Positions 1 through 45,170 of a stretch of 45,170 nt of DNA are shown here, piece by piece. This DNA is from Planctomycetota bacterium (GTDB lineage: Bacteria; Planctomycetota; Phycisphaerae; Phycisphaerales; UBA1924). Every line of letters starts with the position of its first letter. Position 1 is the stretch's first letter. The notes below the pieces were generated by a model that saw nothing but the letters and a program-made list of their open reading frames with translations, did no database searches and was not told the DNA's origin. The stretch is taken from contig RFGI01000135.1 in assembly GCA_003696725.1 (NCBI GenBank), positions 1-45,170 of the forward strand, in the 5' to 3' direction. Position numbers and translations under genes: made by a program.

Positions 1-2
1 GC

Positions 3-130
3 ACCGCCAGCACCGCGCCGGCGCCGCCGAGCCCGACGTGCCGGGCGTGGACCCGGTTCAGTACGCGGAATTGCGGACGCAGTACCGGCGGACGGGGAAA
101 CGCGAGGGTCGCGGTGAATCCTCCGTCATA
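3..130 (+). CDS. C-terminal end of an unidentified gene (5' end outside window)
   Basis: The frame starting at base 3 is open from the window edge, and its codons up to about base 110 have almost exclusively G or C in third position, as in the real genes here; the other two plus frames do not and hit stops at 112 and 128. It reads as a hydrophilic tail (PVQYAELRTQYRRTGKREG). The product cannot be named from so little. No stop codon separates it from the transposase, so its original terminus is not visible; translation would continue through the REP element into the next entry. Whether this is a genuine fusion or a stop lost when the mobile element arrived is unknown. Confidence 0.35.
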
Positions 131-703
131 ATGGGGCAGGCCTCCGTGCCTGCCATACAAAAAGCCCCGGCTCGGCAGGCAGAGACGCCTGCCCCACTGC
201 CGCCGGGTGTTTCCGGAGCCGCCAGAGACGGCCTCCGTATCAGTCGTCGCAGGTTGCCGCATTGGCGCATGGACGGAGCGACCTACTTCGTCACCTGGCG
301 GTTGCGATCATCGCAGCGGGAGTTGTCCGAATCAGAGCGATCACTTGTTGTTGATGCGCTGCGCCATTTCGACGGTGAGCGATACGACCTGATCGGGTAT
401 GTCGTGATGAACGATCATGTTCATCTTGTTGTGCGGCCGTATGAGGGCTGTGAACTCTCGGGCCTGCTTCATACCTGGAAGTCGTACACGGCGAACCGGA
501 TGCAGCGGGAGACCGGGCGGGTCGGCGCAGTCTGGCAGGATGAATCGTTTGATCGAATCGTTCGCGATGAGGATGAGTACTTTGAAAAGCTCGGGTACAT
601 TCTGACAAACCCCCAGCGCCGATGGCCGGGTATTCAGGAGTACGCGTGGGTTGGAGTCTGCGACAGTGGGGCAGGCCTCCGTGCCTGCCGAGGAACATGC
701 TGA
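131..703 (+). CDS. REP-associated tyrosine transposase (RAYT, Y1/HUH family)
   Basis: Single-strand transposase of the TnpA-REP type, which recognises and nicks REP hairpins. Family signatures are the RRLPHW...GATYFVTWRL start of the fold, the HUH metal motif NDHVHLVV, the WQDESFDRIVRDEDEY segment, and the GYILTNP helix expected to carry the catalytic tyrosine. The core occupies roughly bases 245-650. The start is uncertain: the ATG chosen lies inside the upstream REP, TTG 254 and ATG 269 are alternatives, and the frame is open back to the window edge. The last residues (GAGLRACRGTC) are encoded by the downstream REP and the stop lies in that element's linker. All family motifs are present, so it may be active. 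The family is certain, the N-terminus is not. Confidence 0.85.
   Translation: MGQASVPAIQKAPARQAETPAPLPPGVSGAARDGLRISRRRLPHWRMDGATYFVTWRLRSSQRELSESERSLVVDALRHFDGERYDLIGYVVMNDHVHLVVRPYEGCELSGLLHTWKSYTANRMQRETGRVGAVWQDESFDRIVRDEDEYFEKLGYILTNPQRRWPGIQEYAWVGVCDSGAGLRACRGTC
132..196. repeat. Paired inverted REP (BIME-like) upstream of the RAYT
   Basis: Two 23-base REP units face each other: 132-154 (starting TGGGGCAGGCCTCC) and its imperfect inverse at 174-196, differing only in the centre. The linker (155-173) is 19 bases. Read on the minus strand, the second unit is preceded by GTGG, the type of tetranucleotide that RAYTs recognise next to REP hairpins. Each unit can also fold on itself (GGGCAGGC with GCCTGCC). 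Confidence 0.85.
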
Positions 704-731
704 AACACGGCAGGCAGGGACGCCGGCCCCC
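666..731. repeat. Paired inverted REP (BIME-like) downstream of the RAYT
   Basis: The unit at 667-689 is identical over 23 bases to the one at 132-154 and is preceded by a G, giving a GTGG foot. The inverted partner at 709-731 is more diverged. The linker (690-708) is again 19 bases and contains the RAYT stop codon at 701-703. Same orientation and geometry as the upstream pair. Confidence 0.85.
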
Positions 732-791
732 GACGCCCGTGTCCCCGTTCAATGCAAGAGGGCGCCTGCTCGACGGAGAATGTTCAGAGGC

Positions 792-2345
792 TTAGGCCTC
801 AAGCCGCGCCGCGAGCCAGCCGGCGACGGCGTCGATGGCGATCCGCTCCTGCTCGAGCGTGTCTCGGTGGCGGACGGTGACGGTCTGGCCCGTCAGCGTC
901 TCCGAGTCGACGGTGAAGCAGTAGGGGCAGCCGGCCTCGTCCATGCGGGCGTAGCGCTTGCCGATGGACTGCTTGGGGTCGGTCTCGACCAGGCCGAAGC
1001 GGGCGCGGAGCTCCCTGTGCAGGCGCGCGGCCACGTCGGGCATCCCGTCCTTGTTCACCAGCGGGAAGACCGCGGCCTTGATCGGCGCCACGCGCGGGTG
1101 GAACCTCATATAGACCTTGCTCGGCCGCGCCGGGTCGGGCGTGTAGGCCTCGCAGATCAGGGCCAGGACGCCGCGGTCGGCGCCCGCCGAGGGCTCGACC
1201 ACGTGGGGCAGGTACCGCTCGTGGCGCTCCTGATCGAAGTATTCGAGCTTGGCGCCGGAGTGCTCGGCGTGCTGGCGGAGGTCGTAGTCGGCGCGGTCGG
1301 CGACGCCCTCGAGCTCGCCGAAGCCCGGGGCGGTGAAGGGGAAGCGGTACTCGATGTCGCTGGTGCCGGCGCCGGCGGTGGCGTAGTGGGCCAGCTCGTC
1401 CCGGTCGTGCTCGCGGAGCCGGAGGTTGGCGCCGGTGAGCCCCAGCGACCGCCACCACGCCAGGCGCAGGTCGCGCCAGAAGGCGTACCACTCGCGCGTT
1501 GAGTCCGGGTGGCAGAAGAACTCGACCTCCAGCTGCTCGAACTCGCGCGAGCGAAAGGTGAAGTTGCGCGGCGTGACCTCGTTGCGGAAGGCCTTGCCCA
1601 TCTGGGCGACGCCGAAGGGCACGCGCACGCGCGTGGTGTCCAGGACGTTCTTGTAGTTGATGAAGATGCCCTGGGCCGTTTCTGGGCGGAGGTAGGCGAC
1701 GTCCTCTTCGGTGGCGGTGGCGCCGATGTACGTCTTGAACATGAGGTTGAAGGCGCGGGGCGCGGTGAGCGTGCCCTTCTGGGTCGCGTGGGGCCCGAGC
1801 ACGTCGGCGAGGTCCGATTCGTCGAGTTCGGTGAGCGGTTGCTCGATAAACCCGCCCGTGTCGGGGTGCTTGGCGGCGTGCTTGTCGGCTTTCTTGCGCG
1901 CGGGGGCCTCGGTGTCCGGATCGCCCTCGACGAACGCGAAACAGATCGGCGCCGCGGTGCGGTCTGCGGGGGTGAGCACGCGCACGTGGTCGGCGCGGTA
2001 GCGGCGCTTGGATTCCCGGCAATCCACCATCGGGTCGTTGAATCCCCCGACGTGGCCCGACGCTTCCCAGACCTTGGGGTTCTGGATGATGCAGGAGTCG
2101 AGGCCGACGATGCAGAGGGGGGCGCCGTCGGGCCCATCGGGCGGGCAGAGGACGGTGTCGCGCCACCAGGCGTCCTTGAGGTTTTTTTTGAGTTGGGCGC
2201 CGAGCGGGCCGTAATCCCAGAAGCCGTTGATCCCGCCGTAGATCTCGGACGCGGGGTAGATGAAGCCCCGGCGTTTGCACAGGGCCATGATGTCGTCCAT
2301 GGGCTTGGCGGCGGGGTCGGTCGCGTCGGAGGGCTGGTCGGTCAT
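792..2345 (-). CDS. glyS: Glycyl-tRNA synthetase, single-chain class II
   Basis: Charges tRNA-Gly with glycine in the cytoplasm. The 517-residue protein has the alpha2-type GlyRS layout: ALCKRRGFIYPASEIYGG and FWDYGPLG near the N-terminus, an insertion rich in Lys and His, class II motif 2 (GKAFRNEVTPRNFTFRSREFEQ is split by the catalytic Arg), the DIEYRFPF and GELEGVADR segments, PSAGADRG before the C-terminal part, and an anticodon-binding domain ending GWLAARLEA. The reading frame stays open far upstream into nuoH on the other strand, but similarity begins at the ATG chosen (MTDQPSDATD), which has a TACAGT hexamer 7 bases upstream and no ribosome binding site. Divergent from nuoH. Confidence 0.95.
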   Translation of the reverse strand: MTDQPSDATDPAAKPMDDIMALCKRRGFIYPASEIYGGINGFWDYGPLGAQLKKNLKDAWWRDTVLCPPDGPDGAPLCIVGLDSCIIQNPKVWEASGHVGGFNDPMVDCRESKRRYRADHVRVLTPADRTAAPICFAFVEGDPDTEAPARKKADKHAAKHPDTGGFIEQPLTELDESDLADVLGPHATQKGTLTAPRAFNLMFKTYIGATATEEDVAYLRPETAQGIFINYKNVLDTTRVRVPFGVAQMGKAFRNEVTPRNFTFRSREFEQLEVEFFCHPDSTREWYAFWRDLRLAWWRSLGLTGANLRLREHDRDELAHYATAGAGTSDIEYRFPFTAPGFGELEGVADRADYDLRQHAEHSGAKLEYFDQERHERYLPHVVEPSAGADRGVLALICEAYTPDPARPSKVYMRFHPRVAPIKAAVFPLVNKDGMPDVAARLHRELRARFGLVETDPKQSIGKRYARMDEAGCPYCFTVDSETLTGQTVTVRHRDTLEQERIAIDAVAGWLAARLEA

Positions 2346-2352
2346 GGGCGTG

Positions 2353-2358
2353 ACTGTA
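2353..2358 (-). promoter_or_regulatory. -10 hexamer of glyS, leaderless spacing
   Basis: TACAGT read on the minus strand, 7 bases before the ATG, with no Shine-Dalgarno in between. Matches the TANNNT class described in the findings. Confidence 0.5.
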
Positions 2359-2460
2359 GAGGGATCGAGGGACAGGGGAGCGAGGGTAGGGGACGCCTGG
2401 CCTGAGCGGAGCGGAGAGCAGGCGGGCGAGGAGATAGGGGGGCGCCCCTCACCCGTCAAG

Positions 2461-2622
2461 GCTGCGCCTTGCCACCCTCTCCCGTGGGGAGAGGGGGACA
2501 GCGCCGAGAGGCGCGCCGCGCCTTGCCACCCTCTCCCGTGGGGAGAGGAGGACAGGGCCGAGGCGCTCGCTGCGCCTCGCCCCCCTCTCCCGGTGGGGAG
2601 AGGGGGCCGGGCCAAGTGGCGC
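2461..2622. repeat. Three tandem 54-bp repeats with CCCTCTCCC/GGGGAGAGGG hairpins
   Basis: Units are 2461-2514, 2515-2568 and 2569-2622, each 54 bases with the same order: GCGCCTTGCC, a hairpin CCCTCTCCC-GT-GGGGAGAGGG, then GACAGSGCCGAG. Hairpins begin at 2475, 2529 and 2583, exactly 54 apart; the third unit is the most diverged. They fill most of the 321-base gap between divergent glyS and nuoH. Apart from these repeats and the two -10 hexamers beside the start codons, I see nothing else in the gap. No protein-coding role is likely although the frame is open. Confidence 0.9.
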
Positions 2623-2654
2623 GTGCGGCCCGCGGCGCCAGGGTCGGGTGTGGG

Positions 2655-2660
2655 TAAACT
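2655..2660 (+). promoter_or_regulatory. -10 hexamer of nuoH, leaderless spacing
   Basis: TAAACT, 6 bases before the ATG of nuoH; no convincing -35 box and no GGAGG-type site. Confidence 0.5.
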
Positions 2661-2666
2661 GGCGGG

Positions 2667-3965
2667 ATGCTGGAGTTCCTCGACGAGGTGGTGACCGGGC
2701 AGCTGGTGGTGAGCGTGGCGGTGATCCTGGTGATCCTGCACGTGAACCTGGTCGGCGTGGCGTACCTGATCCTCCTGGAGCGGAAGCTGTCGGCGTGGAT
2801 CCAGGACCGCATCGGGCCCAACCGCTGCGGGCCGGTGGGCCTCTTCCAGCCGATCGCCGACGGCGTGAAACTCCTGGTCAAGGAGGACTACAAGCCCAAG
2901 GGGGCGGACCTGGCCCTCTTCAGCCTGGCGCCGATGGCCATCATCATCCCCGCCCTGATCGGGTGGGTGGTGATCCCTTGGGGCGGCGAGTGGGCCATGC
3001 CCGAGTTCACGCTCCCGGTGCTGGGGACGTTCGGCGGGCAGCGCGTGGTCGTCGCCGGGGCGGACGTGGGCATCGGGGTGATCTTCCTCCTGGCGGTGGC
3101 GTCCTTGGGGGTCTACGGCGTGACGCTGGGCGGGTGGGCGTCGAACAACAAATACTCGCTGTTCGGGGGCCTGCGGGCCACGGCGGGGATGATCTCCTAC
3201 GAGATCCCGATGGGGGCGTCGATCCTGGCGGTGCTGCTCTTGTCGGGCGCGGTCCGGCCGCAGACGCTGATCGAGCAGCAGGTCGCCGGGGGGTGGTACG
3301 TCGTCGCGCAGCCGCTGGCGGCGCTCCTCTTTTTCGTGTGCATCCTCGCCGAGGCCAACCGCGCGCCGTTCGACAACGCCGAGGCGGAGCAGGAACTGGT
3401 CGGCGGGTACCACACGGAATACTCGTCGATGCGGTTCGGGATGTTCCTGCTGGCCGAGTACGCGCACCTGATCACCAGTTCGGCGTTCCTGGCGCTCCTG
3501 TTCCTGGGCGGGTATCACCTGCCGTTCGTGGGGTGGACGAGCCCGGCGGCCGTGGGCCTGGGGCCGGCGCTGGTGAAGGTGGTCGTGTTCTTCACCAAGG
3601 TGTTCTTCATCGTGTCGTTCATGATGCTGGTGCGGTGGACCATCCCGCGGGTGCGGTGGGACCAGGTGATGAAGCTGGCGTGGAACGCGCTGATCCCCTT
3701 GGGGATCGCGCTGGTGGTGCTCACCGCGGCGCTGGTGTACCTCGAGTGGACGGCGTGGTGGCAGACGCTCCTGATGAACGCGGCGGTGGCGGCGGCGGTG
3801 CTGGCGATCCAGCCCCTGATGCCCGGCCCGGCGGAGAAGAACCGCCGCGTGCCCCTGGCGGGGAGCCGGTTCTGCCCGATCGCGCCCGAGCCGGTGTCGG
3901 CGGAGTCCGAGGCCCCCACTACGGGCGGCAGGCCGGCGTCGCGCGGCCTGGCCGGAGTGTCCTAG
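2667..3965 (+). CDS. nuoH: NADH-quinone oxidoreductase subunit H
   Basis: Membrane subunit of respiratory complex I that joins the peripheral arm to the proton-pumping arm and helps form the quinone cavity. The 432-residue protein is highly hydrophobic and carries the family hallmarks: LLERKLSAWIQDRIGPNRCGP, LFQPIADGVKLLVKED, the RATAGMISYEIPMG loop and EANRAPFDNAEAEQELVGGY followed by TEYSSMRFGMF. After the last membrane segment there is an unusual polar tail of about 50 residues (from about residue 385) whose end is encoded by an inverted repeat (AGGCCG at 3930, CGGCCT at 3944). It stands alone: no other nuo gene is within the window on either side. Preceded by the 54-bp repeats. Confidence 0.95.
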   Translation: MLEFLDEVVTGQLVVSVAVILVILHVNLVGVAYLILLERKLSAWIQDRIGPNRCGPVGLFQPIADGVKLLVKEDYKPKGADLALFSLAPMAIIIPALIGWVVIPWGGEWAMPEFTLPVLGTFGGQRVVVAGADVGIGVIFLLAVASLGVYGVTLGGWASNNKYSLFGGLRATAGMISYEIPMGASILAVLLLSGAVRPQTLIEQQVAGGWYVVAQPLAALLFFVCILAEANRAPFDNAEAEQELVGGYHTEYSSMRFGMFLLAEYAHLITSSAFLALLFLGGYHLPFVGWTSPAAVGLGPALVKVVVFFTKVFFIVSFMMLVRWTIPRVRWDQVMKLAWNALIPLGIALVVLTAALVYLEWTAWWQTLLMNAAVAAAVLAIQPLMPGPAEKNRRVPLAGSRFCPIAPEPVSAESEAPTTGGRPASRGLAGVS

Positions 3966-4051
3966 GTCCTGTATGGCGGATCGCTCGGGCGTCACCCAAG
4001 GCGGGGACAGCCCGTGCAGCAGCCGGCTGGGCCGTTGTCTGTGTCAACCAC

Positions 4052-4095
4052 GACGGGCGAGACGCCCGTCCCACTGGGCCAGACACCCGTCCTAC
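4052..4095. repeat. Two direct REP-like units between nuoH and ruvX
   Basis: GGGCGAGACGCCCGTCCCAC at 4055-4074 and a diverged copy GGGCCAGACACCCGTCCTAC at 4076-4095, 21 bases apart in the same orientation. Read on the minus strand each starts with GTGG or GTAG followed by a GAC-GGGCGTCTCGCCC type palindrome, related to the units around the RAYT and at 16125. The first unit is nearly palindromic over 4052-4070. Confidence 0.75.
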
Positions 4096-4210
4096 GAATC
4101 CGTTCCACAGAACGTAGACGGGGCCTGCGCACCGCGGACGCGCCCCGGCGGGGCGCCGCACCGTCATCGCTCGGGCCACCACGCCGACCACGCCGCGGAA
4201 GGGCGGGTCG

Positions 4211-4216
4211 TAAAGT
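4211..4216 (+). promoter_or_regulatory. -10 hexamer of ruvX
   Basis: TAAAGT, 7 bases before a GTG at 4224 and 10 bases before the ATG at 4227. The spacing seen at other genes would favour the GTG as first codon of a leaderless mRNA. Confidence 0.4.
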
Positions 4217-4226
4217 TCACGCGGTG

Positions 4227-4643
4227 ATGCGCTACCTGGCGATCGATCTGGGCGATGTGAGGACCGGCCTGGCGGTCGGCGACGACGAGACGCGGCTGGC
4301 GACGCCCGCGGGCGTGGTCGAGGCGTCCGGCGATCGGCTGGTCGAGGCGATCGAGCGCACGGCGGCGGACCACGGCGTGGGGGCCGTGGTGGTGGGGCTG
4401 CCGCTGAACATGGACGGGACCGAGGGGCCAAGGGCGCGCGCGACGCGGGCGTTCGGCGGGGCGCTGGGGGCGCGGCTGGGGCTGCCCGTCCACTACGCGG
4501 ACGAGCGGCTCACGAGCGCCGAGGCAGGCTGGCGGTTGGCGGGGTCGGGGCTGACGCGCGGGCAAAAGAAAAACCGCCGCGACGCGGTGGCCGCGGCGGC
4601 GATCCTCCGATCGTTCTTCGCCAGCCGTGGGGAAACCGGCTGA
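4227..4643 (+). CDS. ruvX: YqgF/RuvX family putative Holliday junction resolvase
   Basis: RNase H-fold protein of the YqgF family, described as a putative pre-16S rRNA nuclease or Holliday junction resolvase. At 138 residues it has the normal family length. The N-terminal strand MRYLAIDLGDVRTGLAVGD carries the first catalytic Asp, followed by VVVGLPLNMDGTEG, the YADERLTSAEA motif with the catalytic Glu, and KNRRDAVAAAAIL with the last Asp. The immediately preceding GTG (4224) would add one residue and is an alternative start. Convergent with the yceI-like gene 15 bases downstream. Confidence 0.92.
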   Translation: MRYLAIDLGDVRTGLAVGDDETRLATPAGVVEASGDRLVEAIERTAADHGVGAVVVGLPLNMDGTEGPRARATRAFGGALGARLGLPVHYADERLTSAEAGWRLAGSGLTRGQKKNRRDAVAAAAILRSFFASRGETG

Positions 4644-4658
4644 AGACGCGGCGGCCGT

Positions 4659-5369
4659 TCAGGACGGCTTGGCCGTGGAGAGGATCAGGAACTGCTCGAC
4701 GCGGATCTCCTCGGCGACCTTCTCGCCGATGATGCCGTTGTCCACGCCGAAGTCTTTGAGGACGACCGGATACTGGGTGAGGATGGCGATCATGCCGTTC
4801 TGCGAACGGACGGCGATGGTCGCCGGGAACGAGAACTCGCGGGTCTCGCCTCGGATGGTCATCTCGCCGAAGATCTCCCCGGTGTACCGCTCGGCGCCGT
4901 TCTGCGTGCCGGCCGGGGCGAGGTCTCGCACGCCCTTCAGGGAGAACCGGATCTCGGGGAACTTCTTCTTATAGAGCCAGGTCTTCTGCCCGAGGTGCTT
5001 GTTGCGGAGCTTGATGCCGGTGTCGAGGGACTCGACGGGCAGGAGGAACTCGCCGGCCAGGAGGTTCTGCGGGTCGCCGGTGGAGGCCACCACGTAGCCG
5101 ACGACATCATTGGAGAACCCCGTGAAGGCGTCGACGGGCTTGGCCTTCTTGTGCTCGGGCGGGGTGTTGGTGAACCGGGTCTGATCCTGGTCGGGGCCGG
5201 GCTTGCCGGGGACGACGTAGTAGACGGTCCCCATGGCGGCGATCTCGTCGGGGACGACGAGGGTCTTGCCGTCCTCGGTGCGCTGGGGCCAGTCATCTTG
5301 GGCGGGGGCGGCGGCGGCGATCAGGCCGGCGGCCGCGACGGCGAGGAGCATCGGGGCGCGTGCGTGCAT
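4659..5369 (-). CDS. YceI-family periplasmic protein 1
   Basis: Secreted 236-residue protein with a signal peptide (MHARAPMLLAVAAAGLIA, cleavage probably after APAQ) and a YceI-like beta-barrel. Visible family features are the FSNDVVGYVVAS strand, LPVESLDTGIKLRNKHL, KKKFPEIRFSLKGV (the classic fixed Phe-Pro segment), GEMTIRGETREFSFPATI and the closing EEIRVEQFLILSTAKPS. YceI proteins are lipocalin-like and bind isoprenoid or other lipids; the ligand here is unknown. The start was chosen for the signal peptide and an AAGGGA site upstream. It is the last gene of a minus-strand cluster with two more YceI-like genes. Confidence 0.88.
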   Translation of the reverse strand: MHARAPMLLAVAAAGLIAAAAPAQDDWPQRTEDGKTLVVPDEIAAMGTVYYVVPGKPGPDQDQTRFTNTPPEHKKAKPVDAFTGFSNDVVGYVVASTGDPQNLLAGEFLLPVESLDTGIKLRNKHLGQKTWLYKKKFPEIRFSLKGVRDLAPAGTQNGAERYTGEIFGEMTIRGETREFSFPATIAVRSQNGMIAILTQYPVVLKDFGVDNGIIGEKVAEEIRVEQFLILSTAKPS

Positions 5370-5433
5370 AGCGTGTTCCCTTGTGTTCGATTCTGTGTGT
5401 AAGGACAAAACGAGCGGTGATCGGGCGGGCGCC

Positions 5434-5868
5434 TCAGGCCGGGTCCGGCGCGGGTTGCGAGGGCGCCTCCGTCCGGCGCGCGAGGAGCCGGCGGGCCACG
5501 CCGCGGGTGAACCGCGCGGGGGTCAGCTGCATCAGCGCGATCAGGAGGGCCGGGGTCGCGAGGGTCAGGACGGACACGATGTCCGGATTGAAGATGTCCC
5601 ACGGGTAGGTGGAAGGGAGCAGCCCGAGCCGGAATCGGTTGGGGACGGGCTCGATCGACACGGCGCTGTCGCTCGGGAGCTCCATGTCGCCGAACTGTGA
5701 CGCGAGATCATTGGTGCTGGCGGCTTCCCGGGCGGCGCGGTCGGGGTCGTACTGCTGGGTGTACACGGCCCGCCCGGTGGCGTTCCAGAGCATCAGGGTC
5801 ATGGCGATGACCGCGGCGGCGCACACCAACGACAGGGCGCGGCGGAGCATCGAGGAACCGGTTCGCAT
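5434..5868 (-). CDS. Small membrane protein of unknown function
   Basis: 144 residues, not recognised. It has an N-terminal membrane segment (LSLVCAAAVIAMTLMLW), a polar stretch of about 65 residues with SNDLAS-like and Pro-rich parts, a second hydrophobic segment (IVSVLTLATPALLIALMQL) and a basic tail. The topology suggests a periplasmic loop between two membrane helices. It lies between two YceI-like genes on the same strand, so a shared role in an envelope process is possible but is inference. A GGGAGACC stretch precedes the ATG. Third-position GC matches the neighbours, which supports real coding. Confidence 0.65.
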   Translation of the reverse strand: MRTGSSMLRRALSLVCAAAVIAMTLMLWNATGRAVYTQQYDPDRAAREAASTNDLASQFGDMELPSDSAVSIEPVPNRFRLGLLPSTYPWDIFNPDIVSVLTLATPALLIALMQLTPARFTRGVARRLLARRTEAPSQPAPDPA

Positions 5869-5883
5869 GAGGGGTCTCCCACG

Positions 5884-5902
5884 GCGGGCGGACGCCGCCC
5901 GC
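5884..5902. other. Perfect 8-bp hairpin
   Basis: GCGGGCGG and CCGCCCGC separated by ACG, between the second YceI-like gene and the small membrane protein. There is no T run, so it is a weak terminator or a processing or stability element rather than a clear one. Confidence 0.4.
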
Positions 5903-5988
5903 TGGCTATGAAAACCGGGGCGGCGGCCGGTCTATTCCGAGGAGCGCACCGCGGCGGCCGTCCGGGAAGGCCCGGGGCTCGCGGCGTC

Positions 5989-6693
5989 TCAGGGGGCTCG
6001 GGCGTCGGGCGGGGCGGTGGTGAGGATCAGGAAGAGGTCGGCGGTGACGGTCCGGGCGACCAGGCCGGCGCTGATCGCTGGGTCGTTCAGGCCCAGCGCG
6101 GGCAGGTCGACCGAGAGGCGCGCCCGGAGGACGACCAGGTCGCCGGGGGCCTTGCGGCGGGTCTCGGGCGATTCGGCGAGGAAGGTCAACCGGGCGGGGA
6201 ACGCCACGGCCCGGGTGACGCCGCGGATGGCGAGCTCTCCAGCGAGGGTCGCGGTGTAGGCCCGGCCCGGCGCGGGCGCGTCGTCGGGCGGCGCGGGGGC
6301 GGCGTCTCGGAGTCCGGTGATCGAGAGCGTGATCTCGGGGAAGTCGGCGGCGTTGAGCCATCGGCCCGAGCGGAACCGGGCGTCGCGCCGAGCGTCACCC
6401 GTGGTCAGCAAACCGACGGGGAGCGTGAACCGAGCGGCGAGGCGCGCCGGAGGGGCGTCACCCTCACGCGCGATGGTGGCGGCGCCGGTGATCCCACTGC
6501 AGAGGGCGACGATGCGTTCGAGCGGGGCGTCGGAGATCAGGATCAACTGGGCGTCGGCGCCGGCCAGGACGCGGTGCGTGACCCCGGCGCGGTCGGGTGA
6601 GGCCGGGGCCGGCTGCGCGGGCGCGGGGGGCGTCGCGGCGAACAGCGCGAGCGTCAGGGCGGCTTCAGCAAGGGCGGTGCGTCCATCAGGCAT
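5989..6693 (-). CDS. YceI-family periplasmic protein 2 (diverged)
   Basis: 234 residues with an N-terminal signal peptide ending near PAPAQPAPA. It aligns by eye with the third YceI-like protein: ADAQLILISDAPLERI versus ADTQLTFISDAPFERI, RFRSGRWLNAADFPEITLSI versus the SARWLNAESFPDITFEL segment, GELAIRGVTRAVAFPARLTFL, and a closing TADLFLILTTAPP. It is more diverged than its neighbours. The duplication is therefore visible in the sequence; the ligand or function is not. TACGCT lies 6 bases upstream of the ATG and no ribosome binding site is seen. Confidence 0.78.
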   Translation of the reverse strand: MPDGRTALAEAALTLALFAATPPAPAQPAPASPDRAGVTHRVLAGADAQLILISDAPLERIVALCSGITGAATIAREGDAPPARLAARFTLPVGLLTTGDARRDARFRSGRWLNAADFPEITLSITGLRDAAPAPPDDAPAPGRAYTATLAGELAIRGVTRAVAFPARLTFLAESPETRRKAPGDLVVLRARLSVDLPALGLNDPAISAGLVARTVTADLFLILTTAPPDARAP

Positions 6694-6699
6694 GCCGAC

Positions 6700-6705
6700 A
6701 GCGTA
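6700..6705 (-). promoter_or_regulatory. -10 hexamer of the second YceI-like gene
   Basis: TACGCT on the minus strand, 6 bases before the ATG, without a ribosome binding site. Confidence 0.45.
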
Positions 6706-6771
6706 CGGCGATCGGGCGGCGCCGATCGCGGCGCACCATCGGGGCCGCCGCCGGGGCGCGACGGCGTGGGA

Positions 6772-7929
6772 TCAGCCTTCGCTCTGTGCGGCCTCGTATT
6801 TCTCGAGATTCGCCTTGATCTCACCCCGCATCCGCTCGGGCGCGCTGTCGAGATGCTCGACGGCCTGGCGCTGCGTCCGCAGGGCGCCCGCGAGGTCGCC
6901 GGATTCGAACTGAATCGCCGCGACCGTGTCAAGGATCATCGCGTCCTTGTGATCGGTGAGCTCGGCGGCGCGGCGGGCGGCGCGCAGGGCGTAGCGGAGG
7001 TCCTTGCGCTTGGCGGCGTCGTTGATCGCCAGCGTGGCGGCGATGTTCAGGATCTCGGCGTTGTCCCACGCGGCCTCGAGCAGCGACTCGCCCACGGCGT
7101 AGGCGGCGTCCGGGTCGTGGCTGGTGGTGAGCAGGCGCTGGAACCGCAGGAGCGTCGCGGCGACCTCGGGCGTGGTCTCGAACCGGCCGGCGATGCTCTG
7201 GACCTGGCCGTCGGGCGAGGACGGCCGCAAGAGGAGGAACTGCGAGAGCTCGATCTCGCTGGCGACGCGGCTCCCGATGGCGGCGGCGTTTCGTTCGAGG
7301 ACCCCCGGGCTGAACTCGCCCAGGTCCACGGTGTAGTCGCAGTTGATCGCCAGGAGCGTCCCCCCGCCGCGGACCTGGCGCGGGGCGTCCTCCATGAGGG
7401 TGATCCGCGCCGGGACGGCCATCTCGCGGGTGGTGTCGGTGATGGTCATGTCGCCGACGAGAGTGGCGGTGTAGACGGTGATTTTCTTCTCGTCGTCGCG
7501 TCGCTCGACGGAGACGCCTCGGGCCCGGCGGAGTTCGAAGGTGATGTCGGGGAAGGATTCGGCGTTGAGCCAGCGCGCCGATTGGAGGTGCCCGTTGCGG
7601 GCGGGCAGGCCCGTGTCGATAGAGGCGACCGGCAGGCGGAACGCGCCGACCATCTCGATGGTGTCGGGGACGGCGTCGCCCAGGTCGGGGACCACGATGT
7701 AGCCGACGATGTCGCTGCTCGTGCCGCTGATCCGCTCGAAGGGCGCATCTGAGATGAAGGTGAGTTGGGTGTCGGCGCCGGTCACGACGTAGAACGGCGT
7801 GCCGACGGCGGCGTGCTCGGCCGGGATCTCGAGGGTCAGGCCCGACGGCGTGCGCGGCGGAACCGCGGCGAGCGAGGCCATCGCGGGGACGCCCGCGGCG
7901 AGACTCACGGCGATCAGGGTCGTTCTCAT
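6772..7929 (-). CDS. YceI-family protein 3 with C-terminal TPR-like extension
   Basis: 385 residues. Signal peptide MRTTLIAVSLAAGVPAMASLA, then a YceI-like domain to about residue 230: TQLTFISDAPFERISGTSSDIVGY, ASIDTGLPARNGHL, RWLNAESFPDITFEL, GDMTITDTTREMAVPARIT and ASEIELSQFLLL. The remaining 150 residues are helical and TPR-like (NAEILNIAATLAIND, YALRAARRAAELTDHKD, MILDTVAAIQFESGDLAGAL). TPR tails bind proteins, so this copy may bring a partner to the YceI barrel; that is inference. A GGGAGACC stretch upstream of the ATG could be the ribosome binding site. Divergent from the LolA-like gene with 140 bases between. Confidence 0.82.
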   Translation of the reverse strand: MRTTLIAVSLAAGVPAMASLAAVPPRTPSGLTLEIPAEHAAVGTPFYVVTGADTQLTFISDAPFERISGTSSDIVGYIVVPDLGDAVPDTIEMVGAFRLPVASIDTGLPARNGHLQSARWLNAESFPDITFELRRARGVSVERRDDEKKITVYTATLVGDMTITDTTREMAVPARITLMEDAPRQVRGGGTLLAINCDYTVDLGEFSPGVLERNAAAIGSRVASEIELSQFLLLRPSSPDGQVQSIAGRFETTPEVAATLLRFQRLLTTSHDPDAAYAVGESLLEAAWDNAEILNIAATLAINDAAKRKDLRYALRAARRAAELTDHKDAMILDTVAAIQFESGDLAGALRTQRQAVEHLDSAPERMRGEIKANLEKYEAAQSEG

Positions 7930-8057
7930 GGGTTCGGTCTCCCGGGTCGGCGACGTGTGAGGAGGGCGCCCGCGGCGCCGATGGCCCCGGCGTGACCGTA
8001 CCGCCGGACAAGGCGGTGTGTTGCGGGCGGGGGCGCCACCGCGGACCCCGCCGACCC

Positions 8058-8063
8058 TAGAGT
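8058..8063 (+). promoter_or_regulatory. -10 hexamer of the LolA-like gene
   Basis: TAGAGT, 6 bases before the ATG; the intervening GAGGGC is too close to the start to act as a normal ribosome binding site. Confidence 0.45.
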
Positions 8064-8069
8064 GAGGGC

Positions 8070-8891
8070 ATGCGAGCACAGGGTCGTGTGTGGGTTCTGA
8101 TCGGTGTGTGCGTCGCGTCGTCGTCGTGGGCGCACGCTCAGTCGCGTCAGCCGCAGCAGTTCGACTCCGCCGAGGCGCTGCTCTCGGCGCTGGAGGACGC
8201 TGGCCGCGAGATCCGGACGCTCAGCGCGGGGGTGCGGTACGTCCGCCGGATGGCCCTTCAGGGCGACGAGCAGACCCGACAGGGGGCGCTGTACTTCGAG
8301 CAGTCGCCCGCCGGGGAGGGTCAGCCGCCGCGACGCCGATTCGCGGTGGTGTTCGACACGCTGTACGTGAGCGGTCGGCGCCAGCCGGATCGGCAGGCGT
8401 GGGTTTTTGACGGCCGCTGGCTGGTGGAGCGCCGGCCGGATGAGAAGCAGTACGTCGCGCGGGAGCTGGCCCCGGCGGGCGAGCAGATCGATCCCCTGCG
8501 TCTGGGCGAGGGGCCGCTGCCGATCCCCATCGGCCAGCGGGCGGCAGACGTCCTGGCCCGGTTCCGCGCCGAACTGGTCAACCCGCACAACGGCTTGGAG
8601 GATGAGCCCGGGTCGGTCCACGAGCTGGTCGCCGACACGTGGCAGCTGCGCCTGACGCCGAGGGAGTCCTTCGCGCAGGAGAGCGGCTTCGAGGAGGTCC
8701 GCCTGTGGTACGACCGCGAGACCCTGCTCCCGAGGCTGGCGAAGACCATCGACACCGACGGCGACGAGGCGTTCGTGGTGCTGGTGGGGACGCGGGTGAA
8801 CGGGCCGATCGTCGACGGCGTGTTCGACATCGAGCCGCCGGCCGCGGGCGCGGGGTGGGACGTGCAGATCGAGGAGTTCCGCGGGCGATGA
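8070..8891 (+). CDS. LolA-like outer-membrane lipoprotein carrier family protein
   Basis: 273 residues with a signal peptide (MRAQGRVWVLIGVCVASSSW, cleavage after AHA). The rest has the LolA/LolB-type fold seen in many planctomycete secreted proteins: alternating strands such as GVRYVRRMALQ, GALYFEQ, WVFDGRWLVERRPDEKQYVARELA, LRLTPRESFAQESGFEEVRLWYDRE split over several strands, and a closing GVFDIEPP. LolA ferries lipoproteins across the periplasm; whether this member does so is unclear because no LolCDE or LolB gene is here. Its stop overlaps the next ATG (ATGA), so the two are translationally coupled. Confidence 0.75.
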   Translation: MRAQGRVWVLIGVCVASSSWAHAQSRQPQQFDSAEALLSALEDAGREIRTLSAGVRYVRRMALQGDEQTRQGALYFEQSPAGEGQPPRRRFAVVFDTLYVSGRRQPDRQAWVFDGRWLVERRPDEKQYVARELAPAGEQIDPLRLGEGPLPIPIGQRAADVLARFRAELVNPHNGLEDEPGSVHELVADTWQLRLTPRESFAQESGFEEVRLWYDRETLLPRLAKTIDTDGDEAFVVLVGTRVNGPIVDGVFDIEPPAAGAGWDVQIEEFRGR

Positions 8892-11608
8892 CGGGCCGGC
8901 CGATCCGTGCGCTGGTGTGGGTCGCGGCGCTGGCGGTGTCGGCGCCGGCGATCGGGCAGGTGCTGCGCGAGGACCCCCGGCAGGCCCAGGCGCCCATCGC
9001 CGAGGCCCCGCCGCTGGCCGACAGCGTCTCACGGCTGCTCGGCGCCGGGCACCTGCGAGAGGACGAGAAGCGGGCGCTGCGCGTCTTTCACGGGGCGTGG
9101 TCCGCGGAAGATCTGGCCTCGCCGGCCCTGCGGGCGCGGGCGGCGCTGATCGTCGGGGCGTGGGACGACCCGGTCTTCAGCGATGAAGCTGTCCCGGCCG
9201 AGGACCGGGCCGAGGCCATGTTGCGGCGGGGGGATCTGGAGAGGGCGATCGAGGCGCTCGCCGGCGCGACGAGCGTCCGCTCACGGCGGATCCGGGCCCA
9301 GGCGCTGGAGGGGCTGGGGCGGTTCGAAGAAGCGGACGCGGCGATCGAGCCGGTCGCGGCGCTGCTCAGGCGCGCCCGGGCCGACCGGGCGGAGGACCTC
9401 GTCGAGGGGGTGCGGGCGCTGGCGATCCGGGCCCGGCTGCGTGGGGAGCCGGCGCAGAACCATCAGACATTCCTGGCGCTGGTGGCCCGGGCGCGGGACG
9501 AGATCGACCGTCTGTACTGGCCGGCGCACGTCGCCGAGGCCGAGCTGCTCTACGACAAGGACAACTCGGCGCAGGCGCGCGAGGCGCTGGTGCGGGCGCT
9601 GGCGCTCAACCCGCGGTGCGCCGACGCGTGGCGGCTGCTGGGCCGGATGGCCGTCGACGGGTTCAACATGGACGGGGTCGACTCGATCGCGGGCCGGCTG
9701 GACGCCCTGCTCGGGACGCTGCCCGACGCCGTGGGCGCGGGCTCGGCGATCGCGTCGTCCCTGCGGGCGCGGGCCCGGCTGCGGCGGAACGACCCGGACG
9801 GGGCGCTCGAGGCCCTGGCGCCGACGCTGGCGCGGATGCCCAAGCAGCGCGAGCTGCGGGCGCTCGAGGCGGCCGCGCACGCCGTCCGGTACGACTTCGC
9901 GCAGGCCGACGCCAGGCTGGCGGCGCTGGACGAGGTCTCGCCCGGCGCGGCGCTCGGATACTTCGAGGTCGGGCGGGCGCTGGCCGAGGCCCGGCAGTAC
10001 CAGCGGGCCGCGGCGTACCTGGAGGAGGCGTCGTCGCGGCGCCCGGACTGGCCCCCGCCGCTGGTGGAGCTGGGGCTCTTGGAGCTCCAGGCGGGGCGCG
10101 ACAGCCGGGCGCTGGCGGCGCTGCGGCGGGTCGCCGAGCTCGACCCCTACCAGGTCCGGGCGCGCAACAGCTTGGAGCTGATCGAGGAACTCTTGACCTA
10201 CGACACGGTCGAGAGCGAGCACTTCGTGGTGCGCTTCAAGCCCGGCGTGGACCGGGTGATGGCCGAGGAGATGCTGGGCCCCCTGGAGGACAACCACCGG
10301 ATCGTGGCCGGGGCCATCGAGCACGAGCCGGCGCGCAAGACGCGCATCGAACTGATGCCCGACCACCGGTGGTTCGCGGTCAGGATCACCGGCATGCCCG
10401 CCATCCACACCATCGCGGCCTCGACGGGCCCGGTGATCGCGATGGAGGCGCCGAAGGTCGGGCCCAATCACACCGGCGAGTACGACTGGGTGCGCGTCAT
10501 CCGGCACGAGTACGTGCACACCGTGACGCTGTCGCGGACGAAGAACCGGATCCCGCACTGGTTCACCGAGGCGGCGGCGGTCTACCTCGAGCGGGCGCCG
10601 CGGGACTACGACACGGTGCGGCTGCTGGTGGACGCGCTGACAAACGACGCGCTCTTCGACATGGAGGAGATCAACATCGCGTTCGTCCGGCCGAAGAAGC
10701 CGACCGACCGGGCCCAGGCGTACGCGCAGGGGCACTGGATGTACGAGTACATCGTCGAGCGGTGGGGGGCGTCGGCGCCGCTGCGGTTGATGGACCTGTA
10801 CGCCGAGGGCGTGCGCGAGGAGGCGGCGTTCCGGCAGGTCCTGGGCGTGACGCGCGACGAGTTCTCACGCGACTTCGCCGTGTGGGCGCGGGCGCAGGCG
10901 GCGTCGTGGGGGATGCTGCCCGAGCCGACGGTCCGGGCGCTGCTCGTCGAGCAAACCCTGGCCGACGAGGCCGGGCGCGACCGTGTGCGCTCGGCGCTGG
11001 GGCGGTTCGCGCTGGACGCGGCGCTGGCGCTGGCCGGCGCCGGGCGGGCGGGCGCGTTCGAGCCGCCGCTCGTCGAGCCCACCGAGGCGATGGTCGACGG
11101 GTGGCTCGAACGGCTCGGGGACCACCCGGGGGCGCTGCAGCTCAAGATCGGGCTCGCGCTGCAACGGACGGGGGGCGAACCGACGATGGACCTGGCGCCG
11201 ACGCTGGAGCGGTACGCGGCGGCGAGGCCCGTGGACCCGGCGCCGCATCGGCTGCTGGCCCGGCTGTGGCTGGCCTCGGAGGACCCGGCCGATCGTCTCC
11301 GGGCGGTGGAGCACCTGGAGTACCTCGACGCCCGCGAGCAGCAGGCGCCGGTGTACGCGTCGGCGCTGGCGCGTCTGCTGGCCGACGCGGGCCGGCTCGA
11401 CGAGGCGGCCACGCGCGCCGAGCGCGCCACGACCATCGCGCCCTTCGACCCGGCGCTGCGGGAGCTCGCCGCGCGGGTGGCGCTGGCGCAGCGGGACCTG
11501 CCGCGGGCGCGCCGGCACATCGCCGCCCTGACGAGGCTCGAGCCCGGCCGGGAGGTCCACCGCCGGCGTCTGGAGCGGATCGACGACCTGATCGCGCGGG
11601 GCGGTTGA
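8888..11608 (+). CDS. Secreted TPR protein with peptidase MA-like (gluzincin) domain
   Basis: 906 residues. Signal peptide at the N-terminus (LVWVAALAVSAPAIGQ), then several TPR-like helical hairpins to about residue 430 (for example AREALVRALALNPRCADAW, and RALAALRRVAELDPYQ). A zinc-peptidase domain follows: HEYVH at residues 540-544 fits HExxH and WFTEAAAVYLE supplies the third ligand Glu 561, a gluzincin layout typical of the peptidase MA-like family. Further TPR-like repeats fill the C-terminus. It starts inside the stop of the LolA-like gene (ATGA), so the products are probably made together in the periplasm. The substrate is unknown. The open frame extends upstream of the ATG, but the signal peptide and coupling fix the start. 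Confidence 0.85.
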   Translation: MTGRPIRALVWVAALAVSAPAIGQVLREDPRQAQAPIAEAPPLADSVSRLLGAGHLREDEKRALRVFHGAWSAEDLASPALRARAALIVGAWDDPVFSDEAVPAEDRAEAMLRRGDLERAIEALAGATSVRSRRIRAQALEGLGRFEEADAAIEPVAALLRRARADRAEDLVEGVRALAIRARLRGEPAQNHQTFLALVARARDEIDRLYWPAHVAEAELLYDKDNSAQAREALVRALALNPRCADAWRLLGRMAVDGFNMDGVDSIAGRLDALLGTLPDAVGAGSAIASSLRARARLRRNDPDGALEALAPTLARMPKQRELRALEAAAHAVRYDFAQADARLAALDEVSPGAALGYFEVGRALAEARQYQRAAAYLEEASSRRPDWPPPLVELGLLELQAGRDSRALAALRRVAELDPYQVRARNSLELIEELLTYDTVESEHFVVRFKPGVDRVMAEEMLGPLEDNHRIVAGAIEHEPARKTRIELMPDHRWFAVRITGMPAIHTIAASTGPVIAMEAPKVGPNHTGEYDWVRVIRHEYVHTVTLSRTKNRIPHWFTEAAAVYLERAPRDYDTVRLLVDALTNDALFDMEEINIAFVRPKKPTDRAQAYAQGHWMYEYIVERWGASAPLRLMDLYAEGVREEAAFRQVLGVTRDEFSRDFAVWARAQAASWGMLPEPTVRALLVEQTLADEAGRDRVRSALGRFALDAALALAGAGRAGAFEPPLVEPTEAMVDGWLERLGDHPGALQLKIGLALQRTGGEPTMDLAPTLERYAAARPVDPAPHRLLARLWLASEDPADRLRAVEHLEYLDAREQQAPVYASALARLLADAGRLDEAATRAERATTIAPFDPALRELAARVALAQRDLPRARRHIAALTRLEPGREVHRRRLERIDDLIARGG

Positions 11609-11624
11609 CGCCGCCGGCGGGTCG

Positions 11625-11630
11625 TAGACT
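11625..11630 (+). promoter_or_regulatory. -10 hexamer of tsaB, leaderless spacing
   Basis: TAGACT, 6 bases before the ATG, no ribosome binding site. TTGACG lies 14 bases upstream but overlaps the previous stop codon and is too close for a standard -35. Confidence 0.5.
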
Positions 11631-11636
11631 CGGCGT

Positions 11637-12362
11637 ATGCCGGCCGGCCGCGTGATCCTGGCGATCGAGACGAGCAATCCGTCGCTCGGCCGGGCCGAGG
11701 TGGCGGTGGCGCGCCAGACGGTCGGCGGGGTCGAGATCCTCGCGGTCGAGACGCTGGCGCCGACGGGTCGGCACGACGATGCGCTCGCGCCGGCGCTGGC
11801 GCGGGCGTGCGCCTCGGCGGGCGTGGCGCCGGTCGAGATCGGGCGGGTGGCGGTGTCGGTCGGCCCGGGCGGGTTCAGCGGGCTGCGCGTGGCGTGCGCG
11901 ACGGGTCAGATGATCTCACTGGCGGCCGGCGCCGAGTGCGTCGCGGTCCCCACGGCGCTGGTCGCGGCCGAGCCGGCCTTGGCGCGCCACCCCAGCGCGT
12001 CGCGCGTGCTGGTGGCCCTAGCGTCGAAGCGCGAGTCGGCGTGGCTCGCCGTGGTGCAGCGGGCGGGCTCGGCCGAGGATCGGGCGGCGTCGGCCCGCTC
12101 GGGTGGAGTGCTAGACGCGACCGGGCTGACTGAGCTGCTCGAATCCGGCCGGCCCGACGCGGCGCTGGCCGACGAGCGCCTGCCCGTGCCGTTGCGCGAG
12201 GCCTTCGAGCGCGCGGGCGTCCCGGTCGAGGCGCCGACGCTCCGGGCCGAGGTCGCCGCCCGGCTCGGGGCGACGCTGGCGCCGATCGCGCCGCACAGAC
12301 TCACGCCGATCTACCCGCGCCAGCCCGAGGCGGTGCGCATCTGGCGCCAGCAGGGGCGTTGA
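11637..12362 (+). CDS. tsaB: tRNA threonylcarbamoyladenosine biosynthesis protein TsaB
   Basis: Non-catalytic partner of TsaD in making t6A at position 37 of tRNAs reading ANN codons. The 241-residue ASKHA-fold protein begins with ILAIETSNPSLG, has GRHDDALAPAL, the family signature VSVGPGGFSGLRVACATGQ, and ends with LTPIYPRQPEAVRIW, the usual TsaB tail. It follows the TPR-peptidase gene by 28 bases but has its own TANNNT element, so it may be transcribed separately. Convergent with the cyclophilin gene, 20 bases apart. Confidence 0.93.
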   Translation: MPAGRVILAIETSNPSLGRAEVAVARQTVGGVEILAVETLAPTGRHDDALAPALARACASAGVAPVEIGRVAVSVGPGGFSGLRVACATGQMISLAAGAECVAVPTALVAAEPALARHPSASRVLVALASKRESAWLAVVQRAGSAEDRAASARSGGVLDATGLTELLESGRPDAALADERLPVPLREAFERAGVPVEAPTLRAEVAARLGATLAPIAPHRLTPIYPRQPEAVRIWRQQGR

Positions 12363-12382
12363 GGGCCGGGGCGGGGTTCGGT

Positions 12383-13363
12383 TCAGCGTGAGCCGTCGTT
12401 GGCCGGCGGTCGGGTGACGGGCGCGGGCCCCGTGCCGTAGGGCGGCGCCGGGACCAGGCGGGCGCTGAGGATCACGGGGGGATCGGCTGGACGCTGGCTT
12501 CGCGGAGATTCCAGCGGGGTCTGTTCGATGCGGAGGATGGCGTCGGCGCCGCGGACCGTCTGGCCGAAGGACGTGTACCGGGTGTCGAGGAAGGACGTCC
12601 CGGCGCGGCTGAGACAGATGAAGACCTGCGAGCCGTTGGTGTCGGGGTCGTTGGTGCGGGCCATGGACATGACGCCGAAGTCATGCGGGAGGGAGGAGGG
12701 TTCGAGGTCGGTGTAGTAACCGGGCCCGCCCTGACCGGTGCCGGTGGGGTCGCCGAACTGGATGACGAAGGGGTTGCCGTTGACGTTGGGGACGACGCGG
12801 TGGACGACGATGTCGGTGTAGTAGCCGCCGTCGGCCAGGGAGCGGATCGACCAGACCGTGTTGGGGGCGTGGTCCGGGCGGAGGGCGACCTCGATCTCGC
12901 CCTCGGACGTCGTGAAGACGATGTGGGCGTCGGGGTAGGCGCGCAGGCCGGAATAGACGCGCGGCTGACCCGGGGGGAACTGGACGGTGTTGCCGGCGGC
13001 GCGGGCGCGCAGGGGTGTGACCATCGGCTGGAGGACGACGGCCGGGCCGACGCCCTCGTGGTTCACGACCAGCTGGGCGTACAGCAGGCGGGGCTCGGCG
13101 GAGGTCCAGAGGATGGGGAAGAGGCCGGCGAGGTCCACGCCCCCGGGTTCGACCTCGGTCTGGGCCACGATCTCGGCGTCGGCGCTGCCGTTGGGCCCGG
13201 GGGCGAGCAGGTGAATCGAGACCGGGCCCTCGGCGGCCTCGGGCGCGTCGACGCGCATCGGGATGGGGCGATTGACGCCGTAGTACGTGCGATCGGGGAC
13301 GAGCTGGGCCAGGGCGGTGGGGGCCAGGGTGATCGCGAGAGCGGCGGTGACGGCGTGACGCAT
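12383..13363 (-). CDS. Secreted cyclophilin-type peptidyl-prolyl isomerase
   Basis: 326 residues. A signal peptide (MRHAVTAALAITLAPTALAQ) places it in the periplasm. Residues 20 to about 150 form a beta-rich domain I do not recognise (for example GPVSIHLLAPGPNG). The cyclophilin domain follows: FTTSEGEIEVALRPDHAPNTV, YYTDIVVHRVVPN (holding the catalytic Arg), GDPTGTGQGGPGYYTDLE, GVMSMARTNDPDTNGSQVFIC and FLDTRYTSFGQTVRG. It catalyses cis-trans prolyl isomerisation during folding of exported proteins. The second ATG was preferred because GGGAG precedes it at normal distance; an ATG four codons upstream (13375) is possible. Confidence 0.9.
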   Translation of the reverse strand: MRHAVTAALAITLAPTALAQLVPDRTYYGVNRPIPMRVDAPEAAEGPVSIHLLAPGPNGSADAEIVAQTEVEPGGVDLAGLFPILWTSAEPRLLYAQLVVNHEGVGPAVVLQPMVTPLRARAAGNTVQFPPGQPRVYSGLRAYPDAHIVFTTSEGEIEVALRPDHAPNTVWSIRSLADGGYYTDIVVHRVVPNVNGNPFVIQFGDPTGTGQGGPGYYTDLEPSSLPHDFGVMSMARTNDPDTNGSQVFICLSRAGTSFLDTRYTSFGQTVRGADAILRIEQTPLESPRSQRPADPPVILSARLVPAPPYGTGPAPVTRPPANDGSR

Positions 13364-13519
13364 GACGGCTCCCATGAGGGCCACAAGGGCTTGTCCGGAG
13401 TGTGAGAATGACGGCGGCGCGCTCGCGGCCGGGAGAGCCGACCCGACGGCGCGCTCACGGACAGGATTGCATTGTATGGGGAGGCCTGCCCGCGGGTTCA
13501 ACGGGCCCAGCCGGCGCGG

Positions 13520-14374
13520 TCAGTTGAAATCGTCCGGGACGGGATTAAATGAGCGCATCTGCACACCGGCCTGTGCGGGGCGGTCGGTGGTGTCGTCGTC
13601 GGGGGTCTTGCCGGTGTCCATGACCCGCCAGGTCGTGGACAGGGGGAGGCCCGCGGAGGGCGCGGTCTCGGCGACGGGCAGGATGCCGGTGATGTACTGC
13701 GTCTTGTCGGCGTACCAATCGACGCTCATGTCGGCTCGGAGGAGGTTGTTGCCGGTGCGGTGGTTGTAGTCGGCCTGGGAGCGCATCCCATCGGTGACGA
13801 GGGTCATCGCCGGGTCCAGCCGGCCGAGCATGGCCATGCCGTCAAAGAGGCGGTAGTGGAAGTTGATCACGATCTCGCCCTGAAGGGTCATCCAGGCGCC
13901 GGCGTAATGGTCGATGGGGTGTTCGCCGTCGTGGCTGGGGCAGTAGAGGGCCGAGGGGTCGGCCAAGTACCCGTCGCCGACAAGCCGGCCTAGCCCGTCA
14001 TAATCGCCGGGTTCGCCGGTGTCCAGATGCGCGAGCTCCATTAAACGCGAGGGCTGGAACGGCTCGCGGCGCGCCGACTCGCGCGCGGGCGCGAACACCT
14101 CGTCCGCGACGTCGCTGGGCGGGAGCGTGTCGCGGTGGTCGGCGGCGTACATCGTCAGGGCCAGCCCGACGTCCGCGAGCTTCTTCTGGCACTTGACCCG
14201 GCGGGCGGTCTCGGCGACCCGGCCGAGCGTCGGCGAGAGCAGCCCGAGCAGGATCGCCATCACCGAGATCGACACCAAGAGATCGATCAGCGAGAACCCG
14301 GCGCCGCGGCGCGAACCATTGCCACACCGTGTGCGGGACTCGTCAAACTGACGATCGGGGAGCGCGTCGGCCAC
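13520..14374 (-). CDS. Type II secretion/pilin-like protein (prepilin N-methylation signal)
   Basis: 284 residues. After a polar leader of about 26 residues comes the type IV pilin-like signal GAG/FSLIDLLVSISVMAILLGLL, cut by a prepilin peptidase after Gly. The usual Glu at position 5 of the mature chain is Asp, a common variant in planctomycetes. The rest follows the planctomycete pseudopilin pattern: LGRVAETARRVKCQKKLADVGLALTMYAADH, then a globular domain with LYCPSHDG and a closing disordered tail. Such proteins are abundant in this phylum and their individual roles are mostly unknown. The GTG start has GGAGG six bases upstream; a TTG one codon earlier is possible. Confidence 0.85.
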   Translation of the reverse strand: MADALPDRQFDESRTRCGNGSRRGAGFSLIDLLVSISVMAILLGLLSPTLGRVAETARRVKCQKKLADVGLALTMYAADHRDTLPPSDVADEVFAPARESARREPFQPSRLMELAHLDTGEPGDYDGLGRLVGDGYLADPSALYCPSHDGEHPIDHYAGAWMTLQGEIVINFHYRLFDGMAMLGRLDPAMTLVTDGMRSQADYNHRTGNNLLRADMSVDWYADKTQYITGILPVAETAPSAGLPLSTTWRVMDTGKTPDDDTTDRPAQAGVQMRSFNPVPDDFN

Positions 14375-14412
14375 CAACCACCTCCACCACCGGGCAGATG
14401 CCTACCCGGGTG

Positions 14413-14442
14413 AGTGTAGCCGCAAGGGCCGGGAATGCTCAA
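14413..14442 (-). promoter_or_regulatory. Sigma-70-like promoter of the pseudopilin gene
   Basis: On the minus strand, TTGAGC (14442-14437) and TACACT (14418-14413) separated by 18 bases, about 38 bases upstream of the GTG, which carries its own GGAGG. Each box matches 4 of 6 consensus positions. Confidence 0.4.
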
Positions 14443-14461
14443 GCGAAATCGGGGTTCAATA

Positions 14462-14573
14462 CAGGGGTGAAGCCCCTGAAACAGTCTGATTTCATTGATC
14501 TTGGCGAAACACCCGAACAGAATACGATCAGATCGCAAGGAACGGATCCGAATCGAGGCGCCCGACGTATACT
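14462..14573 (+). promoter_or_regulatory. Relatively AT-rich leader region before the ECF sigma gene
   Basis: Contains a perfect 6-bp hairpin CAGGGG-TGAAG-CCCCTG (14462-14478), an inverted repeat TGAAA/TTTCA (14477-14494), GGAAC at 14539 and TATACT at 14568-14573. TATACT could be the -10 of the sigma operon, giving a leader of about 90 bases. GGAAC resembles an ECF -35, but no CGT-type partner lies at 16-17 bases, so autoregulation is not shown. Confidence 0.3.
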
Positions 14574-14671
14574 CAGTGGTGTTCGAGGGCGGCCCTTGCG
14601 CCGATCGGGCGCCGGTCGGAGAAGGGTCGCGCGTCCGAGTGTGGAGCGACGCAGCGCGAGAAGAAGAGCGG

Positions 14672-15241
14672 ATGACCCAGCGCCTGTTCGAGACCGATGA
14701 AGCGCTGATGACGGCGGTGGCGTCGGACGACGAGGCCGCCATCGCGGAGTTGTACGACCGGTTCGGCGGGCTGGTGTATCGACTGGCGTACCAGATGATG
14801 CCGACGCGCTCGGAGGCCGAGGACGCGGTGCAGGACATCTTCGTCCGACTGTGGCGCACAGCGGGCCGGTACGACACAACACGGGCGGCGCTCTCGACGT
14901 GGGTGGTGCTGATCGCCCGGCGGTACCTGGTGGATCGGTTGCGCCGGGCCAGGGCCCGGGTGAAAGCGCGGGCGGCGGTCGAGGAACAATGGCTGCCGGC
15001 GGCCCAGGAATCCGAGCCGGGCTCGCGCGTGGTGACGGAGGAGCGGTACGAATCGCTCATGAAAAAGATCGAACAGCTGCCGGAGCTTCAGCGAACGGTG
15101 GTGACCCGGGCGTACCTCGGGGGGCAGACGCTGCGGCAGATCGGGATTGAACTGGACAAGCCGCTCGGCACGATCAAGTCAACACTGAGCCGGGCGCTGG
15201 TTCGCCTGCGGGAACGGGTCGGCGAGGAGTCGGTGACATGA
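14672..15241 (+). CDS. ECF RNA polymerase sigma factor (SigK-like)
   Basis: 189 residues. Region 2 is seen as AIAELYDRFGGLVYRLAYQMM and AEDAVQDIFVRLWRTAGRYD, and region 4 as IEQLPELQRTVVTRAYLGG followed by the helix-turn-helix TLRQIGIELDKPLGTIKSTLSRALVRLRE. The pattern and the partner resemble the SigK/RskA pairing. The ATG chosen (MTQRLFETDE) fits the family N-terminus and has AGAAGAAGAG upstream; the open frame extends 59 codons further without similarity. The stop overlaps the next ATG by four bases. It would direct RNA polymerase to an unknown regulon when the anti-sigma factor is inactivated. Confidence 0.93.
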   Translation: MTQRLFETDEALMTAVASDDEAAIAELYDRFGGLVYRLAYQMMPTRSEAEDAVQDIFVRLWRTAGRYDTTRAALSTWVVLIARRYLVDRLRRARARVKARAAVEEQWLPAAQESEPGSRVVTEERYESLMKKIEQLPELQRTVVTRAYLGGQTLRQIGIELDKPLGTIKSTLSRALVRLRERVGEESVT

Positions 15242-16029
15242 AACGGGAGAATCTGTTCGAGATGGCGACGATGGACGCGCTGGGCCTGCTCGACGGCGAG
15301 GAGCGGCGCGCGTTCGAGGACGCCTTCCGCGCCGCGTCGCCCGCGCTGCAGGAGGAGCTCCGCCGCGAGCAGCGACGCCTGACGGATCTGGACTCGACGC
15401 TGCCCCGGGTCGAGCCCCCGGCGTCCCTGCGCGAGCGGGTGCTGGCGGCGGTGCGCGACGCCATCGCGGCGGTGTCCCCCGCGCGGACGGGCCTGGCTCT
15501 GGCCCGCGTGGGGGCGACGGACTGGGCCGCCGTGCGCCGGCAGGTCTCGCCCTTGTGGCGGGCGGCGTGCATCGGGTTCGCCACGGCCACGGTCGTGCTC
15601 GTCGCGGTCGGGTTCCACATCAGCGCCACGTACCGCTCGGCGGTGCAGGACTTCAACGACACCAAACTCACCCAGCTCATGACCCAGCAGCTCGGGCACG
15701 AGTTCGCCGAGCGGTTCCTGGACCCGCTGACGCAGAAGGTCTCCTTCACGCCGGTGAGCGACAGCGTGTCGGCGCGGGCGGCGATCCTGATCGACCCCGA
15801 GTCGCGCACGGCGTACCTGGTCACGCGGGACCTGCCCGCGGTGGCGGGCGAGTACCGGCTGGTGATCCTCGACGACGCGGGCAAGATCGACCGCTCGGTG
15901 ACCACCTTCGCCGCCAACGGGATGCTCAGCGGCCGACTCATCGAAGCGGAGATCACCCCCGGGATGGGGCTGGCGATCGTGCCCCCGGCCGCCGGCGCCG
16001 AGGCCGGCCCGATCCTGCGCAGCCTCTGA
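15238..16029 (+). CDS. Anti-sigma factor, RskA-like, single-pass membrane
   Basis: 263 residues. The N-terminal cytoplasmic part has the short anti-sigma pattern (EMATMDALGLLDGEERRAFEDAF), without a zinc-binding HxxxCxxC. One membrane helix follows at about residues 117-136 (AACIGFATATVVLVAVGFHI), and the periplasmic part resembles the RskA domain (SRTAYLVTRDLPAVAGEYRLVILDDAG). It presumably holds the sigma factor at the inner membrane and releases it after a signal, usually proteolysis. Coupled to the sigma gene by ATGA. No signal-sensing or protease gene lies next to it. Confidence 0.85.
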   Translation: MKRENLFEMATMDALGLLDGEERRAFEDAFRAASPALQEELRREQRRLTDLDSTLPRVEPPASLRERVLAAVRDAIAAVSPARTGLALARVGATDWAAVRRQVSPLWRAACIGFATATVVLVAVGFHISATYRSAVQDFNDTKLTQLMTQQLGHEFAERFLDPLTQKVSFTPVSDSVSARAAILIDPESRTAYLVTRDLPAVAGEYRLVILDDAGKIDRSVTTFAANGMLSGRLIEAEITPGMGLAIVPPAAGAEAGPILRSL

Positions 16030-16124
16030 CACGCCCGCGCGCCGGCTCAGCCCGCGGCGTGACTCGCGCCGGGCATGGTTTCGGCCCTCGACGCTGTGCG
16101 AACAAGGGGTCGTGTGACGGATCC

Positions 16125-16184
16125 GTGGGACGGGCGTCTCGCCCCTCGGTGTGGTTGGGATGACGGCCGAGACGGCCGTCCCAC
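16125..16184. repeat. Paired inverted REP-like element between the anti-sigma and coiled-coil genes
   Basis: GTGGGACGGGCGTCTCGCCC (16125-16144) faces an inverted unit at 16162-16184. Read on the minus strand, the second begins GTGGGACGGCCGTCTCGGCC. The two differ at two positions that pair with each other inside the unit (G-C becomes C-G), so the small hairpin is kept. Both have the GTGG foot. Lies in the 202-base gap, which holds no gene. Confidence 0.8.
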
Positions 16185-16231
16185 CGGTTTGTTCCTGTCC
16201 CGCCGCGTCATGACATGATCCACCTCAAGAC

Positions 16232-18313
16232 CTAGGCGAAGTCGGCCTCGGCGGCGCCCTGCGCGTCGCGTTCGAACCGCTTGCGCGCCGCCGACAGCCG
16301 CACCCACACCACCAGGCTGAGGATCAGCATGAGGGCGGTCGACGCGCCCCAGCCGACGCCGGCGTAGGTCAGGCGTTGGTCGTCGATGGGCGTGGGATCG
16401 GTGGCGGGCGGCTCGGCCAGCGCGGTGGCGGCGCCGTCGGACCGGCGGTCGCGGGCGTCGTTGGCGACGGAGATCAGCGCCGCGGCGAACGTGTCCAGGA
16501 CGCGCCGGGCGCGGTCGGCGCCCGGAGCGCGCAGGGTCAGGGTCAGGGCGCCGGGCCGGGGCTCGGCGAGGTCGAGGTCGGCGCGAAGTTTCGCCGCCAG
16601 GGCGCCGGCTGAACCGAACTCGAGCAAGCCCCGGCGGCGCATGCGGTCGGCGGCGACGTCGATCAGGCGCGGGTCGTCGATCAGTTCACGCACCGACCGC
16701 GACCACGCCGACCGCTGCTCGTCGGTCAGGGCCGCGGACGTGTCGTCGGCGGCGAGCGTGGCGTCGGCGAGATACACGGCCGGGGCGGCGCGGTCGGCGA
16801 CGGCCCAGGACATGGCGCCCAGCCCCAGCACGGCCAGGACGCCTAGGAACACCGCGACCATCCCACGGTTGCGGGCGGCGCGGGCGTTGATCTGCTTCTC
16901 GCGCTCGACGAGCTGGGCGCGGGCGGCGGCCAGGGACTTGCGCTGCTGAAGCACGCGCTCGGCCTCCTGCTGCCGGCTGGACAGGGCCTCCTTGGCCTGG
17001 ACGAGCGTGCGCGAGCGCGCCCGGACCGCGCGGCGCACGCGGCGGAGGCGTTCGCGGCGCAGGGCGGGGTCCACCCCCGGGGGACAGGCCGAGGCCGGCG
17101 CGGGGCGCTCGCGCAGATCGGCGAGCTCCTCCTGCGCGGCGCGGAGTTTGTCGGCCAGAGCGCGGACGGCCTGCTCGCGTTTGTCGAGCTCGGCCTGCAT
17201 GCGCTGGAGCGTGTCGGCTGTAGCGCCGGCGTCCCCGCGCTCCTTGAGCTGGGCTTCGAGTTCGGCGCTACGTGTGGCGGCGTCGTCGGCGGCCCGCTGC
17301 ATCTGGTCGCGCTGGGCGCGGGCCTCGTCGAGCTCGGCTCGGAGCGCCTCGGCGGCGCTCTGGCCGGCGTCCGCCGAAGCCCGGGCGTCGTCGAGCTGGC
17401 GCGTGAGCGAGTCGACCGCGGCTTCGAGCTCGGCGACGCGGTCGGACTGATCGGTGCGCTCGGCGGTGGCGCGCTCCAGCCGGGCCTGGAGGTCGACGAC
17501 GTGAGCGCGCTGCTGCTCCAGGCGGCGCTGCTCGGCCTCGACCTCCTCCTGGTCCTTGCGGAGCTGCTCGCGCTCGCGGGCCAGGTCCTCGCGGATGGTC
17601 TCGGCGTGGCGCTGGGCCTGGTCGACGGACGTGCGGTCGGCGGCCAGGGCCCGCTCCTGCTCGTCCAGCGCGGCCTCGCGCCGGGCCACCGCGTCCTCGA
17701 ACGACTGCTGCTTCTCCTTGAGCCGGGCCTGCTGCTGGTGGACCGCGGCGGATTCCTCGGCGAGGCGCGCGGCGGCCGCGTCGAGCTCCTCCTGCTTGCC
17801 GGCGAGGTCCTGCTCGGCGGCGCGGAGCCGTTCGTCGCGCGCGTCCAGGTCGGCGGCGCGAGCGTCGAGGGCCCGGGTCTGATCGGCGAGGCGCGACTCG
17901 GCCTCGGCGGATTCGGCGCGGGCCCGGTCCAACGCGGCGTCGGCGTCGGCGATCTCCCGCTGCCGCTGTTCGAGGGCTTCGGACTCCTCGGCGGCGGCTC
18001 GGCGGGCGTCGTCCAGCGACGCCTGGGCCTGGGCGAGCGCGTCCTCTTGCCGGGCGAGTTCCGCGGCGCGCTCCTCGTGCTGGGCGTGCAGGGACTCGAG
18101 CTCGGCGGCGCGGTTCTCGAGCTCCCGCCGGCGATCGTCGAGTTCGGCGCGCAGGGCGTCGAGGGCGGCCTGGTCCTCGGCTTGCTTGCGCTGGGCGATC
18201 TTGAGCCGGTCCAGCTCGGACTGCACGCCGGAGATGATGCTGAGCACGTCCTCGCCGGCGCTGAAGCGCTCCACGCCGGGATCGGTGATCGACGGGTCCG
18301 AGGGGTTGGTCAC
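16232..18313 (-). CDS. Long coiled-coil protein with Wzz-like membrane-periplasmic C-terminus
   Basis: 693 residues from the GTG chosen. After a short N-terminus (FSAGEDVLSIISGVQSELD) about 400 residues are continuous coiled coil rich in Glu, Ala, Arg and Gln. Near residue 483 a membrane helix begins (MVAVFLGVLAVLGLGAMSW), followed by about 140 periplasmic residues resembling polysaccharide co-polymerase (Wzz/GumC) domains: VYLADATLA, IDDPRLIDVAADRMRRRGLL, KLRADLDLAEPRPGALTLTL, ADRARRVLDTFAAALI. A second helix (STALMLILSLVVWVRL) and a basic tail close it. In Wzz proteins the coiled coil is periplasmic; here it would be cytoplasmic. The start is uncertain: the frame is open to about 18667, but the upstream part lacks coiled coil and overlaps mqnE. 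Confidence 0.75.
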   Translation of the reverse strand: MTNPSDPSITDPGVERFSAGEDVLSIISGVQSELDRLKIAQRKQAEDQAALDALRAELDDRRRELENRAAELESLHAQHEERAAELARQEDALAQAQASLDDARRAAAEESEALEQRQREIADADAALDRARAESAEAESRLADQTRALDARAADLDARDERLRAAEQDLAGKQEELDAAAARLAEESAAVHQQQARLKEKQQSFEDAVARREAALDEQERALAADRTSVDQAQRHAETIREDLAREREQLRKDQEEVEAEQRRLEQQRAHVVDLQARLERATAERTDQSDRVAELEAAVDSLTRQLDDARASADAGQSAAEALRAELDEARAQRDQMQRAADDAATRSAELEAQLKERGDAGATADTLQRMQAELDKREQAVRALADKLRAAQEELADLRERPAPASACPPGVDPALRRERLRRVRRAVRARSRTLVQAKEALSSRQQEAERVLQQRKSLAAARAQLVEREKQINARAARNRGMVAVFLGVLAVLGLGAMSWAVADRAAPAVYLADATLAADDTSAALTDEQRSAWSRSVRELIDDPRLIDVAADRMRRRGLLEFGSAGALAAKLRADLDLAEPRPGALTLTLRAPGADRARRVLDTFAAALISVANDARDRRSDGAATALAEPPATDPTPIDDQRLTYAGVGWGASTALMLILSLVVWVRLSAARKRFERDAQGAAEADFA

Positions 18314-18504
18314 GGGGTGGGCCTCGGCGACCGGGGTGAGCGGTTCCCGGACGGCGGCGGCGCGGGCGCCGATCGCGCCGGCTCGTCCGATCGACCGGGA
18401 TCGACGGATCGCGGGCGGCGCTGAACCGGGAGGTCCGGGCAGGCCGGGCTGTGCGGTGGACCTGCGCCGGCTGGGTGGATCGGGGACGCCTCGGGCGCGC
18501 GTGC

Positions 18505-18510
18505 TAGGAT
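18505..18510 (+). promoter_or_regulatory. -10 hexamer of mqnE
   Basis: TAGGAT, 23 bases before the ATG, implying a short leader of about 16 bases without a clear ribosome binding site. Confidence 0.3.
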
Positions 18511-18533
18511 CGTCAACCCCGCACGGATCGGCC

Positions 18534-19805
18534 ATGCCCACCACCGCCACAGAGATCACGAGCCCCCCGCGACGATCGGACGCCGGCGACCCGCTGGGCG
18601 AGATCCGGGAGAAGGTCCGGGCGGGTCGGCGCCTGTCGCTCGAGGACGGTCGGGCGCTCTTCGCCACGCCGGATGTCTGGGGCGTGTGCGCCCTGGCGCA
18701 CCTGGTGCGCGACCGGCTGCACGGCCCGATCGCGTACTACAACATCAACCGGCACTTCAACTACACGAACGTGTGCGCCCTGTCGTGCGCGTTCTGCGAG
18801 TTCCACCGCAAGCGCGGGCAGGACGGAGCGTACGAGCGTTCGATCGAGGACGCCCGGGCCGAGGCGGCGCGGGCCCGCGACGCCGGGGCGACCGAGATCC
18901 ACATCGTCGGCGGGCTGCACCCGTACCTGCCGTTCGAGTATTACCCGGACATGCTGCGGGCCATCGCTGACGAGGCGCCCGCCCTGCACATCAAGGCGTT
19001 CACGGCCGTCGAGATCGTGCACCTCGCGAAGATCGCCCGGCGGTTCCGCTCGTCGGACCGGGCCGAGGGCATCCGCTGGGTGCTCGAGAGGCTGCGCGAG
19101 GCGGGGCTGGGGTCGCTCCCCGGCGGGGGCGCCGAGGTCTTCGACGACCGCGTCCACGACGAGGCCTTCAAGGGCAAGATCCGCTCGGACGTGTGGCTGG
19201 ACGTGCACCGCGTCGCGCACGAGCTGGGGCTCAACACCAACGCGACGATGCTGTACGGGCACATCGAGTCGGCCGAGGACCGGCTGATCCACATGGACCT
19301 GCTCCGGCGGGCGCAGGACGAGGCGCTCGGGCGGTTGGGCTACGAGCCCGACGCGGAAGGCGCCGTCACCCTCACGCGCGCCGGCGTCGCGGCGCCCGCG
19401 CCGGCGGACAGCGCCCGCGGCGGGTTCTTCCAGACCATCATCCCGCTGCCCTTCATCCCGGACGGGTCGGCGCTCGAGGCCCTGCCCGGCCCGGCGGGGC
19501 TGGAGAACCTCAGGACGCTGGCGGTGTCGCGGCTGATGCTGGACAACGTGCCGCACGTCAAAGCGTTCTGGATCATGCAGTCGCTCCCGATGGCGCAGCT
19601 GATGCTCCGCGCCGGCGCCGACGACCTCGACGGGACGGTGGTCTGGTACGACATCACCAAGGTCGGCGGGGCGTCGACGCACCAGGAGACCACCGTGTGG
19701 GACCTCCAGCGGGCGATCCGCCAGGCGGGGTTCGAGCCGGTGGAGCGCGACACCCTGTACCGGCGCGTCGAGCGCACCGGCGCCGAGTGGCGCGTGGTCG
19801 GGTGA
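18534..19805 (+). CDS. mqnE: Aminofutalosine synthase MqnE (radical SAM)
   Basis: Radical SAM enzyme joining the MqnA product to S-adenosylmethionine to form aminofutalosine in the futalosine route to menaquinone. The 423-residue protein has the [4Fe-4S] motif CALSCAFC at residues 81-88, preceded by YYNINRHFNYTNV, then the barrel signatures ATEIHIVGGLHPYLPFEYY, IKAFTAVEIVHLAKIARR, LPGGGAEVFDDRVHDEAF, GLNTNATMLYGHIES, FQTIIPLPFIPDGS and the C-terminal VGGASTHQETTV. The ATG was chosen because the open frame upstream has no similarity. None of mqnA, mqnB, mqnC or mqnD is in the window. Overlaps the next gene by GTGA. Confidence 0.95.
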   Translation: MPTTATEITSPPRRSDAGDPLGEIREKVRAGRRLSLEDGRALFATPDVWGVCALAHLVRDRLHGPIAYYNINRHFNYTNVCALSCAFCEFHRKRGQDGAYERSIEDARAEAARARDAGATEIHIVGGLHPYLPFEYYPDMLRAIADEAPALHIKAFTAVEIVHLAKIARRFRSSDRAEGIRWVLERLREAGLGSLPGGGAEVFDDRVHDEAFKGKIRSDVWLDVHRVAHELGLNTNATMLYGHIESAEDRLIHMDLLRRAQDEALGRLGYEPDAEGAVTLTRAGVAAPAPADSARGGFFQTIIPLPFIPDGSALEALPGPAGLENLRTLAVSRLMLDNVPHVKAFWIMQSLPMAQLMLRAGADDLDGTVVWYDITKVGGASTHQETTVWDLQRAIRQAGFEPVERDTLYRRVERTGAEWRVVG

Positions 19806-20707
19806 GGGGCGGCGGGCGCGAGGTGGACGCCGCCGCGGCGGCCGAGACGGCGAGGGGCCTGGAGATCGCGGCCCGCGCCGTCGCCCAGCGCTGGCGCGCG
19901 GGCCGGCACGCGGCGACGGGCCCGGGCGAGGCCGACGAGTTCTACGAGTTCCGCCGCGTCGGCCCGGGCGAAACCGCGGCGCGCGTGGACTGGCGGGCCA
20001 GCGCCCGCCGGGACGAGCCGGTGTCGAGCGTCCGTCGGCGGCAGGCGTCGATGACCGTGGCCGTGGCCGTGGACTCGTCGGCGTCGATGGGGTTCAGGGG
20101 GCTGGGCGCGGCGCCGACCGACCCGAGCAAACTCGACGCGGCGCGGCTGCTCGCGGCGGCGGTGATCGCGGCGGTCCTGGCGCGCGGCGACCGAGCGGCG
20201 CTGGTCGCGGGCGACGCTCCGGTCGAGCCCGCCGCACCGGGGCGATCGGGCCTGGTTCGTGCGTGCGATCGGCTGGCCCGGCTGACCCCGGCGGGACGCG
20301 AGCCCCTGTCGGCGCTCCTGGACCGGGCCCGGGCCGAGGCGCCCGCGGCGGACCTGATCGTCGCCGTCAGCGATGCGCTCGAGCCGGTCGAGGCGCTGGC
20401 CCGCGCGGCATCGCGGATAACGCGCCGGCGCGGCGGGCCCCGGGACCTCGCCCTGATCCGCGTGCTCACGGCGGACGAGATCGCGCCCCCGGCGACACCG
20501 GGCGCCCTCGTGGACCCGGAGACGGGCGCCCGCGCATCGGTCCGGGACTCGGCGTCGGCGGCCCGGGCGGCGCGCGCCGTCGAGGCGCACACCCGGGCCG
20601 TGTCGCGCGTCTTCAGCGGCCCCGGCCGGCGCTGCGGGTTGCACATTGTGGGCGAAGGGCCCGCGTCCACGCTGGCCGCGCTCTTCGCGCGACGGCCCGC
20701 CCAGTGA
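19802..20707 (+). CDS. DUF58 domain protein
   Basis: 301 residues. The DUF58 signature is EFYEFRRVGPGETAARVDW followed by RASARRDEPVS, and a von Willebrand A-like domain with a MIDAS motif (AVDSSASM) follows directly. It lacks the two N-terminal membrane segments present in some DUF58 proteins, so it is probably cytoplasmic. Family members usually sit beside a MoxR AAA+ ATPase and are thought to act with it as chaperones; no MoxR gene is here. The GTG start overlaps the mqnE stop (GTGA); a GTG at 19823 is an alternative. Its link to menaquinone synthesis is positional only. Confidence 0.85.
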   Translation: MRGGGREVDAAAAAETARGLEIAARAVAQRWRAGRHAATGPGEADEFYEFRRVGPGETAARVDWRASARRDEPVSSVRRRQASMTVAVAVDSSASMGFRGLGAAPTDPSKLDAARLLAAAVIAAVLARGDRAALVAGDAPVEPAAPGRSGLVRACDRLARLTPAGREPLSALLDRARAEAPAADLIVAVSDALEPVEALARAASRITRRRGGPRDLALIRVLTADEIAPPATPGALVDPETGARASVRDSASAARAARAVEAHTRAVSRVFSGPGRRCGLHIVGEGPASTLAALFARRPAQ

Positions 20708-20749
20708 CGCGGGCGCGTCGGCGGTTGCTCGTTGCGGACGGCTGACCGA

Positions 20750-21586
20750 TCAGCCTTCCGCGGCCTGAGGGTCGTCGTCGCGACGGTCCCGGCGTTCGCC
20801 GACGATCGCCGACCCGACGCGGACGAGATTGGCGCCGCACTCGATCGCGATCTCGAAGTCGTTGCTCATGCCCATGGAGAGGATGTTGAAGTGTCCCGCG
20901 GCGACGCCGGCGGCGCGGATCTCGTCGAAGGCGTCGCGGGTCCTTTCGAACGTGGGCCGGGCGTCCTCGGGGTCGTCGACGAGGGGCGCCATGGTCATCA
21001 GCCCGCGCAGCCGGACGTGGACCATGGTGTCGAGCTGCTCGGCGACGTGGCGGGCGGCGGGCAGGGACACGCCGTGCTTGCCGGGCTCGCCGGACGCGTT
21101 GACCTGCAGCAGGACGTCGGCGATGTGGTCGCGGCGCATGGCGGCGGCGTGGATCTCCTCGCCCAGGCGCAGGGAATCCACGCTGTGGATCAGCCGGGCG
21201 TGCTCGACGGCCTTCTTGGCCTTGTTGCGCTGCAGCGGGCCGATCATGTGCCAGCGGACCTCGGGGGGCGTGCGCATGGGCCCGCCGGTGGCCGGGTCGC
21301 GCAGGCCCCGCCCGATGGAGTGGGCGGCGGCGACGGCCGGGAGCGTCCGCCGGCGGTCGAGCCACTCCTGGACCATCGCGGCGCGCTGGGCCAGCTGCTG
21401 GACGCGGCTCTCGCCGAAGTCCTGGTGGCCCAGCTCGATCAGGTCCAGGATCTGCTCGGGGTCGGCGTATTTGGTGACCACGACCAGGAGCACGTCGCGG
21501 GCCGACCGCCCCGAGCGCTGCGCGGCGCGGGCCAGCCGGCGTGTGACCTCGGCGTAGCGGTCCTTCATCGACATGAGCGTCTGCAT
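20750..21586 (-). CDS. Pyridoxal phosphate homeostasis protein (YggS/PROSC family)
   Basis: 278 residues, single TIM-barrel PLP-binding protein. Family motifs: LLVVVTKYADPEQI with the PLP lysine (K39), LGHQDFGESRVQQL, RWHMIGPLQRNKAKKAVEHARLIHSVDS split around the phosphate loop, LLQVNASGEPGKHGV, GLMTMAP and LSMGMSNDFEIAIECGANLVRVGSAI. It buffers free PLP and affects amino-acid metabolism in other bacteria, with no known enzymatic reaction. GGAGG lies 4 bases before the ATG. Divergent from the peroxiredoxin gene. The C-terminal tail is short and charged. Confidence 0.95.
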   Translation of the reverse strand: MQTLMSMKDRYAEVTRRLARAAQRSGRSARDVLLVVVTKYADPEQILDLIELGHQDFGESRVQQLAQRAAMVQEWLDRRRTLPAVAAAHSIGRGLRDPATGGPMRTPPEVRWHMIGPLQRNKAKKAVEHARLIHSVDSLRLGEEIHAAAMRRDHIADVLLQVNASGEPGKHGVSLPAARHVAEQLDTMVHVRLRGLMTMAPLVDDPEDARPTFERTRDAFDEIRAAGVAAGHFNILSMGMSNDFEIAIECGANLVRVGSAIVGERRDRRDDDPQAAEG

Positions 21587-21692
21587 CTCGCCTCCGCGTG
21601 ATGCGCCGACGCGGGCGCAGTGGGCTTCGGGGTCGGCGTCGTCCTGCCCGCCGACCGGATCTACGGGGGCAGGATATCGCGTCCAAGACGGC

Positions 21693-21698
21693 TATGCT
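21693..21698 (+). promoter_or_regulatory. -10 hexamer of the peroxiredoxin operon
   Basis: TATGCT, 33 bases before the ATG, with GGAG about 9 bases before the start as ribosome binding site. Confidence 0.35.
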
Positions 21699-21731
21699 GC
21701 GCGTGCGGGCCCCCGACACGGAGCAGCGCCG

Positions 21732-22244
21732 ATGAAGAACGATCATCTCACGCCGAGGGACGCGCCGATCACCGTCGGCGAGTCGGCGCCGGATTTCACC
21801 CTCCTCGATCAGGATCGGCGGGAGGTGTCGCTGTCGGGGCTGCTGCTCGAGGCGGCCGGGGGGGACGTGGTGCTCTCCTTCTACCCGCTGGACTTCACCG
21901 GCACGTGCACGACGGAGATGGAAACCTTCACGCGGGACAAGGCGAGGCTCGAGTCCGCCGGGGCGCTGGTCGTGGGGATCTCGTGCGACTCCTTCGCGTG
22001 CCACAAGGCGTTCGCCGAGAAGCACGGCCTCGACCTGCCGCTCCTGGCGGACATGCACCGGCAGGTGTGCCGGGCGTACGGGTTCTTTTGGCCGGACCTG
22101 AACGTCGCGAGCCGGGGGACGGTGGTGGTGGGCCCGGACCGGCGGGTGACGTGGGTGTCGGCCCGCGAGCCGGGCGACGCGATCCGGATGGAGGACGTGC
22201 TCGGGGCTTTGGGGAGAGCCGATGCCGACGCCGACACCGCGTAA
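21732..22244 (+). CDS. Peroxiredoxin (AhpC/TSA, redoxin family)
   Basis: 170-residue thiol peroxidase that reduces peroxides. The thioredoxin-like fold starts at VGESAPDFTLLDQDRREVSL. The active site is YPLDFTGTCTTEM with peroxidatic Cys 59 preceded by the fixed Thr and Pro. There is no Cys five residues later as in BCP-type enzymes; Cys 85 and Cys 90 (GISCDSFACHKAF) are possible resolving residues. Its last codons overlap the start of gpmI by 23 bases, so the two are co-transcribed. Confidence 0.88.
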   Translation: MKNDHLTPRDAPITVGESAPDFTLLDQDRREVSLSGLLLEAAGGDVVLSFYPLDFTGTCTTEMETFTRDKARLESAGALVVGISCDSFACHKAFAEKHGLDLPLLADMHRQVCRAYGFFWPDLNVASRGTVVVGPDRRVTWVSAREPGDAIRMEDVLGALGRADADADTA

Positions 22245-23865
22245 CACCCCGTTCGTCCTGATCATCCGCGACGGGTGGGGGGAGAACCCGCACCCGGAGC
22301 ACGACGCCTTCAACGCGGTGAAGATCGCCCGCACGCCGGTCGCGGACCGGCTCGAGCGCGAGTACCCGCGCACGCTGATCAGGACCAGCGGGCTGGACGT
22401 GGGGCTGCCCGCCGGGACGATGGGCAACAGCGAGGTCGGGCACCAGAACATCGGCGCCGGGCGCATCGTCGACCAGGAATCGGTGCGGATCAGCAAGGCG
22501 ATCGAATCCGGCGAGTTCTTCGAGAACCAGGCGCTGCGCTGGGCGATCGAGGGCGCGCGCGACGCGGGCCGCGCCGTCCATCTGATCTCGATCTGCTCGG
22601 ACGCGGGCGTGCACGGGCTCCTGGAGCACCTCTTCGCGTGCCTGGAGCTGTGCCGGCGTCTCGGCGCCGAGCGCGTGTTCGTCCACTGCGTCACCGACGG
22701 GCGCGACACCGGGCCCTTCACCGGCGCCGGGTACGTCGAGCAGGTGGAGCGGGCGTGCCGGCGGATCGGCGTCGGGCGGATCGCGTCGGTGATCGGCCGA
22801 TACTGGGCCATGGACCGCGACCACCGGTGGGAGCGCGTGGCCCGCGCGTACGCGTGCCTGACCGGGCGCGGCGCGGGCGAACGCGGCGTCGTCACGTCGG
22901 CGTCGGCCGTCGGCGCGGTGCGCGCGTACTACGACGCCCCGATGTCCGACACGCAGAAGGGCGACGAGTTCGTCACGCCGACCATGATCGGCTCGCCGGA
23001 GGAGGCCCGCGCGTCGCGCATCGGCGACGGCGACGCGGTGGTCTTCGTGAACTATCGCGGGGACCGGCCGCGCGAGATCGTGCGCGCGTTCGTGATGCCC
23101 GAGTTCCAGGGGCGCGTGCCGCCCTCGCCGGACACGGGGGCGCGGGGGTTCGACCGCGGGCCGAGGCTGGGCCTGCGCTTCGTGACCATGACCGCGTACG
23201 AGGAGGAGCTCGGCGAGTGGGTGCGTGTGGCGTTCCCCAAGCCGCCGAAGATGCAGGACATCCTCGGGGCGTATCTCTCGCGCCTGGGCGTCGGGCAGTT
23301 CCGCTGCGCCGAGACGGAGAAGTTCCCGCACGTGACCTTCTTCTTCAACGATTACCGGGACGAGCCCTTCCCGGGCGAGGCGCGGGTCATCGTGCAGAGC
23401 CCCAAGGTCGCGACGTACGACCTGGCGCCCGAGATGAGCGCCGCGGGCGTGCGCGACGCCGTGCTGGCCCGGCTGGGCGACGCCGCGGGCGAGCCCGTGG
23501 TGGTGGTGAACTTCGCCAACCCGGACATGGTGGGGCACACGGGCTCTCTGGAAGCGGCCGTCCGCGCCTGCGAGACCGTCGACGCCTGCGTCGGCGCGGT
23601 GGTCGACGCGGCGCTGGCGCGCGGCGGGTCGGCGATCGTCACCGCCGACCACGGCAACGCCGAGCAGATGTTCGACCCCGAGACCGGCTCGCCGCACACC
23701 GCCCACACGACGTACGACGTGCCGCTGATCGTGGCGGGCGAGGCGTTCCGGGGCCGGCGGCTGCGCGCCGGCGGGCGGCTGGCGGACATCGCCCCCACCA
23801 CGCTGGACATCATCGGGCTCCCGGCGCCGGCCGCGATGACCGGGCGGAGCCTCCTGGAGGAGTAG
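22222..23865 (+). CDS. gpmI: 2,3-bisphosphoglycerate-independent phosphoglycerate mutase
   Basis: 547-residue, manganese-dependent enzyme interconverting 3- and 2-phosphoglycerate in glycolysis. Alkaline-phosphatase-like core: DGWG with the first metal Asp, the phosphoserine loop GTMGNSEVGHQNIGAGRI (Ser 70), SICSDAGVHG, HCVTDGRDTGP, VIGRYWAMDRDHRWER, NYRGDRPREI, and the closing metal motifs NPDMVGHTG, IVTADHGNAEQM and TAHTTYDVPLI. The Leu before DGWG is Arg (IIRDGWG), which is unusual but not at a metal position. Starts inside the peroxiredoxin gene. Confidence 0.96.
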   Translation: MPTPTPRNTPFVLIIRDGWGENPHPEHDAFNAVKIARTPVADRLEREYPRTLIRTSGLDVGLPAGTMGNSEVGHQNIGAGRIVDQESVRISKAIESGEFFENQALRWAIEGARDAGRAVHLISICSDAGVHGLLEHLFACLELCRRLGAERVFVHCVTDGRDTGPFTGAGYVEQVERACRRIGVGRIASVIGRYWAMDRDHRWERVARAYACLTGRGAGERGVVTSASAVGAVRAYYDAPMSDTQKGDEFVTPTMIGSPEEARASRIGDGDAVVFVNYRGDRPREIVRAFVMPEFQGRVPPSPDTGARGFDRGPRLGLRFVTMTAYEEELGEWVRVAFPKPPKMQDILGAYLSRLGVGQFRCAETEKFPHVTFFFNDYRDEPFPGEARVIVQSPKVATYDLAPEMSAAGVRDAVLARLGDAAGEPVVVVNFANPDMVGHTGSLEAAVRACETVDACVGAVVDAALARGGSAIVTADHGNAEQMFDPETGSPHTAHTTYDVPLIVAGEAFRGRRLRAGGRLADIAPTTLDIIGLPAPAAMTGRSLLEE

Positions 23866-23872
23866 CGCCCCC

Positions 23873-24619
23873 ATGCCGACGGTGTTCGATCATGCGCTGG
23901 CGGTGGTGTTCGGCGTGGCGGTTCCCGCGCTGGGGGTGTGGCGCGCCCGCTCGCTGATGCGCCGATGGGACGCGGGCGGCGCGATCTCGCGGACGCGGGT
24001 CTACGCCGAGACCTTGGCCGTGCAGTGGCTGATGGCGGGGCTGATCGTCGCGTGGTGGGCGTGGTCGGGTCGGCCGTGGATCACGCTCTCGGTGGGGGCG
24101 CCGGCGGGGGCGCTGGTGTGGATCATCCTGGGCGTGGTGGGCCTGGCGGGCGTCGGGTTCGCGGTGCAGGTCGCCCGCGTGCGGGCCAGCGACGAGGCGC
24201 GCCGGCGGGTGCGCGGCCAGCTCGGCGCGGTGGCGCCGATCCTGCCCAGAACGCCGGGCGAACTCCGATTGTTCCTGACTCTCGGGGCCACGGCCGGGGT
24301 GTGCGAGGAGCTGCTGTACCGCGGGTACCTGATGTGGTGGGCGGTGTCGCTGGGGTCGCCGGTGTGGTTGGCGGTCCTGGTGACGGCGGCGTTGTTCGGC
24401 GCCGGGCACGCGTACCAGGGCGTCGACGGCGCGATGCGCATCTTCGCCCTGGGCGTGGTGTTCGGCGTGATCGTGACCCTGACGCAATCGATCTGGGTCG
24501 CCGCTGCGGCGCACGTCCTGATCGACGTCGCCAGCGGGGTCACGGCGTATCTGGCCCTGGGCTCCGGGCCCGCCGGGGACCGCTCGCCGGGGCCGCCGGC
24601 CGCGCAGCCCGCCCGTTAG
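23873..24619 (+). CDS. CPBP-family intramembrane metalloprotease
   Basis: 248 residues with about six membrane segments. The CPBP/Rce1-like active site is complete: CEELLYRG (Glu 145, Glu 146, Arg 150), GAGHAYQG (His 179) and AAAHVLIDV (His 214). Bacterial members process prenylated or other membrane proteins or protect against bacteriocins; the substrate here is unknown. It starts 7 bases after the gpmI stop and so belongs to the same run of genes. Its TAG stop also forms the first bases of the -10 hexamer of the next gene. Confidence 0.88.
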   Translation: MPTVFDHALAVVFGVAVPALGVWRARSLMRRWDAGGAISRTRVYAETLAVQWLMAGLIVAWWAWSGRPWITLSVGAPAGALVWIILGVVGLAGVGFAVQVARVRASDEARRRVRGQLGAVAPILPRTPGELRLFLTLGATAGVCEELLYRGYLMWWAVSLGSPVWLAVLVTAALFGAGHAYQGVDGAMRIFALGVVFGVIVTLTQSIWVAAAAHVLIDVASGVTAYLALGSGPAGDRSPGPPAAQPAR

Positions 24620-24622
24620 GCT
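24617..24622 (+). promoter_or_regulatory. -10 hexamer of the SDR gene, leaderless spacing
   Basis: TAGGCT, 8 bases before the ATG and overlapping the stop codon of the protease gene. No ribosome binding site. Confidence 0.4.
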
Positions 24623-24630
24623 CTTGCCCC

Positions 24631-25464
24631 ATGGCGAAGATCGACCTGGCGGGCAAGCCGATCTGCATCACCGGGGCGTCGGCGGGCATCGGCGCGGCGA
24701 CGGCGGTGGCGTGCGCAGACGCGGGGATGCCGGTGCTCCTGGCGGCGCGGCGCGAGGACCGGCTCGTCGAGGTCGCCGACGGCATCCGCGAGCGCGGCGG
24801 CAAGGCCGAGGTCTTCGTCGTCGACGTCGCAGACCCCGACGCCTGCCGGCGGATGATCGCGGCGGCGGAGGACGCCTTCGGCCCGCTCTACGCCGTCTTC
24901 GCCAACGCGGGCTACGGCGTTGAGCGCGCCATGCACGAGATCACCGAAGAGGAGCTCCGCGGGATTTTCGACGTGAACTTTTTCGGCTCCATGCACACGG
25001 TCTGGCCGGCGGTGGAGCGATTCATCGAGCGCCGCACCGGGCATGTTTTGTTCTGCTCGTCGTGCCTGGCGCGGTTCCCCCTGCCGTACTACGCGGCGTA
25101 CTCGGCGACCAAGGCGTCGCAGCACCACGCCGGGCGGGCCATGCGCCTGGAGCTGGCGCCGTACGACGTGCACGTGTCGACCGTGCACCCCATCGGGACG
25201 AAGACGGAGTTCTTCGACGTCGCCGGCGCCAGGAGCGGCGCCGCGTCGCTGATCGAGCACACATCAGACCGCTTTATGCAGACGCCGGAGACGGTGGCTC
25301 AGGCGGTGGTGCGCTGCCTGCGCAAGCCGTGCGCCGAGGTGTGGACGAGCCGGTTCGTCCGGTTCGGGATGATCGCGTCGGCGCTCGTGCCGACGCTGGC
25401 GGACCTGGGCGTGCGGAAGATGGTCCGCCAGCGCCAGGCGCGCGACCGCGGCGCTACACCGTGA
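24631..25464 (+). CDS. Short-chain dehydrogenase/reductase family protein
   Basis: 277-residue NAD(P)-dependent oxidoreductase. Rossmann motif TGASAGIGAA at residues 14-23, NAGYG near residue 91, catalytic Ser 142/143 (LFCSSCLARFP) and the YSATK pair Tyr 156/Lys 160. The Arg-Arg after the second strand (LLAARRED) suggests NADP preference. The C-terminal part (VHPIGTKTEFF and the basic GVRKMVRQRQ tail) resembles DltE-like or classical SDRs of unknown substrate. The last 11 bases overlap the end of the convergent GH35-like gene. Confidence 0.9.
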   Translation: MAKIDLAGKPICITGASAGIGAATAVACADAGMPVLLAARREDRLVEVADGIRERGGKAEVFVVDVADPDACRRMIAAAEDAFGPLYAVFANAGYGVERAMHEITEEELRGIFDVNFFGSMHTVWPAVERFIERRTGHVLFCSSCLARFPLPYYAAYSATKASQHHAGRAMRLELAPYDVHVSTVHPIGTKTEFFDVAGARSGAASLIEHTSDRFMQTPETVAQAVVRCLRKPCAEVWTSRFVRFGMIASALVPTLADLGVRKMVRQRQARDRGATP

Positions 25465-28087
25465 CGAGCCGGCAGGACGCGGGCCCGGCGCCGGTCTCGT
25501 CGAAGATCAGGAGCTCGTTCGGCTCGTCTCGGCGCAGCCACGACGGCGGGACGGGGATCGGCGCCGGCTTGGCCCGGCTCCGCGGGGGGTGCAGCGTCCG
25601 GCCCAGGACCCGGCTGTTGACGAGCGCCGCGCCCTTGCGCAGACCCACCGGGACCAACGCGATCGGTGCATCTTCCGGTCCGTGCGTGAAGACCGCGCGA
25701 TGCCAGGCGGGGCCGGCGGCGCGCCGTGCATCGAACCGCTCAGGGTCGGGCGGCGCCCATGCGCGGGCCGACCACACCGGGGCCCCGGGCAGGTCGGACT
25801 TCGATTCGTACACCGTGACGGCCCGGGCGATCGCCGGCGCGGCCCGTCGGGCGTCGCCCTCGACCGCGAACTGGAGCGTGTTCCCGCCGCGGCGCCGGGC
25901 GTCCGAGGGCAACGCGACGCACGCGCTGTCCCCCGGAGAGAGCCACACAAACGCCCGATCGTTCAGGATCGCCAGCGCGTGAACCGGGAACGACTCGACC
26001 CGCAGATGCAGCGGGGAGGCCCGGCGGTAGGTGAAGCGCCACTCGACGCGGTGGGGGTCGGCGGCGTCTTCGTCGTGGAGGTCCCACACGCGGGCGGGCA
26101 GCTCGCGCGCCGGGTGGACGGGCGCCGCCGGGACCAGCCGAGGTTTGTTCAGCCGCAGCGCGGCGACGAACCTCGGCGGGCCGGTCAGGCCCACGGGCTC
26201 GCCGATCATCCCGCCCGAGTCGGGCCGGCCGAGGTGATCGACGAGGAGCGTGAGGGTGTGCTCGCCCTTGCCCAGCGCGACGGCGGCGGCGCGCGTGCGC
26301 GTGTCGGGCCCGTCGCCGACGACGCCGAGGGGTTCGCCGTCGAGCCAGACGCGGGCGCGGTCGTTGAGATCGAGAAAGCCGAGCGAGCCTCGGGCGGGCT
26401 TGCCGGCGGTGAACCGGCATCGGAGCCAGCGGTAGCCGTCGGCGCCGCCGGTCTCGGGCGGGAGGTCGGCCAGCCGGGCGGGGGCGTCGATCGGGATCCA
26501 GCCATCGTCGTCTGAGACGGCCGGGTCGGCCGCGCTGGACCAGGCCCCCAGGCGCGGGGCGCGACCGGCTTTGGCGGCGCTTCCCGGGGCGGCGACCGCG
26601 GGTGCGATCCCCGTCCGGCGGAGGGTCAGCCCCGCGCCGGGAAGGACGACCGAGTCCTCGTTGAGCTCGGCGCCGGCGGCCTGGTCGGCGTTCAGGAGCA
26701 CGACGGTGACGCCGGCGTGCTCGACGATCGCGGGCGCGTCGCCGGTCGGGGCGGCGGTCTCGAGCTCGGCGCCGTCGATGCTGATCACGCCGCGGGCCCC
26801 CGGCGGGCCGTAGCAGACCAGCGACTCGCCGATCGACGCCAGGGCCGGGAAGGTGGAGTACTCGAGCGTCGCCCGGGCGCCGAGCCGGACGCCCACCAGC
26901 AGCGGCAGGGCCGGCAGGCCGCGCGTCGCGACCTCGACGGCTCGGCCGTCGGGCAGCACAAGCGTGCTCGATGCGGACCGCGCTTGCGGGAAGAGGAACA
27001 CGACGCCCCCTAGTTCACCGCGGAGCGAGACGACGGACTCGCCGGCCTCCGGGGCGGCCGCGACGGGCTGCTCGGCGCCCCAATCGATCGCGGCCAGCAC
27101 CCGCTCGAACGACGCGGCGAAGGTCGCGAGCCTCGCGACCGGCGCCAGGTGCGGCGTGGGCCGACCGGCGGGGTCGATGGGGGCCAGCGGGCGCGACGCG
27201 GGCGTGAAATGACGCGAGGGGTCGGCGCCGTCCCGGCCTGCGAAGAAGCCGGGGGTCAACCCCGCGGCGATCCCATCGACGAACACCTGCCCGCCCGCCG
27301 CGAGGGCGCCGGCGAAGGCCCGGGCGGCGGCGTGCGGGTCGACCGGCGCGGGGGCTTCGGCGAAGGCTTCGTGCCGTGAGAGCGGGATGTCCAGTTCGAT
27401 CGGCGGAGACTCAGGGCGCACGACGCGGAGCTGCCGGACGGTCGTGAAGGGGTCGCCGTCGGCGATCCAGCCGTCGAGCTCGCCCTCGGCGGCGGCGAAG
27501 AGGTTGTTGCCGTTGATGATGGGAACCCGGGCGCCGGCCTCACGCAGGAAGCGGGCCGTCTCGGTCAGGTACTCGCCGGCCAGGGCGTCGGAGCCCTTGA
27601 AATAGGCGTGCTCGTTCTGCACCAGGATGATCGGCCCGCCCGCGCCCCGGGAGAGGAGCTGGAGCCCGCCGACCTCGCCGAACAGCGCGCTGAACCACCG
27701 GCTGACGGCTTCCTTGAAGGCGCCGTCGCCCGTGCGGACGATCTCGGGCCGGCCGTCGACGAGCCAGCCGGGCAGCCCGCCGGCGTCGAACCCCGCGCCG
27801 ACGTACGGGCCGGGCCGAAGGAGGACGAACAGCCGCCGCTCGCCCGCGGCGCGGATGAGCGCGGCGGCGTCCAGGTCGCCCGTGAAGTCGAACGAGCCCG
27901 GCGCGCGTTCGTGCATGGACCAGGCCAGCCGCACGCCGAGCGTGTTGAACCCGGCGGCGCGGACCGAGTCCAGCAGCGCGGGCCAGAGCCGCCGGTCGTG
28001 CCGGCCGAGGTCGATCGTCGCGCCGACGAGCCAACGCCGGCGTTCGTTGATGATGAAGGTGCGCCCGTCGTGGGTGATGGAAGCCAT
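25454..28087 (-). CDS. Diverged GH35-like beta-galactosidase family protein
   Basis: 877 residues, no signal peptide, so probably cytoplasmic. The N-terminal TIM barrel matches GH35: GFNTLGVRLAWSMHE, GSFDFTGDLDAAALI, VLLRPGPYVGAGFDAGGLPGW and GGPIILVQNEHAYF. The Glu of QNEH corresponds to the acid/base of ENEY, but the substrate-binding Glu usual in CAEWDFGG is absent (GAGFDAGG) and I cannot find a clear nucleophile. The C-terminal half is beta-rich, with galactose-binding-like jelly rolls (for example DRARVWLDGEPLGV and RAFVWLSPGDSACV). Function and substrate are uncertain; it could be catalytically changed. TACCTT lies 32 bases upstream. Confidence 0.72.
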   Translation of the reverse strand: MASITHDGRTFIINERRRWLVGATIDLGRHDRRLWPALLDSVRAAGFNTLGVRLAWSMHERAPGSFDFTGDLDAAALIRAAGERRLFVLLRPGPYVGAGFDAGGLPGWLVDGRPEIVRTGDGAFKEAVSRWFSALFGEVGGLQLLSRGAGGPIILVQNEHAYFKGSDALAGEYLTETARFLREAGARVPIINGNNLFAAAEGELDGWIADGDPFTTVRQLRVVRPESPPIELDIPLSRHEAFAEAPAPVDPHAAARAFAGALAAGGQVFVDGIAAGLTPGFFAGRDGADPSRHFTPASRPLAPIDPAGRPTPHLAPVARLATFAASFERVLAAIDWGAEQPVAAAPEAGESVVSLRGELGGVVFLFPQARSASSTLVLPDGRAVEVATRGLPALPLLVGVRLGARATLEYSTFPALASIGESLVCYGPPGARGVISIDGAELETAAPTGDAPAIVEHAGVTVVLLNADQAAGAELNEDSVVLPGAGLTLRRTGIAPAVAAPGSAAKAGRAPRLGAWSSAADPAVSDDDGWIPIDAPARLADLPPETGGADGYRWLRCRFTAGKPARGSLGFLDLNDRARVWLDGEPLGVVGDGPDTRTRAAAVALGKGEHTLTLLVDHLGRPDSGGMIGEPVGLTGPPRFVAALRLNKPRLVPAAPVHPARELPARVWDLHDEDAADPHRVEWRFTYRRASPLHLRVESFPVHALAILNDRAFVWLSPGDSACVALPSDARRRGGNTLQFAVEGDARRAAPAIARAVTVYESKSDLPGAPVWSARAWAPPDPERFDARRAAGPAWHRAVFTHGPEDAPIALVPVGLRKGAALVNSRVLGRTLHPPRSRAKPAPIPVPPSWLRRDEPNELLIFDETGAGPASCRLVTV

Positions 28088-28167
28088 AGCGCAGGGCGGG
28101 TCCCGGAGCGGGAGGGCGCAAGGTACGGGCCGGGCGCGCGGGCCGCAACGACGCCGGCGGCGCGGGG

Positions 28168-28173
28168 TAGACT
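28168..28173 (+). promoter_or_regulatory. -10 hexamer of the TolC-family gene, leaderless spacing
   Basis: TAGACT, 7 bases before the ATG, no ribosome binding site. The same hexamer precedes tsaB and leuS. Confidence 0.5.
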
Positions 28174-28180
28174 CCGAGCC

Positions 28181-29923
28181 ATGATAAACTCACGCAGCGC
28201 GCAGATTCGGTGGGCGTTGACGACGGCGTGGGCGGCGGCGCTCATGGCGCTGGGCGCCTGCTCCCTCCGCGCCACGGACAACAGGCTGAGCCGGCTGGTG
28301 GAGGACTACAGCGAGCGGCTCGACGGGGGCGCCGTCGCCCCGACCCGGGACTACGCCCCGGCGCGTGAGTACCGCGACCGGGCCCAGCTCGAGAAGACGC
28401 CCGCGTCGGTCAACCCCCCGGCCGAGGCCCTGCCCTTCGACCCCGCCGAACCCGACCGGGACGTGCAGGCGCGGCTGGATTCCTACGTCGAGCCGGGCTT
28501 TGCGGGGACGATCATCGACCTGCCCGAGGCGTTCCGCATCGCCCAGCGCTCGGCCCGCGAGTATCTGACGGCGGAGGAAGAGTACATCCTCGCCGCGATC
28601 AGCCTGCTGATCGAGCGGCATCGGTTCAGCCCGCGCTTCTTCAACGACCTCTCGGCGAGCGCGGACGGCTCGTTCGACACGACCAACGCGGACACCGCGA
28701 TCCGCATCGTCAACGAGCTCCGCGCGACCAAGCAGCTGACCACCGGCGGGAGCCTCGAAGCGCGGCTGATCTGGGACGCCGCCCAGACGCTCCGCGAGGG
28801 CGTCACCGGGCAGTACACCTCGGCGACGTCGCTGGTGCTGGACGCCAACATCCCGCTCCTGCGCGGGGCCGGGCCGGTGGCGCGCGAGTCGCTGATCCAG
28901 GCCGAGCGCAACCTGGTCTACGCGGCGCGGGACTTCGAGCGATTCCGGCGCGAGTTCCTGGTCGACATCGCCCGCGACTACTTCAACCTCGTGGCCCAGC
29001 AGGCGGCCATCGCCAACCAGGAGCGGTCGCTCAACAGCCTCCTGCAATCGCAGCAGCGCACCGCGGCGCAGGTCGAGGCGGGCCGGCTGGCGGCGTTCGA
29101 GACCCGGCGGTTCGAGGAGCGCGTGCTCAACACCCGCAACGGGCTCATCACGGCGCGGGAGCGGTTCCTCCTGTCGCTGGACCGCTTCAAGGTCCGGCTC
29201 GGGCTGCCCGTAGAGGAGGAGATCGCCATCGTGCCCACGCGGCTGGAGATCCCCGAGCCGGAGATCACCCCGGCACACGCCACAGCCTTGGCGATGCAGT
29301 ACCGGCTGGACCTCCAGGTCGAGCGCGACCGTGTCGAGGACGCCCGGCGCGGGGTGTCCAACGCGCGCAACGACCTGCTGCCGGACCTGGATCTCGCCGC
29401 GAACCTGACCGTGGGGACGGACCCCAACGACGAGATCGGCAACTTCGACTTCGCGTTCGATGAGGCGGATTACTCGGCGAGCGTGACGTTCGGGCTGCCC
29501 CTGGACCGGCGGATCGAACGGCTGTCGCTCCGCCGGGCGATGATCGGCGCCGAGCGCTCGCGCCGGACCTACGACCAGTTCCGGGACAACGTGATCGTGG
29601 ACGCCCGGGCCGCGGTGCGGGCGATCGACGAGGCGCGGTTCGCGCTGGACCTCGCCGAGCGCCGGGTCGAGATCAACCGGCTGGTGCTCGAGCAGCTCAA
29701 GCTGGAGGAGGCGGACTCCCTGGAGATCACCGACGCCGAGGACCAGCTGCTGGGCTCGGAGAACGACCGCGACGACGCCGTGCGCGACCTGCGCATCGCG
29801 ATCCTGGAGTACCTGCTCTCGACGGGCACCATGCGGGTCACGCCGGGCGGCCAGTTCCAGCCCCTGCCCGGGATGGGCCAGATCGTGCTCGAGCGGGAGG
29901 CGCCCCCGGTCGGTCAGCCATGA
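28181..29923 (+). CDS. TolC-family outer-membrane efflux lipoprotein
   Basis: 580 residues. The N-terminus MINSRSAQIR...LMALGAC is a lipoprotein signal with lipid-modified Cys 27. The rest has the OEP repeat: two halves of long helices with interposed strands, such as VDIARDYFNLVAQQAAIANQ, TRNGLITARERFLLSLDRFK, LALMQYRLDLQ-type and DARRGVSNARNDLLPDLDLAAN, and VIVDARAAVRAIDEARFALD. TolC-like trimers form the outer-membrane exit duct of efflux or secretion machines. No membrane fusion protein or inner-membrane pump is adjacent, so its partner must be encoded elsewhere. Divergent from the GH35-like gene. Confidence 0.87.
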   Translation: MINSRSAQIRWALTTAWAAALMALGACSLRATDNRLSRLVEDYSERLDGGAVAPTRDYAPAREYRDRAQLEKTPASVNPPAEALPFDPAEPDRDVQARLDSYVEPGFAGTIIDLPEAFRIAQRSAREYLTAEEEYILAAISLLIERHRFSPRFFNDLSASADGSFDTTNADTAIRIVNELRATKQLTTGGSLEARLIWDAAQTLREGVTGQYTSATSLVLDANIPLLRGAGPVARESLIQAERNLVYAARDFERFRREFLVDIARDYFNLVAQQAAIANQERSLNSLLQSQQRTAAQVEAGRLAAFETRRFEERVLNTRNGLITARERFLLSLDRFKVRLGLPVEEEIAIVPTRLEIPEPEITPAHATALAMQYRLDLQVERDRVEDARRGVSNARNDLLPDLDLAANLTVGTDPNDEIGNFDFAFDEADYSASVTFGLPLDRRIERLSLRRAMIGAERSRRTYDQFRDNVIVDARAAVRAIDEARFALDLAERRVEINRLVLEQLKLEEADSLEITDAEDQLLGSENDRDDAVRDLRIAILEYLLSTGTMRVTPGGQFQPLPGMGQIVLEREAPPVGQP

Positions 29924-30010
29924 CCCCCGTGATATGGGCTAAACGGCTTGGATAAGGGCGTGCTGGCGCCGGGATGGCCGGAGTTCGGGTGTTTTCCGTA
30001 AGATACTTCC

Positions 30011-30016
30011 TATAAA
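30011..30016 (+). promoter_or_regulatory. Possible -10 of folC
   Basis: TATAAA in a locally AT-rich stretch of the 146-base gap after the TolC-family gene. No good -35 at 16-18 bases, so this is tentative. Confidence 0.25.
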
Positions 30017-30069
30017 ACAGTTACGAGCATCGTCAGGCCGGTTTTTTGGAGGTTTGCCCGAGGGTTGGT

Positions 30070-31542
30070 ATGGTGTGCCCGATCATGGCGAAGACAACCG
30101 CTGCCCCACCCCGAGGGCGCAAAAAAACGACAAGAAGCAGGTCGGCGTCGGCGCCCCGGGGGCCGAAGATCGGCACCTACACCGACGCCGTCCGCTACCT
30201 GACCGAGGACCGGCTGGACCTGGAGCGGACCCGGCTCTCCCGGCTGCGCAAGACGGCGTTCAAGCTCGACCGGATGCGGGCCCTGGCCCGGGCGATGGAC
30301 AACCCGCAGGACGAGCTGCGGATCGTCCACGTCGCGGGGACCAAGGGCAAGGGGTCGGTGTGCGAGATGGTCACCGGCGCCCTGTCGGCGTGCGGGTTCA
30401 CCGTCGGGCTCTACACCAGCCCGCATCTGGTGGACCTCCGCGAGCGGATCCGGGTCGGGGGGGAGATGATCACCTACCCGGCGTTCGCCAAGGCCATGCA
30501 GGCCGTCGCCAAGGCGGCGGCGAAGGTCGAGCGTCGGCACGGGCCGGCGACGTTCTTCGAACTGCTGACCATGGCCGCCTTCCGGCACTTCGCCCACCAG
30601 GCCGTCGACATCGCCGTGATCGAGTGCGGGCTGGGCGGCCGGCTCGACGCGACCAACATCGTGCGCCCGGAGGTGACGGCCGTCACCGGCATCAGCCTGG
30701 ATCACACGGGCGTCCTTGGCGCCACCGAGGCGGACATCGCGCGGGAGAAGGCCGGGATCTTCAAGAAGGGCGTCCCGGCGCTGACCTTCCAGCAGCCGGC
30801 GCCGATCCTCCAGGCCATGCGCGAGGTCGCCGAGGCCGCCGGCACGACCCTCGAGGTCGTCGGCAAGGACGTGGACTTCTCCTCCCGGTTCGAGTCGACG
30901 CCGAAGTACGGCCCGCACACCTGCGTGTGCCTGAACACGCCGCGCAGCGCGTTCGAGCACCTCGTGGTGCCCCTGCCGGGCGAGCACCAGGCGCTCAACT
31001 GCGGGCTGGCGCTGGGGATCCTGGACCGGCTGCGGGCCCTGGGGTTCGACACGCCGGAGACGAAGGTGATCGCGGGGCTGGAGGGGCTCAAGATCCCCGG
31101 GCGGATGGAGCTGGCGCTGCCGTCGCCGCGGGTGCTGCTGGACGGCGCCCACAACGCGGCGAGCATCCAGGCGCTGATGAAGACGATCGGGCTGCACGTG
31201 CCCTACGACTCGATGGTCGTGATCTTCGGGTGCAGCGAGGACAAGGACGCCGACGGGATGCTCCGGCGCCTGGCGCTGGGGGCGGACAAGGTCATATTCA
31301 CCCGCGCGCGGGGCAACCCGCGGGCGCTGGACCCGCACGACCTCAGGGCCCGGTTCGGCGCGATCAGCGGCAAGATGGCCCAGGTCGAGGAGACGCTGCC
31401 CGCGGCGCTGAAGACCGCGGCCCGGGCCGTCGGCCGCGACGACCTGATCTGTGTCACCGGGTCGTTCTATCTGGTGGGCGAGGCGAAGAAGCACCTGGCC
31501 CAGCGGCTGGCCCACGCGAGCGCCCAAGCCGCACGGGCCTGA
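30070..31542 (+). CDS. folC: Dihydrofolate synthase/folylpolyglutamate synthase
   Basis: Mur-ligase-like enzyme that adds glutamate to dihydropteroate and folates. P-loop VAGTKGKGSVCEM near residue 95, FTVGLYTSPHLVDLRERI, FFELLTMAAFRHF, ECGLGGRLDATNIV, GISLDHTGVLG, IAREKAGIFK, and DGAHNAASIQALM in the second domain. At 490 residues it is longer than usual because of a Lys/Arg-rich N-terminal leader of about 45 residues. The start with GAGGG five bases upstream was chosen; the ATG at 30085 is an alternative. Upstream of leuS on the same strand. Confidence 0.93.
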   Translation: MVCPIMAKTTAAPPRGRKKTTRSRSASAPRGPKIGTYTDAVRYLTEDRLDLERTRLSRLRKTAFKLDRMRALARAMDNPQDELRIVHVAGTKGKGSVCEMVTGALSACGFTVGLYTSPHLVDLRERIRVGGEMITYPAFAKAMQAVAKAAAKVERRHGPATFFELLTMAAFRHFAHQAVDIAVIECGLGGRLDATNIVRPEVTAVTGISLDHTGVLGATEADIAREKAGIFKKGVPALTFQQPAPILQAMREVAEAAGTTLEVVGKDVDFSSRFESTPKYGPHTCVCLNTPRSAFEHLVVPLPGEHQALNCGLALGILDRLRALGFDTPETKVIAGLEGLKIPGRMELALPSPRVLLDGAHNAASIQALMKTIGLHVPYDSMVVIFGCSEDKDADGMLRRLALGADKVIFTRARGNPRALDPHDLRARFGAISGKMAQVEETLPAALKTAARAVGRDDLICVTGSFYLVGEAKKHLAQRLAHASAQAARA

Positions 31543-31572
31543 CCCAGGCCGCGGCCCCGGTCCCGGCGCGGG

Positions 31573-31578
31573 TAGACT
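31573..31578 (+). promoter_or_regulatory. -10 hexamer of leuS, leaderless spacing
   Basis: TAGACT, 8 bases before the ATG, no ribosome binding site. Confidence 0.5.
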
Positions 31579-31586
31579 GACCGCCC

Positions 31587-34500
31587 ATGCCGACGCAACC
31601 CGGTTCAACCAGCCCGGCGCAGCCCGCGCGCGACGCCGGGGCGGCGCCGTTCCGATACACGGCCGGCTTCGCCAACGAGATCGAACGCGCCTGGCAGGCC
31701 CGCTGGGCCGAGGCCGGCGTCTATCACGCGCCCAACCCGGCGGGCGACCTCGCCGAGGGGTTCGAGGCCGTCGCGGACCGGCCCAAGTGCTACGTCCTGG
31801 ACATGTTCCCGTACCCCAGCGGGCGCGGGCTGCACGTCGGGCACCCCCTGGGCTACATCGCGACGGACATCCTGGCCCGCTACAAGCGGATGACCGGGTT
31901 CAACGTGCTCCACGCGATGGGGTACGACGCGTTCGGCCTGCCCGCGGAGCAGTACGCCGTCCAGACCGGCACGCACCCGCGCGTCACGACCGAGCAGAAC
32001 ATCGAATCCATGCGCGCCCAGCTGCGCCGCCTGGGGCTGGGGCACGACGAGCGGCGCAGCGTCGCGACGACGGACGTGCCGTTCTACCGCTGGACGCAGT
32101 GGATCTTCCTCCAGATCTTCAACGCGTGGTACGACGAGGCCGAGGACCGCGCCCGCCCGATCGCGGAACTGATCGAGGCGTTCGAGGCCGGCGCCCGCGC
32201 GCCCGCCGGCCCGCACAATCCCGAGGGTCGGGCGTGGGCGGAACTCGACGAGGGCGCCCGCCGGCGGATCGTCGATTCGCACCGGCTGGCGTACCTTGAT
32301 GAGCAGCCGGTCAACTGGTGCCCCGCGCTGGGGACGGTGCTGGCCAACGAGGAGGTCACCGCCGAGGGGCGGTCCGAACGCGGCGACCACCCCGTCTACC
32401 GCCGGCCGATGAAGCAGTGGGTGCTGCGGATCACCGCGTATGCCGAGCGGCTGCTGCGCGACCTGGACCTCGTGGACTGGCCCGAGCCGGTCAAACTGAT
32501 GCAGCGCAACTGGATCGGGCGCAGCGAGGGCGCCCGGGTCCGCTTCGAGGTCGAGGGCGGCGCCGGCGCGATCGAAGTGTTCACGACCCGGCCGGACACG
32601 GTCTTCGGCGCCACGTACATGGTGCTGGCGCCGGAGCACCCGCTGGTCGAGTCGATCACGCCACAGGCGTGGCCCGAGGGGACGGACGATCGGTGGACCG
32701 CGGGGGCCAAGAGCCCGCGCCGCGCCGTCGAGGAGTACCGCGCTCAGGCCGCGGCTAAGTCCGACGTGCAGCGGCAGGCGGACACCAAAGAGAAGACCGG
32801 CGTCTTCACCGGCGCCTTCGCCGTCAACCCGGCGTCCGGGGCGCGCCTCCCCATCTTCATCGCGGATTACGTGCTGATGGGCTACGGGACGGGGGCGATC
32901 ATGGCCGTCCCCGCGCACGACGAGCGCGACTTCGATTTCGCACGAGAACTGGCCCTGCCGACCCGCGACGTGGTGTACCCGGCGCCGATCGCCGCGGCGG
33001 CGTGGTTCCTCACCCACACGGAGGACCCAGACGCCTTCCCACTGGGGTGGGATCTGGCGCTGGCGGACTTCGTGGCCCTGGCGACACTCGAGGGCTACTT
33101 CGCCGCCGCGTACCCCTCGATCCTGCGCAAGGTGGCCCGGCGGCGCGACCCGGCCGGCGGCCGGCCCGCCGACCCGCTGTCGGTGATCTCGCCCAATCCG
33201 GGGGCGGTCGGCGAGCGGCGCGGCGTGGTGCAGCGCGAGTGGATCGAGGCGCTGGGCGAGATCATCGGGATGGGGTTCACCGCGGCGCGCGACCTGTTTA
33301 CGCGGGCGGTGTACTGGGCGCACGCGGGCGAGGCCTACACCCAGCCGGGCGTCGCCGCCAACTCCCCCCCGATCGACGGCCTGCCGACCGATGAGGCCAA
33401 GGCCGCGATCACGTCATGGCTGGAGGATCGGGGCGCCGGTGAGTCCGCCGTGACGTACAAACTCCGCGACTGGCTCTTTAGCCGGCAGCGGTATTGGGGC
33501 GAGCCGTTCCCGATCGTGTACGACGAGGCGGGCCTGCCTGTGGCGCTGCCGGAGTCGATGCTGCCGGTGGAGCTGCCGGAGCTGGAGGACTTCGCGCCGT
33601 CGGCGTCGGACGACCCGGACGCGCCGCCGCGCCCCCCGCTGGGCCGGGCCGAGGGGTGGGCCGAGGTCACGCTCGATCTGGGCGATGGGCCCAAGCGGTA
33701 CACGCGCGAGCTCAACACCATGCCGCAGTGGGCGGGCTCGTGCTGGTACTACCTCAGGTACCTGGACCCCACCAACGATCGGGCGTTCTGCGATCCGGCG
33801 AACGAGCGGTACTGGATGCGCGGGGACGCCCCGGCCCGAAGGGGCGGGGTGGACCTGTACGTCGGCGGGGTCGAGCACGCCGTGCTGCACCTGCTGTACG
33901 CCCGGTTCTGGCACAAGATCCTCTACGACCTGGGGCGCGTCTCGACGGTCGAGCCCTTCCAGCGGCTCTTCAACCAAGGCTACATCCTGGCGCCCGCGTA
34001 CCGCGACGCGCGGGGCGTGTACGTCGAGGCGCACGAGGTCGAGAAGCGCGACGGCGCGTTCTTCTTCCGCGGCGAGCCCGTGACGCGCGAGTTCGGCAAG
34101 ATGGGCAAGAGCCTGAAGAACTCCGTCACGCCGGACGAGATCTGCACGGAGTTCGGCGCCGACACGCTCCGGCTCTATGAGATGTACATGGGCCCGCTGG
34201 AGCAGTCCAAGCCCTGGAACCCGCGCGACATCGTGGGCATGCACCGGATGTTGCAACGCATCTGGCGCACCCTGGTCGACGAACAGTCCGGTGAGGGCCG
34301 ACTGACCGACGAGCCGGCGTCGCGGGAGTTGCGCGGCCGGCTGCACCGCACGATCGCCGGCGTGCGGGAAGACCTCGAAGCCCTGCGCTTCAACACAGCG
34401 ATCGCCAAGATCAACGAGTTCAACAACGCGCTGGACTCGTCGGCGTCGTGCCCCCGGGAAGTGGGCGAGGCGCTGATCCTGATGCTCGCGCCGCTGGCGC

Positions 34501-34787
34501 CGCACGTCGCCGAGGAGGCCTGGCGCCGGGTCGGGGGCGAGGGGTTCGTGGTGCGCCGGCCGTTCCCCGTCGCGGACCCGGACCTGCTGGTGGAGGAGGA
34601 GGTCCAGATCGCGGTGCAGATCAACGGGAAGGTGCGCGGGCGGGTGTCCACACCCGCGGGCGCCGACGAGGAGGCTCACCGGGCCGCCGCCCTGGCCGAC
34701 CCCGCCATCGCCCGGCTGATCGAGGGCAAGGCGATCCGCAAAGTGATCGTCGCGCCCGGCCGGCTGGTGAACATCGTGGCGACGTGA
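31587..34787 (+). CDS. leuS: Leucyl-tRNA synthetase
   Basis: Class I synthetase that charges tRNA-Leu. The HIGH signature is HVGH at residues 83-86 within [16 protein letters not shown], and KMSKS appears as KMGKS at 838-842. The editing domain shows [20 protein letters not shown] and [18 protein letters not shown]; the tRNA-binding end shows [10 protein letters not shown]. At 1066 residues it is about 200 longer than typical bacterial LeuRS, owing to an N-terminal leader, an insertion near residues 180-220, and a large insertion between the editing domain and the return to the catalytic core (about residues 465-605). Similar enlargement is known in planctomycete LeuRS. Nothing suggests loss of function. 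Confidence 0.96.
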
Positions 34788-34808
34788 GCCGGCCCGACGC
34801 GGGCGGGC

Positions 34809-35912
34809 TTAGCGCTCGTCGATGAGGGCGAGCTGGCGTTGGAGTTGGGCCAGCCGCTCGCGGGCCTGGACGACCCGGTCGGCGGCGTCGGCGCGATCGT
34901 GCGGGCTCAGGCCGGGATCCGAGGCGGCGGCGACGGCGGCGTCGAGCCACGCCGACACCTGCTCGATCTGACGCACCAGGCTGGCCCGGGACATGTTCTG
35001 CGGGACGGCCTGCGGCTGGATCACCCGGACCTGCGCCTGCCCCGGGCGGAGAACGATCTGCGTCGAGGTCGCACGGCCGGCGCCGGCGAGCTCGGCTCTG
35101 CGGCGCGGGGCTCTATTGCCCCCACGCCCGCCGGGGATCAGGCCGGTCTCGGGGCGCAGGCCGGTCTGGTCGGCGTTCGGCATGGGGACCCACACGCTCT
35201 GACCGTCGGCCGTCGGCGTCGCCGCCAGTCGGCCCGCGTCGCGCAGCGTCAGGCCCATCCGCTGGAGCCGGTAGGACCACGCCGCGGCGAGGTCACGATC
35301 CGAGACGGGCTGGGCGTTGCCCAGGTCCTCGTACCGGCCCAGGGGCACGTCGACGGTCAGGCGCCGACCACCCCGGCGGATGACCATGGGCATGGTCTCG
35401 CCGGGGTCGTGCGAAAGGATGCGGTAACGCAGCGGGAGCCACGGCTGGGTCCCCACCCCGGTCAGGGTCAGGGGCGCCCCGTCGGCGCGCTCGACGACGT
35501 CGCCGGGCATAAGGACGGCGGCGGCGGGGAACTCCGGGATGACGCGCGACAGCCGGACGCCGCTGGCGAACGCGCCGTCGAACTGCACGCCCAGCCCGGC
35601 GCGGGACGTGGAGGCGAACTGTTCGAAGAGGGCCGACTCGAGCCGGGCCCGCTGCTCGGCGGAGAGGGACGCGATCTCGACGCCCGCGGCGCTGAGGTCG
35701 GCCGGGCCGACGCGCATCTCCGCCAGGGCGCGGGTGGCGGCCTCGCGGCTCGAAAACGTGTCGGCGCCGAGCTGGTCGACCAGCCGCCGGACCTCGCTCG
35801 CGCGGCTGGCCGCATCGGGCTGCGCCCCCGCGGGCGCCGACGCCGACAGATTCGCCAAGGCGGCGACGAGCGCGACGAGGGCGAGTCGGGGACTGGGCGT
35901 GCGGCGGGTCAT
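34809..35912 (-). CDS. Secreted PDZ-domain protein
   Basis: 367 residues with a signal peptide (LALVALVAALANLSASAPAGA). A helical segment of about 80 residues (VRRLVDQLGADTFSSREAATRALAEM) is followed by a PDZ-like domain: GLGVQFDGAFASGVRLSRV, FPAAAVLMPGDVVERADGAPL and MVIRRGGRRLTVDVPLG. A Pro/Arg-rich linker and a C-terminal helical pair (ASLVRQIEQVSAWLD, RLAQLQRQLALI) complete it. No protease domain is present, so it may be an adaptor or inhibitor in the periplasm. GGGAGG lies before the ATG. Its gene follows yicC by 86 bases. Confidence 0.7.
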   Translation of the reverse strand: MTRRTPSPRLALVALVAALANLSASAPAGAQPDAASRASEVRRLVDQLGADTFSSREAATRALAEMRVGPADLSAAGVEIASLSAEQRARLESALFEQFASTSRAGLGVQFDGAFASGVRLSRVIPEFPAAAVLMPGDVVERADGAPLTLTGVGTQPWLPLRYRILSHDPGETMPMVIRRGGRRLTVDVPLGRYEDLGNAQPVSDRDLAAAWSYRLQRMGLTLRDAGRLAATPTADGQSVWVPMPNADQTGLRPETGLIPGGRGGNRAPRRRAELAGAGRATSTQIVLRPGQAQVRVIQPQAVPQNMSRASLVRQIEQVSAWLDAAVAAASDPGLSPHDRADAADRVVQARERLAQLQRQLALIDER

Positions 35913-35954
35913 GGGGCCTCCCGGCCGGGTTCGGGCCTGCCCGGCTCTGCGGCG

Positions 35955-35960
35955 ATTCTA
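35955..35960 (-). promoter_or_regulatory. Possible -10 of the PDZ gene
   Basis: TAGAAT on the minus strand, 42 bases before the ATG, leaving room for a normal leader with GGGAGG. No -35 recognisable. Confidence 0.3.
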
Positions 35961-35998
35961 CCGGGGACGGGGCGGCCGGGCCGCGGCGGGCCGGGTGG

Positions 35999-36889
35999 TT
36001 ATTCGACGTTCTGGACCTGTTCCTTGATGCGGTCGATGGCGCCCTTGATCTCGACCACCGCCCGGCTGATGGCCGCGTCGTTGGACTTGGAGGCCATCGT
36101 GTTGGCCTCGCGGAGCATCTCCTGGGAGACGAAGTCGAGCGTCCGGCCGACGGGCGCCTCGGCGTCGGCGCCGATGAGGCTCTCGAACTGATCGAGGTGG
36201 GCCCCCAGACGGGCGATCTCCTCGGTGATGTCCGTCTTCTCCGCGTAGACGGCGATCTCGCGCACCAGGCTCGTCTGGTCCACGTTCACCTCAACGTCCG
36301 CCAGCAACTGATCGATCCGGGCGCGGAGCCGGTCCTGGTACTCGTCGACCACCAGCGGGGCGCGCTGGGCCACCACGGCCAGCCGATCGCGGATCACCCG
36401 CACCAGGTCGGCGAGCTCCTTCGCCAGGACCTTGCCCTCGGCGGCGCGGCTGGCGAGCACCGCGTCGCACGCCCGCGCGGTCAGGTCCTTGAGCGCCGCG
36501 GCGATCCGGGCCCGGCGCTCGAGGTCGTCCGCGGGCGGCTGGAGCACGCCGGGCAGCGCCAGGAGGGCCGCCGCGTCGACCGTGACGGCGCCCGCGTCGA
36601 CGCCCGGGGCGGCGCGCAGGGCGTCGAGGTACGACGACAGCGCGCCGGCGTTGACGGCGTAGGCGGCGTCGGCGCCCTCGTCCGAGCAGCGCACCGCGAG
36701 CACGATCGACCCGCGGCTGAGCCGCCGGCGGAGGATGGGTTCGAGCTCGGCCTCGACGCCCTGGAGCTCCTCGGGCAGGCGCCAGACGGCCTTGAAATAC
36801 TTGCCGTTGAGGCTGCGCACCTCGACGGCCAGGTGCGCGCCGTCGGCGTCGCCCGACGCCTCGCCGAACCCGGTCATGCTGCGGATCAT
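35999..36889 (-). CDS. yicC: YicC family endoribonuclease
   Basis: 296 residues with the family ends intact: MIRSMTGFGEA at the N-terminus, EVRSLNGKYFKAVWRLPEEL next, then EYQDRLRARIDQLL, REIAVYAEKTDITEEIARLGAHLDQF, GRTLDFVSQEMLREANTMASKSNDAAIS and EIKGAIDRIKEQVQNVE (YicC and DUF1732 halves). YicC is described as an RNase involved in mRNA turnover. Start fixed by the MIRSMTGF motif. It lies 37 bases after secG and probably belongs to the tpiA-secG-yicC run. Confidence 0.94.
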   Translation of the reverse strand: MIRSMTGFGEASGDADGAHLAVEVRSLNGKYFKAVWRLPEELQGVEAELEPILRRRLSRGSIVLAVRCSDEGADAAYAVNAGALSSYLDALRAAPGVDAGAVTVDAAALLALPGVLQPPADDLERRARIAAALKDLTARACDAVLASRAAEGKVLAKELADLVRVIRDRLAVVAQRAPLVVDEYQDRLRARIDQLLADVEVNVDQTSLVREIAVYAEKTDITEEIARLGAHLDQFESLIGADAEAPVGRTLDFVSQEMLREANTMASKSNDAAISRAVVEIKGAIDRIKEQVQNVE

Positions 36890-36926
36890 CGGCGGCGCCC
36901 CCCGACGCGGCGCGGTCGGCGCGGCG

Positions 36927-37448
36927 TCACCCGCCGCTCCCCGGGTCGGGGTCCGGCGCGGGCTCGCCGGCGGGCGGTTCGGTCGAGGGCTCGGCGTTCG
37001 GGTCGGCGCTTTGCTCGGTCGGGGTCGGGGCGCCATCCTCCGGCGGATTGACGGGAGCCGTCCCGCCCGCGCTCTCGGGCTGGGCGTCGGGCGCGGTCGT
37101 CTCCGGTGGGGCGATCGGGATGACGGCCGAATCCGCGGGTTCGCCGGTCGCCGGCGCGAGGGTGGGGATGTCGGCGACGTCCGGGCGGACGGCGAAGTTC
37201 AGCAGCGCCGCCGTGACCAGGAACACGACGAAGATGGTGATCGTCGCCCAGGTCAGAACGTCCCCGGTGCGGGCGCCGAAGGCCGTCTGCCCGCTGCCGG
37301 CGGCGCCCCCGCCGAACGCGCCGCCCAGCCCGCCGCCCTGCGGCCGCTGGATCAGCACGATCAGGATCATGACGATCGACACGAACAAAAAGAACACGAT
37401 CCCGACGGCCGTGAGCCACGGCGCGGTCTGGGCGAGCGGAAGGATCAT
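36927..37448 (-). CDS. secG: Protein translocase subunit SecG
   Basis: Inner-membrane partner of SecYE. Two membrane segments (AVGIVFFLFVSIVMILIVLI and WATITIFVVFLVTAALLNF) flank the typical cytoplasmic loop QRPQGGGLGGAFGGGAAG and FGARTGDVLTWAT. The family is about 75-110 residues; this one has 173 because of a Pro/Glu/Ala-rich tail of about 80 residues that looks disordered. ATG overlaps the tpiA stop by four bases, so the two are coupled. The tpiA-secG order is common in bacteria. Confidence 0.94.
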   Translation of the reverse strand: MILPLAQTAPWLTAVGIVFFLFVSIVMILIVLIQRPQGGGLGGAFGGGAAGSGQTAFGARTGDVLTWATITIFVVFLVTAALLNFAVRPDVADIPTLAPATGEPADSAVIPIAPPETTAPDAQPESAGGTAPVNPPEDGAPTPTEQSADPNAEPSTEPPAGEPAPDPDPGSGG

Positions 37449-38245
37449 GGCGTGGTGGCTCCGTGGGCGGCGCGGGCCCCACGGGCCGCGGCGCAGATGT
37501 CCAGAAAACCGCGGGCGTCCAGCGACGCGCCGCCGATGAGCCCGCCGTCGACGCCGGGCCGGCTGAACAGTTCGGCGGCGTTGCCGGGCTTGACCGACCC
37601 GCCGTAGATGATGCGCACAGACTCGGCGGTGTCGGCGTCGTAGAGATCGCTCAGGACCGCGCGGAGGCGCGCGTGCGCCTCCTGGGCGTCCTCGGGCGTC
37701 GCCGTGCGCCCCGTGCCGATGGCCCAGACCGGCTCGTACGCGACCACCAGCCGGGACGGGTCGTCCAGGTCGGCGCCCTGCAGCGCCGAGCGCGCCTGCC
37801 GTTCGTTGACCGCGTCGGTCAGGCCGGCTTGGCGTTCGTCGAGCGTCTCACCGACGCACAGCACGCACGTCAGGCCCGCGTCCAGGACAGCCCGGCACTT
37901 GCGCGCGACCAGGTCGTCGGGCTCGCCGATGATGTGCCGGCGCTCGGAGTGGCCGACGAGCACGGCCGACACCGACAGGTCGCCCAGCATGGGGATCGAG
38001 ACCTCGCCGGTGAACGCGCCGTCGGGCTCGGGGTAGCAGTCCTGGGCGCCCAGCGCCAGGCCGGACCGGGCCAATGCCAACGTGGCGCCGACGGCGTCGA
38101 GGTGGACGAACGCGGGGAAGAGGGCGACCTCCAGCGCCTCGGAGGCCGGGTCGTCGCCGGCCAGGGCGCGCGCCAGCGCCACCGCGCCCTCGCGGGTGAG
38201 GTTCATCTTCCAGTTGCCGCCCACGAAGGGCCGTCGCGTGGTCAT
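37445..38245 (-). CDS. tpiA: Triosephosphate isomerase
   Basis: 266-residue TIM barrel interconverting dihydroxyacetone phosphate and glyceraldehyde 3-phosphate. All catalytic segments are present: GGNWKMN (Lys), VLVGHSERR (His electrophile), VVAYEPVWAIGTG with the catalytic Glu and start of loop 6, IIYGGSVKPGNA and DGGLIGGASLD at the phosphate site. First gene of the tpiA-secG-yicC run, with a promoter-like TATACT about 65 bases upstream. Confidence 0.96.
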   Translation of the reverse strand: MTTRRPFVGGNWKMNLTREGAVALARALAGDDPASEALEVALFPAFVHLDAVGATLALARSGLALGAQDCYPEPDGAFTGEVSIPMLGDLSVSAVLVGHSERRHIIGEPDDLVARKCRAVLDAGLTCVLCVGETLDERQAGLTDAVNERQARSALQGADLDDPSRLVVAYEPVWAIGTGRTATPEDAQEAHARLRAVLSDLYDADTAESVRIIYGGSVKPGNAAELFSRPGVDGGLIGGASLDARGFLDICAAARGARAAHGATTP

Positions 38246-38597
38246 GCGTGGTCGCCGGGGGGGATCGCGGCGCGGAGGGGCCGGTGGGCCCGGACGCCGA
38301 ACCGGGCAGTATACGGACCCCGCCGCGGCTGTCCCGCGGGTCAGTGGGAAGCCCGGGGGGTGGCGCGGGCTGTGCGGGCTGGTGGGTGTGAGACCTTCGC
38401 GGCTCGGTCAATCGCGCCGGTGGCGCCGGTCGGGGTCTTCAGCGGTCGGGGGGCCCAGCCGATGCTCGGCCGAACCCCGGGCTGGGCGCCCGCGGGTGAT
38501 GGGACCGGCGGCAGATGCGCCCGGCGCAGGGGGCGCGGCGAGGCCGGGGGAACGAGCGAGGGAGCGCCGCACGACGCGCGAGCCAACGGAGTCAGCC
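38246..38597. other. 352-base gap without a gene, between divergent tpiA and the coiled-coil lipoprotein
   Basis: Besides the tpiA promoter, it holds an 8-bp inverted repeat GCCCAGCC (38453-38460) and GGCTGGGC (38480-38487) with a 19-base loop. Open frames exist on both strands but have no protein-like features. I see no RNA gene. Confidence 0.5.
38308..38335 (-). promoter_or_regulatory. Sigma-70-like promoter of tpiA-secG-yicC
   Basis: On the minus strand GGGACA (38335-38330) and TATACT (38313-38308) with 16 bases between. The -10 matches 5 of 6 positions and the -35 matches 4. It would give a leader of about 60 bases. Confidence 0.45.
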
Positions 38598-41504
38598 ATG
38601 AGCCGCAGCCACACCGTCACGCCGATCACGAAGAGAGACACGATCCGGGGCGCCGCGCTGAAGGTGGCCCTCGCCGCCGGGCTGGCGGTGTCCGCGGTGG
38701 GGTGCGCGACGGGCCCGACTCGGCACGCGTACGCGGGCGCCTCGGCGACCGGCCGGTTGGCGGCGCGCTCGGGCGTAACCGTCGATCCGAACCAGACCGT
38801 CGGGCGGTACGACGCGGCGTGGTACGCCGAGCGGGCCAACGCCGAGGGCCTGCCCCCGTTGTGGCTGGGTGAAGCCGTGCAGGCGACGGCCGAGACCCGC
38901 GCCGCCCGGGCCCGGGCGATCGCTGCGCGGGTGGCGGCGCACGCCGACGAGAACAAGGCGCTCGCCCAGGCCGAGGCGCAGCTCCGGCAGGCGATCGGCG
39001 CCGAGCAGATCGCCGTCGCCGACGCCCAGGGGCTGCGCCAGGCGCTCGACGCCCGGCTCGACGAGTTGACCACGGGCGTGGCGGCGCGGGAGTCGGCGAT
39101 CGAGTCCGAGGCCCGGCTCAACGACGCCAACGTCCGGTCGATGGTCGAGGAGCGCCAGGCGGCGTTCGAGGCCATGCGCTCGCAGGCCGTCGCCGAGTTC
39201 GAGCGCGCCCAGGCCGAGCACGAGCGGATGCTCGCCGAGCGCGCCGAGGTGCAGGCCGCGGGCCAGACGGACATCCGCACGATGACGCAGATCGCCGACC
39301 TGACCGAGCAGCGGGCGCAGCAGAAGGTCGCGTCGCTGCGGGCCCAGGCCGACGCCGTGCGTCAGCAGTCCGAGGCGCTGGTGCAGGACCTGAGCCAGCG
39401 GATCGACTCGCTGACCGAGCAGATCGGCGCCGAGAGCTCGAGCCTGCGGGCCCGGTCGGCGTCGCTGGCCCAGGCCGGTCAGGCCCGGCATGACGCCCTC
39501 CTGGCCGAGGCCGAGGCCCTCGCCGCCCGCGACGGCGAGCACGAGGTCGCGCAGCGCACGATCGCGGCTCAGTCCGCGCTGGCGCAGGCCAAGGCCCGCT
39601 TCGCCGAGGCCCAGCAGCAGGCCGACGCGGTGATGGACGAGACCAAGGGCTCGATCGAGCGCATGCGCGCCGAGGCCGAGAAGTTCCTCCTGATCACCGA
39701 CGCGGACTACCAGCAGCAGATCGCGGCGACCAAGCGCTTCCGTGAGCACAACCTCGCGGACGTGTTCGTCGGTCGGGCCAAGGCCGACCGGATCGAGCGC
39801 GAGGCGCGCGAGGAGTTCGTCAAGGCCCAGGCCGCCGCCCTGGCGCGGGCCGGCCGGGAGGAGGCGGCGCACCTGTCGGACCTGGCCCAGAAGCAGTTCG
39901 AGGAACTCAAGGCCCAGGCCGAGGCGGACGCCGCCCGCATCCGCGCCGAGGTCACCGCGGCCCTGGCGCAGCAGATGGCGCAGAACTCGACCGAGCTCCC
40001 CGGCAAGACCGAGGGCCTCGGCGCCGCGGCGAACGGCGCGGACACGGGCTCAAAGAAGAAGAGCGGCAAGAACGCCAAGAACCCGCCGAACGGGCCGGCC
40101 GATGCCCAGCCCCCGGCGACGCCGAACGATCCCACGTTCGCGCAGACGCCCGCGCCGGCGCAGCCGCAGGTCGCGGCCAAACCGGCCGTCGTCGAGCCCG
40201 AGCACGTCGCCGCGTTCAAGGTGGCCCTGGCCGAGGCCACCCGCCTGCGCGCCGAGGCGGACGCGAAGGAGCGGGCCCTCCTGGCGACGTACGAGGAGCG
40301 GATGCAGACGCTCGAGGCCTGGCGCCGACAGCAGGACGCCCGGCACGAGCAGATGATCACCGAGGTGGGCGTCTTCGCCCAGCAGGCGACCGTCAAGGCG
40401 GACGCCATCCGCGCCAAGGCGGAGAAGACGCTGCGCCTGGCGCAGGCCGAGCACGACAGCGCCGTCGCCGACGCCGAGGCGTTCCGGTACGACACGCAGG
40501 CGCGGATCACGACGCTGCGGGCCGAGGCCCAGCGGGTGCTGGAGGAGTCCGAGGCCGAGTCGTCGCGGTTGCTGGCGCAGGCCGAGGCCGTCGACGCCGG
40601 CGGCGCCGCGGAGCTGCGGGCGCTGGAGGCGCAGCGCGCCGCGGCGCAGACCCGCGGCGAGGCCGAGGCCCGGGCGCTGATCGCCGAGGCAGCCGCCGTC
40701 GAGGCCGGCCAGGGCGCCCAGGTGGCGCAGATGCGGCAGGAGATCGCCTCGGCGGAGCGGATCCTCCGGGCGGAGCTGGCCCGGCTCGATCAGGCCGCGG
40801 AGTCGTTCATCCAGATCGCGCGGGCGTCGTACGACGAGGCCGTCACCCTCGCGGACGCCTTCGCGGAGAAGACGCGGATCGCGTCGGCGCGGATGACGAT
40901 CGACAACGAGGTGTCGCGGAAGATCGCCCTGGCCGCGGTCGAGCACCAGCGGAACCTGGTCAACGCGGAGGACCTGGCCGGGCAGGCCGAGGTCGAGCGC
41001 CGGCTGGCGCTGGCCGCGGCGTCGCGCGAGCAGGCCGAGGCCGAGGACATCGCCCGGCGGGCCGGCGTCTACGCCCGGTCGCAGGGCGTCGAGGCGCGGG
41101 TGAACACGGCCCTGGTCAGCGCCGACGCGCAGGACGAGAACGTCCGCGCGGTGTTCGAGTCGCGGATCGCGTCGGTGCAGGCCGACCGCGACCGCGCCTT
41201 CGCCCATGAGTACCTGTCGGACGCCCAGCGTCAGGCCCGGCTGGCCAAGGCCCAGGCCGCCGCGGCCGCGTACCGCGACCTGTCGCAGGCCGCCGTGGCG
41301 CTGCTGAGCGAGAAGCAGCAGGCGTTCGAGCGGTCGGCGCGGGTGAACTGGGACGCGCGCCTGGCGATGCCCGCGAGCGACGTGGAGCTCGAGTGGCCGA
41401 CGCTCGATCCCTCGTTCCCGTCGCTCTTCGACGGCGAGCCCGCCCAACGCCCCGCGTTCGCGAACGTCAACGAGGACGGCTCGGTCGGCGGCTTCGACAA
41501 CTGA
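38598..41504 (+). CDS. Giant Ala/Glu-rich coiled-coil lipoprotein
   Basis: 968 residues, not recognised as a named family. The N-terminus carries a lipoprotein signal ending AVSAVGC (lipid Cys 36) followed by Ala, which by the usual rule means outer-membrane sorting. From about residue 95 to the end the chain is almost wholly helical and rich in Ala, Glu, Arg and Gln (for example ALAQAEAQLRQAI, RAEAEKFLLITDADYQQQIA), broken only by a Lys/Pro/Asn-rich linker near residues 475-535. The two helical halves share phrases such as RAEADAKERALL and the AEAxxLxAEA rhythm. It could form a long periplasmic fibre or spacer. GGAG lies before the ATG. Followed by a strong hairpin. Confidence 0.85.
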   Translation: MSRSHTVTPITKRDTIRGAALKVALAAGLAVSAVGCATGPTRHAYAGASATGRLAARSGVTVDPNQTVGRYDAAWYAERANAEGLPPLWLGEAVQATAETRAARARAIAARVAAHADENKALAQAEAQLRQAIGAEQIAVADAQGLRQALDARLDELTTGVAARESAIESEARLNDANVRSMVEERQAAFEAMRSQAVAEFERAQAEHERMLAERAEVQAAGQTDIRTMTQIADLTEQRAQQKVASLRAQADAVRQQSEALVQDLSQRIDSLTEQIGAESSSLRARSASLAQAGQARHDALLAEAEALAARDGEHEVAQRTIAAQSALAQAKARFAEAQQQADAVMDETKGSIERMRAEAEKFLLITDADYQQQIAATKRFREHNLADVFVGRAKADRIEREAREEFVKAQAAALARAGREEAAHLSDLAQKQFEELKAQAEADAARIRAEVTAALAQQMAQNSTELPGKTEGLGAAANGADTGSKKKSGKNAKNPPNGPADAQPPATPNDPTFAQTPAPAQPQVAAKPAVVEPEHVAAFKVALAEATRLRAEADAKERALLATYEERMQTLEAWRRQQDARHEQMITEVGVFAQQATVKADAIRAKAEKTLRLAQAEHDSAVADAEAFRYDTQARITTLRAEAQRVLEESEAESSRLLAQAEAVDAGGAAELRALEAQRAAAQTRGEAEARALIAEAAAVEAGQGAQVAQMRQEIASAERILRAELARLDQAAESFIQIARASYDEAVTLADAFAEKTRIASARMTIDNEVSRKIALAAVEHQRNLVNAEDLAGQAEVERRLALAAASREQAEAEDIARRAGVYARSQGVEARVNTALVSADAQDENVRAVFESRIASVQADRDRAFAHEYLSDAQRQARLAKAQAAAAAYRDLSQAAVALLSEKQQAFERSARVNWDARLAMPASDVELEWPTLDPSFPSLFDGEPAQRPAFANVNEDGSVGGFDN

Positions 41505-41531
41505 ACCCGGCGCCCCGGCGTCGAGTGGATC

Positions 41532-41569
41532 CATGACCGGCCCGCGCCCGTGCGCGGGCCGTTGTCATG
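41532..41569 (+). terminator. Hairpin terminator after the coiled-coil lipoprotein gene
   Basis: Perfect 10-bp stem CGGCCCGCGC/GCGCGGGCCG with loop CCGT, continued after a TT bulge by CATGAC/GTCATG. TTGT follows the main stem, so T content is modest. Confidence 0.65.
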
Positions 41570-41597
41570 CCGGCCGTGTCGGTGAAACCAGAAAGCA

Positions 41598-41627
41598 GCC
41601 GCGGGCGCCCACCGAAGCGCCCGCGGC
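41598..41627 (-). terminator. Hairpin terminator of the PEP-CTERM-like gene
   Basis: Perfect 11-bp stem GCCGCGGGCGC/GCGCCCGCGGC with an 8-base loop. On the minus strand it is followed by TGCTTTCTGGTTT, giving the T-rich tail. Confidence 0.7.
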
Positions 41628-41670
41628 GTGCGACACGATCTCTCTCTCGCTCACACCCGCCGACTGGTCG

Positions 41671-42594
41671 TCACGCGCGCCGGCGTCGGGCCGCGGCGCC
41701 GAGCGCCAGGCCGAAGATCGCCAGAGCGCCTGGCGTCGGGATGCGCGCCGGCCCCGAGAAGCCGAACATCGTCGGCGTGATGTTGACCTGCGAGGACGGG
41801 ATCAGAGCCCCGGCCGGCGTGAGGTCCCAGGAGTGGACCCAGCCGTTGTTGACGGCGTCGCGCCACAGGCCGGGCATGGCGAAGCCGAAGATCGCGCTCT
41901 GCCCGGCGAGGACGCCGTTGCGCACCAGCGGGCCGGCGGCCGGGTGCGCGGGCCCGGGCTCGTTGTTGATGTCCCACTCGAAGTTGCCGGCGCCGGCAAA
42001 GGCGTTGAACTCCCAGTCGTTCTGCGAGCCCAGCGCGTGCCCAGCGGTGAGGTCCAGCACGCCGAGGCCCGCGGCGTTATTGGTGAACATGAACTGACTG
42101 CCGGCGGCGGGCCCGGTGATGCCAAGGGCGCCGTGCGTGTCGATCACGTTGATCCCCGAGAGCCCGTTGGCGCCCGGCTGGTTCGGCGGGCCAGAGAACG
42201 TAAAGCCGTTGCCGCTGCCGAAGTTCCTGTTGGTGAGCTGGTAGATGAAGGCCTCGGCGCCGGCGATCGCGCCGGGCAGGACGCTGCCCGCGGTCAATCC
42301 GCCGGCGTGCGAGGCGGGGTTGAACGGGTTGGCGATGCCCATCCCGGTCGTGGCGCCGGCGAACCCGCTGTAGAGCGCCTGCGTCTGGTTCTGATCGAGG
42401 TGCCACTCGCGCAGGTCGAAGAGCGCGGTCGAGGCGGCCGTCGGGGCCGGCGCCCCCAACGCAGTCACCACCACGCCCAACCCAGGATCGTCCCACCAGG
42501 TGAACGCGTGGGATCCGAGAATCGATGCGCTGACCGGCGCCGACGCCAGCATCGCGGCGCTGAACGAAGCCCCCAGCGCGAAGACATGTTTCAT
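41671..42594 (-). CDS. Secreted protein with PEP-CTERM-like sorting signal
   Basis: 307 residues. Signal peptide MKHVFALGASFSAAMLASAPVSA, then a Gly/Asn/Ala-rich beta-type domain I do not recognise (SQNDWEFNAFAGAGNFEWDI, and HSWDLTPAGALIP). The C-terminus PTPGALAIFGLALGAAARRRR is the planctomycete form of PEP-CTERM: short Pro motif, membrane helix, Arg cluster. Such proteins are cut and anchored by an exosortase and often belong to the extracellular matrix; no exosortase gene is here. GGAGGG eight bases before the ATG. Followed by its own terminator. Confidence 0.85.
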   Translation of the reverse strand: MKHVFALGASFSAAMLASAPVSASILGSHAFTWWDDPGLGVVVTALGAPAPTAASTALFDLREWHLDQNQTQALYSGFAGATTGMGIANPFNPASHAGGLTAGSVLPGAIAGAEAFIYQLTNRNFGSGNGFTFSGPPNQPGANGLSGINVIDTHGALGITGPAAGSQFMFTNNAAGLGVLDLTAGHALGSQNDWEFNAFAGAGNFEWDINNEPGPAHPAAGPLVRNGVLAGQSAIFGFAMPGLWRDAVNNGWVHSWDLTPAGALIPSSQVNITPTMFGFSGPARIPTPGALAIFGLALGAAARRRRA

Positions 42595-42729
42595 TACGTT
42601 TCCCTCCAAAGTCCCACCAAGCCGTGAGTGCCTGCCCGCCGGTGTGGCGCGCGCGGCGTCAAGAACACGAAGTGCAGGTCATGTTCGATGGGTTTGGGTG
42701 GCCACGCCCCCGCCGGGGCTCGGCGGGCC

Positions 42730-42748
42730 TCGGGCGGAATCCGCCCGA
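42730..42748. repeat. Perfect 9-bp-arm palindrome
   Basis: TCGGGCGGAATCCGCCCGA, palindromic apart from the central base. It lies 136 bases upstream of the PEP-CTERM-like start and has no T tract; operator or structural hairpin are both possible. Confidence 0.5.
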
Positions 42749-42808
42749 CACACCAACCTGACGGCAGACTCTGCTGCCATGACGCGGCCCTTCCCTTCAG
42801 GAAGCCCG

Positions 42809-42825
42809 GATATAATCATGATATC
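42809..42825. promoter_or_regulatory. Near-palindrome containing a consensus -10
   Basis: GATATAATCATGATATC: 7 of 8 pairs match. The plus strand reads exact TATAAT at 42811-42816 but no gene lies downstream on that strand; the minus strand reads TATCAT and could serve the PEP-CTERM-like gene with a leader over 200 bases. Confidence 0.35.
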
Positions 42826-42907
42826 GGAGAAGATCCTCCGTTCATAGGGAATTCGGGCGACGTGCGCGTCGACTATGTGCAAGTCGCTATACCGAAGGTG
42901 CTTGCAT

Positions 42908-43567
42908 CTATGACGAAGATGTCTTTTCGACCGGCGCTTCATGGATTCCGCTCTGCGAATGGCCCATCTCGTTCAGCGCTCCGATCGCTGCGTCATGTAC
43001 CCACGCCCATCCGTCGCGCGCCTGCGCCTGTCGCTGCGCGACCATCATCACGTCGTCGAGCCACCGCCGTCGCGCCGCCGCGGCGCGGAGCCCGCCGAGA
43101 GCCGCGAGAACCCGGTATGGATCGGCGGCTTCGTCCATGACGTCGCGCAGAAAGTTCTTCGCGTCGGTCAATGCATCATCGAGCTCCTCCGAGGAGTGAG
43201 CCAGCGCCTCGACGCGCGACGACGCCGGCAGTGCGCCCAGCGCTCGCACGCGCGCTCGCAGCGGGTCATAATCCATCACGTCGCGTCGGGTGACCGGAGC
43301 AAGCAACGCATCCTTGAGCGCCTTCCGCCCACGGCTCGTGATGCGGAGCCACCGCGCCCGCCGTGGGTTCTCGGAGTCCTCTCGCGCAGCGAGGAGCCCG
43401 CGTTCGGTGAGCCGCGACAGCGCTGGATAGATCGCGCCTGCGCTCCCGCTCCAGCGCGGGGAAGGCGACTGGATGAACCGCTGGCGGATGTGATACGCCG
43501 TGCAGGGCTGGTCTAGCGCAACCAGGCCGAGCAGCGTCCGTTCCAACGTGGAGACATCGTCAGCCAT
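42908..43567 (-). CDS. PadR-family transcriptional regulator
   Basis: 219 residues. The PadR winged helix fills the N-terminal part: LERTLLGLVALDQPCTAYHI, RWSGSAGAIYPALSRLTERGLL and RARWLRITSRGRKALKDAL. The C-terminal part is a Vir-type helical dimerisation region (LDDALTDAKNFLRDVMDEA, RRRWLDDVMMVAQRQ). PadR proteins are usually autorepressors that respond to small molecules. The upstream palindrome lies between its -35 and -10, supporting autoregulation, and the divergent protease-like gene shares that site. GAGG sits close to this ATG; an ATG at 43597 would add 10 residues. GC is visibly lower than in most of the window. Confidence 0.85.
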   Translation of the reverse strand: MADDVSTLERTLLGLVALDQPCTAYHIRQRFIQSPSPRWSGSAGAIYPALSRLTERGLLAAREDSENPRRARWLRITSRGRKALKDALLAPVTRRDVMDYDPLRARVRALGALPASSRVEALAHSSEELDDALTDAKNFLRDVMDEAADPYRVLAALGGLRAAAARRRWLDDVMMVAQRQAQARDGWAWVHDAAIGALNEMGHSQSGIHEAPVEKTSSS

Positions 43568-43642
43568 GATCCTCTTGCAGGCGGAGTGAGGTTTCATTTT
43601 TTCCGAAACGTTGACGGAGCCGCATCAAGGAGGCGTCCCTGG

Positions 43643-43671
43643 AGTATAGTGCGAATCGAACTATGGTTCAA
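43643..43671 (-). promoter_or_regulatory. padR promoter with built-in operator palindrome
   Basis: On the minus strand TTGAAC (43671-43666), 17 bases, TATACT (43648-43643). A 19-base palindrome ATAGTGCGAATCGAACTAT occupies 43646-43664, with arms matching at all but two pairs and the centre. It lies in the spacer and overlaps the -10, as expected of a repressor site, and is 20 bases upstream of the divergent gene start. Confidence 0.6.
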
Positions 43672-43684
43672 TGGAGGACCCGCC

Positions 43685-44674
43685 ATGTCCCTCGCTGCCC
43701 GCAGAGCGCTCCCCGTGCTGATCTTCGGTTCGCTGGCCGTCTTTCCAGCCCTCCACGGCGTTGCTCAACCGGTGGGCGACCCCGCTGAGGGCCGGTTCCA
43801 ACGGCGTGTGGAGCCGATCCGTGTTGACCTCCCGGCTGGTGGCGTCGAGGTTCCGATGCAGCGTCAACTCCACCTCCCGGTCGTCGAAGCGATGGTCAAC
43901 GGCCAGGGCCCGTTCCGTTTCGGCCTCGACACGGGCGCCAGCGGTGCGCTCGCCCTCGACAAACGACTCATCGAAGAGATCGACTTCCCCAGCGTCGGCG
44001 ACATCGAGGTCTACGACGGCACCGGCGTCGGCTCGCGGCGCACTCCGGTCCGTCGCGTGGACACGCTGGCGATCGGCGGCGCCGTCTTCCACGATCTCGA
44101 CGCCATCAGCGGTGACTACAACCGCGGACCGCTCGGTTCAGAGCCCATCGACGGCATCATCGGCATCGGCCTGTTCTGGGATCTCACCCTCACCCTCGAT
44201 TACCCCGCCGATCGCGTTCGAATCTCGCGCGAGGCGCTCCCCGAACCCAACGGCCGAAACATCTTCGCACTGGACCCGGATGGAGCGATTCCGACGATCC
44301 CCGTCCGCATCGGTGACCAGACATACACCGCGCACCTTGACGCTCGAAACATGGGCGCGCTGGTCATCCCGTCCGAGGTCGCCGCCACGCTCGCGTTCGC
44401 TGATGAGCCGCGCGTGATCGGTCAGGCTCGCACGCAAGTCAACACCATCGAGATCAAGGGCGCCACGCTCGACGGCCCACTCTGGATCGGAGAATTCGAG
44501 TTTCAGAACCTGACTGCCGTTTTTGCCGACATCTTCCGAACGCTCAACGTCGGCAGTCGCATAATGGGCGAGTTCACCATCACGCTCGACGGCCCCAACA
44601 GTCGTGTCCGTTTCGCACGAGACGACCGCGGTCCCATTCGACTTCCGACGCCGCAACCCGCGCAGCCTCGCTGA
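43685..44674 (+). CDS. Secreted retropepsin-like aspartyl protease family protein
   Basis: 329 residues with a signal peptide (LPVLIFGSLAVFPALHGVAQ). The first lobe has RFGLDTGASGALALD (catalytic Asp 82, DTG) and the flap-side motif DGIIGIGLF, typical of aspartyl_protease_2-like domains. A second, related lobe has YTAHLDARNMGALVIP, where DTG is replaced by Asp 219-Ala-Arg; the Asp is kept but the motif is broken. A single functional lobe may dimerise, or the protein may bind without cutting. GGAGG seven bases before the ATG. Probably controlled by the divergent PadR regulator. Convergent with atpD. Confidence 0.78.
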   Translation: MSLAARRALPVLIFGSLAVFPALHGVAQPVGDPAEGRFQRRVEPIRVDLPAGGVEVPMQRQLHLPVVEAMVNGQGPFRFGLDTGASGALALDKRLIEEIDFPSVGDIEVYDGTGVGSRRTPVRRVDTLAIGGAVFHDLDAISGDYNRGPLGSEPIDGIIGIGLFWDLTLTLDYPADRVRISREALPEPNGRNIFALDPDGAIPTIPVRIGDQTYTAHLDARNMGALVIPSEVAATLAFADEPRVIGQARTQVNTIEIKGATLDGPLWIGEFEFQNLTAVFADIFRTLNVGSRIMGEFTITLDGPNSRVRFARDDRGPIRLPTPQPAQPR

Positions 44675-44698
44675 ACGGGCGCGATCGGCAGTTCCGGT

Positions 44699-45170
<472 letters not shown>

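Follow-up and report, generated by a model that had tools for sequence, protein, structure and literature searches.

A RAYT transposase between its own REP pairs in a planctomycete, probably acquired horizontally and inserted at the end of a BFD-like gene

The window, the whole 45,170-nucleotide stretch analysed here (positions 1-45170, contig C191), carries at 131-731 a RAYT open reading frame flanked on each side by an inverted pair of REP hairpins (Table 1). This REP-flanked RAYT locus is real. It is probably a REPtron (a TnpA_Y1 class-2 RAYT between its own REP pairs) that arrived horizontally and integrated at the 3' terminus of a BFD-like gene. The genome is a 2.46 Mb bin of 215 contigs that is 94% complete. 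Both the closest relatives of the genome and those of its second RAYT indicate Planctomycetota (Phycisphaerae-like). Genome bins can include misplaced contigs; synteny (BFD-like tail and glyS) and the occurrence of resident-family REPs on the window contig argue against this here.

Table 1. Features of the window at and near the RAYT locus
Feature	Position	Strand	Basis
C-terminus of BFD-like [2Fe-2S] protein gene, truncated by contig end	2..130	+	similarity to BFD-like proteins near glyS in G465, G446; ORF 2..703
REP unit 1, loop CTCCGT, foot ATGG at 131-134	131..154	+	repeat comparison, fold test
Left-pair linker, 19 bases	155..173	.	7/19 identical to right linker
REP unit 2, loop GTCTCT, intact GTGG foot 194-197 (minus-strand reading)	174..197	-	hairpin/foot search, fold test
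RAYT domain	about 254..703	+	profiles, structure match, residues conserved in all 22 relatives
HUH motif His codons	416-418, 422-424	+	
WQ	533-538	+	
Catalytic Tyr, in YILTNP	596-598	+	
Stop TGA	701-703	+	
REP unit 3, loop CTCCGT, intact GTGG foot 666-669	666..689	+	hairpin/foot search, fold test
Right-pair linker, 19 bases, contains RAYT stop codon	690..708	.	
REP unit 4, loop GTCCCT, without GT[AG]G foot, weak hairpin	709..730	-	fold test
glyS (glycyl-tRNA synthetase), convergent neighbour; used for locating the empty site	792..2345	-	
REP of the genome's abundant family (about 95 copies), cognate with the valS-embedded RAYT of contig C143	4052..4074	-	

The protein scores above the cut-off of Pfam Y1_Tnp and matches NCBIfam NF047646 (REP_Tyr_transpos) with an E-value of about 2.5e-21, although its 76.1-76.6 bits fall just short of that profile's cut-off of 80. 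With the NCBIfam profile transpos_IS200 it reaches 19.5 bits where 55 is required, too low for a place in IS200/IS605. An AF2 model based on 22 aligned relatives has a mean pLDDT of 86, and its best PDB match is E. coli TnpA_REP bound to a REP hairpin (4er8, E 1.3e-8), followed by the TnpA proteins of IS608 and ISDra2. The protein bears NDHVH and YILTNP motifs whose His, Tyr and Asn are invariant in the 22 relatives, where WQ is also kept. By profile and predicted structure it is an HUH/Y1 transposase with a TnpA_REP fold and a Y-x-x-x-N-P motif, which bears out the RAYT transposase called in a first-pass annotation of the same DNA. The assignment of the gene to the RAYTs is based on the protein together with its flanks; dispersed cognate REPs are the usual companion and lie outside the gene's definition. 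Inspection of codons ahead of the RAYT domain found no convincing independent start, except an ATG and a GTG inside unit 1. The protein is thus likely translated as a fusion product or from a REP-borne start.

The two REP pairs, set in register, form a 64-nt direct repeat that is 78% identical and whose first 23 bases are identical. Four unit matches were found in the window, where 0.01 would be expected by chance. Units 1 and 3 share one loop and units 2 and 4 have loops of another kind, so that two hairpin types alternate. Four units in two inverted pairs, two of them with intact GT[AG]G feet, flank the gene. The first-pass annotation had described two BIME-like inverted pairs of equal geometry, left units identical over 23 bases and a stop codon in the right linker, and all of this holds. 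It had also called the 19-base linkers identical, which is right for length but not for sequence, where 7 of 19 bases agree. Of the GTGG feet that it saw beside the hairpins, those of units 2 and 3 were confirmed, but unit 1 reads ATGG and unit 4 is footless. Unit 4 also folds no better than shuffled sequence (z=0.24), in contrast to the other three units (z -2.5 to -3.1).

The damaged feet are the outer ones, so the window copy may be trapped. It may no longer be able to excise, and it has probably not multiplied. These defects also fit the reading that the locus is a dead remnant, whose protein is no longer made or whose ends are no longer substrates. Any alteration of the E. coli GTAG foot prevents cleavage, and the outcome differs among other REPtrons (PMC8266576). 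The near absence of REP copies from the genome points the same way. The frame is nevertheless free of stops, all catalytic residues are kept, the fold is predicted with high confidence and both inner units are intact. We consider a dead remnant rather unlikely.

The window REP unit, allowing up to two mismatches, has five copies in the genome, and four of these are at the locus. The lone dispersed unit (C121:5191-5212; L003 1501-1522) has a GTGG foot and lies between dnaJ-like and groEL-like genes. A core match at C111:41487 was rejected as a REP, being without a foot and without a stem beyond the core. The many dispersed cognate REPs of other RAYTs were thus not found for this one. The abundant REP of the genome is instead GTGGGACGGGCGTCTCGCCCGTC, with 95 matches, a count that rules out the window unit as the main REP. 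REPs of this very sequence surround a RAYT embedded in valS on contig C143, the only other Y1_Tnp gene in the genome. The window locus had been put forward earlier as the parent element of REPs elsewhere. That proposal falls, because the unit is nearly confined to the locus and the abundant REP flanks the second RAYT, which argues that the window RAYT is not the source of the genome's other REPs. Absence of the 23-base unit from the rest of the genome had been named as the finding that would count against the proposal, and the search came within one outside copy (C121:5191) of it.

Other repeats occur in the window. The abundant REP forms an inverted pair at 16125-16147 and 16162-16184, with one and two mismatches. 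At 2440-2640, between glyS and a nuoH-like gene, a palindromic repeat of another family (CACCCTCTCCCGTGGGGAGAGG) occurs three times in tandem.

Bases 2-130 resemble the C-termini of BFD-like proteins encoded near glyS in two relatives, G465 and G446, at 40% identity over 30-35 aa; this is a short match to a 43-aa tail, and the contig begins 130 bp upstream of the element. The full BFD-like proteins of the relatives score just below the Pfam Fer2_BFD cut-off. In G465, a member of the same family that belongs to another genus, 22 bp separate the end of the BFD-like gene from the glyS stop codon, and this interval provides the empty site. In G446, the second closest genome, another gene occupies the interval. 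In the window, the BFD-like gene's own stop is gone and the frame, which is uninterrupted between base 2 and the stop, crosses the left REP pair into the RAYT, in keeping with the earlier suspicion that the left REP encodes the N-terminus. The end of glyS lies 61 bp beyond the element. No contig overlapping window positions 1-131 was found among the genome's contigs. From this comparison, we propose that the element inserted at the 3' end of the BFD-like gene next to glyS.

The second RAYT of the genome (L134 2193-3884; L006) lies in frame within a gene. Three plus-strand REPs, the RAYT and three minus-strand REPs interrupt valS, after which ValRS resumes. A set of 392 Planctomycetota genomes gave 60 RAYT-like matches. 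Of these, 29 lie in open frames 350 aa or longer; a RAYT frame on its own usually measures 150-300 aa. Pfam domains identify the host for 17 of the 29: ValRS, LeuRS, AlaRS, FabA-like proteins, restriction-type methylases, DUF1156 and FMN oxidoreductase. Host genes at other loci encode ValRS, LeuRS, adenosine-deaminase-like, ClpB-like, Ham1 and Hsp70 proteins. LeuRS has two insertion sites with RAYTs of one clade, and an hsp70 gene of the window's family contains an in-frame pair-RAYT-pair, which is the window's own layout. In-frame RAYTs, mostly bounded by inverted REPs, were seen at L158, L153, L156, L147, L148, L165, L025-L028, L033, L034, L021, L149-L152, L154, L157, L160, L162, L163, L166, L030, L036, L038-L040 and L233. 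An AF2 model of a ValRS-RAYT fusion segment, built from four sequences only, has a mean pLDDT of 44, too low to say anything about the fusion.

By sequence comparison, the ValRS loop flanked by DQWY and NIRDWC appears to be an insertion hot spot. It spans 46-78 aa in most parsed genomes of the window's family and 255-311 aa in five that carry a RAYT there. Genera of one family (L203-L231) differ at this loop: some leave it empty, L210 has REP sequence only, L223 and L226 have repeats in it and others carry a RAYT. Every filled loop has its own inverted REP pair, plus on the left and minus on the right, with the foot outward. Because filled and empty loops occur in one family and the filled ones end at their own inverted REPs, these comparisons suggest that REP-RAYT-REP units insert as wholes, presumably by transposition. 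The ValRS insertions may go back to one old event or to several. Six genomes with the insertion hold 63, 98, 11, 21, 5 and 56 matching REPs, compared with 0-1 in ten genomes without it and 29 in one (G455), a contrast inflated by deriving the REP pattern from the inserted set. The RAYT of G455 may have been lost or be located elsewhere. G027 has a ValRS insertion with a different REP, and one match to the valS-type pattern.

Alternatively, ordinary horizontal transfer and homologous recombination, for example between REPs already present in a loop or an intergenic site, could have brought in the window element together with its flanks, the RAYT not having transposed itself. The L210 loop, with its REP-like stretch and no RAYT, is consistent with REPs coming first. 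We judge this route unlikely, as no other foreign DNA adjoins the element between the BFD-like tail and the nearby glyS, and elements elsewhere occupy many unrelated sites where they are bounded by their own REPs only.

The closest proteins are 51-63% identical to the window RAYT and come from Planctomycetota, Thermodesulfobacteriota, Wallbacteria, Pseudomonadota, Myxococcota, Gemmatimonadota, Armatimonadota and Calditrichota. Phylogenetic analysis placed the RAYT in a clade (starred in the tree) of 16 rows from at least 8 phyla, with a sister from Armatimonadota; this is a quick tree of a short alignment with SH-aLRT support only, from which too-short loci were left out. No close homologue was found among 400 genomes of its order, and the best matches elsewhere in the order are 46-54% identical. 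The REP unit is absent from 40 family and order relatives. Searches found neither a near-identical copy in another species nor a second copy in the genome. A phage, virus or plasmid vehicle was also sought and none was found, with no match to phages or viruses and one weak match to a plasmid. The spread of the clade over at least 8 phyla, together with the lack of a close homologue in the order, indicates that the element is foreign and was horizontally acquired. The mobile origin put forward in the first-pass annotation gains support from this patchy kinship and from the uninserted neighbourhood in a relative.

A common REP design is seen in the clade, with a GTRG foot, a 7-bp stem and a 6-base loop in differing sequence. 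A single REP sequence conserved across phyla was rejected, since every relative has its own stem and a similar loop. Over 14 distinct REP units from the window clade or from kin outside the tree, 99% of stem cells are paired and 24 cells, in 5 of the 7 pairs, carry double-sided changes; the units were chosen by hairpin search, which biases the paired percentage towards structure and the double changes less so. Stem covariation is 0.656, against at most 0.154 for controls with slid partners. The core GGCCTCCGTGCC has 109 copies in the Glaciimonas genome and 71 and 73 in those of two other proteobacterial relatives, versus 0-1 for reversed controls, and 4 in the window genome.

RAYTs are usually viewed as domesticated, immobile single-copy host genes, which here would mean vertical descent with loss in most relatives and REPs as mere substrates; we find this very unlikely, because the single copy, the few cognate REPs and RAYT insertions that look inherited (ValRS set, SH-aLRT 94) fit it, but the mixing of phyla in the gene tree, the lack of close homologues in the order, the uninserted BFD-like/glyS interval of G465 and related elements inside many unrelated genes do not.

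By analogy with E. coli TnpA_REP and IS608, the RAYT would bind the REP hairpin and GTRG foot on single-stranded DNA, and its catalytic tyrosine would nick beside the hairpin. For a GTGG foot, the guide scheme in the literature predicts that cleavage falls at CC. The outer REP ends would then be joined to a new site, moving REP-RAYT-REP as one unit. We infer binding, cleavage, strand transfer and any present activity of the window RAYT from these homologs. A wider reading, for which the case seems evenly balanced, treats REP-RAYT-REP elements as autonomous transposons of the single-strand type, which enter protein genes in frame, often essential ones, and persist since the fused frame could not be lost without the host enzyme. 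Host enzymes such as aminoacyl-tRNA synthetases are essential. The frame need not be targeted, because selection in essential genes would leave in-frame insertions. The valS RAYT would have made the roughly 95 resident REPs, and the window element would be a newly arrived second RAYT of the same lifestyle, fused to the BFD-like end.

The window RAYT resembles the TnpA_REP/RAYT REPtrons of E. coli (yafM), Stenotrophomonas and Pseudomonas, which are likewise HUH/Y1 with WQ and YxxxNP, have inverted GTRG-footed hairpins and share the 4er8 fold. The E. coli REPtron also has BIME-like pairs on both sides, in which Y and Z2 units alternate much like the two hairpin types here (PMC2817692). Unlike known REPtrons, the window RAYT has a cognate REP that is almost only local, appears foreign in a planctomycete, is in frame with a host gene and has kin within host genes. 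It shares [ND]HVH, WQ, long canonical REPs and a patchy distribution over phyla with TnpA_Y1 subclass 2.7 (Quentin et al. 2018, PMC6006769). Compared by published motif, YILTNP departs at one position from that subclass's YI[LR][NQ]NP (PMC6006769). The IS200/IS605 elements IS608 and ISDra2 have the same catalytic fold, and a single-strand mechanism is expected; in contrast to them, the window element has inverted rather than direct hairpin ends, no tnpB and a class-2 Y motif ending in NP. In-frame palindromes within genes are also known from intragenic REPs and from the palindromic elements of Rickettsia (PMC3733652). These contribute 20-80 aa of repeat only, whereas the planctomycete cases place a whole transposase gene and its REPs in the host frame.

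RAYTs have been described as domesticated, and formal evidence of gene mobility is lacking (PMC6006769). Earlier surveys discarded overlong RAYT 'fusion' proteins as fusions or errors. Our search of openly accessible journal papers found intragenic REPs without RAYTs as the only precedent for RAYTs inside genes; relative to that literature, RAYTs with REPs in frame inside host genes are new. The filled and empty ValRS loops offer the comparative evidence of unit insertion that the literature held to be lacking, and they are ready sites for tests. For annotation, this discarding of very long 'fusion' transposases calls for caution, and aminoacyl-tRNA synthetases here carry a nuclease domain. 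Residence inside an essential enzyme, if true, would explain the persistence of RAYTs, a standing question on REP populations.
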